From: Acetobacter lovaniensis
GTDB lineage: Bacteria; Pseudomonadota; Alphaproteobacteria; Acetobacterales; Acetobacteraceae
Assembly: GCF_014207635.1 (NCBI RefSeq)
Contig: NZ_JACHIE010000001.1
Location: forward strand, 124,001-188,000
Reading direction: 5' to 3'
DNA length: 64,000 bases
Shown here: positions 1 to 64,000 of the stretch, one piece after another
Layout of the letters: each line of letters opens with the position of its first letter
Position numbering within the stretch: position 1 is the first letter of the stretch
The notes under the pieces: model-generated
Databases searched by the model: none
Seen by the model: only the letters and a program-made list of their open reading frames with translations
What the model was told of the DNA's origin: nothing
Translations under genes and position numbers: made by a program

Positions 1-277
1 CTTTTGCCAGCAGCACGCAATCCCCATGCGCACCGCCAAAAGCGATGGACATCCGGAACATGGACGGACAGACCATAACCGCGCGCGCCTTGGCCAGATT
101 GCTCACCAAGGCGCTCTGGCCGGTTGCGCCCAGAAAAATATCCTGCACAGTCAGGGCCGCTTTATCAACAGTGGCCTGCGCGGTGTCCGCTGCCTGTGCA
201 TACGCCCCCGCGCCGGAAGCCAGCATGGTTGCGGCCAGAACCAGAGAAACTGAAGACAGTCGTTTAAAGAAATGCAT
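1..277 (-). CDS. SYLF (Ysc84-type) lipid-binding domain protein, 3' part outside window
   Basis: The first 92 codons of a minus-strand gene are present; the rest lies beyond position 1. The product opens with a hydrophobic signal peptide that probably ends near AYAQA (about residues 25-29). The motif ARAVMVCPSMFRMSIAFGG followed by GDCVLLAK matches the opening strand pattern of SYLF domains, which bind phosphoinositides in eukaryotes and are secreted or periplasmic proteins of unclear role in bacteria. The ATG at 275-277 is preceded by GGAG about 9 nt upstream. The call rests on this N-terminal SYLF signature only, because the C-terminal half is not in the window. Confidence 0.75.
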   Translation of the reverse strand, partial: MHFFKRLSSVSLVLAATMLASGAGAYAQAADTAQATVDKAALTVQDIFLGATGQSALVSNLAKARAVMVCPSMFRMSIAFGGAHGDCVLLAK

Positions 278-365
278 TCCGGGTTTCTCCACGATAAGTC
301 CGGTAAATTGGCGTGTAAAAAAGCATGCTTTTGTGGCGCGAGAAAGGCCAGTTTTTGTTTTGTTT

Positions 366-1166
366 TTATTCCAGCGGAATGGACACAGCCTTGGCCAGTA
401 CAGGGCCAATATGCGGGTTGGCTGCCAGAATGGTCGCCCCACCTGTTAACCCGCCATTTTGCAGGAAGGGGGAAACAACCGCCCCGGCTTCGGCCAGCAG
501 GGGCAGGGCTGCTGCCACGTCCCACAGGTTGATAACAATTTCGATGTAGCCATCAAGCCGACCGCTGGCCACATCGGCCAGCGCCAATGCGCCGCATCCG
601 CCTGAACGGGGCATGGTGCCCAGTTCCATAATAGCGTCCATCTTGTCCATGAACACGGGTTTGGGCACACGACCACTCCACCCCATTTCGATCATGGAGC
701 GGGCTGGGTCCTTTATGGGGGAAGCCTTGATGGGCTTCCCGTTCAAAAAAGCTCCGTATCCACGTAACGCCGTATAAACCTCGCCCAATGCCGGGGCGTC
801 GATGACACCGGCCACGGGTTCATCCCCGTCCATCAGGCCGAGGGAGACACACCACCGGCAGCGGCCACGGGCGTAATTGGACGTGCCATCAATCGGGTCC
901 ACAACCCAGCGCAGACTCCCTGTGCGGCTTACGCCACCTTCCTCCCCCTGAAAGCCATCTTCGGGAAAAAGAGCCTGCATGCGCTGTGCAATAAAGGCCT
1001 CGACCGCACCATCAGTTTCCGTCAGCCAATCCTGTGCGGACTTGAGTTCCCCCTGTGGTCCGCCCGGCGGTGGCCGCATGGACATGGCCAGTTGAGCGGC
1101 ATCATGCACAACAGCCCGGGCGGCTTCCAGTCGGTAGGCTAGGGCGGGGCTGGGGAGGGCTGGCAT
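366..1166 (-). CDS. Inositol monophosphatase family phosphatase
   Basis: A 266-residue Mg-dependent phosphatase of the IMPase/HisN/CysQ superfamily. The metal site is visible: EE at residues 75-76, WVVDPIDGT at 87-95 (Asp90, Asp93) and WDVAAALPLLAEAGA from 215 (Asp216). It lies downstream of the lipid A genes lpxL-lpxK-waaA, where alphaproteobacteria often carry such a gene. The substrate is not certain. DPIDGTSNY is closer to the inositol/histidinol phosphatase style than to the DPLDGT of CysQ. However, a sulfate-activation cluster producing PAPS lies a few kb upstream, so a 3'-phosphoadenosine 5'-phosphate phosphatase role is possible. Start ATG 1164-1166, with a GGAG about 11 nt upstream. 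Confidence 0.8.
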   Translation of the reverse strand: MPALPSPALAYRLEAARAVVHDAAQLAMSMRPPPGGPQGELKSAQDWLTETDGAVEAFIAQRMQALFPEDGFQGEEGGVSRTGSLRWVVDPIDGTSNYARGRCRWCVSLGLMDGDEPVAGVIDAPALGEVYTALRGYGAFLNGKPIKASPIKDPARSMIEMGWSGRVPKPVFMDKMDAIMELGTMPRSGGCGALALADVASGRLDGYIEIVINLWDVAAALPLLAEAGAVVSPFLQNGGLTGGATILAANPHIGPVLAKAVSIPLE

Positions 1167-1342
1167 GGGAATGGCTACTCCAACAAAAATTCACATGCGG
1201 CCACCATACCGCCAAGCCCGTGGCAGGGCGACCCGCTTTGTGCGTCATCCGTTTGCATGTCAGATATTTTTATAAACAGCTTTTGTGGCAGCCCATCTAT
1301 GGCAGCAATCACCCGAACTACACGACCTTGCGGCAACGCCTC

Positions 1343-2254
1343 TTAACGGTACAGCTCTTTAGCCCAGCGCCTGTGCAACCAGAGCCAGCTTGATGGATTT
1401 TTACGGATCCATTCTTCTAAGCGGTTATTCACCATCTGCACCAGTATCTGCAAATCCTGCCGTTTATCCCCTGTATCGGGGAGTTCCAGAGGCGCTTCCA
1501 CAACAATACGCAAGCGGGCAGGCCCCAGACGTTCCACATAACCGGGAATAACCGGGCAGCGGTAACGTAACGCCATGGCGGCAAGTGCTGGAGCAGTCAT
1601 GCTCGGGCGATTGAAAAATGTGGCTTCAATCCCGTCGTTCATTTTCTGGTCCACCAGCATGCCCACACGCCCTCCGCCAGACACATAGGCCAAGGCTCCC
1701 CGAGCGCCCTTTGCCCCTTTGGCAAAAAGGGGAACAGGCGTATCGCCCATGGCTTTGTTCCGCAGCGAACGGAGCAGGGCGTCAACCAGCGGGTTAGCCG
1801 CAGCACGGTAAAAAGATGCAAAAGGCGTGCCATGCCGCGCCACGGCGGGAGGCAGCATTTCCCAGTTACCAATATGGCCTGATACGAACAGAACAGGCCC
1901 ACCCCGCAACGCCTGCTGCGCCAGATATTCTGCTCCCTGCACCTCAAACCCCGGTCCTGCGGGAGTGTTCTCCTGCAAGGCAGCAAGATGTGGCAGTTCG
2001 CCTATGGTCCGGCCCAGATTTTCCCACACACCGCGTATAATCCGCCTGTGGTCCTGATGATCCAGTTCCGGCATGGCCAGTTCCAGATTACGCCTGATAA
2101 TCCGCGATGTAGGAAGCCACGGGCCAAGAGCCCGGCACAACAGGCCAAGCAGGCTGGAAGAATGGTCCGGGCGCAAACGCTCCAGCAGCCACAGCAGGGC
2201 AAATGCTACCCAGGCTTCCAGCCGATAACGTACGGCCACGCTCCGGGCCTTCAT
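1343..2254 (-). CDS. lpxL: Lipid A biosynthesis acyltransferase (LpxL/HtrB family)
   Basis: A 303-residue inner-membrane acyltransferase that adds a secondary (acyloxyacyl) chain to Kdo-lipid A precursor. A hydrophobic N-terminal segment (about residues 13-25) anchors it. The catalytic HX4E motif is at His127-Glu132 within SGHIGNWEM. The C-terminus has WLWLHRRW, typical of the family. Its ATG overlaps the lpxK stop codon by 4 nt (ATGA), so the two are translationally coupled. LpxL versus LpxM specificity cannot be decided from sequence alone; the symbol denotes the family. Confidence 0.87.
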   Translation of the reverse strand: MKARSVAVRYRLEAWVAFALLWLLERLRPDHSSSLLGLLCRALGPWLPTSRIIRRNLELAMPELDHQDHRRIIRGVWENLGRTIGELPHLAALQENTPAGPGFEVQGAEYLAQQALRGGPVLFVSGHIGNWEMLPPAVARHGTPFASFYRAAANPLVDALLRSLRNKAMGDTPVPLFAKGAKGARGALAYVSGGGRVGMLVDQKMNDGIEATFFNRPSMTAPALAAMALRYRCPVIPGYVERLGPARLRIVVEAPLELPDTGDKRQDLQILVQMVNNRLEEWIRKNPSSWLWLHRRWAKELYR

Positions 2255-3237
2255 GCCGGGGAGGCCAGAAACATATCCAGCAGGCGTTCGGGCACCGTTG
2301 GGTCCTGCCAGACCAGCCGCACACCCACCTCAACCACATTTTTACGAAAATCGGGAGGCAGGCGCATGGCATCCTTGGGGGTTGTAACAAGTTCTGCGTC
2401 CAGCCCGTTGGCCAATGCCAGAAGCCGCTCGATATCACGCAGTTTATACGCGTAATGGTCGGGGTAAGGAAGGGCGCGAACAAGGCTTAGACCAGCCCCC
2501 CGCAAACCCTTAAAAAACTTCTCCGGCCGACCAATGCCAGCAAACGCCACACATGGGCGGTTTACAACGCCTGGTGGAATAGCACACTGTTCCAGATCAG
2601 CCCATAAAACGGGCAGGGCAGCCGTATGCTCCACGGCTCCGGTCTGGTCCGCCCCGATCACCAGCAGTGCATCGGCTCGGACCAGAGCATCTCCAACCCT
2701 CTCACGCAGTGGCCCCGCGGGGAGGACGTGCCCGTTCCCAAACCCCACGGCCCCATCCACAACCAGAAGCGAGACGGTTTTCTGCAAAGACGGGTTTTGA
2801 AACCCATCATCCATAATCAGGCAATCTGCCCCGGCCTGCACGGCATGGCGTGCGGTAACACTACGGTCCCCGCCAACCCAGACGGGGCAGTACTCCGCCA
2901 GCAATAACGGTTCATCCCCCACCTGCCGCGCAGTATGCCGGGCAGGGTTAACCCGGATGCCATTAGCCTCGCGCCCGCCGTAACCACGCGTCAACACATG
3001 CGGGTTACGCCCCCGCGCGCTCAGGCGCTGCACCAGATCAATAACCACCGTGGTTTTGCCCACCCCCCCCACACTCACATTGCCGCAGCACAAGACCGGC
3101 ACGGGAGCCTGCCAGCCCGACCTGCGCATTCTGCGGCGTGCAATGCCCGCAACACCCCAAGCCAGAGGCGCGAGCAGCGTGGGCCAGAAGCAGGCCTGAG
3201 GATTACCCCAGAATGCAGGGGGGGTCAGCCTTACCAT
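2251..3237 (-). CDS. lpxK: Tetraacyldisaccharide 4'-kinase
   Basis: A 328-residue kinase that phosphorylates the 4' position of the lipid A disaccharide at the inner membrane. The N-terminus has a membrane-associated helix (about residues 18-32). The P-loop NVSVGGVGKTT spans residues 53-63, in the GNxxxGGxGKT pattern of LpxK. Further family blocks include RGYGG near 85 and DDGFQNPSL near 142. It overlaps waaA upstream by 7 nt and lpxL downstream by 4 nt, giving a waaA-lpxK-lpxL coding unit. Confidence 0.93.
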   Translation of the reverse strand: MVRLTPPAFWGNPQACFWPTLLAPLAWGVAGIARRRMRRSGWQAPVPVLCCGNVSVGGVGKTTVVIDLVQRLSARGRNPHVLTRGYGGREANGIRVNPARHTARQVGDEPLLLAEYCPVWVGGDRSVTARHAVQAGADCLIMDDGFQNPSLQKTVSLLVVDGAVGFGNGHVLPAGPLRERVGDALVRADALLVIGADQTGAVEHTAALPVLWADLEQCAIPPGVVNRPCVAFAGIGRPEKFFKGLRGAGLSLVRALPYPDHYAYKLRDIERLLALANGLDAELVTTPKDAMRLPPDFRKNVVEVGVRLVWQDPTVPERLLDMFLASPA

Positions 3238-5222
3238 ATGAGTTCCAGAATCTGGTGGGCCAGATCATCGGGCATGGTTGCGTTAACCGTTGCCACGGCC
3301 TGCGCCTGGTGTGCCAGCACTGCCCGCTCCTCAGGGCAGGAGAGCATCCGTACAACCCATGCGGCCAGAGACTGCTCATCCTGCACAACCTGCACACACT
3401 CATGCAGTGCCTGATAGGCCTCCTCAAAATTTTGGACCCGCGGGCCCGTTGCCACCACACAGCCAAGGCGTGCGGGCTCAAACGGGTTATGTCCTCCACC
3501 GGGGCAGACAGGCAGGCTGTTGCCAATAAAGGCACAATCCCCCAGCTTGAAGAATAGTCCCAGTTCGCCCAGCGTATCACACACCCAAAAAGCATCCCGC
3601 TCTGTGGGGAGAGCATTCTGTGCCCGCCTTGGCGCTGAGTTTAAACGGGATGCGATGTCTGCCCCGCGCTCGGGGTGGCGCGGCACAATAATGCTCAGCA
3701 GGTTGGGGTATGTCTGGCGAATAATGTGTGCTGCACGCGCTATGACCTCCTCCTCCCCCGCATGGGTGGAGGCGGCTACAAACACAGGACGTTCCCCTAT
3801 GACTGCCCGCAAATCGGCCAGAACCTGAGCATCCACCGGCAAAGGAGGGGCAGCGGTTTTCAGGTCTCCCGGAGAGAGTTGTGAGTTCGCTCCCAAAGAC
3901 CGCAGGCGCTGTGCATCCTCCTCCGTCCGGGCCGAAACCCATGCAAACGGGGCCAGCATGCGTTGCGCAACACCGGGCACACGCTGCCAGAACCGGAAGG
4001 ACGATGCAGACATCCGCCCGTTGACCAGCACAACAGGCAGGTTACGGGCGTGGCATGCCCCCAGTACCGTGGGCCACAACTCACTCTCGGTAAAAACAGC
4101 GGCCTGTGGAGCCCAATGGTTTAAAAACCGCTGGCACCACCTTGGCACATCCAAGGGCATGAACTGGTGTACAACCCGGTCGTGCGCAAAACGCTGCGCC
4201 ACAATGGTACTGGCTGTAACCGTGCCCGTTGTCACCAGTATAGTGATATGTGCGTTCTGCCGCAGGCAAGCCTGCACCAGCGGCAGAATAGACAAGGCCT
4301 CTCCCACGCTGGCGGCATGAAACCACAAGAGTTTGCCAGACGGGCGAGGGCAGGCGGCAAAACCCATTTTTTCACGCACTCGTCCGGCAACTTCCTTCCC
4401 CTTGCTCTGCCGCCAGCGCAGATAAAGTGGAAGAACTGGTGCCAGCAATGCCCCCACACCGTTCCATATCTGCGAAGGGCATGTGACCTGCGGCCTGAGA
4501 GCAATATGCCCGGCGGTTGCGTGCTGCTGCTCCACCTGAGCCTGCTCCATAAGGTTGTTCATGTGGGTTTGCAGGTTAAAGGCCGGGTCCTGCTTCTGGC
4601 AATCCGGGGTAGGCCATAAAGGTGCACCGCTCACAAACACACCGCGCCCGAAAGGAAGGGGGAAAAACATTTTATCCCATGATTTAAGCCGTATGGCCCG
4701 GCAGGATGCCCCCATGGGAATAACAGGTTTGCCCACCAGCCGCGCCAGCGCTTCGGCCCCCTGCTGTGTCTGCCTGCGTGGCCCACATGGCCCGTCGGGA
4801 GTTATGGCAACCAGACAGCCATGCAGCAGGCTGGCGCGCATACGCAGCATGGCCGCAGCGCCCCCCTTGCTTTTGCCTCTTGTATTTGATGAACCGGCTA
4901 TGGACCAGATCCGCCACGGCGCAACCACATCGGCTATTACCCGGCCATCGCTGTTGCGGCTCACCAGAACCCGCAGATGCACTGCGGGATTCTGGCGCTC
5001 CACCCACCACCACAGGGCGGGAGTCAGAAGCAACACCTCATGCCAGAAAACAACAACGGCCGTCCGCCCCTCCTGACTGGTCAGGTAAAGGTAGGATTGC
5101 GGGTCAATTCTGAAGGTCCATCGCGTGGTCCGCAATGCGAACCCGAGGTAGGCCCGGATGGCCCCCACAGCAATGGAACGAAAAAGCCCGCGTACACTCT
5201 TCCACACCCTTGCCACAGCCAT
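3231..5222 (-). CDS. waaA: Fusion: DUF374 lysophospholipid acyltransferase-like domain + Kdo transferase WaaA
   Basis: A 663-residue protein made of two families. Residues 1 to about 225 are DUF374-like: FWHE at 59-62, a SRNSDG block at 88-93, SSNTRGKSKGG at 111-121 and TPDGPCGPR at 141-149. From about residue 252 to the end is a complete WaaA/KdtA, which transfers Kdo from CMP-Kdo to lipid A precursor. It contains WFHAASVGEAL at 300-310 with the catalytic glutamate at 308, a TESELWP block, and the C-terminal GGHNPFEPA loop. The usual WaaA length is about 420 residues, so the extra 240 residues are the fused domain. In many alphaproteobacteria these are separate adjacent genes. There is no stop codon or frameshift between the parts. 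Its start is 4 nt after the DUF934 gene stop, so it may be read from the upstream sulfur operon. Confidence 0.9.
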   Translation of the reverse strand: MAVARVWKSVRGLFRSIAVGAIRAYLGFALRTTRWTFRIDPQSYLYLTSQEGRTAVVVFWHEVLLLTPALWWWVERQNPAVHLRVLVSRNSDGRVIADVVAPWRIWSIAGSSNTRGKSKGGAAAMLRMRASLLHGCLVAITPDGPCGPRRQTQQGAEALARLVGKPVIPMGASCRAIRLKSWDKMFFPLPFGRGVFVSGAPLWPTPDCQKQDPAFNLQTHMNNLMEQAQVEQQHATAGHIALRPQVTCPSQIWNGVGALLAPVLPLYLRWRQSKGKEVAGRVREKMGFAACPRPSGKLLWFHAASVGEALSILPLVQACLRQNAHITILVTTGTVTASTIVAQRFAHDRVVHQFMPLDVPRWCQRFLNHWAPQAAVFTESELWPTVLGACHARNLPVVLVNGRMSASSFRFWQRVPGVAQRMLAPFAWVSARTEEDAQRLRSLGANSQLSPGDLKTAAPPLPVDAQVLADLRAVIGERPVFVAASTHAGEEEVIARAAHIIRQTYPNLLSIIVPRHPERGADIASRLNSAPRRAQNALPTERDAFWVCDTLGELGLFFKLGDCAFIGNSLPVCPGGGHNPFEPARLGCVVATGPRVQNFEEAYQALHECVQVVQDEQSLAAWVVRMLSCPEERAVLAHQAQAVATVNATMPDDLAHQILELIW

Positions 5223-5226
5223 GCTC

Positions 5227-5718
5227 TCAGGGTGTCAGGAACCGCCTGAATGCAAATCCTTCCGGGCGTTCGTTCAGAACGGAAGGCTGGTAGGCAACAG
5301 TTATCCGCTCATGCGCCTGCTGCCACACCGCCGGATCGCTCTGCTCGGGAATAACAAGCTGGCTAACACCACAGCGGAGCAGGAACTCATACTGATCCGG
5401 CAGAAAATGCCCCGTCACACGCACGGCACCGGTAAAATGCAGATGCTCGCGTAAGGAGCGGGCCTGTGTAAATGCCCGTCCATCCCGGAAAATAGGAAAG
5501 TTCAGGCTGACCAGATCAAGGCGGGGCAGGGCTTCCTTGAGGTCGCTCACCCGCTCGTCAGGCTTGAGCACAATGCCCAGACGCCCTTTGCCATTCCGCC
5601 CAAGCCCTTCGGACAACCGGGAAAGAGGCAGCAGAATGTCGCCATCAGGTAGGGGCTGGCCATCCTCAACCAGCGTCCATCCGTCCTGTACAATCTGACC
5701 GTTCTCAAGCAGTGGCAT
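5227..5718 (-). CDS. DUF934 family protein, sulfite reductase companion
   Basis: A 163-residue DUF934 protein. This family is almost always encoded next to cysI in alpha- and betaproteobacteria and is assumed to serve sulfite reduction; its biochemical role is not established. Family blocks seen here are DILLPLSRLSE, LGIVLKPDE and the central NFPIFRDGRAFTQARSLRE. The start ATG lies inside the end of cysI (14-nt overlap). The gene ends 4 nt before waaA. No membrane segments or signal peptide are visible. Confidence 0.88.
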   Translation of the reverse strand: MPLLENGQIVQDGWTLVEDGQPLPDGDILLPLSRLSEGLGRNGKGRLGIVLKPDERVSDLKEALPRLDLVSLNFPIFRDGRAFTQARSLREHLHFTGAVRVTGHFLPDQYEFLLRCGVSQLVIPEQSDPAVWQQAHERITVAYQPSVLNERPEGFAFRRFLTP

Positions 5719-7396
5719 AAGCTGCGTCCTTGAATGGCGCGGCGCCTAGGCGGCGGCAGGTTTCAATAAAACGTTCGCCCGGCTTGCGCTGGACCAGATA
5801 GGTATCAACAATTCTGGCAATTGCATCAACCGTTTCATCCTCCGACATGGCCGAGCCAATAATCTGGCCGATGGAAGCATCTTCCCCGCTATTACCGCCC
5901 AGAGTGATCTGGAACGCTTCTTCTCCACGTTTATCAACACCCAGAATACCGATATGTCCGGCGTGGTGATGACCGCAGGCATTGATGCAGCCTGAAATAT
6001 TCAGCCGCAGCGCGCCAATTTCCTGCTGCAGGGCAGCGTTGGAGAAGCGCTGGCTCAGCTTCTGGGCAATGGGGATGGAACGGGCATTGGCCAGTGCGCA
6101 GTAATCCAGCCCCGGGCAGGCAATAATATCGGTGATCATACCAATATTGGCGGTACCCAGACCATTGGCGCTGAGCACCTGCCACAGCGCAAACAGGTTA
6201 TCCTTGCGTACATGCCCCAGCACCACGTTCTGCAGGTGTGTGATCCGCAACTCGCCAAAGCTGTACTGGTCCGCCAGATCCGCCAGCAGGTCCATCTGGG
6301 CGGATGTAACATCCCCCGGAATACCGCCAGCAGGCTTGCACGAAATGGTTACGCTGCAATACCCGTCCTGCTGGTGCGGGTGGGTATTGGTGCCAACCCA
6401 CGTGGCAAAGGCCGGGTCGGCCTTGGTCTGCGCTGCCAGTTGGGCAGTACCGGCAGAAGCATCTTCAAACACTGGAGTGGCAAAGCGGGCGCGAATGGCG
6501 GCCACGACTTCGGGCTGCAAACGGTACCGGCTGCGGTCCATGGCCATGAACTCGGCATTGACCTCATCACGGAACGCGCCAAGGCCCAGAGCCTGCACAA
6601 GGATTTTAATCCGGGCCTTGTAAATGTTATCGCGCCGCCCGTATGCATTATAGACGCGCAGAACAGCTTCCAGGTACGCGATCAGGTCTTCTTCAGGCAG
6701 GTCATCGCGTAGTTTTACGCCAATAACCGGGGTACGCCCCAGACCACCGCCAACATAGACCTCGAACACCGCGCGCCCGTTTTCTCCCTTACGTGCGAGC
6801 AGCCCGATGTCATGAAAACGGGCGGCAACACGGTCCTGCACACTGCCGGAAATGGCAATTTTGAATTTACGCGGCAAAAACGTAAATTCGGGGTGCAGAG
6901 TGGACCACTGACGCAGAATTTCCGCATGTACGCGCGGGTCCAGAACTTCATCACGTGCAGCACCGGCAAACTGGTCGGATGTGACGTTGCGGATGCAGTT
7001 CCCGCTGGTCTGGATGGCGTGCATTTCCGCATCAGCCAGAATATTCAGAATATCAGGCGCATCTTCCAGCCGGATCCAGTTGAACTGGATATTCTGGCGC
7101 GTGGTAAAGTGCCCGTAATCCCGGTCATACCGCCGGGCAATATGGGCCAGTGTGCGCATCTGGTTGGCACTGACAATACCGTAGGGAATAGCCACCCGCA
7201 GCATATAGGCATGCAGTTGCAGGTAAAGGCCGTTCATCAGGCGCAGGGGTTTGAACTCATCCTCGCTCAGGGCGCCAGAAATCCGGCGCTGCACCTGATC
7301 ACGGAACTGTTCGACCCGCTGTTTGAGGAATGTACGGTCAACCGCGTCATACGCATACCGGCCGACGTCTGCTGGGGGCTGGGGAGAGTGGGGCAT
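5705..7396 (-). CDS. cysI: Sulfite reductase hemoprotein (nitrite/sulfite reductase family)
   Basis: A 563-residue siroheme/[4Fe-4S] enzyme that reduces sulfite to sulfide for cysteine synthesis. Cluster ligands are Cys427 and Cys433 (CPGLDYC) and Cys470 and Cys474 (CINAC). An RQNIQFNWI substrate/siroheme segment lies near residues 100-108. No cysJ flavoprotein gene is seen in the window, so it may use ferredoxin or an unlinked partner. It is flanked by DUF2849 (23 nt upstream) and DUF934 (overlapping), the usual alphaproteobacterial arrangement. Nitrite as substrate cannot be excluded by motif, but the cysDNC/cysH context favours sulfite. Confidence 0.92.
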   Translation of the reverse strand: MPHSPQPPADVGRYAYDAVDRTFLKQRVEQFRDQVQRRISGALSEDEFKPLRLMNGLYLQLHAYMLRVAIPYGIVSANQMRTLAHIARRYDRDYGHFTTRQNIQFNWIRLEDAPDILNILADAEMHAIQTSGNCIRNVTSDQFAGAARDEVLDPRVHAEILRQWSTLHPEFTFLPRKFKIAISGSVQDRVAARFHDIGLLARKGENGRAVFEVYVGGGLGRTPVIGVKLRDDLPEEDLIAYLEAVLRVYNAYGRRDNIYKARIKILVQALGLGAFRDEVNAEFMAMDRSRYRLQPEVVAAIRARFATPVFEDASAGTAQLAAQTKADPAFATWVGTNTHPHQQDGYCSVTISCKPAGGIPGDVTSAQMDLLADLADQYSFGELRITHLQNVVLGHVRKDNLFALWQVLSANGLGTANIGMITDIIACPGLDYCALANARSIPIAQKLSQRFSNAALQQEIGALRLNISGCINACGHHHAGHIGILGVDKRGEEAFQITLGGNSGEDASIGQIIGSAMSEDETVDAIARIVDTYLVQRKPGERFIETCRRLGAAPFKDAAYATA

Positions 7397-7419
7397 GGTT
7401 TTGGTCCGTCGGGTTTTAT

Positions 7420-7773
7420 TCAGGAGCCACTTGCAGCAGCGGGGGCGAGCTGCCAGAGGGGCGTAAATTCAGCATGAACACTCGGGCCCTCGGCACGAAT
7501 ACGCTCGCGCGTGGTGCGGGGCCGTGGCCCGTGCGCGGTCTGTTCCACCTGCACACCGTAAACTCCCACCACATTATCCGCCCCGGCACGGGTATTCTGA
7601 GAACGTAGCAGGTCTTCCATTCCGTCATTGGGGAACAGGTATGCCTGACCAATGGTCAACTGCCATTTTCCCTGCGCATCCAGCCAGACAATCCGGCCAT
7701 CAAGCAGACGGTTGGCTGTCACAACACTACAGCCTTCAGTATCACGACGATTATTCCTGCGATCCACGCTCAT
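7420..7773 (-). CDS. DUF2849 family protein
   Basis: A 117-residue protein of the DUF2849 family, found upstream of cysI in many alphaproteobacteria; function unknown. Recognisable stretches are VVTANRLLDGRIVWLDAQGKW and a following Y-x-V-x-V segment near residue 70. It appears soluble. An imperfectly understood 7-bp inverted repeat lies just upstream (7797-7815), so this gene may be the first of a DUF2849-cysI-DUF934 transcript. It ends in a low-complexity APAAASGS tail. Confidence 0.83.
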   Translation of the reverse strand: MSVDRRNNRRDTEGCSVVTANRLLDGRIVWLDAQGKWQLTIGQAYLFPNDGMEDLLRSQNTRAGADNVVGVYGVQVEQTAHGPRPRTTRERIRAEGPSVHAEFTPLWQLAPAAASGS

Positions 7774-7796
7774 ACCTTTCCGCGTATTCCACGACA

Positions 7797-7815
7797 GAAA
7801 ATTACATAAATTTTC
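7797..7815. promoter_or_regulatory. Inverted repeat upstream of the DUF2849-cysI unit
   Basis: The two arms GAAAATT and AATTTTC form a perfect 7-bp inverted repeat around a 5-nt spacer. It lies 24-42 nt upstream of the DUF2849 start, in an AT-rich 75-nt gap after cysA. A TTGATA that could act as a -35 box lies just upstream on the minus strand. It could be an operator for a sulfur regulator. No named regulator is assigned. Confidence 0.4.
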
Positions 7816-7848
7816 GTCTTTATCAACATATCACGCATCTGACGCGTA

Positions 7849-8913
7849 TCATGCACACAAAAGTCCCTGACGGAACAGGCGGGAACGGCTGATGTCCAGC
7901 GCGACACCCTGCACCTGCACATCGGCCTCATCCACCGGACGATAGAACGGCACAACCCGCTCCCCAAGCTGGAGCGTATAATGCCTGTAGCCATTCCGCG
8001 TGCCCCGGGGGGCTGCATAAATGCTCAGCACATCCTGTTCGGATACGGGTTTTTGTATGTTCATTTCATACGGGCGGATCATGGCAACGGCAGGGCCGTC
8101 TGTCACTCCCTCGGGAACGGCAAAAGGCAGGGCCAGCGCGTCATCCGGGATCATGCGGCCATGCCGGACTTCCCCGGGGAAAGACACAGCTTCCCCCAGA
8201 AACTCCATCACAAATTCGGTCGCGGGCTGCTCATCCAGATCCATGGGGGAGGCATCCTGCACAATTCTGCCGGACTGCATGACCACAATACGGTCCGCCA
8301 CCTCAAGGGCTTCTTCCTGATCATGCGTGACCAGAATGGTGGTCAGGCCCAGCGTATCGTGCAGTTCACGCAGCCATGTCCGGATAGAACGGCGCACAAT
8401 GGGGTCCAGCGCACCAAAAGGTTCATCCAGCAGCAGAACACGCGGCCCTGTTGCCAGCGCGCGCGCAAGTGCCACACGCTGCCGCTGGCCACCAGACAGT
8501 TTGGCAGGGTGCTTGCCCCCCATGCCCTGCAATTGCATCAGTTCCAGCAGTTCTTCCACCCGCCGGGCAATCTGGGCGCGGGCAGGGCGCTCCGCACGGG
8601 GTTGCACATCCAGCCCAAAGGCAATGTTGCGCGCGACCGTCATATGCGGGAACAGGGCATAGTTCTGGAACACAAACCCCATGCGGCCCGCACGGTCCCT
8701 TACGCTGGTCATGGGGCTATCATCCAGCAGGATGGACCCACTGCTGCAGTTATCCAGCCCGGCTATGGCGCGCAGCAAGGTTGTTTTGCCAGCCCCCGAA
8801 GGCCCGACCAGAGCAACAAACGCACCATCGGGCACTTTGAGAGACACGTTATCCAGCAGTGGCTGCCGCGCGCCCGGAACCTGACGAACCAGATTGCAGA
8901 CCTCAATACTCAC
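7849..8913 (-). CDS. cysA: Sulfate/thiosulfate ABC transporter ATP-binding protein
   Basis: 354 residues with the GTG start chosen here. It is the ATPase of the sulfate/thiosulfate importer. Walker A GPSGAGKT is at 37-44, the signature LSGGQ at 139-143 and Walker B LLLDEP at 159-164, followed by a C-terminal regulatory (TOBE-like) region from about 240. A start ten codons further upstream is in frame. The GTG at 8911-8913 is preferred: it has GGAG 8 nt upstream and makes a GTGA 4-nt overlap with the cysW stop. It is the last gene of cysT-cysW-cysA. Confidence 0.92.
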   Translation of the reverse strand: MSIEVCNLVRQVPGARQPLLDNVSLKVPDGAFVALVGPSGAGKTTLLRAIAGLDNCSSGSILLDDSPMTSVRDRAGRMGFVFQNYALFPHMTVARNIAFGLDVQPRAERPARAQIARRVEELLELMQLQGMGGKHPAKLSGGQRQRVALARALATGPRVLLLDEPFGALDPIVRRSIRTWLRELHDTLGLTTILVTHDQEEALEVADRIVVMQSGRIVQDASPMDLDEQPATEFVMEFLGEAVSFPGEVRHGRMIPDDALALPFAVPEGVTDGPAVAMIRPYEMNIQKPVSEQDVLSIYAAPRGTRNGYRHYTLQLGERVVPFYRPVDEADVQVQGVALDISRSRLFRQGLLCA

Positions 8914-9713
8914 GCCTTTTTCTCCTGCAATCTTGCAAGCCATTCCGGTGCGGACCTGAGCAGAACCGCACTCATGGCCATGAGCGCCAGCAGAGCAGCC
9001 ATGGTAAAGGCCGCGACTGACTGATAGCCGTTATAAAGATTTTCAATATGCAACGGCATGGTTTCCGTCTCACCCGGTATATGGCCGGACACGACCGATA
9101 CCGCCCCGAATTCCCCCAGAGCACGGGCAGTTGTCAGCAACACGCCGGAAAGCAGAGCCCCGCGTACACCCGGCAGGGTGACATGCCACAGAACCTGCCA
9201 GAACCCGGCTCCCGCCAGAACGGCAGCTTCCTCCGCATCACGCCCCTGCACCTCCATAACCGGCATGACCGTGCGCACGACATAAGGCAGCGTCACAAAC
9301 AATGTGGCCAGAATAATACCCGGTACGGCAAAAGCGATATGGATATTCCACCGCTCCAGCAGCGGTCCAAACCATCCCTGGGCACCAAACAGCAGCAGCC
9401 AGACAAGCCCCGAAACAACGGGAGAAATGCTCAGCGGCAGTTCCACCAGAATTTGCAGGAACTGCCGTCCCGGAAAGCGGAACTTGACCAGTACCCACGC
9501 CGCCAGAATACCAAAGAGGGTATTGAGTATAACAGCCACAACACTCACGCGCAGTGTCAGCCAGATAGCAGCCTGTGCATCGGGGTCCGACAACGTGGCC
9601 AGAGATGCCCCAACGCCATCCTTGAGCGCTTCGGTCAGCACCAGTGCCGGGGGGGTCACAAGCACGACAAGAATAAAAAGCCAGCTTGCCGCCCATACCA
9701 CATAACGGGTCAT
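8910..9713 (-). CDS. cysW: Sulfate ABC transporter permease CysW
   Basis: A 267-residue inner-membrane permease with about six hydrophobic segments and the binding-protein-dependent transport motif EEAAVLAGAGFWQVLWHVTLP near residues 160-178, which contacts CysA. The C-terminal region ARALGEFGAVSVVSGHIPG is typical of CysW. It overlaps cysT by 4 nt (ATGA) and cysA by 4 nt (GTGA). It pairs with CysT to form the sulfate channel. Confidence 0.93.
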   Translation of the reverse strand: MTRYVVWAASWLFILVVLVTPPALVLTEALKDGVGASLATLSDPDAQAAIWLTLRVSVVAVILNTLFGILAAWVLVKFRFPGRQFLQILVELPLSISPVVSGLVWLLLFGAQGWFGPLLERWNIHIAFAVPGIILATLFVTLPYVVRTVMPVMEVQGRDAEEAAVLAGAGFWQVLWHVTLPGVRGALLSGVLLTTARALGEFGAVSVVSGHIPGETETMPLHIENLYNGYQSVAAFTMAALLALMAMSAVLLRSAPEWLARLQEKKA

Positions 9714-10561
9714 GCTGGTTCACTCCACACGGCAAAGCGACGGCGCACACCACCGATCAGTGCGAGCGAAAGAAGTGAGACGCACAACAGCACAAGGGCA
9801 ATGGCGGTGGCACCCGGATAATCAAACTCCTGCAACCTGACCACGATCAGCAGAGGTGCGATCTCGCTTTTAAACGGCTGGTTACCCGCAATAAAAATAA
9901 CGGACCCGTATTCCCCAATGCCACGGGCAAAAGCCAGACCAAACCCGGTTATGAGCGCGGGCAGAACGGGGGCGGCAATAATGCGCACAAAAATCTGCCA
10001 TGGCCTTGCCCCCAGCAGATGTGCGGCTTCCTCCAGTTCCTGCGGCAGGTTGCGCAGGACCGGCTCCACTGCACGCACCACAAAGGGCAGCCCCACGAAC
10101 ATAAGCGCCAGCACAATGCCAGCCTTGTTATAGGAAACACTGACCCCGAAAACCGCCAGCAGGGACCCCAGCCACCCGTGCGGCCCATAGAGCGTTGCAA
10201 GCGTAATGCCTGAAACGGCCGTAGGCAGGGCCAGCGGCAGGTCGATCAGCGCATCTGCCAGACGGTGCCCCGGCAGGTTACCCCGCGCCAGAGCCCAGGC
10301 CAGCAGCAGCCCGCATGGTATGTTGCATGCCGCAGCAATAGCCGCGCACGAAAAACTCGTCCACAATGCCGCCAGCATACGGCTGTCATGCAAGGCAGAC
10401 AGCATGGAGCCAGTGCCACCCTGCCACGGATAAACCAGCAGGGTAGAAAGGGGCAGGATGATGAAAAAGCCTGTCCACGCCAGTGTCAGCGTGAGCGACA
10501 GCCTGTAGCCGGGCAGAGCGGAGCCGCCAGCTCTAAAAAAAGCAAGACGCGACAGAGTCAT
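9710..10561 (-). CDS. cysT: Sulfate ABC transporter permease CysT
   Basis: A 283-residue inner-membrane permease from the ATG at 10559-10561. An in-frame GTG at 10589-10591 would add ten residues. The ATG is preferred because MTLSRLAFF followed by LPGYRLSLTLTLAWTG resembles CysT N-termini, though neither start has a strong ribosome site. The EAA loop ELEEAAHLLGARPWQIF and the ARGIGEYGSVIFIAGN block identify the family. No periplasmic sulfate-binding protein gene (sbp/cysP) is seen nearby; it must be elsewhere for the importer to work. Confidence 0.9.
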   Translation of the reverse strand: MTLSRLAFFRAGGSALPGYRLSLTLTLAWTGFFIILPLSTLLVYPWQGGTGSMLSALHDSRMLAALWTSFSCAAIAAACNIPCGLLLAWALARGNLPGHRLADALIDLPLALPTAVSGITLATLYGPHGWLGSLLAVFGVSVSYNKAGIVLALMFVGLPFVVRAVEPVLRNLPQELEEAAHLLGARPWQIFVRIIAAPVLPALITGFGLAFARGIGEYGSVIFIAGNQPFKSEIAPLLIVVRLQEFDYPGATAIALVLLCVSLLSLALIGGVRRRFAVWSEPA

Positions 10562-10611
10562 GACATGGCACTCATATATCTGCCTGCCCACCTTTTAAAA
10601 ATCGTACCTTA

Positions 10612-10631
10612 CAGGCGAACAAGAGCGCCTG
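10612..10631. other. Short hairpin between cysNC and cysT
   Basis: CAGGCG and CGCCTG form a 6-bp stem around an 8-nt loop in the 121-nt gap between cysNC and cysT. No T tract follows on either strand, so an intrinsic terminator is unlikely. It could be a stabilising or processing hairpin in the polycistronic message. Confidence 0.35.
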
Positions 10632-10682
10632 AAAAGTGGCCGCCACGACCTTTATGCCGCAGCGGCCATTCTTGCTATAATA

Positions 10683-12563
10683 TCAGGACCGTGCGCGGGC
10701 GCTGCCACCGGAACGCACACTGCCTTCCACGAAGGAAACAAGTTGGGAGACCGCTTTTTCCACGCTCCCATTGCCTGTTGCCACGCGCAGGGCAGGGGCC
10801 TGTGGGGCCTCATACGGAGCATCAATCCCCGTAAAGCCGCTAATTTTCCCTGCACGGGCCGCAGCATACAGGCCTTTGGGGTCACGCTGTTCGCAGGTGC
10901 CCAGATCGGCATCCACAAACACTTCTTCAAACCCTTCACCAATAATCTGGCGAGCCAGTTCGCGGTCCGAGCGCAGGGGGGAAATCAGGGCAACCAGCAC
11001 CACCTGCCCGGCATCGCGCAGAATACGCGCAACTTCTGCCGCACGGCGCACGTTTTCGGTCCGGTCAGCTTCGGTAAAGCCAAGGTCCTTGCACAGCCCT
11101 GCACGCAGCGTGTCCCCGTCCAGCACGCTCACGTCCACACCTGCGGCAAACAGGGCATTTTCAGCGGCCCGCGCCAGCGTGCTTTTACCCGCACCCGACA
11201 GCCCGGTAAGCCAGAACACACTGCCTTTATGGCCTTTAACGCGCTGGCGGTCCTGCGTGGTCACAGCACTAGCACTTGGGTGAATGGCTTTATCGCCCAC
11301 GGCAATTTCCGCCGGGCCAATAAGGGGTGCTCCCCCTACAATCCGCTGTTGCAGGTCCACCAGAACACCACGCCCGTCCGGCGTGCCCGGAGCAAAGGCA
11401 TCGAACTGAATGTTCTCTGCTGCGGCAAGCGTGATTTCAGCAAAGCCTTCGGGCGGCACTTCCGTGCCGGGGTACATGGTCAGGTCGTCCAGATTAACAA
11501 CGGACTCAATGCTGGTGACAGTCACCGCATGTTCGGCCGTGGCCAGCCGCAGGCGGAAGCTCTCGCCCACACGCAAAGGTTCCTGCCGCAGCCAGAACAG
11601 GCGGGTCCGCACGCGCGATGCCTGAGTGGGCGGGGTGTCCACATGGTGCAGCAGATCGCCCCGATCGGGAATAACATCAGGCTCCAGCGTAACCGCAATG
11701 GACTGGCCTGCCGAAGCACTCACATGCGGGGCAGTGTGCCAGCTTTCAATCGAGGCAATGCGGGCAGGGGTTTTCTGGGTACCAATAACAACCGTATCGC
11801 CCACACGCACCCGGCCACGCTCAATACGGCCAGCCACGTAACGCTTGTCCCCAAAGCGATAAACATCCTGCACGGGCAGGCGCAGCGCCAGTTCCGAACG
11901 GGAAGCGGGCGTGGGCACACGTGCCAGTGCTTCGGTCAGGGTTGGGCCGTTGTACCAGGGCATACGGTCGGAGCGGCTGGCAATGTTGTCCCCATCCCGG
12001 GCGGAGGCGGGAACAAAATAGGCGGCTTCCAGCCCCAGCTTGCCCAGAAGTTCGTTAACCGAAACCTCAACAGCTTCAACCTTGGCCTGATCGAACTCAA
12101 GCAGGTCCACCTTGTTGAGCAGAACAATAACATGCCTGATCCCGATCAGATGCAGCAGCATGGCGTGGCGGCGGGTCTGCTCACGCGCACCTTCCACTGC
12201 ATCCACCACCAGCACGGCGGCCTCTGCATCGGCCGCACCGGTGATCATGTTCCGCAGGAACTGGCGGTGGCCGGGGGCATCCACAATAACGTATTCGCGC
12301 GAACCCAGCCGGAAGGGGATGCGCGTGGAATCAACCGTAACGCCCTGATCGCGCTCGATCTGCAAGGAATCGAGCAGGAAGCTCCATTCAATCTTCAGGC
12401 CGCGCTTTTTGGAGGATTCAATGATCTGGGCAACCTTGCCGTCCTGCAGGTTATCCGTGTCATGCAAAAGACGCCCGATAAGCGTGGATTTGCCGTGGTC
12501 AACATGCCCCACGATAACGATAGGGGTTGCGGCATCCTGAGAGGAAGAAATCGTATCACTCAT
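10683..12563 (-). CDS. cysNC: Bifunctional sulfate adenylyltransferase subunit 1 / adenylylsulfate kinase
   Basis: A 626-residue fusion. Residues 1 to about 435 are CysN, the GTPase subunit of ATP sulfurylase: G1 GHVDHGKS at 19-26, G3 DAPGH at 95-99 and G4 NKVD at 150-153, followed by two beta-barrel domains. Residues from about 445 to the end are CysC, APS kinase, with P-loop GLSGAGKST at 454-462. With CysD it makes APS, which the CysC part can phosphorylate to PAPS. CysNC fusions are well known in rhizobia and other proteobacteria. It lies 26 nt downstream of cysD. Confidence 0.95.
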
Positions 12564-12589
12564 TTTCGTTTTTTCCGATCCACGCTCTA

Positions 12590-13438
12590 TCAGAGATAAC
12601 CAGCCACGCGCAGGCGTTCAAAGGCATCTTCGGATTCATGATCCATGGCCCGGCCCGAACGCTCAGACGTTTTGGTTGTTTCCAGCTCTGCAATCACTTC
12701 TGCCAGAGTTGCGGCATTGCTTTCCACGGGGGAGGTAATGTCCGCATCGCCCAGAGAGCGGTAACGCTTGCCGTTTTTGGCAAAATACAGGTCAACCAGC
12801 GGAATGCCTTCGCGCTCGATGTAACGCCAGATGTCAATCTCGCGCCAGGACAGGAGCGGATGCACGCGGATATGCATACCGTCCTCGTGCGGGGTGGCAT
12901 ACTGGTCCCAGAATTCGGGCGGCTGGTTGCGAATATCCCATTTATGGCTTGCACCACGCGGGCTGAACACGCGTTCCTTCGCACGGGTACCCTGCTCATC
13001 ACGGCGGATACCGGCAATAACACCCTGCAATTTGTGCTTTTCGATCATGGCGGCAAGGCCTGCGGTCTTGCGGGCGGCAGAGCGGGCGGCAGGCGGCAGG
13101 GAGGGGTCCATTTCCTCTACCGGCGGGCAGTCACCCAGCAGCAGGTCCAGTTCCCATTTTTTGGTATATTCGTCCCGGAACTGGTACATTTCGGGGAATT
13201 TTTTACCCGTATCCACATGCATGACAGGGAAGGGGACGCGCCCGAGGAACGCCTTTTTGGCCAGCCAGACCATAACATTGGAGTCCTTCCCCAATGACCA
13301 CAGCATGGCAAGCGGCTTCAGCTTACGATAAGCCTCCCGCAGAATAAAAACGCTCTGAGCTTCCAGTTGATCAAGATGATCCATGTTCCACGACCCTGTA
13401 GTTTTAACGGGTAAGGCTGATGTTTCAGAAAGCGGCAC
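12590..13438 (-). CDS. cysD: Sulfate adenylyltransferase subunit 2
   Basis: The catalytic PP-loop ATP sulfurylase subunit, 282 residues from a GTG at 13436-13438, 6 nt after the cysH stop. The PP-loop is SLGKDSNV at 48-55. [17 protein letters not shown] and [17 protein letters not shown] are hallmark blocks. An in-frame ATG at 13382-13384 would give a 264-residue protein starting [10 protein letters not shown], which resembles many CysD N-termini. The true start is uncertain between these two. It forms the GTP-driven heterodimer with CysN. Confidence 0.93.
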
Positions 13439-13444
13439 GGCAGG

Positions 13445-14143
13445 TTATCCTGCGACGTGAATCCCACATTCGGTTTTGTTCAGGCCAGACCAGCGGCCTG
13501 ACCGGGCATCTTCATGCCCATCCACCGGACGTGTGCACGGCGCACACCCAATGGATAAATATCCCTCGGCCACCAGCGGATGTGGCGGCAAGGCGCGGCG
13601 CTGCATTTCTGCGGCAATATCCTGCGCACTCCAGAAGGCCAGCGGATTGATGCGGATCTGGCCATCGCCACGCTCTTCCACAATCTCCATTGCCGCGCGT
13701 GTGGCGGCCTGCCCACGCTTGCGGCCTGTTACCAGCACGTCGTACGGCAAGGAGGCAACATTCAGCGGCTCCACCTTGCGCAGTTTGCAGCAGGCGTCGG
13801 GGTCGAAGGCCCAGAGTTCTCCCGTTGGGTCACGATCGCTGACCTGTTCGGGGGACGGGCCAATATCCTCAACATTACTCAACCCCAACACATCGGCCAG
13901 CTCGCGCCGGTATGCGAGTGTCTGGGGGAAGTGCTTGCCCGTGTTAAGGAACAGCACCTTCATGTCGCGTTCAGCCTCCGCTACAAAGGCGAGCAGCAGG
14001 GCGGATTCCGCGCCAAAGGACGACATAACCGCCAGCCGGTCACCCAGCAGAGCATGGGCCGTGCGCAGCAGACGAACGGGGTCATCCTGCACGGCACGCA
14101 ACTGCTCGATAACACCTGTATTGTCAGAAGACAAAATATCCAC
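13445..14143 (-). CDS. cysH: Assimilatory (phospho)adenylylsulfate reductase, [4Fe-4S] type
   Basis: A 232-residue reductase of APS or PAPS to sulfite. It has the four cluster cysteines of the iron-sulfur class: Cys118-Cys119 (DACCKLRK) and Cys200/Cys203 (GCAPC). The catalytic Cys226 sits in KTECGIH. An SSFGAES nucleotide-binding loop is at 41-47. Within the family, cluster-containing enzymes usually use APS and cluster-less ones PAPS, so this is probably an APS reductase. It is the first gene of the minus-strand sulfate set, with an AT-rich upstream region. Confidence 0.92.
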   Translation of the reverse strand: MDILSSDNTGVIEQLRAVQDDPVRLLRTAHALLGDRLAVMSSFGAESALLLAFVAEAERDMKVLFLNTGKHFPQTLAYRRELADVLGLSNVEDIGPSPEQVSDRDPTGELWAFDPDACCKLRKVEPLNVASLPYDVLVTGRKRGQAATRAAMEIVEERGDGQIRINPLAFWSAQDIAAEMQRRALPPHPLVAEGYLSIGCAPCTRPVDGHEDARSGRWSGLNKTECGIHVAG

Positions 14144-14235
14144 AACCCATCACAGTGAATGACAGAACCTTATATAACTACTCCTTATAGATATATTTCC
14201 GCAAAAACAACATATAAAAATAGACAATCCTCCCC
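14144..14235 (-). promoter_or_regulatory. AT-rich leader/promoter region of the cysH operon
   Basis: The stretch directly upstream of cysH is strikingly AT-rich: 14161-14220 has 16 G+C in 60 bases by my count. On the minus strand it contains several TATA-like hexamers and a twice-repeated TATAAGG-like element about 20-40 nt upstream of the cysH start. This suits the promoter and operator of the cysH-cysD-cysNC unit. The exact boxes cannot be fixed by eye. Confidence 0.45.
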
Positions 14236-14980
14236 ATCATGCACCACATTGCACTATTTTATTTTGTGTAATTAGCGCCCCAAGCCTGCTCCAGGACGCC
14301 AGTCGGCCAACACACCATCAAGCCGCGACTGCGGCTTAATTCACCAGCAAGGGCGAGGGCATTGTCTGGGCGCTTGATCTGGCCAAATCTCGGCCAGAAC
14401 GCCGCCGATAACCACTGAAATACCTCTCAATCCATCGGAACGATCACTTATCAGGGCAGAGTTAAGCTAAAAGACGGGATACTCGACGCCAAATTCCGGG
14501 TTTCCAGGTCCATCTGATACACATACATGAACACCGCAACCGATCCGCAGTATCCCATTTGCGCACCCATTTTTGTTGGCATAATATATCTTATGCGATG
14601 TTTGGCTGCGCGCACAAAATTGGACAATCCCATTTTGCAGGGCGAAAATATCCTTCCTGCCATAGCCTCACTCCGCATCATCCTGCACCGGAAAGTCATC
14701 ACAGGCATAAGCTGCTGGAATTGCGAGGTTGCGATTGCTCAAAATGGAACAAAAAGACCTGATTCACAGCCCCCTCCCGCATTGATGCCCCTCATCCCCT
14801 CATTAGGGCTGATTTTTTCGTCACAGTTTATCTTGGGAAGCAGATTCAAATACGTGCAGGAGTGCCCATCCCATGGGATTGCTCCGCATCTTCCTGTCCT
14901 GAGTTTCCAATGTGGTCAGACTTTCAATATCCCTTGGCCACACCAGCCTCAAACACCTGCAAAACAGGAAAATACCAGAC
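14236..14980. other. Stretch of about 745 bases without a recognisable gene
   Basis: The region between the cysH promoter and the RNase A-like gene. Open frames exist on both strands (about 155 codons at 14527-14994 plus strand; 85 codons at 14451-14708 minus strand), but their products show no family motif, no convincing ribosome site, and unusual composition. Codon usage does not resemble the flanking genes. It may be decayed mobile or accessory DNA, or may hide an unrecognised small gene such as an immunity gene. No terminal inverted repeats were found by eye. Confidence 0.4.
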
Positions 14981-15763
14981 TTAATAAAGCCTAAACGTGT
15001 GGATATAATAGACCAGTCCGTTCAATACTTCATTGACGATAACAATTTGTATGGATCGTGCGCGCCTGCGCTCCCGGTCTGTGGCACGGATAATAAACGC
15101 CCCTTCTTCCGAGACGCGCCCTTCGACCTCCAGCTTGGCTCCCTTTCTCGCAGTCTTGAGCCAATTATCAATTTTATGGCCGTTTTCGTGGAGCACCCGG
15201 CCAATCACATCCTCCGCCTCTTTCGCCGATGCGAAGCATGAGACAGCCGGTCGTTTTTCCACGGTAAAGCGATATGCGATGCGTTCATCCGTCAGAGCAA
15301 CATGGTTGGACAGCACATAACCACCCGCCCCCAAGTGGTTGAGCGGTTCCAGATCAATTTCTTTTCCCGCTTCCACTTCAGGATCATTCTGAAAACTAAA
15401 CAGGACCGCACACCAGAATGCCCACAGGTTGGGCAAATCACCCCAGTCAGGCGGGTCTGTAACCTTAGCTGTCGGGTCTATACCCAGCACAACCGAACTG
15501 ACCCGTTGCAAGTCCTCTTTGCTGTATGCCAGCAATGTCTTTAATTCGTGAACCGTCTGAACTTTAAACGTCAGATCCCGCGTGTACGGTTCATCGTGAA
15601 TAACATCGTACAGCGTTTCACCAAAAGTATCGGCATCTTCACCAAATGCGCTCGCACCAAGGTTTTTCAGGCGCGGGAACATATCAAGAATGTCGTCATC
15701 GGTGTGATGCGATAAGACTATTGTGGTGCATGGCCTTAACCAAGGCTCAAGTTCTATATCCAT
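14981..15763 (-). CDS. Protein with C-terminal bacterial RNase A-like (CdiA-CT type) toxin domain
   Basis: 260 residues from the ATG at 15761-15763, 5 nt downstream of the dehydratase stop; a longer in-frame start would overlap that gene by 79 nt. Residues from about 144 to 260 resemble the RNase A-like domain of contact-dependent inhibition toxins: GAGGYVLSNHV with His154, Arg165 eleven residues later, an alpha-helical FASAKEAEDVIGRVLHEN block, KLEVEGRV, and the terminal YYIHTFRLY with Thr256. The His/Arg spacing matches what I recall for the Yersinia kristensenii toxin (His175, Arg186, Thr276, Tyr278). The final Tyr position here is Arg258. Residues 1-143 match nothing I know. It has no signal peptide, no secretion domain and lower GC than its neighbours, so transfer is likely. 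RNase activity is inferred, not shown. Confidence 0.6.
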   Translation of the reverse strand: MDIELEPWLRPCTTIVLSHHTDDDILDMFPRLKNLGASAFGEDADTFGETLYDVIHDEPYTRDLTFKVQTVHELKTLLAYSKEDLQRVSSVVLGIDPTAKVTDPPDWGDLPNLWAFWCAVLFSFQNDPEVEAGKEIDLEPLNHLGAGGYVLSNHVALTDERIAYRFTVEKRPAVSCFASAKEAEDVIGRVLHENGHKIDNWLKTARKGAKLEVEGRVSEEGAFIIRATDRERRRARSIQIVIVNEVLNGLVYYIHTFRLY

Positions 15764-15768
15764 GTCTC

Positions 15769-16728
15769 TTAACCTACAAGCTGCGCAAATCTGGTTATAT
15801 CGATGTTTCCGCCCGACAAAAGCACACCCACACGCCGCCCCTGCCATTGCGGGGCAGCAGCAAGGGCCGCTGCCGGAGCAAGGCAGCCAGTGGGTTCCAC
15901 TATAATTTTCATCCGCTCTGCCAGCAGACGCATGGTGGCGGCCAAAGCGGCATCATCTACCGTCACAATGTCGCGGACATACCGCTGCATGAGTGCAAAT
16001 GTTATGTCACCCACGCTTGTTGTCTGCGCGCCATCCGCAATTGTACGCGGTGCGGCAATTTTTACGATATGCCCCGCAGCCATGGATTGCCGGGCATCAT
16101 CCCCCGCTGCAGGCTCCACCCCTATTACCGCACAATCGGGTGCCACCTCATGCGTGACAAGCGCGCAGCCCGAGACCAGACCGCCGCCGCCAACAGGCAC
16201 GAACAAGGCGTCCAGCGGCCCTGTTTCCTCCATAAGTTCCAGTGCTGCCGTGCCCTGCCCGGCAATAATGTCCGGGTGATTGAAAGATGGCAGCAGTGTT
16301 CCACCCCGCTCGGCCACAAGGCGTGCCGCAATTTCTTCCCGGTCCTGGGAATAGCGGTCATAGGTCACAACCTCCGCCCCGTAGCCCCGTGTTGCGGCCA
16401 GTTTTACGGCGGGGGCATCTTCGGGCATGACAATGACCGCAGGCACTCCGGCCTCACGCGCGGCACAGGCTATGGCCTGAGCATGGTTGCCTGACGAAAA
16501 CGCAATAATGCCTTTCTGGCGCACATCCTCGGGTAGAGCCAAAATCGCGTTTGTGGCCCCCCGAAACTTGAAGGCCCCAACCCGCTGGAAATTCTCAGCC
16601 TTGAAGAACAGTTCAACACCGCTCAGCGCATTCAGGTAGCGTGACCTCAGAACAGGTGTGCGATGAGCCTGCCCTTTTATCCGGGCCGAAGCCGCAACCA
16701 CGTCACTGAAAGTCGGCAGCACTGTCAT
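15769..16728 (-). CDS. Threonine/serine dehydratase-like PLP enzyme (IlvA/serine racemase fold type II)
   Basis: 319 residues from the ATG at 16726-16728, preceded by GGAAAATTGAAG. An in-frame ATG at 16764 would add 12 residues but lacks a ribosome site. The PLP lysine is Lys54 in GAFKFRGA. The phosphate-binding loop is VGGGGLVSG (about residues 181-189) and the SGGNID segment lies near the C-terminus. The short length without ACT domains points to a catabolic dehydratase, serine racemase or threo-3-hydroxyaspartate ammonia-lyase rather than biosynthetic IlvA. The substrate cannot be assigned. Confidence 0.85.
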   Translation of the reverse strand: MTVLPTFSDVVAASARIKGQAHRTPVLRSRYLNALSGVELFFKAENFQRVGAFKFRGATNAILALPEDVRQKGIIAFSSGNHAQAIACAAREAGVPAVIVMPEDAPAVKLAATRGYGAEVVTYDRYSQDREEIAARLVAERGGTLLPSFNHPDIIAGQGTAALELMEETGPLDALFVPVGGGGLVSGCALVTHEVAPDCAVIGVEPAAGDDARQSMAAGHIVKIAAPRTIADGAQTTSVGDITFALMQRYVRDIVTVDDAALAATMRLLAERMKIIVEPTGCLAPAAALAAAPQWQGRRVGVLLSGGNIDITRFAQLVG

Positions 16729-16876
16729 CTTCAATTTTCCGGTTTCATCCACCGCAATATGCATACGGAGGGCAGTTGGAGACGGCGTTTACTTAGCACA
16801 GATACGTCCCCACCGTTATGCCCCAAAGCAGGGGCTGGCTACAGTTTCCACGCAAAAAAACCTCCGCCTACAGTCG

Positions 16877-17761
16877 TCATTCCATTGCGTGTTGCTGCTC
16901 GATAAGGTCCAGCAAAGCATCTGCAGCCCGGCTCCGGTAGCGCTCCTTATGCCGCAGACCGTAAAATGAGCGGGGCTTCACGTCCTGCGGTACAGCATGG
17001 AGCGTGCCCGCCAGCAACGCGGGAGCAACCACCAGCGAGGACAGTGCCCCTATCCCTGCCCCGGCCTCTATGGCCGTGCGTACAGCTTCGTTCGAGGGAA
17101 GAACGAGGCTTATGGTCATATCCTGCGGCGCAACCCCGAACTGCGCGAGGTAGTCTTCCAGTGCCGCGCGGGTGCCAGACCCCTCCTCCCGCATGACCCA
17201 CTGCGCGGCACAAAGCCAGTCACGACTGATTTTGTGAGGACGCTCCGCATCAGCCTGAATAATTGTCAGGTGGTCTTCCCCTATTGGCCATTGCGCCAGA
17301 GCGGGGTCGTCCACCAGGCCTTCAACAATTCCAAGCTCCGCGTCTCCATCCCGCACACGGGCTGCGGCGTCCAGAGTGTTACTGATTGCCAGTTCCACCT
17401 CAATATCAGGGTAAAGCCGACGGAATGTGACCAGAATGGGCGGCAACCAGTAAGCGGCGATGGTCTGGCTGGCTACAAGGCGCAGTTTGCCCCGTTTAAG
17501 CCCGCCCACCTCCTCCAGCACGGTTTGCGCCATAGTGGCGCGGGCCAGAACCGCGCGAGCTTCGGGCAGAAACAGGCGCCCGGCTTCTGTCAGCGCTATT
17601 CCACGCCCCACACGGTGGAACAGCTTGACACCATGGCGCTCTTCCAATGCTGCAATGGCGGCGGATACGGCTGATTGCGTCACATGCAAGGCGCGACTGG
17701 CGGCCGTAACGTGCTCCCGCTCGGCCACCGCCACAAAAATACGGAGTTGCTCCAGTGTCAT
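16877..17761 (-). CDS. LysR-type transcriptional regulator
   Basis: 294 residues from the ATG at 17759-17761. The N-terminal winged helix-turn-helix is clear (VTAASRALHVTQSAVSAAI, about residues 19-37), followed by a periplasmic-binding-like effector domain with LRLVASQTIAAYWLPPIL. The divergent neighbour is a YeiH-family exporter, the same pairing as E. coli yeiE/yeiH, so it probably controls that gene and itself from the 113-nt intergenic region. YeiE in enterics is linked to sulfite response, but the effector here is unknown. Confidence 0.88.
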   Translation of the reverse strand: MTLEQLRIFVAVAEREHVTAASRALHVTQSAVSAAIAALEERHGVKLFHRVGRGIALTEAGRLFLPEARAVLARATMAQTVLEEVGGLKRGKLRLVASQTIAAYWLPPILVTFRRLYPDIEVELAISNTLDAAARVRDGDAELGIVEGLVDDPALAQWPIGEDHLTIIQADAERPHKISRDWLCAAQWVMREEGSGTRAALEDYLAQFGVAPQDMTISLVLPSNEAVRTAIEAGAGIGALSSLVVAPALLAGTLHAVPQDVKPRSFYGLRHKERYRSRAADALLDLIEQQHAME

Positions 17762-17787
17762 GCCGTATTGCCTAACATAATCAATCA

Positions 17788-17806
17788 TTATTTACGATTA
17801 GAATAA
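17788..17806. promoter_or_regulatory. Palindromic LysR-type box in the lysR/yeiH intergenic region
   Basis: TTATT and AATAA arms flank a 9-nt centre, with T-N11-A spacing available inside, as in LysR-type binding sites. It sits 26 nt upstream of the regulator start and 68 nt upstream of yeiH, in the only AT-rich part of the gap. Assignment as the regulator's own site is by position and symmetry. Confidence 0.45.
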
Positions 17807-17874
17807 CAAAAACTATGAGTTGGATTGATGGATTGGGGTTTCCCTAAGTTCTGGTGGACTGAAGGAAAAACACC

Positions 17875-18939
17875 ATGACAGCACACCCCACTCCCGCCTG
17901 TATGCACCCCCTCAAGGCTATTAGTTTTTTACGCATGTCTGGGCCGGGAGTTCTGCTCTGCCTGCTGGTATCGGGACTGGCCATAGTCCTTGAAGGAGCG
18001 GAAACGCACCTACTGGGCAAGGCCTGGCTGGAAAGCCTTAATCTGGCCCTCCTGCTCGGGGTGTTGATCAGAGCGGTCAGGACGCCCGGCCCCATATGGG
18101 CCGGGGGGATCAGACTATGCGCCAGAACCCTGCTGAACGTTGCCATTGTCTGTCTGGGGGCATCCTTCAGCCTGCATGCCGTTTTTTACGCCGGTCCAGC
18201 GCTGCTTTTGGGGGTGATGGGGGTTGTCTTGTTCAGCGTGGTTTTTACGCTGCTCATTGGCAACGCAATGGGGTTGCCCACACATCAGCTTCTGCTGGTC
18301 GCCTGTGGTAACGCCATTTGTGGGAACTCCGCCATCATGGCAGCAGCCCCGGTCATCGGGGCAAAGGAAAAGGATATAGGCATCACCATTGCCTTTACCG
18401 CAGCGGGTGGTCTTGTGGTGGTTCTGGGCCTGCCGTTGCTGGCACCAGCCTTGCTGAGCAGCCCCAATGCACAGGGCGTTCTGGCAGGATTAACCGTTTA
18501 CGCTGTGCCACAGGTTGTTGCTGCGGCAACTCCTTTTGGCCAGACGGCCCTCCATGTTGGCACTCTGGTCAAGCTTATGCGTGTACTCATGCTGGGACCA
18601 GTCTGCCTTGCACTCGCTATTTTCTGTTCAAAACAAAGCCAGACCCGACAGGACACCATGCGTGGAGCCTCCTTCACCCGGCTGGTGCCCTGGTATATTA
18701 CCGGCTTTGCCGCCATGATGACCGCCCGCTCATGCGACCTTGTGCCAGATATTGCACTGGCTCCCCTGAGCACTACCGCCACCTGCCTGACCACCATGGC
18801 CATGGCGGCACTGGGCCTGAGCGTGGAGTTACGGGCTGTGCTGCATGCGGGCAGGCCACTGGCCCTGAGCGTATTTCTGTCCCTGCTCGGGCTGGTCGGG
18901 GCCAGCCTGATACTGGTCAGGCTTCTGTTTGGAGCATAA
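17875..18939 (+). CDS. YeiH family putative sulfate exporter (UPF0324)
   Basis: A 354-residue membrane protein with about ten hydrophobic segments. The family hallmark is the GNAICGNSAIMAAAPVIGAKEKD block near residues 142-164. The family (Pfam Cons_hypoth698) is annotated as sulfate or small-anion exporters on limited evidence; taurine and sulfite roles have been proposed in individual species. The divergent LysR regulator and nearby sulfate assimilation genes fit a sulfur-anion role. The start ATG follows GAAGGAAAA by about 6 nt. Confidence 0.85.
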   Translation: MTAHPTPACMHPLKAISFLRMSGPGVLLCLLVSGLAIVLEGAETHLLGKAWLESLNLALLLGVLIRAVRTPGPIWAGGIRLCARTLLNVAIVCLGASFSLHAVFYAGPALLLGVMGVVLFSVVFTLLIGNAMGLPTHQLLLVACGNAICGNSAIMAAAPVIGAKEKDIGITIAFTAAGGLVVVLGLPLLAPALLSSPNAQGVLAGLTVYAVPQVVAAATPFGQTALHVGTLVKLMRVLMLGPVCLALAIFCSKQSQTRQDTMRGASFTRLVPWYITGFAAMMTARSCDLVPDIALAPLSTTATCLTTMAMAALGLSVELRAVLHAGRPLALSVFLSLLGLVGASLILVRLLFGA

Positions 18940-18971
18940 GCCTGACCACGGCACTTGCACCGCCTTACGGC

Positions 18972-19436
18972 CTACAACCCCAGTTCGCTCAGGCCCGGAT
19001 GTCCGTCCGGCCTGCGGCCCTTGGGCCAGAGGAACAGACGGTCCGCACTGGCAATGACCAGATCGTTAATGGAAGCATGCCGGTTCTGCATCAGCCCGGC
19101 AGTATCAAACTCCCAGTTCTCATTGCCATAAGACCGAAACCACTGCCCTGCCGCGTTATGCCATTCGTAGGCAAAGCGTACGGCAATACGGTTATCCTTG
19201 AAGGCCCAGACCTCCTTTATCAGCCTGTAATCCAGCTCTTCCGTCCATTTTCGGGTCAGAAAGGCAATAATTTCTGCCCGACCATGCACAAAGTCGGTCC
19301 GGTTGCGCCATATGCTCTGCGGGGTATAGGCCAAAGCCACTTTTTCCGGCTCCTGAGAGTTCCATGCATCTTCGGCCATACGGGCCTTGGTCGCAGCACT
19401 CGCGGCATCAAACGGCGGGAATGGGGGACGGGACAT
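18972..19436 (-). CDS. DUF1348 / NTF2-like family protein
   Basis: A 154-residue protein of the DUF1348 family with an NTF2-like cone fold. Recognisable blocks are [33 protein letters not shown] and [20 protein letters not shown]. Function is unknown; the fold often forms small-molecule binding pockets or enzymes such as isomerases. It is cytosolic with no signal peptide. It sits 16 nt downstream of the small lipoprotein gene on the same strand, so the two may be co-transcribed. Confidence 0.85.
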
Positions 19437-19452
19437 CTGCTGTAAGCCTTAC

Positions 19453-19728
19453 TCAGCTACCCTGACGCGGATTATCCTGCCGGAACAGAACCCATTCCTC
19501 GATCACGCGGCCATCTGGCAGGTGGCAGTACCCGACCTGTCCTTTATCGGTCATTTCCATTTTCAGTTCACCGCCTTTTTTAACACAGTAAACAGAGGCC
19601 GGGTTGGGCATACGCAAAAGCCCGACCCCACGGCCCGAGCGCTCCTGCGGGTAGTGTTCACAGGCACCCAGTGTTCCCAGCGCACCCACGGCCAGCACCA
19701 GCCCTACAACCGAGTTCTTTTTTGTCAT
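19453..19728 (-). CDS. DUF333 small lipoprotein
   Basis: 91 residues from the ATG at 19726-19728. A lipoprotein signal ends in LGAC with lipidated Cys23. The mature part contains the DUF333 pattern NPASVYCVKKGGELKMEM followed by GQVGYCHLPDGRVIEEW. Such proteins are small periplasmic or outer-membrane lipoproteins of unknown role. An upstream in-frame extension of 53 codons exists but has no signal-peptide logic and was discarded. Confidence 0.83.
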   Translation of the reverse strand: MTKKNSVVGLVLAVGALGTLGACEHYPQERSGRGVGLLRMPNPASVYCVKKGGELKMEMTDKGQVGYCHLPDGRVIEEWVLFRQDNPRQGS

Positions 19729-19870
19729 CTTGTTTACCTTGGTTTTGTATTCAAACGAGCTTGGCGCCACTATGGAAGCACTTTGCCCCTGTTGTGAAGT
19801 GTGAAGATGGGGCGCACGGACGGGCACCTTTTGCCTCTCTGCTAAAAACTGGCTTTGACGGTACAAACAC

Positions 19871-19903
19871 GATATGCTGCATTGCACTTCCCTCTAGCAT
19901 ATC
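19871..19903. promoter_or_regulatory. Inverted repeat in the bioB leader
   Basis: GATATGCT and AGCATATC form a perfect 8-bp inverted repeat with a 17-nt spacer, ending 18 nt before the bioB ATG. A TTGACG at 19855-19860 could be a -35 element. It could be an operator for a biotin repressor or an mRNA hairpin covering the ribosome site. It does not match the BirA operator or the BioR TTATNNATAA-type site known to me. Confidence 0.42.
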
Positions 19904-19921
19904 TGGTTCGGTTCACATTCC

Positions 19922-20920
19922 ATGCCTGATGGTTCGCCCTCTTTTTCCCGCCCTGCCACTCCAGCAATGGACATCCGCCATGACTGGAGCGTTGCCGAAG
20001 TGCAGGCGCTGCTTGACCTCCCGTTCCCGGAACTGATGTTTCAGGCACAAGCCATACATCGTGCGACGTTTGATCCAACCGAGATACAGATATCCACCCT
20101 TCTGTCCATCAAGACGGGTGGCTGCCCGGAAGATTGCGCCTACTGCCCCCAGAGCGCCCTGCACGAAGACGGTGTAAAAGCCGAAAAGCTTATGGCCGTT
20201 GAAAACGTGCTGGCCGAAGCAAAAAAAGCCAAGGCGGCAGGGGCCAGCCGCTTTTGCATGGGTGCGGCATGGCGGACCCCCAAAGAAAGGGACATGGAAA
20301 CAGTCTGCGCCATGATTGAGGGCGTTAAAGAACTGGGGATGGAAACCTGCGTAACGCTTGGAATGCTTGATGATTCTCAGGCTCAGCGGCTCAAGCAGGC
20401 TGGTCTGGACTTTTACAACCATAATATCGACACCTCGCCCGAATATTATGGCCAGATCATCACCACCCGCACCTATCAGGAACGGCTGGACACTCTCTCC
20501 AACGTGCGTGACGCAGGGATCAATGTCTGCTGCGGCGGCATTGTCGGCATGGGCGAGAACGAGACTGACCGCGCGGGCCTGATTGCCGCACTCGCCAACA
20601 TGCCCGCCCACCCCGAGAGCGTACCCATCAACCTGCTGGTCCGCGTGGAAGGCACCCCGCTTGCCAAGGCGGATGAAGTCCGGCCTCTGGACTTTGTGCG
20701 CATGATCGCGGCAGCCCGCATTACCATGCCCAAAAGCCGCGTACGCCTTGCCGCGGGGCGTGAGAACATGAATGATGAGACACAGACCCTGTGTTTTCTG
20801 GCCGGTGCCAACTCCATTTTTTATGGCGAACGGCTGCTGACCACTCCCAACCCGCAGGCACAGCGTGACCGTGCCCTGCTGGACAGTCTGGGCATGCATA
20901 CGACCGGGATTGGCCTGTAA
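19922..20920 (+). CDS. bioB: Biotin synthase
   Basis: A 332-residue radical-SAM enzyme that inserts sulfur into dethiobiotin. The SAM-cluster cysteines are Cys68, Cys72 and Cys75 (CPEDCAYC). The [21 protein letters not shown] and LAAGRENM blocks with the auxiliary-cluster arginine are present. Length is normal. The queE start lies 10 nt downstream, so bioB leads a four-gene run with queE, queC and queD. Other biotin genes (bioA, D, F) are not in the window. Confidence 0.96.
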
Positions 20921-20930
20921 GACTTTACAA

Positions 20931-21569
20931 ATGGTTTACTCGGTCAAGGAAATTTTTCTTACCCTGCAAGGTGAAGGCGGGCAGGCAGGGCGCGTGGCCG
21001 TGTTCTGCCGCTTTACCGGCTGCAACCTGTGGTCCGGCCGGGAAGAAGACCGGGCTCAGGCCATTTGCCAGTTTTGCGATACCGACTTTATTGGCACCGA
21101 TGGCACCGGGGGCGGCCGGTTCCACAATGCAGCAGAACTGGCCACGCGCATTGCCGGGTTCTGGCCTGCATCCGCCTCTCCCGGACGCCCCCTTGTGGTG
21201 TTTACCGGGGGAGAGCCGCTGCTCCAGCTTGACGCCCCCCTGATTACCGCCATGCACGACAAAGGCTTTGCAATTGCGGTGGAAAGTAACGGCACCGTGC
21301 TGGCCCCAGAAGGGATCGACTGGCTGTGCATCAGCCCCAAGGCTGGCGCACCACTTGCGCAAACCAGCGGGACCGAACTCAAGCTGGTTTACCCCCAGCC
21401 CGGGCTTGACCCGGCAGATCTGACCGGGCTGGATTTTGCCCATTTCTGGCTCCAGCCCATGGATGGCCCGGAGCAGGCCGCCAACACGCAGGCCGCTATT
21501 GCCTACTGCCTGCAAAACCCCGGATGGGCATTATCCCTGCAAACCCACAAGCTGACGGGAATACCCTGA
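20931..21569 (+). CDS. queE: 7-carboxy-7-deazaguanine synthase
   Basis: 212 residues from the ATG at 20931. A radical-SAM enzyme contracting 6-carboxytetrahydropterin to CDG in the preQ0 pathway. The cluster cysteines follow the atypical CX14CX2C spacing: Cys31, Cys46 and Cys49, with inserted residues between the first two. This insertion is known from a subgroup of QueE enzymes (for example Burkholderia). [10 protein letters not shown] at 11-20 and the FTGGEPLLQ block are characteristic. It overlaps no gene; queC starts 2 nt after its stop. Confidence 0.93.
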
Positions 21570-21571
21570 TC

Positions 21572-22300
21572 ATGCCCCTGTCCTCCAAGGAACAGACCGA
21601 ATCCGCACTTGTGCTTTTTTCTGGCGGGCAGGATTCCGCAACCTGTCTGGCGTGGGCTCTGGCGCGCTTCAAACATGTGGAAACAGTGGGGTTTGATTAC
21701 GGCCAGCGCCACGCCATTGAACTGGAATGCCGCCAGAGCATACGCGAAGGTCTTGCAGTCCTGAACCCGCAATGGAAGGAGCGGCTGGGGCCAGACCATA
21801 CGCTCCCATTGCATGCCCTGAACGATATTTCCGATACGGCGCTCACACGGGATGCTGAAATTGCCATGACCCGGAACGGCCTGCCCAATACATTTGTGCC
21901 CGGCCGTAACCTGATCTTTTTAACGTTTTCTGCGGCTCTCGCAGCCCGCAGGAGCATGCGTCACATTGTAACCGGTGTGTGCGAAACCGATTATTCCGGC
22001 TACCCCGACTGCCGCGATGACACCATAAAAGCCCTGCAGGTTGCCCTTAATCTGGGCATGGACAGCCGTTACGTCCTGCACACCCCCCTGATGTGGCTGG
22101 ACAAGGCCGAAACCTGGACATTAGCTGACGAACTGGGTGGGAAACCTCTGGTGACACTCATCAACCATGAGAGCCATACCTGCTATATGGGGGACCGCAC
22201 CGTGCGCCACGCATGGGGGTATGGCTGTGGCACCTGCCCCGCCTGCCAGCTCCGCCGCGCGGGGTGGGAAGCTTACATAGCAGAAGACCAACATGCCTGA
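21572..22300 (+). CDS. queC: 7-cyano-7-deazaguanine (preQ0) synthase
   Basis: 242 residues from the ATG at 21572, 2 nt after queE; an in-frame upstream start overlapping queE was rejected. It converts CDG plus ammonia and ATP to preQ0. The PP-loop SGGQDS is at 17-22. [15 protein letters not shown] and the zinc-binding C-terminal cysteines (GCGTCPAC) are present. It overlaps queD by 8 nt. Confidence 0.94.
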
Positions 22301-22814
22301 CCTTGTTTTTACACGCCGTTTTTCCATGGGGCACCGCCTTATTCACGGTGCCAGCGAAAGCTGCGCCCTGCCCCATGGACACAACGAATTTGTCACCGTA
22401 AGGCTTGAACCCACCAACCCCACGCGGCTGGATGGGCATGGGAACATGCCTGTTTCGTTTCAGCGAGCCAAACAGACCTGGCACCGCTTTGTAGATGAAC
22501 GGCTGGACCACGCGCTCCAGCTTGCCGGGGACGACCCGCTGCTGGCATGGTTTAAGGCACATGAACCCACGCGGGCTGCACGTATTGTGGTAACCCCGGG
22601 AGACCCGACAACCGAGTTGATGGTTTGCCTGCTCATGGCCAAGATCAACGCCTTCCTGCTGGCCGAAGGGGGCGTTTTACGCTGCTCGGAACTCAGTATT
22701 GAGGAAACACCCACCAACACAGTCAGCTTTGCAGGCAACCCGGCTGACTTTATCCCCTACACCAGTTTACAGCAGAACTGGTGGAACCGGGCGGATATGA
22801 GCATAGCCGACTAA
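22293..22814 (+). CDS. queD: 6-carboxy-5,6,7,8-tetrahydropterin synthase
   Basis: A 173-residue QueD/PTPS-family protein converting dihydroneopterin triphosphate to 6-carboxytetrahydropterin. Zinc ligands are His14 (SMGHRL) and the HGH pair in LPHGHNEF at about 28-30. PGDPTTELM and the C-terminal IEETPTNTV glutamate block are present. It is longer than the common 120-residue QueD, with an insertion around residues 50-90, which is also seen in other alphaproteobacteria. The folE and queF steps are not encoded here. Confidence 0.9.
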
Positions 22815-22841
22815 TAACACTCAGGCTTTCAGGTCTGGCAC

Positions 22842-22866
22842 CCCCCGCATAAACAACATGCGGGGG
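22842..22866. terminator. Hairpin between convergent queD and mqo
   Basis: CCCCCGCAT and ATGCGGGGG form a perfect 9-bp stem with a 7-nt loop in the 63-nt gap between convergent genes. The T tract is poor on both sides, so it may act as a weak bidirectional terminator or 3'-end stabiliser. Confidence 0.6.
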
Positions 22867-22877
22867 ATAGTCACAGT

Positions 22878-24374
22878 TTACTGGGTCAGGCCAAGCACCT
22901 GCGTTGTCTTATCAAAAATTTCCTCACACATTTCGGGATGCCGGGAGAGTTTCTGCCCGAATGAGGGGATGATCTCGTGCAGTTTCTCCGTCCATTCCGG
23001 TATTTTGGTGGGGAAGCATTTCTGCAGAACATTCAGCATGATCGGGGCCGCGGTGGACGCGCCCGGAGAGGCCCCCAGCAATGCGGCAACCGAGCCGTCC
23101 TCGCTGGCAATGACTTCCGTACCAAATTGCAGAACGCCACCTTTGGCGGCATCTTTTTTAATAATCTGCACCCGCTGGCCTGCGACAACCAGCTCCCAGT
23201 CCTTGGCCTGTGCGTTGGGAATAAAGTCCTGCAAGGCCTTGATCCGCGCCCCCTGAGTCTGCATGACCTGCTCGATCAGGTATTTGGTCAGGGCCCAGTT
23301 ATCCCGCGCAACGGCCAGCATAGGGCCGATATTATCCGCGCGCACCGAGAGCGGCAGGTCCATAAGGGAGCCATGCTTTAAAAAGCGCGTGGAAAAACCG
23401 GCATATGGGCCAAATAGCAGGGCCGGATTGCCATCAATCATGCGTGTATCAAGGTGCGGCACGGACATGGGGGGAGCCCCGACCGATGCCTTGCCATAAA
23501 TCTTGGCATGGTGCTGGGCAATCAGGTCCGGGTTGGTGCAGCGCAGAAACTGCCCGCTGACCGGAAAACCACCGACACCGCGCGCCTCAGGGATACCCGT
23601 TTTTTGCAGCAGGGAAAGTGCGCCCCCGCCGCTGCCGATAAACACAAAGCGGGCATTGACCTCACGCTGGGTATTTTGCCGCAGGTCACGTATTTTCAGC
23701 CGCCAGCCATCACTGCCATTGCGGGTCAAGTCACTCACTTCGTGCTGCGTATGCAGCGTGCAGGCCGGAGTGCTGGCAAGATAGGTAAACAGCAGGCGGG
23801 TCAGTGCGCCAAAGTTGACATCTGTCCCCTTGAGGCTACGGGTCAGAGCCAGCTTCTGCCCGGCAGGGCGGTCCTGCATGATCAGCGGTGCCCATTGCGT
23901 GATCTGGGCCGTGTCTTCCGTGTATTCCATGCCGGAGAACAGCGGATGTTGGGAAAGTGCTTCGTAGCGCTTGCGCAGGAAGGCCACGTTGTCCTCCCCC
24001 CACACAAAGCTCATATGCGGGACGGGCGTTAAAAAGCTCTTGGCAGAAACAATAATCTGGCTTTCCACCAGATAGGACCAGAACTGGCGGGAAATCTGGA
24101 ACTGTTCGTTCACGCCCACAGCTTTGGTAATATCCACCGTGCCATCGGCCCCCTGGGGGGTGTAATTCAGCTCGCATAGAGCGGAATGCCCGGTCCCTGC
24201 ATTATTCCACGCATTGGAGCTTTCTTCCGCAACGCTGCCCAGACGCTCAAAAACGCTGATGCTCCATTCCGGCTGAAGCTGACGCAGCAATGTCCCAAGC
24301 GTAGCGCTCATGACGCCGCCGCCGATCAGGACGACATCAACGGTAGAAGCGGTATCGGTCGTGGTGGAACTCAT
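22878..24374 (-). CDS. mqo: Malate:quinone oxidoreductase
   Basis: A 498-residue peripheral-membrane FAD enzyme that oxidises malate to oxaloacetate and passes electrons to quinone. The FAD-binding VDVVLIGGGVMSATLG is at about 13-28, with LGSVAEESSNAWNNAGTGHSA near 46-66. FIGSGGGALSLLQKTGIPE and the C-terminal LLGASPGASTAAPIML block are typical. It is a single gene with its own 279-nt upstream gap. In acetic acid bacteria it can replace a soluble malate dehydrogenase in the TCA cycle. Confidence 0.95.
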   Translation of the reverse strand: MSSTTTDTASTVDVVLIGGGVMSATLGTLLRQLQPEWSISVFERLGSVAEESSNAWNNAGTGHSALCELNYTPQGADGTVDITKAVGVNEQFQISRQFWSYLVESQIIVSAKSFLTPVPHMSFVWGEDNVAFLRKRYEALSQHPLFSGMEYTEDTAQITQWAPLIMQDRPAGQKLALTRSLKGTDVNFGALTRLLFTYLASTPACTLHTQHEVSDLTRNGSDGWRLKIRDLRQNTQREVNARFVFIGSGGGALSLLQKTGIPEARGVGGFPVSGQFLRCTNPDLIAQHHAKIYGKASVGAPPMSVPHLDTRMIDGNPALLFGPYAGFSTRFLKHGSLMDLPLSVRADNIGPMLAVARDNWALTKYLIEQVMQTQGARIKALQDFIPNAQAKDWELVVAGQRVQIIKKDAAKGGVLQFGTEVIASEDGSVAALLGASPGASTAAPIMLNVLQKCFPTKIPEWTEKLHEIIPSFGQKLSRHPEMCEEIFDKTTQVLGLTQ

Positions 24375-24653
24375 TATGGTCTCCGCGTTATCAGCCTCGC
24401 CCGCCGCGTCTGCGCATGGAAACGGGGCTAAAGATATAAGCCGGAATGCCTCTCATCCTCCCTGCTTGCAAGGCTTTACAGAGCGTTCACGGCCATATTG
24501 TTAAATGCAGTATAGGCACATTCCACCCAAAACGCCTTTTCATCTCTGCGAGAGCAGGCCGCCCTGCATGAACTTTATCGACCACCCCGGCGTTCGGGGC
24601 ATACGATGCCTGCCACACAGTTCAGGCGAACATGAAAGACGGATACAGCGCAT

Positions 24654-25088
24654 ATGAGCAGCATTATCAAACATGGCAGCGCCCATTGGGAAGGAGCGAT
24701 CAAAACCGGTAAGGGTACCGTTTCCACCCAGAGCGGTGCGCTAAACCAGCAGCCTTACGGTTTTAATACCCGTTTTGAAGGGCAACCTGGCACAAACCCC
24801 GAAGAACTTCTGGGCGCTGCCCATGCGGCCTGTTTTTCCATGGCCCTGTCGCTCATTCTGGGGGATGCGGGGCTCACTGCTACCAGCATTGACACTCAGG
24901 CGAATGTCAGCCTGAGCAAAAAGGAGGGGGGGTTTGAAATTACGTCCATCGCCCTGACCCTCAAGGCCAAAGTGCCCAACGCAACACAGCAGCAGTTTGC
25001 GGAACTGGCCAACAAAGCCAAGGAAGGCTGCCCTGTTTCCAAGCTTTTCAGGGCACCCATTACGCTGGATGCCACCCTGATCGGGTAG
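24654..25088 (+). CDS. OsmC family peroxiredoxin
   Basis: A 144-residue protein of the OsmC/Ohr superfamily, detoxifying organic hydroperoxides with thiols. The two reactive cysteines are Cys60 (HAACFSMAL) and Cys126 (EGCPVSKLF), at OsmC-like spacing. NPEELLGAAHAACF is the family hallmark. The 279-nt gap upstream (24375-24653) separates it from divergent mqo and holds no recognisable gene. It converges on aroC with a 6-nt gap. Confidence 0.9.
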   Translation: MSSIIKHGSAHWEGAIKTGKGTVSTQSGALNQQPYGFNTRFEGQPGTNPEELLGAAHAACFSMALSLILGDAGLTATSIDTQANVSLSKKEGGFEITSIALTLKAKVPNATQQQFAELANKAKEGCPVSKLFRAPITLDATLIG

Positions 25089-25094
25089 GAGGCG

Positions 25095-26168
25095 TTAGCC
25101 CCCTACCTGCCCACGATGGCGGAGCAGATGGTCCGCAAGCACGCAGGCCATCATGGCTTCCCCCACGGGAACAGCCCGAATACCCACGCATGGGTCATGC
25201 CGCCCCTTGGTAATAACCTGTGTTTCTACCCCGTCTCTGGTAATGGAGGGCACAGGGGTCAACATGGAACTGGTGGGTTTGACGGCAAAGCGGGCCACCA
25301 CGGGCTGACCGCTGGAAATACCCCCCAGCACGCCCCCGGCATGGTTGGAGCCAAACTCCAGCGTACCATTGCGCATGAACAGGGCATCGGCATTTTCTGG
25401 TCCCGTCAGGGAAGCAGAGGCAAAGCCGTCGCCTATTTCCACCCCTTTAACGGCGTTAATACTCATGAACGCTGCGGCAATATCCGCATCAAGCTTGCCG
25501 TAAATGGGCGCACCCAGCCCGGCAGGCACGCCTTCGGCCACAATCTCGATCACGGCACCAATGGATGAGCCATCCTTGCGGATGGCTGCCAGATACGCCG
25601 CCCAGTCTTCCACCACTCCGGGGTCGGGAGCAAAGAAGGGGTTACGCTCCACCTCCGCCCAGTCCCAGCGGGTGCGGTCAATATCCTTGGGGCCAAGCTG
25701 GACCAAAGCCCCGCGTACACGCACGCCATCCCCCAGCACCTTACGGGCAACAGCCCCCGCGGCAACGCGGCAGGCCGTCTCCCGCGCGGAAGAGCGGCCA
25801 CCACCACGATAATCGCGGATACCGTATTTCAGGTCATAAACAAGGTCCGCGTGGCCGGGGCGATAGGTCTGGGCAATATCCCCATAATCGCGCGAACGCT
25901 GGTCCGTGTTTTCGATCATCAGGGAGATGGGTGTCCCCGTTGTCTGCCCCTCAAACACACCGGACAGAATGCGAACCTGGTCAGGCTCCTGCCGCTGCGT
26001 GGTAAAGGCCGACTGCCCGGGCCGCCTGCGGTCGAGAAAAGGCTGGATATCCGCCTCGCTCAAAGCAATACGCGGTGGGCAACCATCAATCACACAGCCA
26101 ATCGCGGGGCCATGGCTCTCGCCCCACGTTGTAACCCGGAACATATGCCCGAAAGTATTGTAGGACAC
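25095..26168 (-). CDS. aroC: Chorismate synthase
   Basis: A 357-residue FMNH2-dependent enzyme converting EPSP to chorismate at the end of the shikimate pathway. The three classical signatures are present: [18 protein letters not shown] (about 14-31), the [21 protein letters not shown] block near 122-142, and [17 protein letters not shown] near 320. It lies 8 nt downstream of fabI, so they are probably co-transcribed. Confidence 0.97.
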
Positions 26169-26176
26169 GGTTGAGC

Positions 26177-27016
26177 TCAGTCTCCAACAACAGAGATATC
26201 GGGAGCCGCCGGGTTTTTCATACCGACCATATGGTAACCACAGTCCACATGATGCACTTCACCCGTAACACCGGAGGACAGGTCGGAGAGCATATAAAGC
26301 CCTGCCCCGCCCACTTCTTCCAGCATGACATTGCGCTCAAGCGGTGCGTTGTACTGGTTCCACTTCAGAATATACCGGAAGTCTCCGATACCGCTGGCGG
26401 CAAGCGTTTTGACCGGCCCTGCGGACACCGCGTTCACGCGAATACCCTCAGACCCAAGATCCGCAGCCATATAACGCACGGAAGCCTCAAGGGCAGCCTT
26501 GGCAACCCCCATGACATTATAATGCGGCATGACACGCTCCGCACCCAGATAGGTGAGGGTCAGCAGCGAGCCGCCATTCTTCATCAGAGCCGCCGCACGC
26601 CGTGCAACCGCCGTGAAGGAATAGCACGAAATATCCAGTGCGGTCAGGAATGCGGCCCGGGGGGTGTCCACATAGCGCCCGCGCAGGAACTGCTTGTCTG
26701 CCCAGCCAATGGCGTGAACAACAAAGTCGAGTTCGCCCCATTCACGTTCGATCGTGGCAAATGTTTCGTCTATGGCGGCATCATCGGTCACGTCGCATGG
26801 CAGAACCAGACTGGCGCCAACACTGTCCGCCAAAGGCTGTACGCGCTTGCCCAACGCCTCGCCCTGATAGGTAAATGCCAGTTCGCCCCCCTGTGCGGCC
26901 ACTGCGGATGCAATGCCCCATGCAAGAGAGCGGTCATTGGCAACACCCATCACCAGACCTTTTTTGCCCTTCATCAGCGTACCTTTTACGGGCAGCTCGG
27001 CGTTGGGAGAAGACAT
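26177..27016 (-). CDS. fabI: Enoyl-[acyl-carrier-protein] reductase (NADH)
   Basis: A 279-residue short-chain dehydrogenase that completes each cycle of fatty acid elongation. The atypical glycine-rich nucleotide loop [13 protein letters not shown] is at 24-36. The catalytic pair is Tyr166 and Lys173 (Y-X6-K), with Tyr156 in the position of E. coli Tyr146. The divergent neighbour is pdxH; the 190-nt gap between them holds no recognised element. Confidence 0.96.
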
Positions 27017-27206
27017 GTGGGAACCTCAACCTACTTGTTTCGGAAAAAATTCTGGGTTTTCTGTAGGGGTGGTCGCATACACCGGCGCGTGAAACAAGCC
27101 CTAACACGCATGGACACGCTTTAAACTCGTATCTGGCGGGAGTATGGAATCACACAGGAAAGCAAGCGCCGCCCCTTTCCATGACATTTAGACAAGAGTC
27201 CGAACC

Positions 27207-27845
27207 ATGCCGGAAACAGACCCCGCCGCCCCCACTGTCCCTTTTGTTGATTACCCTCTGATCGACCTGAGTGCAGACCCGTTTACACTCTTTGATGCAT
27301 GGATGCACGACGCAGAAAAAACGGAACCCTGTGACCCCAACGCCATGGTGCTCGCCACGGCCACAGCCGATGGCCGACCCTCCGCACGGATTGTTCTGCT
27401 CAAGGGGCATGACCACAGGGGCTTTGTCTTTTACACCAACATGTTCAGCCGCAAGGGGCGCGAGCTTGAAGCCAATCCCTGTGCGGCCCTGCTGTTCCAC
27501 TGGAAAAGCCTGCGCCGCCAGATCCGAATCGAAGGCGACATCACGCCCGTCTCTTCCGATGAAGCTGACGCCTATTTTGCGAGTCGAAGCCGCATGTCCC
27601 AGCTAGGGGCCATTGCCTCCGACCAGTCCCGCCCGCTGGCCGACCGTGATATTTTTGAACAACGCCTGAAAAACGCGGAACAGGAGTATGGCAGCGGCCC
27701 CATTCCCCGCCCCCAAAACTGGTCGGGCTACCGGGTCAGCCCGCAGCATTTTGAATTCTGGCAGGAACGCCCATACCGCCTGCATGACCGGGCCATATGG
27801 GAACACCACGGGAACGGATGGGACGTAACGCGGTTATATCCATAA
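27207..27845 (+). CDS. pdxH: Pyridoxamine 5'-phosphate oxidase
   Basis: A 212-residue FMN enzyme oxidising pyridoxamine or pyridoxine 5'-phosphate to PLP. FMN and substrate blocks are ARIVLLKGHDHRGFVFYTN (about 56-74) and the C-terminal WSGYRVSPQHFEFWQ followed by RLHDR. Length is typical. It is divergent from fabI and followed after 65 nt by a stress-protein gene. Confidence 0.95.
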   Translation: MPETDPAAPTVPFVDYPLIDLSADPFTLFDAWMHDAEKTEPCDPNAMVLATATADGRPSARIVLLKGHDHRGFVFYTNMFSRKGRELEANPCAALLFHWKSLRRQIRIEGDITPVSSDEADAYFASRSRMSQLGAIASDQSRPLADRDIFEQRLKNAEQEYGSGPIPRPQNWSGYRVSPQHFEFWQERPYRLHDRAIWEHHGNGWDVTRLYP

Positions 27846-27910
27846 GCGGTCACGCACTCTCTTTCCCCCTTCCGCGCGCCGCGCGCACAGATATTTAAAG
27901 GAGCGACACA

Positions 27911-28789
27911 ATGAAAGACGTCCGCAAAATTCTGCTTCCACTCCCCAGCACCTCCAATGCCGAGGCCGCTCTGGTGCGTGGAGGCAATTTTGCCCGCCGT
28001 TTTGGCGCGCACCTTGCTGTCCTGCACGTACGCCCCGATGGGCGTGACATTGCTCCTCTGGCCGGGGAGGGCATGTCCGGCGCCATGGTGGAAGACCTGA
28101 TGCGCTCGGCTGACCATGAGAGTGCGCGCCATGCCCATGACGTGCACACACTGTTCGAACGTTACACCGCCGCCAACCCTGACATAAAAATTGTACCGCT
28201 ACACAGCACTTACCCGGATGCGACTCCCAGCATCAGCTTTACCGTTATCCGTGGCGCGGAAAGCGAAATTATTCCCGCACAGGCCCGCCTGTCAGACTTT
28301 ACCCTGGTGCCTCACCCCAATTCCGGTGATGACGTCTCCTCCTCCGAAACACTCCACGCTGTTCTGTTTGACAGCGGACGCCCCGTGGTGATGGCCCCCC
28401 GCACCGTACCGGCCGGGCTGATCCGGCGTGTCTGTATTGGCTGGAATGGCACGGCCGAGTCCTCATCCGCCCTGCGTGGCGCACTGGCCTGGGCACAAAC
28501 GGCTGAAGCCGTGCGGGTGCTGCACTGTGGGGACTACCAGCGCCGTGGTCCCAGCGCAAAAGACGTGGTGGAATATCTGGCCGCCCACAGCATCAAGGCG
28601 GATACGGCCGAGTTTCAGCCCGTTGAGCGTGATGTCGGGAAAGGGCTGCTCGCAGCCTGCCGGGAGTTCGAGGCTGATATGCTGGCCATGGGCGCTTACT
28701 CACACTCCCGCCTGCGCCAGCTTATTCTAGGTGGTGTTACCCGCCATGTGCTGGAAAATGCTGACATTACGGTGCTGATGAGCCGCTAG
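27911..28789 (+). CDS. Tandem universal stress protein
   Basis: A 292-residue cytosolic protein with two UspA-like halves. The second half (about 170-292) ends in GAYSHSRLRQLILGGVTRH followed by ADITVLMSR, which matches the ATP-binding G-X2-G-X9-G-S/T pattern in spacing. The first half is degenerate and may not bind nucleotide. The ribosome site AAAGGAGC lies 8 nt before the ATG. Function beyond stress tolerance is unassigned. Confidence 0.85.
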   Translation: MKDVRKILLPLPSTSNAEAALVRGGNFARRFGAHLAVLHVRPDGRDIAPLAGEGMSGAMVEDLMRSADHESARHAHDVHTLFERYTAANPDIKIVPLHSTYPDATPSISFTVIRGAESEIIPAQARLSDFTLVPHPNSGDDVSSSETLHAVLFDSGRPVVMAPRTVPAGLIRRVCIGWNGTAESSSALRGALAWAQTAEAVRVLHCGDYQRRGPSAKDVVEYLAAHSIKADTAEFQPVERDVGKGLLAACREFEADMLAMGAYSHSRLRQLILGGVTRHVLENADITVLMSR

Positions 28790-28819
28790 GCCGCTCTTAT
28801 GTAAAATGCCCGTCCCTCC

Positions 28820-29626
28820 TCACCCGGCGCGGGGAGGGTCAGGGAGTTCGAAGCTCATGCCGTCCCATGCTGCCTCCACCCCCGGAGGCAGGTGCTCACG
28901 CATCCAGCCCCAGTCCATTTCTGCTCCCATATGGGTCAGAATAACGCGCTGTGGCTGGATCAGGGCTTTCCATTCCAGCACCCGGTCGAGCCAGGCATGC
29001 GCGCCATGTGGCGTTTTTTGAAAACAGTCCACCATCCATGTATGGACGCCGCGCAGGCACGCCACAGACGGTTCAGGCAGTTCCACCACGTCCGTACTGT
29101 AGGCAAACGCCCCACACCGTAGCCCCGTGGACGTGACGTAACCGTGGTTCTGTTCGAACAGGGTAAAGGCGTATCCGCCAATATTGACCTGTTCTCCCCA
29201 CAGAATGGGTTGGGCATCCAGCACCGCCCGAAAAAAATACGGCGTTGTGTGGGGTTTGAAAACATAAGCAAACCGCTCCTGCAACTCCCCCAGCACTTCT
29301 GCGGTACCGTATGCGGTAATGGCCTTGCCAATCTGGCGGTTAATGCCCCTTAACTCGTCCAGACCAGAAACATGGTCCGCATGAGTATGGGTGTAGATTA
29401 CGTTCTCGAACGCGCTAATGCCATGTGCAAGCAACTGGGCGCGCAGGTCTGGCCCGGTATCGACCAGAACGCCGCATCCATCTTCCATCCGCAAAAAAAT
29501 GGATGCACGGCTCCGCCTGTTGCGGGGTTCTGCCGGGTCGCACGCGCCCCACTGGCCATGCCCGTCTGGCCCACCGAGTGCAGGCACGCCAGATGACCCA
29601 CCACACCCAAGCACACTGACCTTCAT
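28820..29626 (-). CDS. Metallo-beta-lactamase fold hydrolase (PhnP-like)
   Basis: 268 residues. The metal-binding HTHADH motif is at His80, His82, Asp84 and His85. SGVPALGG near 12-19 and CGAFAYSTDV before an Asp ligand are typical of the PhnP/RNase Z-like branch. PhnP itself is a cyclic phosphodiesterase of phosphonate degradation, but no phn genes are here. In many proteobacteria this gene follows tatD and metG, as it does here (18 nt after tatD), suggesting a nucleotide or RNA role. Confidence 0.85.
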   Translation of the reverse strand: MKVSVLGCGGSSGVPALGGPDGHGQWGACDPAEPRNRRSRASIFLRMEDGCGVLVDTGPDLRAQLLAHGISAFENVIYTHTHADHVSGLDELRGINRQIGKAITAYGTAEVLGELQERFAYVFKPHTTPYFFRAVLDAQPILWGEQVNIGGYAFTLFEQNHGYVTSTGLRCGAFAYSTDVVELPEPSVACLRGVHTWMVDCFQKTPHGAHAWLDRVLEWKALIQPQRVILTHMGAEMDWGWMREHLPPGVEAAWDGMSFELPDPPRAG

Positions 29627-29644
29627 ACCCGGCTTACTCCCGCT

Positions 29645-30448
29645 TTAACGCACCTTGCGAAACAACCTGTGGAAGTTCTGCGTTGTCTGCTCGGCAAATG
29701 CGGCTACATCCAACCCCCGCTCCTGCGCAATGCGGCGCGCCGTATGCGCTACAAAAGCAGGCTGGTTCCGTTTACCCCGCTGCGGCACAGGGGCCAGATA
29801 AGGGGCATCTGTTTCCACCAGAATACGCTCTATGGGCAGGTCACGCGCAACGCCGCGGATTTCCTCGCATTTGGGGAAGGTCGCAATACCGGAAAAACTG
29901 ACATACCCACCAAGGGCCACCACCCGGCTGGCCAGCTCGGGGCCAGAGGCAAAGCAGTGAAGCAGGATGGGAAAAGCACCCTGAGCGCTCTCATCCTCCA
30001 GAATGGCCGCCACATCCGCATCAGCCTGCCGCGCATGGATGATAACGGGGATCTCCAGCGCACGGGCCGCCTGAATATGCCTGCGGAAGCTTTCCTGCTG
30101 GAGAGGACGAACACCTTCCTGCCCATGGAAGTAGTCCAGCCCTGTCTCGCCTATGCCAATCACTTCGGGGGTGTCGGCCAGTGCTACAATATCCTGCACC
30201 TGCGGTACCGGGGCTTCTTCCACATGATCGGGGTGCGTGCCAATGGTGCACCATATCCGCATATCCGGACGGCCGAACTGTGTGAGCCGCTTCTGCTCCC
30301 CCGCATTGGACAGACGTGTGCCAATAGTGACCATGCCACCCAGCCCAGCCTCTTGGGCGGCATCAAGCAGGGCGGGCAGTTCCTCGTCCGAAAAATGATC
30401 GAGATGGCAATGGGAGTCGATCAGCCCGGGCATGGTGACATCGGTCAT
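29645..30448 (-). CDS. tatD: TatD family metal-dependent deoxyribonuclease
   Basis: A 267-residue TIM-barrel hydrolase. The metal motif is in LIDSHCHLDHF at about 9-19. GIGETGLDYF, HARQAD and VETDAPYLAPVP blocks define the TatD/YcfH family, which has 3'-exonuclease and repair activity. The gene order metG-tatD-PhnP-like matches the E. coli holB-ycfH region in spirit. Its ATG overlaps the metG stop by 4 nt. Confidence 0.93.
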   Translation of the reverse strand: MTDVTMPGLIDSHCHLDHFSDEELPALLDAAQEAGLGGMVTIGTRLSNAGEQKRLTQFGRPDMRIWCTIGTHPDHVEEAPVPQVQDIVALADTPEVIGIGETGLDYFHGQEGVRPLQQESFRRHIQAARALEIPVIIHARQADADVAAILEDESAQGAFPILLHCFASGPELASRVVALGGYVSFSGIATFPKCEEIRGVARDLPIERILVETDAPYLAPVPQRGKRNQPAFVAHTARRIAQERGLDVAAFAEQTTQNFHRLFRKVR

Positions 30449-31983
30449 GACTGTTCCGGTTCAACATAGCGGGGGAAGATGCCCTGCGGAGCGGGCAGTT
30501 GCCGCCCACCGGGCAGAGCAACTTCAAGGGCTGCGAAGGTCCGTTCGTCCTGCGTCACACCAAGCTGGTCGAGCATACGGGCCATGCTGTCCGGCATAAA
30601 GGGCTGGAGCATGGTGGCAATTCCGCGCAGGGCATCCAGCAGAACGCGCAGAACATCCGCCATGCGCTCCACATCGGTCTTGCGCAGCGCCCATGGGGCC
30701 TGATGGTCGATATAGGCGTTACAGGCGCGAATGACCTTCCACACATCTTCCAGCGCATCGGTGAGCGCACAGCGCTCAAACTGCGCAGCCAGCAACTGCG
30801 GCAGAACCACCACCTGCCCCAGAAGCTTTGCATCATCTTCCGTCAGCATCCGGCGTTCTGGCAGAATACCGCCACAGTTCCGCGCGACCAGAGAGAGGGT
30901 CCGCTGCGCCAGATTGCCCAGATCGTTGGCAAGTTCCACGTTATTGCGTGTGATCAGCGCCTTGCGGGACAGATCACTATCCCCGCCAAAGGGGACTTCC
31001 CGCAGTACAAAAAAGCGAACTGCATCCAGCCCGAACTCTGCAACCAGTTCCCTGGGGTCCACCACGTTGCCCAAAGACTTGCTCATCTTCTGGCCTTCGA
31101 TGGTCCACCAGCCGTTGGCAAAAACCTTTTTGGGCAGGTCAATACCCGCAGCCATAAGGAAGGCAGGCCAGTAAATGGCATGGAAGCGTGCAATATCCTT
31201 ACCCACAAGGTGCAGGCTGGCAGGCCAGTATGCCATGCGGGGGGCATCTGCATCCGGGTAGCCCAGCGCACTCAGGTAATTGGCCAGCGCATCAAACCAC
31301 ACATACATGACGTGCTGCTCATCGCCGGGAACGGGAATACCCCATTTAAAGCTCGTGCGGCTGATGGACAGGTTACGCAGGCCCTGTTTGACAAAGCTGA
31401 TGATCTCGTTGCGCGCACCATGCGGGCCTAAAAACTCGGGGTGCTGCTCGTACAGTTCCAGCAGACGGTCCTGATAATCGGACAGACGGAAGAAGTAGGA
31501 TGGCTCCTTGACCCACTCTACCGGCGCGCCGGTAGGAGCGACCTTTTTGCCGTCCGGCCCTGCGACCAGTTCATCTTCGCCATAAAAACATTCATCTCGC
31601 AGGGCGTACCAGCCTTCGTACGCATCCAGATAAATGGCGCCGTTATCCGCAACCTTGCGCCACAGGGCCTGCGCGCTGGCAATGTGCCGGGGCTCGGTCG
31701 TGCGGATAAAATCATCGTAGGAAATGGCCATGGCATCGGCCATGGAGCGGAAATTGGCCGAAACGTTATCCGCAAATTCCTTGGGGGCAACGCCTGCCGC
31801 CTGCGCGGCCTGCTCCACTTTTTGCCCGTGCTCGTCCGTGCCCGTCAGAAAAAAGACATCATCCCCCGCCAGACGATGAAAACGCGCCATAACATCCGCT
31901 GCAATGGACGTGTAGGCGTGGCCGATATGCGGTGCACCGTTCACGTAATAAATGGGGGTGGTCACATAGAAACGACGGGTCAT
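30445..31983 (-). CDS. metG: Methionine--tRNA ligase
   Basis: A 512-residue class I synthetase. The HIGH signature is in NGAPHIGHAYTS (about 15-26) and KMSKS lies in IEGQKMSKSLGNVVDP near 296. No C-terminal tRNA-binding (EMAP) domain is present, so this is the short form usual in alphaproteobacteria. Its start overlaps holB by 4 nt. No upstream SAM riboswitch is visible, as the upstream DNA is coding. Confidence 0.97.
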   Translation of the reverse strand: MTRRFYVTTPIYYVNGAPHIGHAYTSIAADVMARFHRLAGDDVFFLTGTDEHGQKVEQAAQAAGVAPKEFADNVSANFRSMADAMAISYDDFIRTTEPRHIASAQALWRKVADNGAIYLDAYEGWYALRDECFYGEDELVAGPDGKKVAPTGAPVEWVKEPSYFFRLSDYQDRLLELYEQHPEFLGPHGARNEIISFVKQGLRNLSISRTSFKWGIPVPGDEQHVMYVWFDALANYLSALGYPDADAPRMAYWPASLHLVGKDIARFHAIYWPAFLMAAGIDLPKKVFANGWWTIEGQKMSKSLGNVVDPRELVAEFGLDAVRFFVLREVPFGGDSDLSRKALITRNNVELANDLGNLAQRTLSLVARNCGGILPERRMLTEDDAKLLGQVVVLPQLLAAQFERCALTDALEDVWKVIRACNAYIDHQAPWALRKTDVERMADVLRVLLDALRGIATMLQPFMPDSMARMLDQLGVTQDERTFAALEVALPGGRQLPAPQGIFPRYVEPEQS

Positions 31984-32939
31984 TCTGGGCTCGCAATCGT
32001 CATGGCTTCAATTAGGGCTTCCTGTTTATCCAGATTAAAGCGTTCCGTCTCGGTATGAACGCGCATAATCTGCTCCCATGCCGCAGCAAGGGCCATACAC
32101 TGGCGGTTTCCTGCCTTTGCGGTCTGGCGCGCCGTGCTTTGCAACTGGTCCGCCAACAGGGCAAAGAAAAGGCCAAAGCCATCATCCTTGCGTAAAACGG
32201 CCTCTGCAATTTCGTAACCCCGCAGTGGGGGTACTCCTTGCAACACCTCGGCAACCAGAGCGGTCATGTTCCCGCCTGTGTCTGCCAACAATGCCACAGC
32301 CTTGCCCGGCGCTCCATGGGATTGTGACACAATCCGTGCAAAATCCTGCGTGGGCAGGTCCGGCCACAAAAGATGAAGCACACGCTGCATCGCCGCATCT
32401 GGCAGGGGGGAAAGCTCAAGCCTGCGGCAACGGCTGCGGATGGTTGGCAACAGCCGACCCGGTGCGGAACTGGTCAGAATCAGCACGGTGGCGGGCGGGG
32501 GCTCCTCCAGAATTTTCAGCACGGCGTTAGCCGCGCTGCGGTTCATCCATTCCGCACCATCCACAATAACCACACGCCAGCCCCCTTCGGCTGCGGTCCG
32601 GCGCAAGAAGGCGTTAATCGGGCGCACATCATCAGCGACAATTTCCTGCCGGTAGCGCTGTTTTTTTTCATCATACCCGCGTTCAACCACCAGCAGATCG
32701 GCATGACTGGCGGCAGAAATACGGCGGGCAACCGGGTTGTCCGCTTCCATGCCACCCAGCAGGATACGGGCCAGAGTAAAAGCAAACGTCGCCTTGCCAA
32801 CACCGGGCGGCCCGCTCACCAGCCAGGCATGGGGCATACGGCCTTTGGCTAGAGAATCCCTGAACAAGGCCAGTTCAGCCCCGTGCCCCTGCAACTGAAG
32901 CGAAGTTATGCGGGGGGACAGGACGGACGCATCAGACAT
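31980..32939 (-). CDS. holB: DNA polymerase III delta' subunit
   Basis: A 319-residue clamp-loader AAA+ subunit. Walker A GPPGVGKA lies at about 43-50, with a degenerate Walker B VDGAEWMN in place of the classical VDDADR. SSAPGRLLPTIRSRC is the sensor region with the SRC motif. It acts with DnaX and delta in loading the beta clamp. It overlaps tmk upstream by 8 nt and metG downstream by 4 nt, the conserved tmk-holB arrangement. Confidence 0.92.
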   Translation of the reverse strand: MSDASVLSPRITSLQLQGHGAELALFRDSLAKGRMPHAWLVSGPPGVGKATFAFTLARILLGGMEADNPVARRISAASHADLLVVERGYDEKKQRYRQEIVADDVRPINAFLRRTAAEGGWRVVIVDGAEWMNRSAANAVLKILEEPPPATVLILTSSAPGRLLPTIRSRCRRLELSPLPDAAMQRVLHLLWPDLPTQDFARIVSQSHGAPGKAVALLADTGGNMTALVAEVLQGVPPLRGYEIAEAVLRKDDGFGLFFALLADQLQSTARQTAKAGNRQCMALAAAWEQIMRVHTETERFNLDKQEALIEAMTIASPE

Positions 32940-33570
32940 GGGGCAATCTGGGCAAAATTTCCTTCATGATCAGGCTGCTCACGGTTTCCTGACTATGATT
33001 GGCAGTTGTAATGCACTTTACACGCCCGGGCTGCTGGTCCGCTATTGCCATAAACCCTGCGGCAATACGGGCGTGAAAGGCTTCATCTGCCTTTTCGTAA
33101 CGGTCTGTGGGGACGCCGCGCACGGCCAGCCTCTGCCGTGTGATCTCTCTTGGTGCCTGCAGCAGAAAGGTCATATCCGGCATCAGCCCCAGCTGGGCCT
33201 GCAATGCGGCAATCAGGTCCAGAATGGCAGGCTGCCCCTCCGCCCGGCCGTAGCCCTGATACGCCATGGTCGAGTCCGTAAAACGGTCACACAGCACAAT
33301 CTGCCCTTCTGCCAGAGCAGGGCGGATAACCGTATCCACATGGTCAAACCGTGCGGCAAAATGCGTCAGTATCTCGGCTCGGAGGGACAGGGGGTTTTTG
33401 CCAAACAGCAGCAACTGCCGCAGGTCTTCCGCGCCCGCTGACCCACCGGGCTCCCGCGTAGCCAGCACCCTGTACCCGTGCGATTGCAGAGCATCCCTGA
33501 GCAGGCGGAGTTGCGTGGACTTGCCAACGCCCTCCCCGCCCTCAAGCGTTATGAACAGGCCAGACCGCAT
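32932..33570 (-). CDS. tmk: Thymidylate kinase
   Basis: A 212-residue kinase phosphorylating dTMP to dTDP. P-loop EGGEGVGKSTQ is at about 10-20, DR(F/Y) motif DRFTDSTMAYQGYGR near 96-110, and TREPGG near 39-44. It lies 3 nt downstream of the D-Ala-D-Ala carboxypeptidase gene and overlaps holB by 8 nt. Confidence 0.96.
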   Translation of the reverse strand: MRSGLFITLEGGEGVGKSTQLRLLRDALQSHGYRVLATREPGGSAGAEDLRQLLLFGKNPLSLRAEILTHFAARFDHVDTVIRPALAEGQIVLCDRFTDSTMAYQGYGRAEGQPAILDLIAALQAQLGLMPDMTFLLQAPREITRQRLAVRGVPTDRYEKADEAFHARIAAGFMAIADQQPGRVKCITTANHSQETVSSLIMKEILPRLPHV

Positions 33571-33573
33571 GGC

Positions 33574-34794
33574 TTAGAGGTGCAGCCGTCGGGCCGCCCG
33601 GCCGAGCAGGCCAAGAGCAGGCACCGCCTGCCCTGCCACAAGTGGAATACTGGCTTTTCTGCCGCCGGGCAGAACCACGCTCAACTGCCCCACAACCTGC
33701 CCTTCGCTCACAGGTGCAATAAGCGGGCTGTCATAGTCTATGGCTACGTGCGTGCTGTTTTTCCAGCCATGTGGCAGCAGCATCCTGAATTCCTGAGCGA
33801 CCACCAGAGGTACGGTCTGGCTCGCCCCCATCCAGACGGGTGCCTGCTCTACGATCTCACCTTTGTTGATGATCTGGGCGGTTTCAAAATTCGCAAACGC
33901 CCAGCCCATCAGGCGCTCGCCTTCGCGCCCGCGTGCGCCATCACTCGGCAGGCCGTTAATGGCCATGACAACACGCCGCCCATCCCGCTCGGAAGAGGCA
34001 CACAGGCCAAACCCACCGGCATCCGTGTGGCCGGTCTTCAGGCCATCAGCCAGACCTTTGACCACCAGACTATTGCGGTTTTCCTGATGAATTTTGTTAA
34101 AAATGAACTCTTTTTCCGAAAAGAAATGGTAATATTCGGGAAAATCATGAATCAGGCGCAAAGCAAGATACGCAACATCCCGCGCGGACATATAGTGATT
34201 ATCCGCAGGCCAGCCCGTTGCATTCATGAAGTGCGAATTGGTCAGCCCCAGCTTGGCGGCCGTATCATTCATCAGAGCAACAAACTGTTCCTGAGAACCG
34301 GAAATCCCTTCGGAAAGCACAATACATGCGTCATTGCCGGACTGGATAATCATGCCCTGAACAAGGTCCTGCACCGCAACGCTCTGCCCTAGCGGGACGA
34401 ACATCTTGGACCCCTGCATGCGCCACGCGCGCTCGCTGACCGGCAGCATCTGGTCAAGCTTGAGCCGCCCGGCACGCAGCATGCCAAATGTGACATAGGC
34501 CGTCATCATCTTGGTCAGGGAAGAGGGCGGCATGCGCTCATCCGCATTTTTTTCCAGCACGGTAGCACCGCTGCCGTAATCCAGAATACAGGCCCAGCGC
34601 GCCATTGTATCCACCGGCCCTACGGGCGTGGTCGCCGGTGTTTCGGGCACCGTACCTCCAGTGGCTGCGGGCGCCTCGGGCGCGGCTGAAGGGGCGGGCT
34701 TGTGCCGGGGGCGCGCCACCGCACCCCCAGCAAAACCGCCAGAAAAAAGGGCTGCGCCCCCTGCGAGTAAAAACCGTCGAGTCTGCAAAGTCAT
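33574..34794 (-). CDS. D-alanyl-D-alanine carboxypeptidase (PBP5/6 family)
   Basis: A 406-residue periplasmic penicillin-binding protein trimming peptidoglycan stem peptides. Active-site motifs are SLTK at 92-95, SGN at 152-154 and KTG at 253-255. The N-terminus has a twin-arginine-like signal (TRRFLLAGG), followed by a Pro/Ala-rich linker to about residue 62. A C-terminal beta-domain follows; an amphipathic tail (LGRAARRLHL) may tether it to the membrane. It lies 3 nt after the rlpA-like gene. Confidence 0.92.
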   Translation of the reverse strand: MTLQTRRFLLAGGAALFSGGFAGGAVARPRHKPAPSAAPEAPAATGGTVPETPATTPVGPVDTMARWACILDYGSGATVLEKNADERMPPSSLTKMMTAYVTFGMLRAGRLKLDQMLPVSERAWRMQGSKMFVPLGQSVAVQDLVQGMIIQSGNDACIVLSEGISGSQEQFVALMNDTAAKLGLTNSHFMNATGWPADNHYMSARDVAYLALRLIHDFPEYYHFFSEKEFIFNKIHQENRNSLVVKGLADGLKTGHTDAGGFGLCASSERDGRRVVMAINGLPSDGARGREGERLMGWAFANFETAQIINKGEIVEQAPVWMGASQTVPLVVAQEFRMLLPHGWKNSTHVAIDYDSPLIAPVSEGQVVGQLSVVLPGGRKASIPLVAGQAVPALGLLGRAARRLHL

Positions 34795-34797
34795 TCC

Positions 34798-35649
34798 CTA
34801 TTCGACGACGATGTGAGAACCATTAAAACCATTAGCCAATGCCTGTTTAAGGGCTGCGTCGGCCGCACTTATAGTCGCAAACGGTCCCTGCCGGACAGCC
34901 CACATCGTGCTTTGGCCAGACATAACGGGCCTGACCACACCACCATGACCACCAGCCTGCATGACAGCAGCGGAGCGGGACGTAAAATCCATGGTCTCGA
35001 CCCAAAGCATGCCCGGAGCCGCATAACCCTGCGCATAGGCCACCGGAAGATCAGGCAACCGCACACCTGTGGATGCAGGAGCACTCTCCGCCCCACCACC
35101 AACCGCCACGACCGAAACGCCACCACTTCCGCCAAGATTGGACTGAACAACCTGCTCCCGGGGCGCTGCTTCAATTTGCAGGGCAACCCCTCCGGGCAGG
35201 GTCTCTGCCAACTGGCGGCTGGCGACCTCATCCTCCACAATCCGGACCTGTGCTGGCCCTGCCCCCATGCCAAGCAGATTAGCCGCCTGCGTGGACAAAG
35301 CCAGTGCACGACCCATTTGCGCAGGGCCACGGTCGTTGACCCTTACACGCACCTGCCGTCCGTTTTCCAGATTGGTCACGGTAACAATGGCAGGCAACTG
35401 GAGCGTGGGGTGGCTGGCCGTCATGGTGGCCATGCTGCGCACCTCGCCATCGGCGGTCAGCTCCCCTTCACGCCCATCCTGACGTACGGCAAGACCTGTT
35501 CCCTGCCAGGCAAATTCCTCCCGCGGGTAAAACCATTGGCCCGGCACATGCCACGCGGCCCCAACCGTATAATGCACATCCGGATGGGCTGTGGGTGCTG
35601 GAGAACACGACGCCAGCAGCAGACAGCCCCAGAAAACGACTTTTTTCAC
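34798..35649 (-). CDS. rlpA: RlpA-like lipoprotein with SPOR domain
   Basis: A 283-residue septal-ring lipoprotein. The lipobox LLASC puts the lipid on Cys15. A double-psi beta-barrel follows (about 50-140, including GTGLAVRQ, SHPTLQLPAIVTVTNL and the VNDRGP motif). A C-terminal SPOR-like domain (about 205-283) should bind denuded glycan at division sites. RlpA is a lytic transglycosylase in Pseudomonas. The barrel opening is slightly unusual (no classical ASWYG), so catalytic activity is less certain. It overlaps the mltB-like gene by 4 nt. Confidence 0.85.
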   Translation of the reverse strand: MKKVVFWGCLLLASCSPAPTAHPDVHYTVGAAWHVPGQWFYPREEFAWQGTGLAVRQDGREGELTADGEVRSMATMTASHPTLQLPAIVTVTNLENGRQVRVRVNDRGPAQMGRALALSTQAANLLGMGAGPAQVRIVEDEVASRQLAETLPGGVALQIEAAPREQVVQSNLGGSGGVSVVAVGGGAESAPASTGVRLPDLPVAYAQGYAAPGMLWVETMDFTSRSAAVMQAGGHGGVVRPVMSGQSTMWAVRQGPFATISAADAALKQALANGFNGSHIVVE

Positions 35650-36626
35650 GTTATGGCATCACCCAGAAGCCCTACGGCCAATGCATAAAAATCTGATGGA
35701 TTGTACCGTCGGATCACGTTGAAATTGTGGTAAACAATAAAGGCCTCGCCCCCCGGCCCGTCGGGGCGGATCACCGCCCCCTCCTGCACGGAGGCATCAA
35801 ACTCCCCAGCACGGGGCCTTACTCCGTGCTGCTCCCACCATGCAAGCGGTCTTACGTGATTACGGCCAAGAAGGGACTGCTCCAGAGTATCGGGCAGTAC
35901 AACGCCCTCCCCCCATGGCTGCCCGGCCTGCCAGCCACACCCGGCCAGATAGTTGGCAATGGAGGCAAATACATCGCCCTCATTATGCCAGATATCCGCC
36001 CGCCCACCTGCGGGGTAACTGGCCGCGTAACGCATATAGGCACTGGGCATGAACTGCGGTTGCCCCATGGCCCCCGCATAACTGCCGAGCATATGGGTCG
36101 GGGCGACCCCGGCCTGTTCCACCACATGAAGCGCCTTGAACAGTTCCGTGCGGAAAAAACTGGCGCGTCGGCCATCATACGCCAGCGTTGCCAGCGCATC
36201 GATCACCGAGAACGTACCCATGCGGGTGCCATAAGCGGATTCCAGCCCCCATATGCCCGCAATAGCACCCCGAGCAACACCATAAAGCCCGCTGATCCGC
36301 CCCAGCAGATCCGTGCGCTGCTGAATGGCGGCCAGACCATCACTCAGTTTTTTCTCGCTCAGAACGCGGTCTTTGTACTGCGCCCATGTCAGGGTGAATT
36401 CCGGCTGGTGCCTGTCCGCCTGCAAGACCTTGGGGTTAGGGCCATGCAACGGTGCCAGTGCCTGCGCAACCACGGAAGCAGAAACACCCTGCCCCACAGC
36501 CTCCCGCCTGACCCCGGCCAGAAATGCAGCATAGCTGCCGGTCGCCCCCTGCGCGGCATGACGCACACAAACAGGTGAGGCCACCAGCAAAGCCCCACCA
36601 CCCAGTAAAAGTTTTCTACGCAACAT
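35646..36626 (-). CDS. Lytic murein transglycosylase (MltB family)
   Basis: A 326-residue exported enzyme cleaving peptidoglycan glycan strands. The signal peptide spans about residues 1-27. The catalytic glutamate is Glu129 in AGIWGLESAYG. GSYAGAMGQPQFMPSAY and YNPSDFYALAVG are SLT_2/MltB hallmarks. It heads an eight-gene overlapping unit that continues to the PhnP-like gene at 28820. The 234-nt upstream gap (36627-36860) to divergent dedA holds no other recognised gene. Confidence 0.92.
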   Translation of the reverse strand: MLRRKLLLGGGALLVASPVCVRHAAQGATGSYAAFLAGVRREAVGQGVSASVVAQALAPLHGPNPKVLQADRHQPEFTLTWAQYKDRVLSEKKLSDGLAAIQQRTDLLGRISGLYGVARGAIAGIWGLESAYGTRMGTFSVIDALATLAYDGRRASFFRTELFKALHVVEQAGVAPTHMLGSYAGAMGQPQFMPSAYMRYAASYPAGGRADIWHNEGDVFASIANYLAGCGWQAGQPWGEGVVLPDTLEQSLLGRNHVRPLAWWEQHGVRPRAGEFDASVQEGAVIRPDGPGGEAFIVYHNFNVIRRYNPSDFYALAVGLLGDAIT

Positions 36627-36860
36627 GAGGCACGATCCGCTTTGCAGACGACACTGGCAAACACACTACCCTGCTTTTGCATATCTGTCAGGCCGTGCTG
36701 TCCGCTTTAATCCACGCCGGAACTCCGGCTAACCATATGCAATGCCAGTTTTTATTTGCATCTTCCAGAAACTTGACATGCGTCGCGTAAAAGAGCCTGT
36801 TGCCGCAGGTTCTGCGTATAAGCCAGACCATATCTACCGCGCTGGAGAGCAGGCTCCGCT

Positions 36861-37427
36861 GTGCTTGACCATTTTCTGGAACTGACTGCCACACAACCTC
36901 TTTTGCAGGTTCTGATTGTTATTCTGGCAACGTTTGTGCTGGAGGACGCGGCAACCGTAATTACGGCCATTCAGGTTCATCTCCACACGATCAGTATTCC
37001 CGTTGCCCTGGGCGCCCTGTACACGGGCATTGTTCTGGGCGATGTGGGCCTTTACGCTCTGGGCGCGCTGGCCGCCAAATGGTCCCCCGCCCAGCGTTGG
37101 GTTAACGTTCCCTCCGCCCGGACGCAGCAGGCATGGCTAAACAGGAACCTGTTTGTGGTTGTGTTTGTCAGCAGGTTTATTCCGGGCACACGCCTGCCCC
37201 TTTATACGGCCTGTGGTTTTTTCCGGGCCGGGCTGGCTGTTTTTACGGCAGCCACCTTCTGCGCCACCCTGTTGTGGACAACGGCACTCTTTATGCTCTC
37301 CCTGCGTGTGGGAGGAGCACTTCTGGCCCATCTTGGCGCATGGCGCTGGGTTGGCGTGGCTGGCTTTGTGGCCGCCATCATTCTGGTGGGGCGGCTTGTT
37401 GCGCGCACCCAAAAACACAAGATATGA
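36861..37427 (+). CDS. DedA family membrane protein
   Basis: 188 residues from a GTG start with AGG about 8 nt upstream. It has four to five hydrophobic segments. The family region contains VSRFIPGTRLPLYTACGFFR (about 104-123), matching the conserved R-F-x-P-G-x-R motif of DedA/VTT proteins, and an acidic FVLEDAATVI near 27-36. Members are lipid scramblases or undecaprenyl-phosphate translocases. The next gene starts in its stop codon (ATGA), so the two are coupled; uppP lies 3 kb away. Confidence 0.88.
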   Translation: MLDHFLELTATQPLLQVLIVILATFVLEDAATVITAIQVHLHTISIPVALGALYTGIVLGDVGLYALGALAAKWSPAQRWVNVPSARTQQAWLNRNLFVVVFVSRFIPGTRLPLYTACGFFRAGLAVFTAATFCATLLWTTALFMLSLRVGGALLAHLGAWRWVGVAGFVAAIILVGRLVARTQKHKI

Positions 37428-38506
37428 CCTTACCCATGCCCCCCTCCCAGCAAGACAAGCACCCCAACCCTCTCTCACTCTTCGAGTTCTGGCCACGCTG
37501 GGTGTTTTACACACCTGTTGTGGCCTACTGGATCCTGCTTGGCCTGCGCTACAGGGATGTCACACTCCCCACCGCCGCCAACCCCCGCATAACCACCGGT
37601 GGTCTGTGCGGAGAAAAGAAAAGCGACCTGTTGGATATGGCTGGCCCATATGCCACCCAATGGATTGCGCCATATACCACGCTGACCACTGGCGAGAACG
37701 ATCTGGTACGGGCCACGCAGGTCATGCACGCCAGAGGGCTGGCATTTCCTGTTGTTGTCAAACCTGACATCGGGTGCAACGGCACGGGGGTCAAGCTGGT
37801 ACATACGCAGGAGGAACTGGCACAGGTCTGTGCATCATTCCCGCGCAATGTGGAACTTGTCATTCAAAAACTGATTACATGGTCGCATGAAGCCGGACTG
37901 TTTTACATCCGCCACCCGGATGAACCCACAGGCCGCCTGACCTCCCTGACATACAAGGATATCCCCTTCCTGATCGGCAATGGCAGGAACACCATTCTGG
38001 AACTGCTCAAACAGGACGCCCGCACCAGCAAGGTGCTGCATATTTACACCCCTCGCCTGCAACACCGCCTGCACACCATTCCCGAGCAGGGGGAAAGGAT
38101 CGATCTGGTTTTTGCGGGCAATCACTGCAAAGGGGCGGTTTTTCGCAATGGCATAGCCGACATTACGCCGGAACTGACGCAGCGGATCGACCAGATCATG
38201 CAGGATATCCCCGACTTTTATTTCGGGCGCATTGATCTGAAATTCCGCAGTACGGAAGACCTCGCCCGTGGCGAGAATTTTGAGATCATAGAAATCAACG
38301 GTGTTGGCGCGGAAGCCATCCATATCTGGGATGCCAGAACGACCCTGCGCGAGGCCTATGCAGCACAGTTCCTGCATTACGGCGAAAGCTACCGCATAGG
38401 GGCCAAAAACAAGGCCGCAGGCTGGAAACCCACAAACCTGTGGTACGGGCTACGCCTGTGGCGCGAACATAAAAAACTGCTGGCGTCCTACCCGCTTAAT
38501 GACTGA
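37424..38506 (+). CDS. Membrane-associated ATP-grasp ligase of unknown substrate
   Basis: 360 residues from the ATG overlapping the dedA stop. One hydrophobic segment near 24-42 (FYTPVVAYWILLGL) suggests membrane attachment. The ATP-grasp core includes FPVVVKPDIGCNGTGVKLV (about 105-123), an ELVIQKLI hinge and the metal-binding GRIDLKF ... FEIIEINGVGAEA near 267-295. It resembles D-Ala-D-Ala ligase-like or carboxylate-amine ligase proteins, so an ATP-dependent amide or ester transfer is likely; the substrate is unknown. The 3' end overlaps the convergent permease gene by 11 nt. Confidence 0.78.
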   Translation: MTLPMPPSQQDKHPNPLSLFEFWPRWVFYTPVVAYWILLGLRYRDVTLPTAANPRITTGGLCGEKKSDLLDMAGPYATQWIAPYTTLTTGENDLVRATQVMHARGLAFPVVVKPDIGCNGTGVKLVHTQEELAQVCASFPRNVELVIQKLITWSHEAGLFYIRHPDEPTGRLTSLTYKDIPFLIGNGRNTILELLKQDARTSKVLHIYTPRLQHRLHTIPEQGERIDLVFAGNHCKGAVFRNGIADITPELTQRIDQIMQDIPDFYFGRIDLKFRSTEDLARGENFEIIEINGVGAEAIHIWDARTTLREAYAAQFLHYGESYRIGAKNKAAGWKPTNLWYGLRLWREHKKLLASYPLND

Positions 38507-40040
38507 GCGCATCCTGCGCCAGCGCGGCCCGATGCTCCTGCGCCAGACGGGAATGACGCCGGCCGTAAAAGCGGTAGCATCCCCAGCCACACAGCGCATA
38601 AACCATCAGCAGCAAAGCAGGCACGGGGTCTCCGCCCATAAAGGACAACACCATTTCCCAACAGAGCGGGGCGGCCATAAACCCGCAGAACACCATGCCA
38701 AGCAATGGCACATACCCAACCCATATGCCGCGCAGCACAAACCCGCCAAAAGGCACAACAAAGGTGCGCGTATGGTCAGGAGCCGTATTGCGCATCCATA
38801 TTACTGTAAAGCAGACAATACCAAACGCCGTTGCCGTTCCCAGGCTGACCAGATCACCAATAATATCAATCGGCAGGACGGCGGTCGCCAGAGCCACCAC
38901 ACTCCCCAGCATGATGCTGCCAAGCCAGGGCGTATGGTAACGCGTGTGCAAACGCGCAAAAACGGAAAACAGCAGACCATCTTCCGCCATGGCAAAAAAA
39001 ATGCGGCTCTGGGCGTATAACAGGCCCATCAATACCGAACACAGGCCAACCACCGCACCAATTTTAACAAACAGGGCAAGCCATGGCTGATGCATGGCAT
39101 TAACCGCAATAGCCAGCGGGTCTGCCACATCCAGCGTCTGCCATGGTACAACGCCTATCAGCACGGCAGCCACCACCATATATACCCCCGTGCAGATCAC
39201 CAGTGACAGCACAATACCGACCGGCACATCCCGTCTGGGGTTTCTGGCTTCGGCTGCTGCGGTGGAAACGGCCTCAAACCCGACATAGGCGAAAAAGATA
39301 ATGGACGCCGCCCGAAAAATACCGGGAACACCGTAACGAAAACCACCCTGATACGCAGGAATGAACGGGGTCCAGTAGGCCGAGTGCATTTGCCAGACAC
39401 CCAGAGCCACAAAAACCGCCAGCACACCCACCTTCAGCATCACAATAAGGGAATTGATTTTAAAGGATTCCCGTACACCCACGACCAGTAGCCCGGTCAC
39501 AACCACAATGGACAAAGCCCCCAGCAGGTCACACTGCCAATGGCCCATGAGATGCCGGTTCACCCCCTGATAAACCACTTCCAGAGTTGTGGTGTGCAGA
39601 GCGGGCGGAACATGCATACCCAGATCATCCAGCAGACTGGCAGCGTACCCCGAAAAACCGGCAGCAACACCCGCGCAGGAAATGCCGTATTCCATCAACA
39701 GCAGCCAGCCAACGGCCCATGCCCACCCTTCCCCCATGGACACGTAGGCATAGGTATAGGCCGACCCCGATACCGGCATAACAGATGCCAGCTCCGCATA
39801 GGACAGAGCCGTAAAAAGGCAGGCAATACCCGCAATAATAAAAGACAGCAGAATGGAGGGGCCAGCGTAATTGGCGGCGGCAGTCCCGGTCATGACGTAA
39901 ATGCCCGCACCAATGGTTGAGCCCACGCCCAGCATGGTCAACTGCAATGGTCCCAGCGTTTTTTTCAGGCGCTGCTGCCCGTTTTCCATCTCTATTCTGG
40001 CAAGTGACTTGCGCAGTAAGGAAGCACGCACCCGTTTCAT
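38496..40040 (-). CDS. APC superfamily amino acid permease (cationic amino acid transporter-like)
   Basis: 514 residues from the ATG at 40038-40040; a GTG 12 nt upstream is possible. About twelve to fourteen transmembrane segments. The helix-1 motif GVGSTIGAGIYVMTG and FAYVGFEAVSTAAAEARNPRRDVP (helix 6-7) match the CAT/YfnA branch of APC transporters. The substrate is unknown; family members carry cationic or other amino acids. It lies 12 nt downstream of uppP, so likely co-transcribed. Confidence 0.9.
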   Translation of the reverse strand: MKRVRASLLRKSLARIEMENGQQRLKKTLGPLQLTMLGVGSTIGAGIYVMTGTAAANYAGPSILLSFIIAGIACLFTALSYAELASVMPVSGSAYTYAYVSMGEGWAWAVGWLLLMEYGISCAGVAAGFSGYAASLLDDLGMHVPPALHTTTLEVVYQGVNRHLMGHWQCDLLGALSIVVVTGLLVVGVRESFKINSLIVMLKVGVLAVFVALGVWQMHSAYWTPFIPAYQGGFRYGVPGIFRAASIIFFAYVGFEAVSTAAAEARNPRRDVPVGIVLSLVICTGVYMVVAAVLIGVVPWQTLDVADPLAIAVNAMHQPWLALFVKIGAVVGLCSVLMGLLYAQSRIFFAMAEDGLLFSVFARLHTRYHTPWLGSIMLGSVVALATAVLPIDIIGDLVSLGTATAFGIVCFTVIWMRNTAPDHTRTFVVPFGGFVLRGIWVGYVPLLGMVFCGFMAAPLCWEMVLSFMGGDPVPALLLMVYALCGWGCYRFYGRRHSRLAQEHRAALAQDALSH

Positions 40041-40052
40041 CCCGCTCACCAC

Positions 40053-40901
40053 TTACCGTGCGAAATGAAAGATCAGAAACGCAGCTCCGCCAACCACCAT
40101 GCAGTACCATGCAAAAGGCGACATCGCCCAACTGTCATGCTTGCGGAAATAGCGCATCAGAAAAGCCGTGCTCGCCAGAGCAGTCACCCCCGACACAACA
40201 GCCGCCAGCAGGGCAATATGCATCTGGGCCGGGTCAATGGGTGTGTGGCGCATTTTAAATGCTTCGCGCACTGTTGCGGCAATAATGACCGGCTGGGCCA
40301 TGAGGAACGAAAAACGCGCGGCTGCATCATGGTGCAGTCCGCGCAGCAGGCCCCCACAGATGGTTGCGCCCGAGCGCGACAGACCGGGAAAAAAGGCAAA
40401 GCACTGGAAAAAACCGATAAACAGCGCATCGCGTGATGTCAGGCTGGCCAGATACCGGACATCCTTGCGGACGACACGGCTCCGCAGTTTTTCAACCACC
40501 AGCAGCAACACCCCGTTAAGGAACAGGAACAGCGCCGCAGAGGATGCAGAGCCAAACACACTGCGCAACCAGTGCTCAAACAGACCGCCAACAACCACCG
40601 CAGGCACGGTTGCCAGACAGATCAGCCACAGGATATGCAGGCTTTCCAACTGGGTACGGTGCCCGAACGCGCCGAACGCCCCTTTACCCAGAGCCAGCCA
40701 GTCCTGCCAGAAAAAGATCAGCAGGGCGACGGATGTCCCCATGTGCAACATGACCAGAAATGGCAGAAAGGTCGGGTCATGCAGGTCATACGACCAGTGC
40801 AGCAATGACGGTAGGACAACAGCATGCCCAAGGCTGCTGACAGGAAAAAGCTCTGTAGCGCCCTGCAGCAGCGCCATGATAAGTGCCTGAAAAAGGGACA
40901 T
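40053..40901 (-). CDS. uppP: Undecaprenyl-diphosphatase
   Basis: A 282-residue integral membrane phosphatase recycling the C55 lipid carrier of peptidoglycan and polysaccharide. Motif 1 is GATELFPVSSLGH at 14-26 (Glu17, His26); the usual TEFLPVSS is TELFPVSS here. Motif 2 PGLSRSGAT at 172-180 supplies Arg176. About eight hydrophobic segments. Divergent from mlaD. Confidence 0.95.
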   Translation of the reverse strand: MSLFQALIMALLQGATELFPVSSLGHAVVLPSLLHWSYDLHDPTFLPFLVMLHMGTSVALLIFFWQDWLALGKGAFGAFGHRTQLESLHILWLICLATVPAVVVGGLFEHWLRSVFGSASSAALFLFLNGVLLLVVEKLRSRVVRKDVRYLASLTSRDALFIGFFQCFAFFPGLSRSGATICGGLLRGLHHDAAARFSFLMAQPVIIAATVREAFKMRHTPIDPAQMHIALLAAVVSGVTALASTAFLMRYFRKHDSWAMSPFAWYCMVVGGAAFLIFHFAR

Positions 40902-40940
40902 GTATGTTTAGCGTTCCAAACGGTCTGTTATCTACTGCTG

Positions 40941-40972
40941 TCCTTGCACCATGCGCCTAAGTGCTGCAAGGA
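40941..40972. promoter_or_regulatory. Inverted repeat between divergent uppP and mlaD
   Basis: TCCTTGCA and TGCAAGGA form a perfect 8-bp inverted repeat with a 16-nt centre. It lies 39 nt from the uppP start and 58 nt before mlaD. It could be an operator or a leader hairpin; no strong T tract follows, so a terminator is unlikely. Confidence 0.4.
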
Positions 40973-41030
40973 TTTCGTCCTGTTTAACTTTTTGCGCAAG
41001 CACACTTTTTGATAAGGGCCTGAGCCAACC

Positions 41031-41489
41031 ATGAGCCGACAAAACCACATAGGCGCTATTCTTTGCAGCACTCTGGTTCTGGCTGCGGCAACAGGGTTTG
41101 GCATGTACGCGATCAATACCCAGAAAACACCGGGCAAATCATCCTACGAACTGACAGCCCGCTTTGTTTCGGCCAACGGTCTGGCACGCGGAGCGGATGT
41201 GGATATCGCCGGGGTCAAGGTTGGTCGCGTATCCAGCATTACACTAGACCCTACCTCCCAGATGGCTATTGTCCGCTTCCGGCTGGATAGCGCACTCCTC
41301 CTGCCCACAGACAGCATCCTGACCATCGGCAGTGGCACCCTCTCCTCCGAAAATGCGCTGATGATCGAGCCGGGAACAGCCACAACAGTGGCCCGGTCCG
41401 GGCAGATGATGACCCACACATTGGAACCTTCAAGCCTTGAACAGCAGGTAAGCAACTATATTTTTGGTGCAGGCAATCTGGGACAGTAA
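41031..41489 (+). CDS. mlaD: MlaD-like phospholipid transport protein
   Basis: A 152-residue inner-membrane anchored MCE protein. One TM segment (about 10-28) precedes the MCE domain: YELTARFVSANGLARGADV, then IAGVKVGRVSSITLD, the family's hallmark. In the Mla pathway MlaD forms a hexamer with the MlaEFB transporter. No mlaE, mlaF, mlaB or mlaC gene is seen in the window, so it is an orphan here. A tRNA-Met gene follows. Confidence 0.9.
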   Translation: MSRQNHIGAILCSTLVLAAATGFGMYAINTQKTPGKSSYELTARFVSANGLARGADVDIAGVKVGRVSSITLDPTSQMAIVRFRLDSALLLPTDSILTIGSGTLSSENALMIEPGTATTVARSGQMMTHTLEPSSLEQQVSNYIFGAGNLGQ

Positions 41490-41585
41490 GCCAATTCCCT
41501 CCAACCAATCAGTTTTTTCAAAAAAATCTGGCAAGATGGATTGACGCCCCCCTCAGGAGCGGATACATAACCGCCACCAACCAAT

Positions 41586-41660
41586 GGCGGCGTAGCTCAG
41601 TGGTAGAGCAGGGGAATCATAATCCCTTGGTCGGAGGTTCAAATCCTTCCGCCGCTACCA
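41586..41660 (+). tRNA. tRNA-Met (anticodon CAU), elongator type
   Basis: 75 nt with encoded CCA. The acceptor stem GGCGGCG pairs with CGCCGCT (one G-U at the first pair). The D arm is GCTCAGTGGTAGAGC. The anticodon stem GGGGA/TCCCT holds loop ATCATAA, with CAT at positions 34-36. The T arm contains GGTTCAAATC. The first acceptor pair is G-U rather than the C-A mismatch of initiator tRNA, and there is no GGG/CCC anticodon-stem run of initiators, so an elongator is favoured. A CAU tRNA modified to read AUA (Ile) is possible but less likely. Confidence 0.93.
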
Positions 41661-41693
41661 AATTCCCAGAAAATCAAAGTATTAACCTTACCT

Positions 41694-41712
41694 TTTGATC
41701 AAAAAGATCAAA
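41694..41712. terminator. Hairpin downstream of tRNA-Met
   Basis: TTTGATC and GATCAAA form a 7-bp inverted repeat with an AAAAA loop 34 nt after the tRNA. The stem is AT-rich and no T tract follows, so termination is uncertain; it may be a processing or DNA-binding site. Confidence 0.35.
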
Positions 41713-41818
41713 CAGGCACTGTTAATTCTGCGCCTCTCTCTTCACATGGAGCGGACCTGCACCACCCTGTTCCATATTCATGGTCAACAGGGCGAATGCA
41801 GGGTCGCGGAGCGCTGGA

Positions 41819-42262
41819 TCAGCCCTCGGACAGTTCAGGCTGCGGTTCGCTCGACAGGTCCTTGACCTCAGCCATTGCTTCGTTCTCGGATTCCGTCTGG
41901 TCGTCTTCATCATCCTCGGACATGTTGGATGATACGCGCTGCTGCCGGGCCGTCTGACGCTCCGCACGTTCCTGCTGGCTTTGCTGCGCAGCCTGCGCCA
42001 TGGCGTTCAGAATACGGAAATAATGTTCGGCATGCTGAAAATAGGCTTCAGCCGCCACGCGGTCACCACTTCCTGTCGCATCACGACCGAGCTGGAGATA
42101 TTTTTCAAAAAGCTGCTGTGCTGTGCCTCTGACCCGCACATCTGGGCCATGACTGTCAAAAACATGATTCCGGTTCATCGGAATCTGGCCATTCAATTGC
42201 CTGGACGCTCCACCGCTCCCGTTGGAGCGATGGTGTCTGGTACGCATCCGTTTTACATTCAT
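41819..42262 (-). CDS. DUF4167 family protein
   Basis: A 147-residue protein of the DUF4167 family of alphaproteobacteria. The core RVRGTAQQLFEKYLQLGRDATGSGDRVAAEAYFQHAEHYFRILN (about 43-86) is intact. The N-terminus is basic and RNA-binding-like; the C-terminus is a Gln/acidic disordered tail. It is conserved next to prmC and prfA in alphaproteobacteria and probably has a translation-linked role. The 248-nt gap to prmC (42263-42510) has only a weak hairpin and no gene. Confidence 0.92.
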   Translation of the reverse strand: MNVKRMRTRHHRSNGSGGASRQLNGQIPMNRNHVFDSHGPDVRVRGTAQQLFEKYLQLGRDATGSGDRVAAEAYFQHAEHYFRILNAMAQAAQQSQQERAERQTARQQRVSSNMSEDDEDDQTESENEAMAEVKDLSSEPQPELSEG

Positions 42263-42510
42263 GGGTTTGTCACAGCGCTTTCCTGTTCATGGCACTTTGC
42301 ATGAAGAAACAGTCCGATACAAAAGGCATGTTCCTGAATGAAGGCCGAATTGTTTTTTCGGAATGGGCTTTTGGCGGCAACCTGTTTTTATTGCCGGAAG
42401 AAAGGCCCTTACCGCTCATCCACCGTGGCAGATCTGGCTAATCTGAATACTGCCGCAGGACTGAGCCTGCGGATAATAACAACGCACAACCACAAAGCCA
42501 ACCGATTTTT

Positions 42511-43413
42511 TTATATTCCAGTTGATGCCAGCCTCTGGCCCAGCACAACACAGCGGGCTATTCCGGCCAGATCGGCCAGCACACGCACAACACTCAGCCC
42601 GTTCTGCCCGGCTATGTCCCGCAGGGCCTGTTCCTGCCCTATCCCGATTTCAAAGATACCAATCCCGTTGTCACGCAGCAGCAAGGGCAGCCGGGCACAC
42701 AGGTCACGATAGGCGTCCAGACCATCACATCCGCCATCCAGCGCACGCACGGGCTCATGCGCCCTAACCTCTTCCATCAGCCCGTCAAGGTCTGATGTGG
42801 GAATATAGGGCGGGTTGCTGAACACAACATCAAACCGGGTCTGGGGGGCCAGCGCATCCCCCCACCGGGCTGCCATAACCAGCGCACGATCAGCCATATT
42901 GCAACGCCGGGCATTGGTATGGGCCAGACTGGCAGCAGCCGGATGAACATCCACCCCGACCCCCCAAGCCTGTCGGTACTCCGCCAGAGCCGCCAACAGA
43001 ATGCAGCCGGACCCCGTCCCCAGGTCCAGAAACGACAAGGGCGCATTGCGGTCCGGGTAAACATCCAGCAGGGCGGTAATCAGGGTTTCTGTATCCCCCC
43101 TTGGCACAAGAGAAGCCGGAGATACTGCCAGATCAAGGCTCCAGAACCCTTTGCGACCCGTAATATAGGCAAACGGCTCGTGCCTTGCCCGGCGGGCAAC
43201 CCAGCCCCAAAACGGTTCGGTAGCCACCGCTTCACGCGGAGAAAGACCCAGCAGAGCCTCGGGCGTTATACCCAGGGCATGCTGCAGAAGCAGACGTGCT
43301 TCCCGCCGGGGATTTTCCACCCCTGCATCGCGCAAAAGTTGCGCACCACTGGTCAGCAGGTCGTGTAGAGACTGGTGGTGTGGAGGTTTTTCTGCTTTGC
43401 TCGGATGCGTCAT
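42511..43413 (-). CDS. prmC: Release factor glutamine methyltransferase
   Basis: A 300-residue SAM-dependent enzyme that methylates the GGQ glutamine of release factors. SAM motif FLDLGTGSGCILLA is at about 128-141 and the catalytic NPPY at 200-203. A helical N-terminal domain binds the substrate. Its natural target prfA lies on the same strand just upstream, separated by a small plus-strand gene. That gene's start lies only 27 nt from the prmC start. Confidence 0.95.
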   Translation of the reverse strand: MTHPSKAEKPPHHQSLHDLLTSGAQLLRDAGVENPRREARLLLQHALGITPEALLGLSPREAVATEPFWGWVARRARHEPFAYITGRKGFWSLDLAVSPASLVPRGDTETLITALLDVYPDRNAPLSFLDLGTGSGCILLAALAEYRQAWGVGVDVHPAAASLAHTNARRCNMADRALVMAARWGDALAPQTRFDVVFSNPPYIPTSDLDGLMEEVRAHEPVRALDGGCDGLDAYRDLCARLPLLLRDNGIGIFEIGIGQEQALRDIAGQNGLSVVRVLADLAGIARCVVLGQRLASTGI

Positions 43414-43440
43414 TTCAACAAATCACCTGACCCAATATCC

Positions 43441-43917
43441 ATGTCCGCTTCACGTTTTTCATTCACTCTCCCGACCGCTGTGCTGCTGAGCACCATAAGC
43501 CTGCTGGCTATGACGGTGCCCCTGCGCCCGGCTCTGGCTGGCGAATTTACGGTAACGGATGAAAAAGCTGACATGGAAATTTCCGAAGTCTCACGCATTT
43601 ATCTGGACGGCAAGCTCGTATCCGAGTTCCGGCTTGATGATGCCACGCGGTACAAAACCGTGCGTATCCCTACCCCACTGGGCCGTCTGGACCACACCTA
43701 TACGTTGTGCGGGGAAATTACCATTCGCACCGCGGATGGCCGGACAGAAACGCACGAAGTGAGCAGTAGCGGTCTTTTGCACAACCCCGATGGCCACCAT
43801 TTTGATGCTTTGGGGTCCGACGGATTTAAGGATTTCTTTCTGGTGGACCCACAGGCTCCGCAGGCCGCAGAGCGGCTCCCCGGTCGGGGCGAAGTCTGCT
43901 CCGCCCCGATTAGCTGA
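43441..43917 (+). CDS. Exported protein of unknown family
   Basis: 158 residues from the ATG at 43441, where a signal peptide ends after ALA33; earlier in-frame starts would break the signal. The mature part has a beta-strand-rich pattern, including EVSRIYLDGKLVSEFRLDD and TPLGRLDHTYTLCGEITIRTADGRT, and two cysteines (YTLCGEI, EVCSAP) that may form a disulfide. I recognise no domain. It is transcribed against prmC and prfA, filling the space between them, with 5 nt to the prfA stop. Confidence 0.75.
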   Translation: MSASRFSFTLPTAVLLSTISLLAMTVPLRPALAGEFTVTDEKADMEISEVSRIYLDGKLVSEFRLDDATRYKTVRIPTPLGRLDHTYTLCGEITIRTADGRTETHEVSSSGLLHNPDGHHFDALGSDGFKDFFLVDPQAPQAAERLPGRGEVCSAPIS

Positions 43918-43922
43918 AAACG

Positions 43923-44981
43923 CTAGAACCCCGCATCCGCCAGAAGAGCGGCCTGCTCTTCCTGCGCAAGCGCATCCACAAACTCATCCAGTTCGCCCAG
44001 CATAACGCGGTCAATTTTATACAGGGTCAGGTTGATCCGGTGGTCCGTGACCCGCCCTTGCGGAAAGTTATACGTGCGTATCCGTTCGGACCGATCCCCC
44101 GTACCAACCTGAGAGCGCCGGTCCGCCGCACGATTGGCATGAGCCTGCTCCCGCTCGCGCTCATACAGGCGGGCACGCAGGATCTTCATCGCCTTGGCAC
44201 GGTTCTTGTGCTGGCTCTTTTCCTCCTGCATGGACACAACAATGTTGGTCGGCAGATGGGTAATCCGCACCGCACTTTCAGTTTTGTTAACGTGCTGCCC
44301 ACCGGCCCCTGACGCCCGAAAAACGTCTATGCGCAGTTCGCTTTCGTTAATGGTCACATCCACCTCTTCCGCCTCTGGCAGAACGGCCACCGTAACCGTG
44401 GATGTGTGAATACGCCCCTGCGCTTCCGTTGCGGGAACGCGCTGCACCCTGTGCACACCGGATTCGTATTTAAGCCGCGCAAAAACACTTTTGCCGTTAA
44501 TTTCGGCAATGCCACAGCGCAGACCACCGAGTTCGCTCTCGTCATAATCCATAACGGTAAAGCGCCAGCCCTTGAGGTCCGCATACCGCCGGTACAGATC
44601 GAACAATTCAGCCGCAAACAGAGCCGCTTCATCCCCACCAGCGGCGGGGCGCACTTCCAGAATGGCGCTGCGCTCGTCCGCTACGTCCTTGGGGAGCAGT
44701 GCCAGCCGCACTTCGCGCTGCAACCTTGGTAACTGCTCACGCAGTTCTGCCAGTTCTTCGCCCGCCAGTTCCTGCATTTCCGGGTCAGCCATAAGGGCCT
44801 CTGCCTGAGCAATGCCCTTTTCTGTTGTCCGCAGGCCGTTAATGCAGGTTACAACCGGTTCAATTTCCGCATATTCGCGGGACGCCTGAGTAAAGGCATC
44901 CCCACTCAGGCCACTTGCCAGAAGCGCTTCCAGTTCAAGCGCGCGACTGGCAATCCGGTCCAGCCGTTCATCAAGATTCAT
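43923..44981 (-). CDS. prfA: Peptide chain release factor 1
   Basis: A 352-residue class I release factor. The GGQ motif lies in [16 protein letters not shown] near 226-241. The anticodon-like tripeptide for RF1, P-x-T, fits [20 protein letters not shown] near 190 in the equivalent loop. It recognises UAA and UAG. Its ATG overlaps the hisS stop by 1 nt (TAATG). Modified by PrmC from the neighbouring gene. Confidence 0.96.
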
Positions 44982-46228
44982 TACGCAAAAATGCTCCGCG
45001 CATCAGAAAGAAGGGCCTGTGTCACCACTTCGTTTTCCTGCCCGGTTTCCATGCTTTTGACACGGAACACACCGCGGGCCAGTTCATCCTCACCCAGAAA
45101 CAGCACATGGCTTGCGTTCTGCTTGCCTGCCCGTTCCATGCGCTTACGCAGCGAACCCTTGTAGCCGATTTCGGTCCGCACACCCTGCTGGCGCAGTGCC
45201 TGCAAAATCTGGCACACGGCTTTTTCATCCGGTGAGCCTACCGGAATCAGCACCACGGAACGCGGGGCCGGGGGAGCCTCTTCAAGCAGCATGGCAAGGC
45301 GTTCTACCCCGGCGGCCCAGCCAATGGCGGGCACTTCCGGCCCACCCATCTGCTTGACCAGACCATCATACCGCCCACCGGCCAGCACCGTACCCTGCGA
45401 GCCAAGGCGGTTGGTTACAAATTCAAACGTCGTGTGGTTGTAGTAATCCAAGCCACGGACAATGGCGGGGTTAATCGTGTAGGCAATGCCAAAGAGATCG
45501 AGCCTGTGGCGCAGTTCCTCCCAGAATGTCCGGGCCTCTGGGGTCAGGAAGTCTTCCATCAGGGGTGCGTTGACAACAAGTTCACGATCGCCCTGATCCT
45601 TGCTGTCGAGAATACGCAGCGGATTTTTTTCAAGCCTGATACGGCTATCTTCAGACAGTCCAGCACTATGGGCGGAAAAATACGTTACCAGCGCCTGCCG
45701 CCACGCATCCCGGCTGGCGGCATCACCCAGCGTGTTCAACTCAAGTGTTACGTACTGGGCAACACCCAGTGCTTCAAGCACGGCATAACCCAGAGCTATG
45801 GCTTCCGCATCAGCCAGAGGTTCGGCCGCGCCCAGCAGTTCTGCGCCAATCTGGTGGAACTGGCGGTAACGTCCTTTTTGTGGCCGCTCATGCCGGAACA
45901 TCGGCCCTGTATAAAACACCTTCTGGGGGAGCGACTGGGTAAGTGCATTGGTCACCAGCGCACGGCAGACGGCAGCCGTACCTTCTGGCCGCAGGGTCAG
46001 GCTATCCCCATCGCGGTCATTGAAGGAATACATTTCCTTGGAAACCACGTCCGATGTATCGCCCAAAGAGCGGGAGAATACGCGGGTTTCTTCAAAAATG
46101 GGGGTGGACCACTCATCAAACCCGTAGAGCCCGGCAATATGGCGTGCGGTATTGACCACGCGCGCATGGCGGCGTTGCTCTTCTCCAATAAGATCGTGCG
46201 TTCCTCTTACGGGCTGAATGCTGCTCAC
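44981..46228 (-). CDS. hisS: Histidine--tRNA ligase
   Basis: A 415-residue class II synthetase from a GTG start with AGGAAAAACAGG upstream. Motif 2 [24 protein letters not shown] (about 114-137), the HisRS signature [14 protein letters not shown] and LAGGRYDGL are present, followed by an anticodon-binding domain from about 325. Coupled to prfA by a TAATG overlap. Length is normal. Confidence 0.96.
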
Positions 46229-46290
46229 GGCCTGTTTTTCCTGATTGAAGCAGCACCTTGCGGGCTGCTCCCTGATCTTTGTCTATTGGG

Positions 46291-46339
46291 CAAATAAAAC
46301 CCGCCACAGCCCCGAACATGCCCGGAGCGCGTGGCGGGT
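46291..46339 (-). terminator. Intrinsic terminator of ispG
   Basis: ACCCGCCAC (46299-46307) and GTGGCGGGT (46331-46339) form a 9-bp GC-rich stem with a 23-nt inner part that may fold further. Read on the minus strand, TTTTATTTG follows. It lies 12 nt after the ispG stop and separates it from hisS. Confidence 0.75.
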
Positions 46340-46350
46340 GATAGGCGAAC

Positions 46351-47511
46351 CTAGTTGGCGGATGCCATATCCGGCAGCTCAGGGGTTACCCCTTCCTGCT
46401 TTGCGCGGGCTTCTTCTGCCTCAATGGCCGCCACGCGCTCTTCAACCAGATCCACAACATGGTTGATCATGTCATCCGCAGCAATTGTATGGTCCTGCTT
46501 GCCAGCGGAATAGACCATATGGCGGCCGGAACCACCCCCGGTCACCCCAAGGTCGGTCATAAGGGCTTCACCCGGACCATTGACCACGCAACCGATGATG
46601 GAAAGCGTAAGCGGGGTTTTGATATGGGCCAGACGATCTTCAAGAGTCTGCACCGTTTCCACCACATTAAAGCCCTGACGTGCGCAGGACGGGCAGGAAA
46701 TGATTTTAACCCCACGATGCCGCAGGCCAAGGGATTTAAGAATATCCCACCCGACCAGCACTTCTTCTTCCGGGGCGGCGGACAAAGAAACGCGCATGGT
46801 ATCGCCCACACCAGCCCAGAGCAGGTTGCCCAGCCCGATGGAGGACTTGACCGTACCTGCACGCTTGCTGCCCGCTTCGGTAATGCCAATATGCAGCGGG
46901 TAATCGCACGCATCTGCCAGTTGCTGGTAAGCCGCAACCGCCATGAACACGTCCGATGCCTTCACGCTGATCTTGAATTCACGGAAGTCATGATCTTCCA
47001 GAATCTTGGCGTGTTCGAGTGCGCTTTCCACCAGTGCTTCGGGGTTGGGCTCACCGTACTTTTCCAGAAGATGCTTTTCCAGCGATCCGGCATTCACGCC
47101 GATACGGATGGAACAGCCGTAATCCTTGGCGGCCTGAACCACCTCACGCACACGCTCGGCACTACCGATATTGCCCGGATTAATACGCAGGCAGGCAGCC
47201 CCGGCCTTGGCGGCCTCAATGGCGCGTTTGTAGTGGAAGTGAATATCGGCCACGATCGGCACGTTCACTTCCCTTACGATTTCCGCCAGTGCTGCCGTGC
47301 TATCCTCATCCGGGCAGGAAACACGAACAATATCCACCCCGGCCAGTTCGGCACGGCGGATCTGCTCGATGGTCGCCTGTGCATCACTGGTCAGGGTATT
47401 GGTCATGGTCTGGACGGAAATCGGGGCATCCCCACCGACGGCTACCTTGCCGACGTGGATCTGCCGAGATTTCCGACGCTCGATATGCTGGTAAGGCCGG
47501 TAGCCGCTCAT
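46351..47511 (-). CDS. ispG: (E)-4-hydroxy-3-methylbut-2-enyl-diphosphate synthase
   Basis: A 386-residue [4Fe-4S] enzyme of the MEP isoprenoid pathway, flavodoxin-dependent. Early block [21 protein letters not shown], and cluster cysteines in [12 protein letters not shown] near 276 with a third ligand in [10 protein letters not shown] near 309. A C-terminal low-complexity extension after about 365 ([14 protein letters not shown]) is not part of the fold. AAAGGATG lies just before the start. Confidence 0.95.
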
Positions 47512-47649
47512 CTTGCATCCTTTTGTCGAAACGACAGTTGGGGGAGGTCTGGCCGCAGTTCGGCGCTGCGGTGTCTCCCGCTCTAGGTTTGGTGCTTTCC
47601 TGCCAAAATCAAGTCCGGTTGGCTACACATAAAGCATGGAAAGAGCCAT

Positions 47650-48939
47650 TCAGTGCGCGCCAGCCCCACTCAACTGGCGGGCATTCAGGTCATCCGCACT
47701 GGGCTCGGCAGGCGGTGCAGCCGCACGGTGCGGTGGTGGTTTGGCCACCTCGACCGCGGGCTGGGCCACATGCCCTGCCCCACTTTCTGGTGCTACGGAC
47801 GCATCAGCCGCAGGCGTTGCAACCGTGCTGGTTCTAGTCGCCCCCCTAGGTGACGGCACAACCACTGGTACTCCTGTGGCACTTACTCCCCCACCGGCCC
47901 GGACCTGCTGAACCACTTCCGGCGTTAAGGCAATGTGCCGCAGAACCGCACCATTCCGCCCCAATGGCGGGGTTGTCATGTCCCCTTGGGCAAAAGCTAC
48001 GCCGCCTGCATTGCCAACAGTCAGGCTGTACGGCCCGTTATCGGCAGGAACAGTCCAGACATCACCGGGTTGCAGAATATGGTCGTACACGACCTTGCCT
48101 ACCGCATTCCTGACCTGCACCCAGCTTGGAGCCTGCGCCTTGAGCATAAGAGGCGCATCCGCACTGGCACTGGCACTGGCACTGGCCGTTTCTGGCACAC
48201 TGGCAGCAGGCTGCTCAACCGCAGGAGATACGGCGGGCACTTCCCCTGCAACCGGCTTATCCGGTTGTGGTGCCACCAGTGCGTCCACCACACCGGGCGC
48301 ATTAACTGGTGCGGGCGCATCTGCCCCTGTGGGCACCACTGGGGTGCTCTGTGCCGGTGCAGGCTGGGCCGCCGGCAAGGGAGGAAGCTGCGCCATGTTG
48401 TGATCAGGCAGGATAGAAGCAACCTGTGGCGAGGGCGCATTCTTTGCACTCTCACCGGGCATCAAGGTTGCAACGGGCGGCACGCGTTCGGGCACAGGTG
48501 GGGCATGCCCCACAAAACAGTACCACCCCACATAGCTTGCCAGAATAACGGCCAACCCAAGGGAAATGCTAACGGCAGGCGGCAGGCGGCGGTCTGGTGG
48601 CGGATCGGGGAAATCCAGATCCGGCTTACGCGTACCCAGCCGCCCTTCCTGACGATAAAGCTTGAGCATCTGGTCGGGATTGAACCCGAGAGCCTGCCCA
48701 TATGCCCGCAAAAAGCCCAGAGCATAGACCTCTGCTGGTAATACGCTGGCATTCCCATTTTCCAGCGCTTCCAGATAAACGCTGCGAATCCGCAGCCAGG
48801 CCGCAACATCCCCGATGCTCCAGCCAAGCTGCTCGCGGCGTTTACGCAAAGCTTCGCCTACCCCCAGCACCTCCACATCGGGAAGCGGAGGCAAAGGCGA
48901 GCCTTGCTCTTGATCAGAACCTTGGGCGTATTCAGCCAT
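47650..48939 (-). CDS. rodZ: RodZ-like cytoskeletal/HTH protein with DUF4115
   Basis: 429 residues from the ATG at 48937-48939, which overlaps the upstream gene by 8 nt; an in-frame start 63 nt earlier was rejected. It has a cytoplasmic helix-turn-helix (about 27-95), a single TM helix (about 122-144), a long Pro/Ala-rich periplasmic linker, then a DUF4115 domain (LMLKAQAPSWVQV ... VYDHILQPGDVW, about 270-350) and a Pro/Ala-rich tail. RodZ links MreB to the elongasome. A (GCACTG) repeat encodes SASASASA in the linker. Confidence 0.87.
   Translation of the reverse strand: MAEYAQGSDQEQGSPLPPLPDVEVLGVGEALRKRREQLGWSIGDVAAWLRIRSVYLEALENGNASVLPAEVYALGFLRAYGQALGFNPDQMLKLYRQEGRLGTRKPDLDFPDPPPDRRLPPAVSISLGLAVILASYVGWYCFVGHAPPVPERVPPVATLMPGESAKNAPSPQVASILPDHNMAQLPPLPAAQPAPAQSTPVVPTGADAPAPVNAPGVVDALVAPQPDKPVAGEVPAVSPAVEQPAASVPETASASASASADAPLMLKAQAPSWVQVRNAVGKVVYDHILQPGDVWTVPADNGPYSLTVGNAGGVAFAQGDMTTPPLGRNGAVLRHIALTPEVVQQVRAGGGVSATGVPVVVPSPRGATRTSTVATPAADASVAPESGAGHVAQPAVEVAKPPPHRAAAPPAEPSADDLNARQLSGAGAH
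48161..48184. repeat. Four tandem GCACTG hexamers inside rodZ
   Basis: Four perfect copies of a 6-bp unit, in frame, encoding Ser-Ala repeats in the periplasmic linker of RodZ. Copy-number change by slippage would lengthen or shorten the linker by two residues per unit without a frameshift. Confidence 0.85.
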
Positions 48940-50020
48940 CCGTATCCATACGACGTTGTTGACGTACCAAAGCCACAGTCGCCTGTTCCACCAGATCGTC
49001 AATGATCTGCGCCACAGGCTGGACTGACGTTACCATACCAACAGACTGGCCTGCCATAACAGACCCCTGTTCGACATCACCATCAATAACCGCACGACGC
49101 AGCGCACCAGCCCAGAAATGTTCAATTTCCAGCTGGGCCGCCTCACGCGTGAGTTCCCCCGACTGAAAGCGACGGATCACATCGGCCTGATGGGTAACAA
49201 ACTGCCGCCCGCCCTCGTTACCAAGGGCACGTACGGGAATAACCGGAAAACGGTCATCCAGCTGCACGGAGGTTACGGCATCCCGCGCAGCGGCACGCAC
49301 GAACGCTTTTTTGAACTTTTCGTGAGCAATGCTTTCTTCCGCCGCGGCAAAGCGCGTACCCAGCTGCCCACCCGAAGCCCCAAGCTCCAGATAAGACACC
49401 AGAGCATCCCCACGCCCCAGACCACCGGCCACAAAAACCGGAACACTCTGGATATGCGGCAGAATTTCCTGCGCCAGAACGGTCAGCGAAACAGGGCCAA
49501 CATGCCCGCCTGCTTCCGCCCCTTCAATTACCAGCGCGTCCACGCCCATTTTGACCAGACGCTTGGCCAGAACCAACGCCGGAGAGAAGGCAATAACCTT
49601 TGCCCCGCCGTCCTTGATGGCCTTGATGGCCGCACCGGGTGGAATGCCACCAGCCAGCACAATATGGCCAACGCCTGCATCCAGGCAGACCTGTACCAAC
49701 TCGGTCAGCTGCGGGTGCATGGTTATCAGGTTTACGCCAAACGGGCGGTCGGTCAGGGCACGGGTTGCCTGAATTTCCTCCGCCAGACGCGCAGGTTCCA
49801 TAGCCCCGCAGGCAATAACGCCAAACCCGCCTGCATTGGAAATGGCGGACACAAGATTGCGCTCGCTCACCCAGGACATGGCCCCGCCAAGAATGGCGTA
49901 CTGCGTTCCCAAAAAGTCGGTCCCACGCCGCCACAACGCATCCAGCCGCTTGCGCGCGCGTTGCAGTTCGGGCTGGGTGGGGGCGTCGGTCACGGCAACC
50001 GTGTTGTTCTGCTCAGACAT
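48932..50020 (-). CDS. Nitronate monooxygenase-like FMN enzyme
   Basis: 362 residues from the ATG at 50018-50020, overlapping the lysC stop by 8 nt; the longer in-frame extension is not a plausible protein. It is a TIM-barrel FMN protein with AILGGAMSWVSERNLVSAISNAGGFGVI near the N-terminus, AGGIPPGAAIK, EGAEAGGHVG (catalytic His) and PVFVAGGLG. The family includes 2-nitropropane dioxygenases and FabK-like enoyl reductases. As fabI is present, a nitronate or other oxidase role is more likely. Confidence 0.85.
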   Translation of the reverse strand: MSEQNNTVAVTDAPTQPELQRARKRLDALWRRGTDFLGTQYAILGGAMSWVSERNLVSAISNAGGFGVIACGAMEPARLAEEIQATRALTDRPFGVNLITMHPQLTELVQVCLDAGVGHIVLAGGIPPGAAIKAIKDGGAKVIAFSPALVLAKRLVKMGVDALVIEGAEAGGHVGPVSLTVLAQEILPHIQSVPVFVAGGLGRGDALVSYLELGASGGQLGTRFAAAEESIAHEKFKKAFVRAAARDAVTSVQLDDRFPVIPVRALGNEGGRQFVTHQADVIRRFQSGELTREAAQLEIEHFWAGALRRAVIDGDVEQGSVMAGQSVGMVTSVQPVAQIIDDLVEQATVALVRQQRRMDTDG

Positions 50021-51266
50021 TATCCAGCCCATATGCGGTATGCAGGGCCCGCACGGCAAGCTCTGCGTATTCCGCCGCCACCAGCACCGAAATCTTGATC
50101 TCGCTGGTGGAAATGGCCTGAATGTTGATGGAGCGTTCCGAAAGTGTGCGGAACATGGTGCTGGCCACACCGGCATGCGAGCGCATACCCGTGCCGACAA
50201 CGCTGATCTTAACAATATCCGGGTCTGTTGCCAGTTCTTCGTACTGCACGGAGTCCCGAACACTTTCCAGCACATTGATCGCCTGCGGCAGGTCGCTCTT
50301 GCTGGTTGTGAAGGTCATGTTGGTGGTGCCGTCTGCGCCTGTGCTCTGCACAATCATGTCCACATTCACATGTGCTTCGCTCATGGGGCCAAAAATTGCT
50401 GCGGCAATACCGGGGCGGTCCGGAATGCGCCGGACCGACAGCTTGGCTTCATCACGCGAGTAGGCAATGCCGGTAACCAGTTTCTTTTCCACGATTTCGT
50501 CCTCATCCACCACCAAAGACCCGGGAAGGTGCCCTTCCATAACTGCCGGACCATCTGCAAAGCTGGAAAGCACCTGCACCCGCACCCCTTCGCGCATGGC
50601 AAGCCCTACGCTGCGGGTTTGCAGCACCTTGGCACCGACTGATGCCAGTTCCAGCATTTCCTCATAGGTAATTTTATCAAGCTTGCGCGCTTTGGGCACA
50701 ATACGGGGGTCGGTTGTGTAAATCCCGTCCACGTCCGTATAAATATCGCACCGGTCCGCCTTGATTGCTGCGGCAAGAGCTACGGCCGAGGTATCGGACC
50801 CGCCACGCCCAAGGGTGGAAACACGCCCGTCTGGCGCAACACCCTGAAAGCCTGCAACAACCGGCACCATACCCTCGGCCATGCAGCCAAGCAGCTTTGT
50901 ACCATCAATTGTATCCAGACTGGCCTTGCCATGTGCCGAATCGGTCAGAATGGGAACCTGCCACCCCGCGAACGAGCGTGAGGGCACACCGAGCTTCTGC
51001 AGCGCAATGGCCAGCAGGCCGCTGGTCACCTGCTCACCCGTGGCCACGATGGAATCGTATTCCTTGGGGTCATGCAGGGGAGAGAGGGACTGGCAGAAAC
51101 CGACAAGCCTGTTTGTCTCCCCCGCCATGGCGGAAACGACAACAAGAACATCACATCCTGCGTCTTTCTGTTTTTTGACGCGCTCGGCCACGGCTCGAAT
51201 ACGATCAAGGTCGCCGACAGACGTTCCGCCGAATTTCATGACAATCCGGGGTGCGGAACCGGACAT
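50013..51266 (-). CDS. lysC: Aspartate kinase
   Basis: 417 residues from the ATG at 51264-51266, preceded by GGAG at 9 nt; a start 33 nt upstream lacks that spacing. It phosphorylates aspartate for lysine, threonine and methionine. The MKFGGTSV catalytic motif is at 10-17, GRGGSDTSA near 166, and TDVDGIYTTDPRIVP near 190. Two ACT domains follow (from about 275), giving feedback control by lysine and/or threonine. Confidence 0.95.
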   Translation of the reverse strand: MSGSAPRIVMKFGGTSVGDLDRIRAVAERVKKQKDAGCDVLVVVSAMAGETNRLVGFCQSLSPLHDPKEYDSIVATGEQVTSGLLAIALQKLGVPSRSFAGWQVPILTDSAHGKASLDTIDGTKLLGCMAEGMVPVVAGFQGVAPDGRVSTLGRGGSDTSAVALAAAIKADRCDIYTDVDGIYTTDPRIVPKARKLDKITYEEMLELASVGAKVLQTRSVGLAMREGVRVQVLSSFADGPAVMEGHLPGSLVVDEDEIVEKKLVTGIAYSRDEAKLSVRRIPDRPGIAAAIFGPMSEAHVNVDMIVQSTGADGTTNMTFTTSKSDLPQAINVLESVRDSVQYEELATDPDIVKISVVGTGMRSHAGVASTMFRTLSERSINIQAISTSEIKISVLVAAEYAELAVRALHTAYGLDNV

Positions 51267-51437
51267 AGCTTTATTCTCCACCAGACAACCGCAGAACATG
51301 CCACCAGTTCCAGTTCGACCCCAGCTTTGCCAGAAAAGACGAACAGGAATGGTTGCACAGCTTTACAAGGCGCGTCACATAACCTTCCCGGCCCCCTTTC
51401 GTCCAGCGGGGAGACCAGCAGGAAAGGATTTTGTTGC

Positions 51438-52178
51438 ATGAACGCCACCACGCCACACGCGCCCTCATCCGTCTCTGATGAAGAAATCGCACGGTTTAGC
51501 GCCCTTGCGGAGCAGTGGTGGAATCCTTCCGGTCCCATGCGCCCACTGCACGCCATGAATGCGTTGCGCATAGACTGGGCAAGCCGCCACCTGCCCCTGC
51601 GTGGCCGCACCACGCGCCGCGCAAAAATTCTGGACATCGGGTGTGGCGCGGGGCTTGCGAGCGAAGCCCTTGCCAAAGCAGGCTACGACGTGCTGGGGCT
51701 GGATGCCTCAGCCAACGGTATTGCCGCCGCCAAGGAGCATCTGGCCACCTGCCCGCTGCCTGAACACGCGGGGCCACTGCACTACCGCAATGGCAGTGCA
51801 GAAGACCTTGTGGCTGAAGGCTGCGTATTTGACGCGGTTGTGGCATTAGAAATTATCGAGCATGTCACTGATCCTGCGGCATTTATGGACATGCTGGCCC
51901 AGCTTGCAGGGCCAAAGGGTACTGTCATTGTTTCCACCATGAACCGCACCCTGCGCTCCCTTGCCGTTGGCAAGATTGGTGCCGAGTATATTCTACGCCT
52001 GCTACCCGTAGGCACGCACGAATGGCGCAAGTTCATCCAGCCATCCGAACTGGGCCAGTATGCCCGTGCGGCGGGCCTGCGCATGACCGCCATAGCAGGC
52101 ATGGCACCCGGCCCCATGGGCTGGAAGGAAACCCGCGATCTCGGCATCAACTACATCGCGGCGTTTACAAGATACTGA
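51438..52178 (+). CDS. ubiG: Ubiquinone biosynthesis O-methyltransferase
   Basis: 246 residues from the ATG at 51438 with GGAAAGGATT upstream. It performs both O-methylations of ubiquinone synthesis. SAM motif I ILDIGCGAG is near 63-71, with ALAEQWWNPSGPMRPLHAMN at 23-42 a UbiG hallmark and IEHVTDPAAF near 143. GPMGWKETRDLGINYIA closes the protein. It is divergent from lysC with a 171-nt gap. Confidence 0.95.
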   Translation: MNATTPHAPSSVSDEEIARFSALAEQWWNPSGPMRPLHAMNALRIDWASRHLPLRGRTTRRAKILDIGCGAGLASEALAKAGYDVLGLDASANGIAAAKEHLATCPLPEHAGPLHYRNGSAEDLVAEGCVFDAVVALEIIEHVTDPAAFMDMLAQLAGPKGTVIVSTMNRTLRSLAVGKIGAEYILRLLPVGTHEWRKFIQPSELGQYARAAGLRMTAIAGMAPGPMGWKETRDLGINYIAAFTRY

Positions 52179-52230
52179 CTTTAAAGCTTTTTGTGGTCTG
52201 GAGATTCAACGCCCACTCCAGACCAGCCCC

Positions 52231-52746
52231 CTATTTGACTGAATCGGGAATTTTGCACACAGGCCCCATGGCGGGGCCACTGTAGCGGGTCCATGTCTGG
52301 GTTTCGCCAAAAATAGGCAGCCCTATATAGCCACGCAGCTTGAGCACATCGGGTTGAGCCAGCCAGATTTGAGAATCATAGAGATGTCCCGTATCGGGGT
52401 CCAGAATATGCCCGGCCCAGCGCCCTGCATTACTTTCGCCCATGGGACGAAAATCCGTTAACATCAGCAGGTTACACTCGGATTTGCCATCATGCCCACG
52501 GGGTACATCCGTACCATCGTAACGCAGGCCAACCAGATGGCCGCACAGATTTTGTCCGCAACGGTCGATTTTGAACACGCCGTCATGATCCTGACTAAGC
52601 CAGTACCCCATTAAGGTGGCATCGTTCGACACCGGTTCTGCGGCAGATGACGGTCCAGCCTGCGCACCAGCCAGCAAAATAGCCAGCAGGGCAGCAAACC
52701 CCACTCTGGCTTTATGCACCGCGCCGCATTTTCCGTTCTTTGTCAT
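52231..52746 (-). CDS. DUF2147 family exported protein
   Basis: 171 residues from the ATG at 52744-52746, with GAGGGAGAGG upstream; a longer in-frame frame was rejected because it would remove the signal peptide from the N-terminus. The signal ends near SSAAEP. DUF2147 blocks are GYWLSQDHDGVFKIDRCGQNLCGHLVGL and the C-terminal LKLRGYIGLPIFGETQTWTR. Function is unknown; the family is periplasmic and lipocalin-like. Confidence 0.88.
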   Translation of the reverse strand: MTKNGKCGAVHKARVGFAALLAILLAGAQAGPSSAAEPVSNDATLMGYWLSQDHDGVFKIDRCGQNLCGHLVGLRYDGTDVPRGHDGKSECNLLMLTDFRPMGESNAGRWAGHILDPDTGHLYDSQIWLAQPDVLKLRGYIGLPIFGETQTWTRYSGPAMGPVCKIPDSVK

Positions 52747-52859
52747 ATCTGCCTCTCCCTCAAGCGGGCGGCGGTCTGGCTTGCCAACCCAGCCCATCAA
52801 GGTGTGGGGGATCACCTTCTTGCACACCACCCCCATTTGTATATGGTCAGCCCAGACAT

Positions 52860-53339
52860 TCAACTCTCCGTATCCCGCACCCAGGGCACGTTGTGGAACG
52901 CAACCCCTTCTTCTTCCAGCTCTTCTCTCTGGGTCTGGGACATTTCACCGTAAATCCCGCGCTCGGGGGCTTCGCCATAATGAATGCGCAAGGCTTCATC
53001 GGCAAATCGGTTGCCCACATTTTCACAATTCTCTTCAATCGTGCGCCGCACGTCACGCAGAGCACTCAGCATGGCATCTGGCAGGCCGGGGGGAATATGG
53101 CCTGCTGCGGGCGCCCGAGGCGCTGCCATGTCTGGTGTGGGTGCGGGATCACTTTGTGGCAAACGCTCAGATGCACGCCCCACAATGGCCGGTGCCATGG
53201 GGGCCTGATCCACACTGGACGTGCCACATGAGGGGCAGCTTAAAAGGTTCTTCTGCCTGAGCATGGCAAATGTACTGCTGTCTTTGTACCAGCCTTCAAA
53301 CACATGGTCATGGGCGCAACGCAGACGATAGCAGATCAT
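52860..53339 (-). CDS. DUF1178 family protein
   Basis: A 159-residue protein with an N-terminal zinc-ribbon-like section (RCAHDHVFEGWY ... LLSCPSCGTSSVDQAPMAP). The conserved C-terminal half is NCENVGNRFADEALRIHYGEAPERGIYG. Function is unknown. It clusters with grxC and comF here, as in several alphaproteobacteria. A Pro/Ala-rich linker separates the halves. Confidence 0.9.
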   Translation of the reverse strand: MICYRLRCAHDHVFEGWYKDSSTFAMLRQKNLLSCPSCGTSSVDQAPMAPAIVGRASERLPQSDPAPTPDMAAPRAPAAGHIPPGLPDAMLSALRDVRRTIEENCENVGNRFADEALRIHYGEAPERGIYGEMSQTQREELEEEGVAFHNVPWVRDTES

Positions 53340-53381
53340 AGTGTATTACCCCGGCAGATACCTTCTGGTCGTCATGAATAC

Positions 53382-53642
53382 TCAGCCCAGCCCGAGCAGG
53401 CCATTCAGCTGGCCCGTGCGCTCAAGCCGCATCAGGTCATCACACCCGCCAAGGGCTTTGCCATCTACAAAGGTCTGGGGCACGGTTGTCTGCCCACCGG
53501 ACAGGGCTATGGCCTCGTCCCGCTCGGGCGTGCCGCGTGGGGCGTTGACCTCGGTAAACGGTATTTTTTTGCTCTCCAGCAGGGCTACTGCACGCATGCA
53601 GTAGGGGCAACCGGGCTGGGTATAGATTTTGATTTCAGGCAT
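53382..53642 (-). CDS. grxC: Glutaredoxin 3
   Basis: An 86-residue dithiol glutaredoxin. The redox motif CPYC is at about 12-15 (GCPYCMRAV). TVPQTFVDGKALGGCDDL includes the cis-proline and GSH-binding glycine-aspartate loop. It reduces protein disulfides with glutathione. Spaced 77 nt from comF and 42 nt from the DUF1178 gene. Confidence 0.95.
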   Translation of the reverse strand: MPEIKIYTQPGCPYCMRAVALLESKKIPFTEVNAPRGTPERDEAIALSGGQTTVPQTFVDGKALGGCDDLMRLERTGQLNGLLGLG

Positions 53643-53719
53643 GGATTGTCCTTACTGGTTCCGGGTTATGGATTCAATCAGCTTTTGCTGGGCCATGTTA
53701 TGGGCTTCATGCGCCTTGT

Positions 53720-54502
53720 CTAGCCGGGTTGGTCAATATCCACCTCCGGGCGGGCGGGCACGACCCCGGCCACCAGCAGGCTGACACTGCGCGCTCCCGC
53801 CTGTAACAGGGCATTGGTGCAGGCCGTAGCGGTTGCACCCGTTGTAAGCAGGTCATCCACCAGCACAATATCACGCCCCCGCACCCTGTGCGCCCGCGTG
53901 CTACGCACACTCATGGCCTGAGCAACCTCCTCCCGCCGCGCCTGACGGGAAAAGGACGCAAGAGGCACCGTCGAGCGGACACGGATCAGGGCATCGGGCA
54001 GGCAATGCAGGCCGCCCAGTTTTGCCACGCCATGCGCCAGCAACGCAGCCTGATTATAACGCCGCCTGAACAACCGCCAGCGATGCACGGGCACGGGCAC
54101 CACCAGCGCATCACCACACATAATATCCTGCCCTATCCGCACCATCTGCTGGACCAGAAAAGATGTGTTTTCGGTTTGATCGGCATATTTAAGCTTTAAA
54201 ATCAGCTCCCTTGCCACGCTTTCATAAACAAACGCGGCACGGGCCTGCCCCCATACAGGAGGCTGCCGCTCGCATACCGGACACAGGCCATTCACACCCA
54301 GCATTGCGGCACTTACCTGCGGTACGGCACACGCCTTGCAAAATGGTGCAACGACAACCCGCAGATGCGTAAAGCAGGTGGCACAAAGCAGGCCATGCTG
54401 CGCAACATCCGCCCCGCAATGCAGGCAGGCTGGCGGGTAAAGGACCCCCAACCCCATCTGCCCAAGGGCGCGCAGTTGCGCCACAGCGCGTGCGCCTAGC
54501 AT
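53720..54502 (-). CDS. comF: ComF family phosphoribosyltransferase-like protein
   Basis: 260 residues from the ATG at 54500-54502; a longer in-frame start would run into the divergent methyltransferase gene. It has an N-terminal zinc-finger-like set (CLHCGADV ... CATCF ... CKAC ... CPVCE) and a C-terminal PRTase fold with the PRPP loop DIVLVDDLLTTGATA near 217-231. ComF is needed for DNA uptake in competent bacteria; in others its role is unclear. No other competence gene is nearby. Confidence 0.88.
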   Translation of the reverse strand: MLGARAVAQLRALGQMGLGVLYPPACLHCGADVAQHGLLCATCFTHLRVVVAPFCKACAVPQVSAAMLGVNGLCPVCERQPPVWGQARAAFVYESVARELILKLKYADQTENTSFLVQQMVRIGQDIMCGDALVVPVPVHRWRLFRRRYNQAALLAHGVAKLGGLHCLPDALIRVRSTVPLASFSRQARREEVAQAMSVRSTRAHRVRGRDIVLVDDLLTTGATATACTNALLQAGARSVSLLVAGVVPARPEVDIDQPG

Positions 54503-54517
54503 AAACACAGGTTTGTC

Positions 54518-55432
54518 ATGGCTGGCGGCTTGGCAAAAAGTGTGGATACGCGCACATCTGCCTTTATGGATACACCTGTTATTTTTGACCGCAAAGCCGT
54601 CAGGCGGCACAGGGACCGTGCGGCACGCAGGCTGGATGGCATTATGCCCGTGCTGGACATTACCGCCGACCTGCTGCTCGACCGGCTGGACGATATGGTG
54701 CGCAGTTTTTCCGCGGTACTGGATATAGGCGGGCGTGGTGCCATTAGCTCACGCCTTGGCGCGCGGGGCATTGCCACCACCAGCATGGACCTCTCCTCCA
54801 GCCTCGTCACCCGCTCCGAAGGAATGCGTGTTTGTGCGGATGCGGAATGGCTGCCGTTTGCCCCGCATAGTTTTGATCTGGTCATTGCCAATCTGTCTCT
54901 ACACTGGGTGAACGACCTGCCCGGTGTTTTTGCCCAGATCCGGCATGTTCTGCGGCCCGATGGGCTTTTTCTGGCCAGCATGCCCATACTCCCCACATTG
55001 CGCCCCCTGCGCACGGCGCTGGAAGCTGCCGAACTGGCAGTGTGCGATGGCGTATCGCCCCGTGTATCACCTTTTCCCACGCAGCAGAGCTGTGCGCAGC
55101 TTATGCAGCGGGCGGGGTTTGCCCTACCTGTTATTGACACCGAATGTCTGGACCTGCGCTACCGCTCACTCAGCGCACTTATGGCCGACCTGCGTGCAGC
55201 GGGTGAGACAAATGCCCTGACCCAGCGCACACGCACCATACCGCCACGCATGATGTTCCCCGCTGCCGCAGCAGAGCTGGAAAAACAGGGGGCTGACAGC
55301 TTTGCCATGCCCCTGCATATGGCTGTTTTATCGGGCTGGGCACCGGCTCCAACCCAACCCGTTCCTCTACAGCCCGGCCAGTTCCAGCACTCTTTGCATG
55401 ATGCCCTGAACCCGCAGGAACCAACTGCTTAA
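54518..55432 (+). CDS. SAM-dependent methyltransferase (NDUFAF5/BioC-like)
   Basis: 304 residues. The N-terminal IFDRKAVRRHRDRAARRL is the hallmark of the alphaproteobacterial relative of NDUFAF5 (arginine hydroxylase for complex I). SAM motif VLDIGGRGAISSRL follows, then ANLSLHWVNDLPGVFAQIRHVLRPDG. A second in-frame ATG at 54566 would start just before that block and may be the true start. Divergent from comF by 15 nt. Complex I assembly is inferred; a BioC-type role is possible because bioB is present. Confidence 0.83.
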   Translation: MAGGLAKSVDTRTSAFMDTPVIFDRKAVRRHRDRAARRLDGIMPVLDITADLLLDRLDDMVRSFSAVLDIGGRGAISSRLGARGIATTSMDLSSSLVTRSEGMRVCADAEWLPFAPHSFDLVIANLSLHWVNDLPGVFAQIRHVLRPDGLFLASMPILPTLRPLRTALEAAELAVCDGVSPRVSPFPTQQSCAQLMQRAGFALPVIDTECLDLRYRSLSALMADLRAAGETNALTQRTRTIPPRMMFPAAAAELEKQGADSFAMPLHMAVLSGWAPAPTQPVPLQPGQFQHSLHDALNPQEPTA

Positions 55433-55461
55433 TCTCGCCCCACAACCCTGCCGGGCTGAGA

Positions 55462-56478
55462 TCAGCCCCCGGTTACGCTCATATGCCTTTGCGGGCCGGA
55501 TACAGCACCTGTCTGCCCATCCAGCAGAAAATCATGCCCTACGGGTTTGCGGGCTATGGCCTGCTGTATGGCCAGTTCCAGTGCGGCATCTGTTGCCCCC
55601 TCGCGCATGAGATGGCGCAGGTCCACACCTTCCTCCTGCCCGAGGCAGGTATAAAGCTGCCCGGTGCAGGAAAGGCGGACACGGTTACAGGTCGCGCAGA
55701 AATTGTGGCTCAAGGGCGTAATAAAGCCCAGACGCTGCCCGGTTTGCGCCACCCGCACGTAACGCGCGGGCCCTCCGGTCTGGTAGGCCAGAGGCTCTAA
55801 CGTCCAGCGTTGAGACAGGCTCCGCCGTACCGCATCAAGCGAGAGGTACTGCGCGGCACGGTCTTCCCCTGTTTCCCCCATCGGCATGGTTTCTATCAGG
55901 CAGAGATCGGCCCCGATCTCTCCGCACCAGGCGAGCAGGGCATCAAACTCATCATCATTCACCCCGGCCATGGCCACGGTGTTGATGCGCACGGCCAGCC
56001 CTTCCGCACGGGCGGCGCGGATACCTTCCAGCGTTGCGGCCAGCCTGCCCCGACGGGTCAGTCTGGCAAAACGCTGTTCATCCAGAGAATCCAGACTGAC
56101 ATTCACACGCCGGACCCCAGCCTGTGCCAGAACAGGAGCATAATGTGCTAGTTGGCTGCCATTGGTGGTTAATGTCAGCTCATCCAGCCGCCCCGCCTGC
56201 TCTGGGTGGCGCAGCCATGTCCCAAGTTCCTTGAAGAAAAGCCCGATGTCGCGCCGCACAAGGGGCTCGCCCCCCGTAATGCGCAGCCTGCGCACGCCAT
56301 GAAGCACAAAAACCCGGCTCAGGCGCAGAAGCTCCTCAAAATCCAGAACATCCGCCCGTGGCAAAAACGACATCTGTTCGGACATGCAGTACACACACCG
56401 CATGTCGCATCTGTCGGTTACAGAAAGACGGAGGTAGGAAATCCGCCTTCCGGCGGGGTCCGTTAAAGAGGACAACAT
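55462..56478 (-). CDS. moaA: GTP 3',8-cyclase (molybdenum cofactor)
   Basis: A 338-residue radical-SAM enzyme for the first step of molybdenum cofactor synthesis. N-terminal cluster cysteines are Cys24, Cys28 and Cys31 (CDMRCVYC). A second cluster is in FCATCNRVRLSCTG near 260-273. The conserved C-terminal double glycine needed for activity is present (TGG end). No moaC, moaD or moeA is in the window. Confidence 0.96.
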   Translation of the reverse strand: MLSSLTDPAGRRISYLRLSVTDRCDMRCVYCMSEQMSFLPRADVLDFEELLRLSRVFVLHGVRRLRITGGEPLVRRDIGLFFKELGTWLRHPEQAGRLDELTLTTNGSQLAHYAPVLAQAGVRRVNVSLDSLDEQRFARLTRRGRLAATLEGIRAARAEGLAVRINTVAMAGVNDDEFDALLAWCGEIGADLCLIETMPMGETGEDRAAQYLSLDAVRRSLSQRWTLEPLAYQTGGPARYVRVAQTGQRLGFITPLSHNFCATCNRVRLSCTGQLYTCLGQEEGVDLRHLMREGATDAALELAIQQAIARKPVGHDFLLDGQTGAVSGPQRHMSVTGG

Positions 56479-56560
56479 AGGTACACTTTATATCAGAAAC
56501 CTCTGCGGCTTTAAATGCAAAAGAGCACCCCGGCGCAGCAGAAACAGCACCTTGCCCCGT

Positions 56561-56595
56561 AAAAAACATACGGCCCGCTTTAAGCGGGCCGTATG
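56561..56595 (-). terminator. Intrinsic terminator of the phosphohexomutase gene
   Basis: CATACGGCCCGC and GCGGGCCGTATG form a perfect 12-bp stem with a TTTAA loop. Read on the minus strand it is followed by TTTTTT. It sits 26 nt past the stop of the phosphohexomutase, ending the galU-phosphohexomutase unit. Confidence 0.9.
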
Positions 56596-56621
56596 CAGCA
56601 GGCAAGTTGAAAAAACGGAGG

Positions 56622-58031
56622 TTAGTGCCCCGCGTTGTTACCCGAAAAGTCAGGTTTGGAGAGGCCGGAGTGCTCAAGCTGCTCCACCAGAGCATCCTTC
56701 AGCCGTTCCAGTCCTGCGCTGTCGCGCCCTTCTGCGCGGGCAACCAGCACCGCCTGCGTGTTGGATGCGCGCAGCAGCCACCAGCCATCAGTCGTGTTAA
56801 CACGCACGCCGTCAATTTCAGACACGTCAGCGCCAGCTTTACGCAGGCGTTCGGCGACTTCCTCAATCACCTTGAACTTGCGGTGGTCATCGCAGTCAAA
56901 GCGGACTTCCGGCGTGGAAAGCGTAGCAGGCAGGGCCTCACGGAATGCGGCAAGCGATTCTGTGGACCGCGCTACAATGCCGAGCACACGCACACCGGCG
57001 TAAAGTGCATCATCAAACCCGTACCATTTGTCGGCAAAGAAGATGTGCCCGGACATTTCCCCTGCCAGCGGGGAGCCGGTTTCCGCCATCTTGGACTTGA
57101 TGAGCGAATGCCCCGTACGCCACATGAGCGGCTTGCCGCCAGCGCGTGCGACCTCATCAAACAGCACCTGACTGGCTTTGACATCGGCAATAATGGTTGC
57201 CCCGGAATGGCTCTTGAGCACATCCCGCGCCAGCAGGACCAGAATCTGGTCGCCCCACAGAATCTCGCCCTTATTGTCCACCAGCCCGATTCGGTCTGCA
57301 TCCCCGTCAAAGGCAATGCCAAGGTCGGCGTGATTGTCCTTGACCGCGGCAATAAGCTGCTCAAGGTTTTTGGCAACCGTGGGGTCCGGATGATGGGCAG
57401 GGAATGTGCCATCAATGGCAGCATTGAGCACAATATGCTCGCCCGGCAGGGCCGCGACCATTTTTTCCAGCACTTCGCCTGCGGAGCTGTTGCCGTTGTC
57501 CCAGACAATTTTGAGCTTACGCGTACCGCCGTCATAATCCTTTACAAGGCGTTTGACGTAGTCATCACGCACATCAATCGTGCGTACGGTGCCCTGTTCT
57601 GCGGCAACCACATTCCCCCTGGCAGACAGGTCCCCGAGTTCACGGATCTGGGCACCAAAGAACGGCTTGCCCGCCAGCATCATTTTAAAGCCGTTATAGT
57701 TGGGCGGGTTGTGGCTGCCCGTCACCATAATGGCACCATCCGCATCAAGCGTGGCGGATGCATAATACAGCATGGGGGTAGGACCACGCCCAACACGGGT
57801 TACATCCAGACCACATTCCAGAGCCCCTTTTACAAGAGCTTCTTCCAGCATGGGGGAAGACAGGCGGCCATCATACCCGACCACCAGCGTTTTGCCCCCA
57901 TTGCGGCGGACAAGGCTGCCAAATGTGCGACCGATGGCAAACGCATCTTCCGCACTCAGTGTTTTGCCGACAATCCCACGAATATCGTATTCCCGCAGGC
58001 TTGTTGCTTCAAAGTCATGCGCAAAAGACAT
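56622..58031 (-). CDS. Phosphomannomutase/phosphoglucomutase
   Basis: A 469-residue phosphohexomutase interconverting hexose 6- and 1-phosphates for exopolysaccharide, LPS and cellulose precursors. The phosphoserine is Ser106 in VTGSHNPPNYNG. The magnesium loop DGDADR appears as FDGDADRIG near 242. The sugar-binding EMSGH lies near 324. Its ATG overlaps the galU stop by 1 nt. It is of the AlgC/ManB type, so it can serve both sugars. Confidence 0.93.
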   Translation of the reverse strand: MSFAHDFEATSLREYDIRGIVGKTLSAEDAFAIGRTFGSLVRRNGGKTLVVGYDGRLSSPMLEEALVKGALECGLDVTRVGRGPTPMLYYASATLDADGAIMVTGSHNPPNYNGFKMMLAGKPFFGAQIRELGDLSARGNVVAAEQGTVRTIDVRDDYVKRLVKDYDGGTRKLKIVWDNGNSSAGEVLEKMVAALPGEHIVLNAAIDGTFPAHHPDPTVAKNLEQLIAAVKDNHADLGIAFDGDADRIGLVDNKGEILWGDQILVLLARDVLKSHSGATIIADVKASQVLFDEVARAGGKPLMWRTGHSLIKSKMAETGSPLAGEMSGHIFFADKWYGFDDALYAGVRVLGIVARSTESLAAFREALPATLSTPEVRFDCDDHRKFKVIEEVAERLRKAGADVSEIDGVRVNTTDGWWLLRASNTQAVLVARAEGRDSAGLERLKDALVEQLEHSGLSKPDFSGNNAGH

Positions 58032-58915
58032 TAGTTCTGCCCCTCATATTTCTTGAGGAATTCGCGCACGCCTTCAGCCAGTTCAGGGCGTTCGAGCGCA
58101 AAGGCGATCTGGGCTTCCAAAAAGCCGAGCTTGTTGCCGCAATCGTAACGCACGCCTTCATACCGCAGGCCATGAAACGGCACGTGACCAATGGTTTTGG
58201 CCATGGCGTCTGTCAGCTGCACTTCGCCCCCGGCACCTTTTTCCAGCTTGGCCAGATGCGGCATGACATCGGGGGTAAGGATATAACGCCCGATAATGGA
58301 CAGGTTGGACGGCGCATCTTCGGGTTTGGGTTTTTCAACCAACCCCTTGACCTCCACAAGGCGGCCATCATCCCGGCCTGTGTCCAGAATACCGTAGCGG
58401 TTGGTATGCTCACGCGGCACTTCGGACACGGCAACCACGTTGCCCCCGGTTTCGTAATACGCTTCAGCCAGTTGCTTCAGGCAGCCTTTCTGCGACATCA
58501 CCATGTCGTCAGGCAGCAGGATGGCAAACGGGTCGTTGCCAATAAAGGAGCGTGCGCACCAGATGGCATGCCCAAGCCCAAGCGGTTCCTGCTGGCGCAC
58601 GGCAATAAGCGAACCCGCCTGAATGCTGCTGGGTTCCAGCGCCTCCAGACAGTCAACCTTGTTGCGTTCCTTGAGCGTGCTTTCCAACTCATAGGCAATA
58701 TCGAAATAGTCGATCAGGGAATCTTTGCCGCGGCCGGTAATCAGGCAGAACTCTTCAATACCTGCGGCGCGAGCTTCATCAATTGCGTATTGGATAAGGG
58801 GTTTGTCCACGACCGGCAGCATTTCTTTTGGCATGGCCTTGGTGGCAGGCAAAAAGCGCGTTCCCAGCCCCGCAACTGGCAGGACTGCTTTACGTAAAGG
58901 CTTGGGATTGGACAC
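58031..58915 (-). CDS. galU: UTP--glucose-1-phosphate uridylyltransferase
   Basis: A 294-residue nucleotidyltransferase making UDP-glucose, the donor for LPS and cellulose. The signature VLPVAGLGTRFLPATKAMPKEM is at about 12-33 and the catalytic lysine lies in VDKPLIQYA near 37. It forms an operon with the downstream phosphohexomutase, linking glucose-6-phosphate to UDP-glucose. Confidence 0.96.
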   Translation of the reverse strand: MSNPKPLRKAVLPVAGLGTRFLPATKAMPKEMLPVVDKPLIQYAIDEARAAGIEEFCLITGRGKDSLIDYFDIAYELESTLKERNKVDCLEALEPSSIQAGSLIAVRQQEPLGLGHAIWCARSFIGNDPFAILLPDDMVMSQKGCLKQLAEAYYETGGNVVAVSEVPREHTNRYGILDTGRDDGRLVEVKGLVEKPKPEDAPSNLSIIGRYILTPDVMPHLAKLEKGAGGEVQLTDAMAKTIGHVPFHGLRYEGVRYDCGNKLGFLEAQIAFALERPELAEGVREFLKKYEGQN

Positions 58916-59183
58916 GAATAGAACACCTTTAAATCAAGTTAAACCTGAGACCATCCGACCTGATCAGGCCAGAACATGGGGGCATCCGCCCCACTGCCCG
59001 CCTGTGCCGGAAAAAGATCAAGACCGCCAACAATGCTGGCTGACATTGCGCCTTGTATCCGTGGCCGATTGCATGGTCTCTCTTACATCATCACAACCAT
59101 GCTTCTACACCGCAACTGACAGCAAAAGAACGGCGTGAATGTGACAACTTCCGCCCAATTTGCAGAAAAATTGCGTGCAAACG
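58916..59183. other. Gap between galU and tRNA-Leu terminator
   Basis: About 270 bases with no gene recognised on either strand. It would carry the galU promoter on the minus strand. A palindromic CCTGATCAGG lies near 58959, but nothing shows it is functional. Confidence 0.35.
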
Positions 59184-59219
59184 AAAAAAAACGGCTCAAG
59201 GCGCCAGCCTTTTGCCGTT
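59184..59219 (-). terminator. Intrinsic terminator of tRNA-Leu
   Basis: Read on the minus strand, AACGGC...GCCGTT with inner AAGGC/GCCTT forms a two-part stem closed by a 4-nt loop, followed by a run of eight T. It lies 31 nt beyond the tRNA 3' end. Confidence 0.85.
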
Positions 59220-59249
59220 CATAACATAACATTTTGTCATGAAAGAAAA

Positions 59250-59335
59250 TGGTGCGGTCGAGAAGACTCGAACTTCCACGAGGTTTCCCCCACAAGCACC
59301 TCAAGCTTGCGCGTCTACCATTCCGCCACGACCGC
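59250..59335 (-). tRNA. tRNA-Leu (anticodon GAG)
   Basis: An 86-nt class II tRNA with encoded CCA. The acceptor GCGGTCG pairs with CGACCGC. The D arm is GGCGGAATGGTAGACGC. The anticodon stem CAAGC/GCTTG encloses TTGAGGT, anticodon GAG. A long variable arm TGGGGGAAACCTCGTGG follows, typical of tRNA-Leu. It reads CUU/CUC codons. A clear terminator follows. Confidence 0.95.
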
Positions 59336-59409
59336 ACGTGACAAACGGTACCAAAAAAGGCGATACCGTGTGTTAGGAAGCCCTATAACCGAACCATAAG
59401 CAGGCGGCA

Positions 59410-60120
59410 ATGACCAAAGAACAAATTTTATGGGAAATAAGCAAAAAACTGGTGCCTTACCCTGCGGCCCTGAGCAGAATGGAACAGATTGCCAAAGACA
59501 TAAGGGCGGGAGAGGCCGCCGAGCGCGTATGGCTGCTTGAACACCCGCCCCTGTACACATCAGGCACATCTGCCAAGGCGGAGGACCTGTTCAACCCTGC
59601 GGGATACCCTACCTACCATGCAGGCCGGGGTGGACAGTGGACCTATCACGGGCCGGGCCAGCGCACGGCCTATGTCATGCTTGACCTGCAACGCCCCCAC
59701 GGCAACACCCCTGCGCGCGACCTGCGCGCCTATGTGCAGGCACTCGAAGCGTGGATTATTACCGCACTCGCCAGTTTTGGCCTGCGCGGAGAGGTGCGGG
59801 AAGGTCGGGTAGGCGTGTGGGTTACCAACCCGCAGACAGGGGGAGAGGAAAAAATTGCGGCCATAGGTGTACGTGTCTCCCGCTGGGTAAGCTGGCATGG
59901 CGTGGCCATTAATCTGGCCCCTGCCCTGCCAGACTTTGAGGGCATTGTACCTTGCGGGATTCGGGAATACGGCGTGACCAGTTTTGAAAAACTGGGCATC
60001 AAGGCCAGCATGCAGGATCTGGACCTTGCTCTGGCAGCGGCGTGGCACACCGTATTTGGCAGCACGCCATCTGCCCTGACACCTGTTGAGGTGGCCCCTA
60101 GTCCAGTCGAATTTGCGTAA
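59410..60120 (+). CDS. lipB: Octanoyltransferase
   Basis: A 236-residue enzyme transferring octanoyl from ACP to lipoyl domains. [17 protein letters not shown] is near 39-55, [13 protein letters not shown] near 72-84. The catalytic lysine is in [12 protein letters not shown] and cysteine in [13 protein letters not shown]. The last 23 nt overlap the convergent LolA-like gene. The C-terminal extension after about 215 is nonconserved. Confidence 0.95.
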
Positions 60121-60655
60121 GCTTGCGCTGCGCATCCAGAATACGCACGTCATACAGGCTTAAGGCACCCTGTTCGTCCCTGAACCGGAGCGTGACCAAC
60201 CCTTGTGAAGGGTTATCCGCTCTGGTCAGCGAAATCTGGACAAGGCCGCGCTGCTGCTGAACGTCGGAAACCATGACCGGGCCAGACAGGCGCACAGGGT
60301 TGCCAAGCAACATCCCCAGCGCGCTATGGCCCAGACCGATATGGGTGACCGATCCATTGGCTGCATCCGTAAACACGGCTGAACGCTCGGATGCCTTGAG
60401 TTCCATCTCATGCGGGGTGGTAAAACGCATATCCAGATAACCGGGGCGGTAAGTGATCAGCCCGCCGCCACTGGCACCATTGGGCCATATTTGCGTAAAC
60501 GGCGCATCCTGCAGGTTAACCGTGCGGAAATACGCCTCCACCCGGCTGACCGTGGCGTTTTGTGGCCCACTCCCCACCTGCTGCGTTGCACAGGCTGCAA
60601 GCACAAGTGGAGCAAGGGCAAACAGGGAACGCCGGCTGAAGACCCCCTTGCTCAT
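60098..60655 (-). CDS. LolA-like outer-membrane lipoprotein-sorting family protein
   Basis: 185 residues. The lipobox LAAC puts lipid on Cys22. The mature part fits the LolA fold (half-barrel): [22 protein letters not shown] followed by [17 protein letters not shown]. Unlike classical LolA it is itself a predicted lipoprotein, so its role may differ; the superfamily includes lipoprotein carriers and polymer-binding proteins. Its ATG overlaps the bolA stop by 4 nt. The convergent end overlaps lipB. Confidence 0.78.
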
Positions 60656-60990
60656 GCAGTTGCCTCTTCTTCCGCCGGGGTGCGCACGGTTAGCGCCAGT
60701 GCGTGCAGGCCATCCGCCAGTTCGGGGGCCAGCAGGTCATGCACCTTGCGTGAGCGCGCGACGCGACTCATGCCTTCAAACACAGGCGAGACAATATAAA
60801 GGCGGAAGTGCGTTTCCGTCGCACCGGCACTGGGGCCGCGTGGCTTCTCCACATGGTGAGCATGGCGGTGGCTTTCGTCCTGTATGTCCAATCTGGTCGG
60901 AAAAAGCGCTGTTTCCAGCACTTTGCGTACCCGTACGGCGCGCGTGGCACCTGATATGGAGGATGATGTTGGGTCTGAAAGACTGGTCAT
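60652..60990 (-). CDS. bolA: BolA family protein
   Basis: 112 residues from the ATG at 60988-60990, with AGAGGTGAG upstream. The BolA fold is supported by the ETHFRLYIVSPVFEGMSRVARSRKVHDLL block and LHALALTVRTP. His37-type HRHAHH after DESH is consistent with metal/cluster binding with a glutaredoxin; grxC is elsewhere in the window. The frame extends far upstream on paper, antisense to cobS, but that part is not real. Confidence 0.9.
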   Translation of the reverse strand: MTSLSDPTSSSISGATRAVRVRKVLETALFPTRLDIQDESHRHAHHVEKPRGPSAGATETHFRLYIVSPVFEGMSRVARSRKVHDLLAPELADGLHALALTVRTPAEEEATA

Positions 60991-61041
60991 ATGGCAACTC
61001 ACCTCTTGCGACCAAAGCATTTGCAACGCAAATAACGATGA

Positions 61042-61653
61042 ATGATGAAGCGAAGGAACACCCGTCCCCGCGCGTTTGATCCTGATCCCAACGCGCCGCA
61101 GCGCTGCTGCGACATGCCGGACTGTACAAGCCCGGCAGGATACCGCGCGCCCCGCTCCCGCGATAGCCTGAACCAGTATTATTGGTTCTGTCTGGAGCAT
61201 GTGCGTGAATACAATGCGCGGTGGGACTATTACAAAGGCATGTCTCCCGGCCAGATAGAAGCACATCTGCGGGCCGATATAAGCTGGGACCGGCCAACAT
61301 GGGCGTTTGGTCAGGGGCCGGGCCAGAGCAAACGCACCATGCCCAACGAAGACGATATTCTGGACCCGCTGGACATACTGGGCCAGAACCGCCGCGCCCG
61401 CGCCGACCGGGCCCGCGCACAGGCCGAGCCACGGATTCCTGCCCATCTGCGCGAACCACTCGCCGTTCTGGGGCTGGACTGGCCGGTTACGCTGGCAAAC
61501 GCCAAAACGCATTACCGCGCCCTTGCCCGCAAACATCACCCCGATACCAATCAGGGGGACCTTGCGGCAGAGGAACGTCTGAAAAAGATCAACGTTGCCT
61601 TTACTATTGTGAAGGCACATCTGCAGACGGAAGAACTCGAAAAAGCAGGCTGA
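61042..61653 (+). CDS. J-domain (DnaJ-like) protein
   Basis: A 203-residue protein. A C-terminal J domain is clear (about 143-200), with the HPD motif in HHPDTNQGD and preceding ALARK. The N-terminal region contains cysteines (CCDMPDC ... WFCLEH) resembling a small metal-binding site. The domain order suggests a specialised co-chaperone. ATG ATG start; the second ATG also possible. Divergent from bolA by 51 nt and followed by cobS. Confidence 0.87.
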   Translation: MMKRRNTRPRAFDPDPNAPQRCCDMPDCTSPAGYRAPRSRDSLNQYYWFCLEHVREYNARWDYYKGMSPGQIEAHLRADISWDRPTWAFGQGPGQSKRTMPNEDDILDPLDILGQNRRARADRARAQAEPRIPAHLREPLAVLGLDWPVTLANAKTHYRALARKHHPDTNQGDLAAEERLKKINVAFTIVKAHLQTEELEKAG

Positions 61654-61719
61654 TCCTGTATCCTGCTCCGGTATGCCCGCCGGTTTTGTTTTGAACCCCT
61701 TACGATCAGACGGATAATC

Positions 61720-62727
61720 ATGACGGATTCCAGCCCCCAGACAGCAGCTCTTGATCTTCCGCCCATTTCGGCGGTTTCCGTACCGGATACGGAAGTCAGT
61801 GTCCGTGAGGTATTCGGGATCGATTCCGACCTGAAGGTTCCCGCCTTCTCCCTGCGTACCGAGCATGTCCCCCCGATTGATACGGCCTACCTGTTTGACC
61901 ACGATACAACGCTGGCCATTCTGGCAGGCTTTGCCTTTAACCGCCGCGTTATGGTGCAGGGCTTCCATGGCACGGGCAAATCCTCCCATGTGGAGCAGAT
62001 TGCAGCCCGCCTGAACTGGCCGTGCATCCGCATCAATCTGGACAGCCACGTTTCACGCATAGATCTGGTGGGCAAGGATGCCATTGTGGTCAAGGATGGC
62101 CAGCAGGTCACCGAGTTTCAGGAAGGGCTGCTGCCATGGTGCCTGCAACGCCCCTGCGCACTGGTGTTTGATGAATACGATGCCGGGCGTCCGGATGTCA
62201 TGTTCGTGATCCAGCGTATTCTGGAAGTCGAGGGCAAGCTGACCCTGCTTGACCAGAACCGCGTCATTACCCCCAACCCGTGGTTCCGCCTGTTTGCCAC
62301 GGCCAACACCGTGGGGCTGGGCGATACTACTGGCCTGTACCATGGCACCCAGCAGATCAATCAGGGGCAGATGGACCGCTGGAACATTGTGACTTCGCTC
62401 AACTACCTGCCCCATGCGCAGGAAGTCGGCATTGTCTGCTCCCGTCTGGGCATTGCGGCGGACGACAAGGCCGAGCGTGAAAAAATTGGCAATATGGTGG
62501 CTCTGGCCGGGCTGACGCGCGCAGGGTTCATGGCGGGGGATCTGTCCACGGTCATGTCCCCCCGTTCGGTTATCGCGTGGGCAGAAAATGACCTTATTTT
62601 CAAGGATCTGGCTTTTGCCTTCCGCGTAACATTCCTCAACAAGTGTGACGAGGCCGAGCGCGGCATGGTGGCGGAATATTACCAGCGTTGTTTTAACAGC
62701 AGCCCCCTGCCCAAGCGCCCTGCCTGA
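61720..62727 (+). CDS. cobS: Cobaltochelatase subunit CobS
   Basis: A 335-residue AAA+ ATPase of the aerobic cobaltochelatase. Walker A is [12 protein letters not shown] near 82-93, with Walker [10 protein letters not shown] near 146. It works with CobT to drive CobN-mediated cobalt insertion into hydrogenobyrinate a,c-diamide. CobN is not in the window. It is followed 30 nt later by cobT. Confidence 0.96.
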
Positions 62728-62757
62728 CAGAAATAATCTACACAGACAGGGGGCGTT

Positions 62758-64000
62758 ATGGCTGATCAGGCAAACAACACGGGCAACCCGTCCATCCGCC
62801 TCTCCCGCAAGGAGGCGGAAAAACGGGCCGATGCCTTTAAGCAGGCAACCGAGGCAACGCTACGCGCCCTTGGCGGGCGGAAGGAGACCAATGTCTCCTT
62901 CCATAGCGGCAACATGCCCATGGCCCCGATCAGTCTGGGGGAGAAAATTCGCCTCCCCTCCCCCTCCCTCAACCTGAATGAGGAAGAAGCACAGCGCCTG
63001 CGTGGTGCGGCAGACGCACAGGCCCTGCGGCTGAAACACCACGACTTTGACCTGCATGCCGCCCGCCGCCCGGCAGACACCATTGCCCGCGAAGTGTATG
63101 ACGCACTGGAACAGGCCCGTGTGGAAGCCATAGGGGCCCGCCACATGAAAGGCGTTGCCGCCAACCTGCGCCACAGGCTGGAGCAGGAAATCCGCGCCGC
63201 TGGTCTGGATCATATGACCGATGCCGCCCAGCTTTCCCCCGTTGTGGGGCTGGAACTGCTGGCGCGTGAAAAGCTGACAGGCGAACCCCTGCCCGAATCA
63301 GCCCGAGCCATTATGGAACAGTGGAAGCAGAGCCTGCCCGAAGACGCACTGGCCGCACTGGACACACTGGCCGCTGATCAGGATAACCAGAAAGCCTATT
63401 CCCGCGCGACCCGCAAACTGCTGGCCGCCTGCGCACTAACCGATGACGACTCCCTCTCCGATCAGGAGGAAGAAGATGCGAACTCGGGCAATGCGTCAGA
63501 CACCAACGAGGATGACAGCGAACAGCCCCCCCCCGAGCAGGAGGACGAAACCTCCGGCGCGGCGCCGGATATGTCCGATGCGGTGTCCGAACCCCAGCTT
63601 ATGGCGGGCAGTGCGGATGCCGCCGACAACACCCCGGAGGTAGAGCAGGAATCCGGCTCTGCCGAAGGCACGGGAGATGCCGCAGGGCCGGGCAACCGTA
63701 AAGAGATCGAACCGGGCCAGACCGCCAAAGGCTACCACGCCTATACCACCAGTTTTGATGAAGAAATTCTGGCCGAAAACCTGTGCGACCCCGAGGAACT
63801 CTCCCGCCTGCGGCACCAGCTTGACCTGCAATTAGCCACGCTGCACGGGGTTGTCTCCCGTCTGGCCAACCGGCTCCAGCGCCGCCTTATGGCGCAGCAG
63901 ACCCGCTCCTGGTCGTTTGATCTGGAAGAGGGCATGCTGGATGCAGGCAGGTTGTCGCGCATTGTGGTCAATCCGCGCCTGTCTCTCTCCTACAAACAGG
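62758..64000 (+). CDS. cobT: Cobaltochelatase subunit CobT, 3' part outside window
   Basis: The first 414 codons are present, starting at ATG 62758 after GGGGG. The protein opens with [20 protein letters not shown] and continues into the conserved helical CobT region ([18 protein letters not shown]). A strongly acidic linker (about residues 225-310, rich in Asp, Glu and Pro) is typical of Cob[27 protein letters not shown] follows. The C-terminal VWA/MIDAS domain is beyond 64000. CobT and CobS form the chelatase motor. Confidence 0.95.

Follow-up and report, generated by a model that had tools for sequence, protein, structure and literature searches.

A chain of a CdiI-type immunity protein and an RNase A-like toxin in Acetobacter lovaniensis and related vinegar bacteria: a possible toxin with a built-in off switch

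Introduction

As a rule, a toxin of interbacterial competition and its immunity protein come from two different genes, an arrangement that lets the toxin be delivered without its inhibitor. In Yersinia kristensenii, the active site of the RNase A-like CdiA-CT toxin is formed by His175, Arg186, Thr276 and Tyr278, and the cognate immunity protein CdiI inactivates the toxin through direct contact with His175, Thr276 and Tyr278, as given in excerpts of a review (PMC9086364); orphan toxin/immunity arrays are well known. An antidote gene upstream of its toxin gene is described, for other protein families, in excerpts of a report on the toxin/antidote modules of Rickettsia (PMC9111745).

A preliminary description, made from the sequence of a 64,000-nt stretch of the A. 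lovaniensis genome (the whole stretch analysed, hereafter the window), had proposed a gene at 14981-15763, encoding 260 residues, for a stand-alone RNase A-like toxin domain. An open frame of that length was found there on the minus strand; its product, however, is a single chain in which a CdiI-type immunity protein stands in front of an RNase A-like toxin of the CdiA-CT type, and the arrangement is kept in related vinegar bacteria, which suggests a toxin carrying its own off switch. With a single gene, the fusion allows a simple test of whether the weapons used in competition between bacteria are turned into fused toxin-antitoxins that act inside the cell.

Results

The gene, its domains and its nearest neighbours are as follows.

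14981..15763, minus strand: fused immunity-toxin gene, 260 aa (P0001); open frame, with like architecture in genomes G009, G013, G048, G343, G1091, G1092 and G1093
15347..15763, minus strand: N-terminal immunity domain of the CdiI type, spanning residues 1-139; CdiI_2 matches 29-103, and the model matches by fold
15317..15364, minus strand: inter-domain linker, residues 134-149; low model confidence (pLDDT <50 at 134-149)
14984..15325, minus strand: C-terminal RNase A-like toxin domain, residues 147-260; RNAse_A_bac and 5e3e_B matches, with His154, Arg165 and Thr256
15769..16764, minus strand: threo-3-hydroxy-L-aspartate ammonia-lyase gene, upstream neighbour; NF005454 over cut-off
13445..14143, minus strand: cysH, phosphoadenylyl-sulfate reductase, downstream neighbour and edge of the insertion site; NF002537 over cut-off
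14575..14597, minus strand: putative dif-like site between the fusion and cysH; sequence matches

The start codon of the fusion is the ATG at 15763-15761, with the stop of the upstream gene 5 nt away; an alternative in-frame ATG lies upstream at 15847 and would give a protein of 288 aa. Predicted promoters and terminators did not exceed the level of shuffled sequence, and an Rfam scan returned two tRNAs and nothing else. An artefact of assembly was ruled out, because A. fabarum LMG 24244 and G013 carry the fusion at the identical place; the A. fabarum protein is 99% identical to that of the window.

The Pfam family RNAse_A_bac matched residues 149-256 with an E-value of 1e-13 and a score of 52.5 bits against a cut-off of 27, which bears out the RNase A-like domain that had been proposed for the C-terminal part. 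Comparison of the structure model with the Y. kristensenii CdiA-CT agreed with this: the whole-protein model matched the toxin chain 5e3e_B (Foldseek E 3e-7, TMt 0.83), and the toxin half aligned with the toxin chain of 5E3E at Z 9.5 over 113 residues with an rmsd of 2.3, residues 147-260 lying on residues 168-280. By offset in this fold alignment, His175, Arg186 and Thr276 of the Y. kristensenii toxin correspond to His154, Arg165 and Thr256, the three residues that the preliminary description had singled out; all three are at the positions given there and are invariant in 8/8 fused and 16/16 separate near-full-length relatives, in an alignment in which the two halves of the G027 copy (see below) were entered as separate proteins. 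Tyr278 corresponds by offset to Arg258, where a Tyr is thus absent. This position holds Arg or Lys in every one of the 24 aligned proteins (8/8 fused and 16/16 separate), and the replacement is therefore a trait of this branch and not decay of the fusion. From the sequence, the toxin half is presumably an active RNase, and the replacement of Tyr278 by Arg258 may make its activity differ from that of the Y. kristensenii toxin.

Residues 1-139 are a CdiI-type immunity domain of the RNase A-like toxin family. The Pfam family CdiI_2 matched residues 29-103 at E 0.0017, with scores of 19.5 and 20.4 bits that lie under the cut-off of 26.7; among 50 relatives of the domain, 28 matched CdiI_2 at E 0.01 or better (best 8.7e-7), and no other family was matched at E 0.01. 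When modelled alone from 50 sequences, the domain was all-helical (pLDDT 78.3) and aligned with the CdiI chain 5e3e_A at Z 10.8 over 95 of 99 residues with an rmsd of 2.2 A, the next chain scoring 4.8; in helical folds a Z below about 13 can reflect a common arrangement, and this applies to the value of 10.8. Foldseek placed the CdiI chain of 5E3E at rank 1 for the same model (prob 0.92, E 1.0), and a search of PDB sequences with the immunity profile gave no credible match. Homologues of the domain are encoded beside RNase A-like toxin genes elsewhere, and the two halves of the fusion match both partners of one solved complex, 5E3E. The CdiI identity was accepted on three grounds: the distance between Z 10.8 and the 4.8 of the next chain, the CdiI_2 matches that recur among the relatives, and the fact that the domain is paired with the toxin.

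The toxin domain is thus not a stand-alone one: the weak CdiI_2 match, the fold match and the separate immunity genes beside toxins all identify what lies in front of it. Pfam and NCBIfam found no secretion, repeat or pre-toxin domain in the 260-aa protein, as the preliminary description had it; its main premise, a protein with nothing else in it, is wrong, since the immunity protein that goes with this toxin makes up the N-terminal half. Its suggestions of a plain orphan toxin cassette and of a house-keeping RNase were dropped once an immunity protein of the same toxin family had been identified in that half, fused in front of the toxin; its remaining suggestion, an undescribed toxin system, came nearest of the three, although none of them named an immunity-toxin fusion. 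The model of the whole chain had a pTM of 0.76, a value above expectation for two domains without a fixed relation, which suggests a defined packing of the domains in the predicted structure.

Among 49 genomes from the genus of the window, four (G000, G009, G013 and G048) carry a full-length fusion without internal stops, and 15 have some match to the domains. A second genus of the Acetobacteraceae carried the fusion in 4 of 26 genomes (G343, G1091, G1092 and G1093); a further genome of that genus, G1095, has a gene of 170 aa at the same place, in which the toxin core is deleted in frame and the immunity half kept. No fusion was found among 19 genomes of a third genus, seven of which have matches, and full-length fusions occurred in G000 and G343 only in a family-wide sample of 397 genomes. 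Outside the Acetobacteraceae, searches of 385 class, 200 order and 398 phylum genomes with the fused alignment gave toxin-domain matches only and no fused match; these samples overlap and include members of the Acetobacteraceae. Phage records gave no match at E 1e-5 and viral contigs no match, and the two plasmid records that matched, both of Komagataeibacter saccharivorans, have separate genes. The distribution of the fusion is patchy. In G048, G343, G1091 and G1093, the fusion is the sole match to either domain genome-wide at E 0.001.

G027 has a copy (L044 4619-5778, contig C135) in the fused order, immunity then toxin, with a G013-like linker; it lies at another genomic place, and its halves are in different frames, which share 49 nt. 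It may be a two-gene form, a fusion in decay or an error of sequencing; it was left out of the fusion counts, and the trees treat its halves as separate. An apparent partial fusion in G025, where the immunity match and the toxin match each had an open frame of 295 codons, was likewise not counted, as its start-to-stop ORFs are separate.

In G000, G009 and G013, the fusion lies between the threo-3-hydroxy-aspartate ammonia-lyase gene and cysH, and in G015 and G022 the lyase gene is followed by cysH without a fusion between them. The G+C content of the fusion gene is 0.50 compared to 0.585 for the window. Because the site is empty in G015 and G022, and given this difference in G+C, the fusion is taken as an insertion at the cysH locus. 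Between the window and G013, the lyase, cysH, CysD-type, CysN-type and LysR proteins are 81-98% identical, and the fusion proteins about 50%. The fusion of the second genus occupies another conserved locus, near a mechanosensitive-channel gene and adjoining a beta-propeller gene, where its G+C in G343 is near that of the surroundings (0.582 compared to 0.608), and that of G048 lies at a third genomic place. The layout of CDI loci, a CdiA tip beside cdiB, was not found here: the protein has 260 aa, and the scanned neighbours are sulfate-assimilation, lyase and LysR regulator genes. There were no defence genes among the neighbours examined, and PADLOC gave no credible match for four proteins; a Cas8b match (E 0.0088), in which no stretch passed on its own, was taken as chance. 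In G013, but not in G000 or G009, a further gene stands between the ammonia-lyase gene and the fusion (L038 6939-7622); its product of 227 aa is hydrophobic at the N-terminus and was not credibly matched by any family.

The putative dif-like site at 14575-14597 resembles XerC/XerD sites. When up to 3 mismatches are allowed, 46 of the 49 genomes in the genus have at least one match to it (matches expected by chance in the window, 0.00). It lies near cysH in many genomes of the genus, and the fusion adjoins it. No skew switch was seen in the 64,000-nt window; the site of G013 is about 0.2 Mb from a sampled skew switch.

The two domains also occur in separate genes. The genome that holds the fusion encodes, on contig C12, a 321-aa toxin (L007 9457-10422) followed by an overlapping gene for a 127-aa immunity protein (9102-9485) that matches residues 18-139 of the fusion; compared with the fusion, this intact pair shows 53% identity in the immunity protein and 44% in the toxin. 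Upstream of this pair are two more immunity copies and a decayed toxin copy; in total, the array at L007 9102-12102 comprises one intact toxin, three immunity genes and one decayed toxin copy. Since baseplate, tail-fibre and terminase proteins surround the array, the locus is considered a prophage. The fused profile also spans an immunity-then-toxin-segment pair on C12 with three stops inside, which is what a precursor of the fusion would look like. A scan for both domains covered 42 loci in 30 genomes: toxin-then-immunity neighbours within 300 nt numbered 31, in 25 of the 42 loci, most with an overlap of 26-32 nt, and immunity-then-toxin neighbours numbered 6, G027 included. Intact separate toxins have about 320 aa, with some 200 extra N-terminal residues that the fusion does not have. 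Decayed toxin copies are frequent in the arrays of the scanned loci, and additional immunity genes are present in several fusion-related genomes.

Two proteins (G029 L050 5474-6436 and G027 L146 1706-2620) carry tandem CdiI-type domains, the first of them partial, and are thus polyimmunity proteins. Four loci (L065, L068, L095 and L097) encode small proteins (157-204 aa) in which an RNase A-like domain follows a stretch that by eye resembles a signal peptide or membrane anchor; these are candidate exported RNase A-like enzymes.

Selection was assessed on three independent pairs of fused genes with no branch in common. In the immunity half, the nonsynonymous/synonymous ratio was 0.167 (p 1e-13); in the toxin half, it was 0.355 (p 9e-5). 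Both ratios are below neutrality, in line with purifying selection; the toxin half has been kept as a protein since fusion, less strictly than the immunity half. Trees were built from 53 immunity domains and from 24 toxin domains, and in them the fusions of G048 and of the second genus stand apart from those of the cysH locus. A single fused clade was rejected for the immunity domain (p-AU 0.025), no longer so with the G027 copy added (0.055), and was not rejected for the toxin domain (p-AU 0.168, or 0.159 with G027). Grouping G000, G009 and G013 as one clade was not rejected for either domain (p-AU 0.27 for immunity and 0.086 for toxin; 0.36 and 0.17, respectively, with G027 added). Either one fusion event or several would fit these tests. 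The trees include domain copies that cover at least 85% of the model, the alignments those that cover at least 90%; alignment A3 holds 66 of 69 rows, the omitted ones being the shortened G1095 protein and two separate immunity copies, and alignment A4 holds 7 of 9 fused and 43 of 44 separate immunity rows.

Discussion

With both partners in one chain and a short, uncertain linker between them, the simplest state of the protein is a closed, self-inhibited RNase. The gene product is probably a single-chain RNase of this kind, similar to a fused toxin-antitoxin and derived from an interbacterial toxin/immunity pair. The CdiI-type, all-helical inhibitor would most likely fold back on the RNase active site (His154, Arg165 and Thr256), and a protein made in this self-inhibited form would not need a separate immunity gene. 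There is no second domain match in G048, G343, G1091 and G1093, and hence no other member of the family to restrain the toxin there; if the toxin is active in these genomes, the fused inhibitor is the likeliest restraint. By analogy with fused toxin-antitoxins such as CapRel, the protein would most likely act inside the cell, where displacement or cleavage of the inhibitor would release the RNase. As to its origin, an immunity gene and the displaced downstream toxin segment of an orphan array probably became one frame. A kept fusion with the inhibitor in front cannot leave that inhibitor behind, and therefore points to a different use of the same parts. Counting against a self-inhibited RNase are the limits of the helical fold match and of the CdiI_2 score, the Arg in place of Tyr278, the weaker constraint on the toxin half, the loss of the toxin core in G1095, the two frames of G027, the patchy presence of the gene and neighbours that, as far as examined, are not defence genes.

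Some of these observations would fit a protein that is in effect an immunity protein, with the toxin domain as passenger or stabiliser and with protection against the RNase A-like toxins of neighbours or prophages as the selected role. The immunity half is the more constrained one (0.167 against 0.355), G1095 retains it with the toxin core gone in frame, and extra immunity genes in several genomes and two proteins with tandem immunity domains would agree with such a role; however, the immunity domain would be taken up by the attached toxin, whose active site is intact, and purifying selection also acts on the toxin half (p 9e-5), the His, Arg and Thr of which are kept in 8/8 fusions, so that we regard protection as the selected role as unlikely. 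The patchy presence (4/49 and 4/26 genomes, plus one shortened gene), the arrays with decayed toxin copies that are common in the scanned loci and the fused order in two frames in G027 could also mark the gene as a short-lived by-product of rearranging arrays, fused in frame by accident, without a selected role and heading for loss. This has a still smaller chance of being correct, since G000, G009 and G013, whose fusion proteins have diverged by about 50%, share an open frame in synteny, one locus is common to four species of the second genus, and selection acts on both halves. Delivery to other cells, with the immunity half as escort, is what would be expected from a toxin family that excerpts of the literature describe as normally delivered (PMC9086364), but neither Pfam nor NCBIfam detected a secretion, repeat or pre-toxin domain and the roughly 200 N-terminal residues of intact separate toxins are absent; we consider a delivered effector highly improbable.

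The self-inhibited RNase thus remains the preferred reading. A bolder form of it, which we put forward tentatively and think rather doubtful, is that a toxin/immunity pair was turned, perhaps repeatedly, into a self-inhibited cytoplasmic RNase that serves as the cell's own fused toxin-antitoxin, for example in defence against phages; the immunity domain would then be both sensor and safety catch.

A search of the literature by title and the start of the abstract found no description of a fusion of the CdiI/RNase A type. There is precedent for one-chain proteins in SUKH immunity domains, which according to excerpts of PMC3482391 are occasionally fused to toxins such as Tox-GHH and also form polyimmunity proteins; the immunity and toxin families of those fusions differ from CdiI and RNase A, and the present combination appears, as far as the excerpted sources go, to be new. 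The closest match in structure is the CdiA-CT/CdiI complex of Y. kristensenii (5E3E), both chains of which are matched (Z 9.5 for the toxin and 10.8 for the immunity protein) with His, Arg and Thr kept; there, however, the proteins are encoded by two genes, whereas here there is one chain with the immunity part first, no CdiA carrier and Arg in place of Tyr278. The RNase A-like/CdiI_2 pairs of the Acetobacteraceae, such as that of the C12 prophage (L007 9102-10422), have homologous domains but consist of two overlapping genes, toxin first, with a toxin of about 320 aa that includes an N-terminal carrier part. CapRel SJ46, as described in excerpts of PMC9712102, differs in that its domains are unrelated to those found here, the toxin comes first, the phage trigger is known and autoinhibition has been shown, whereas autoinhibition of the present protein is proposed; what CapRel SJ46 and other fused toxin-antitoxins share with the fusion, here by homology and fold, is a toxin and its inhibitor in one chain (PMC9712102).
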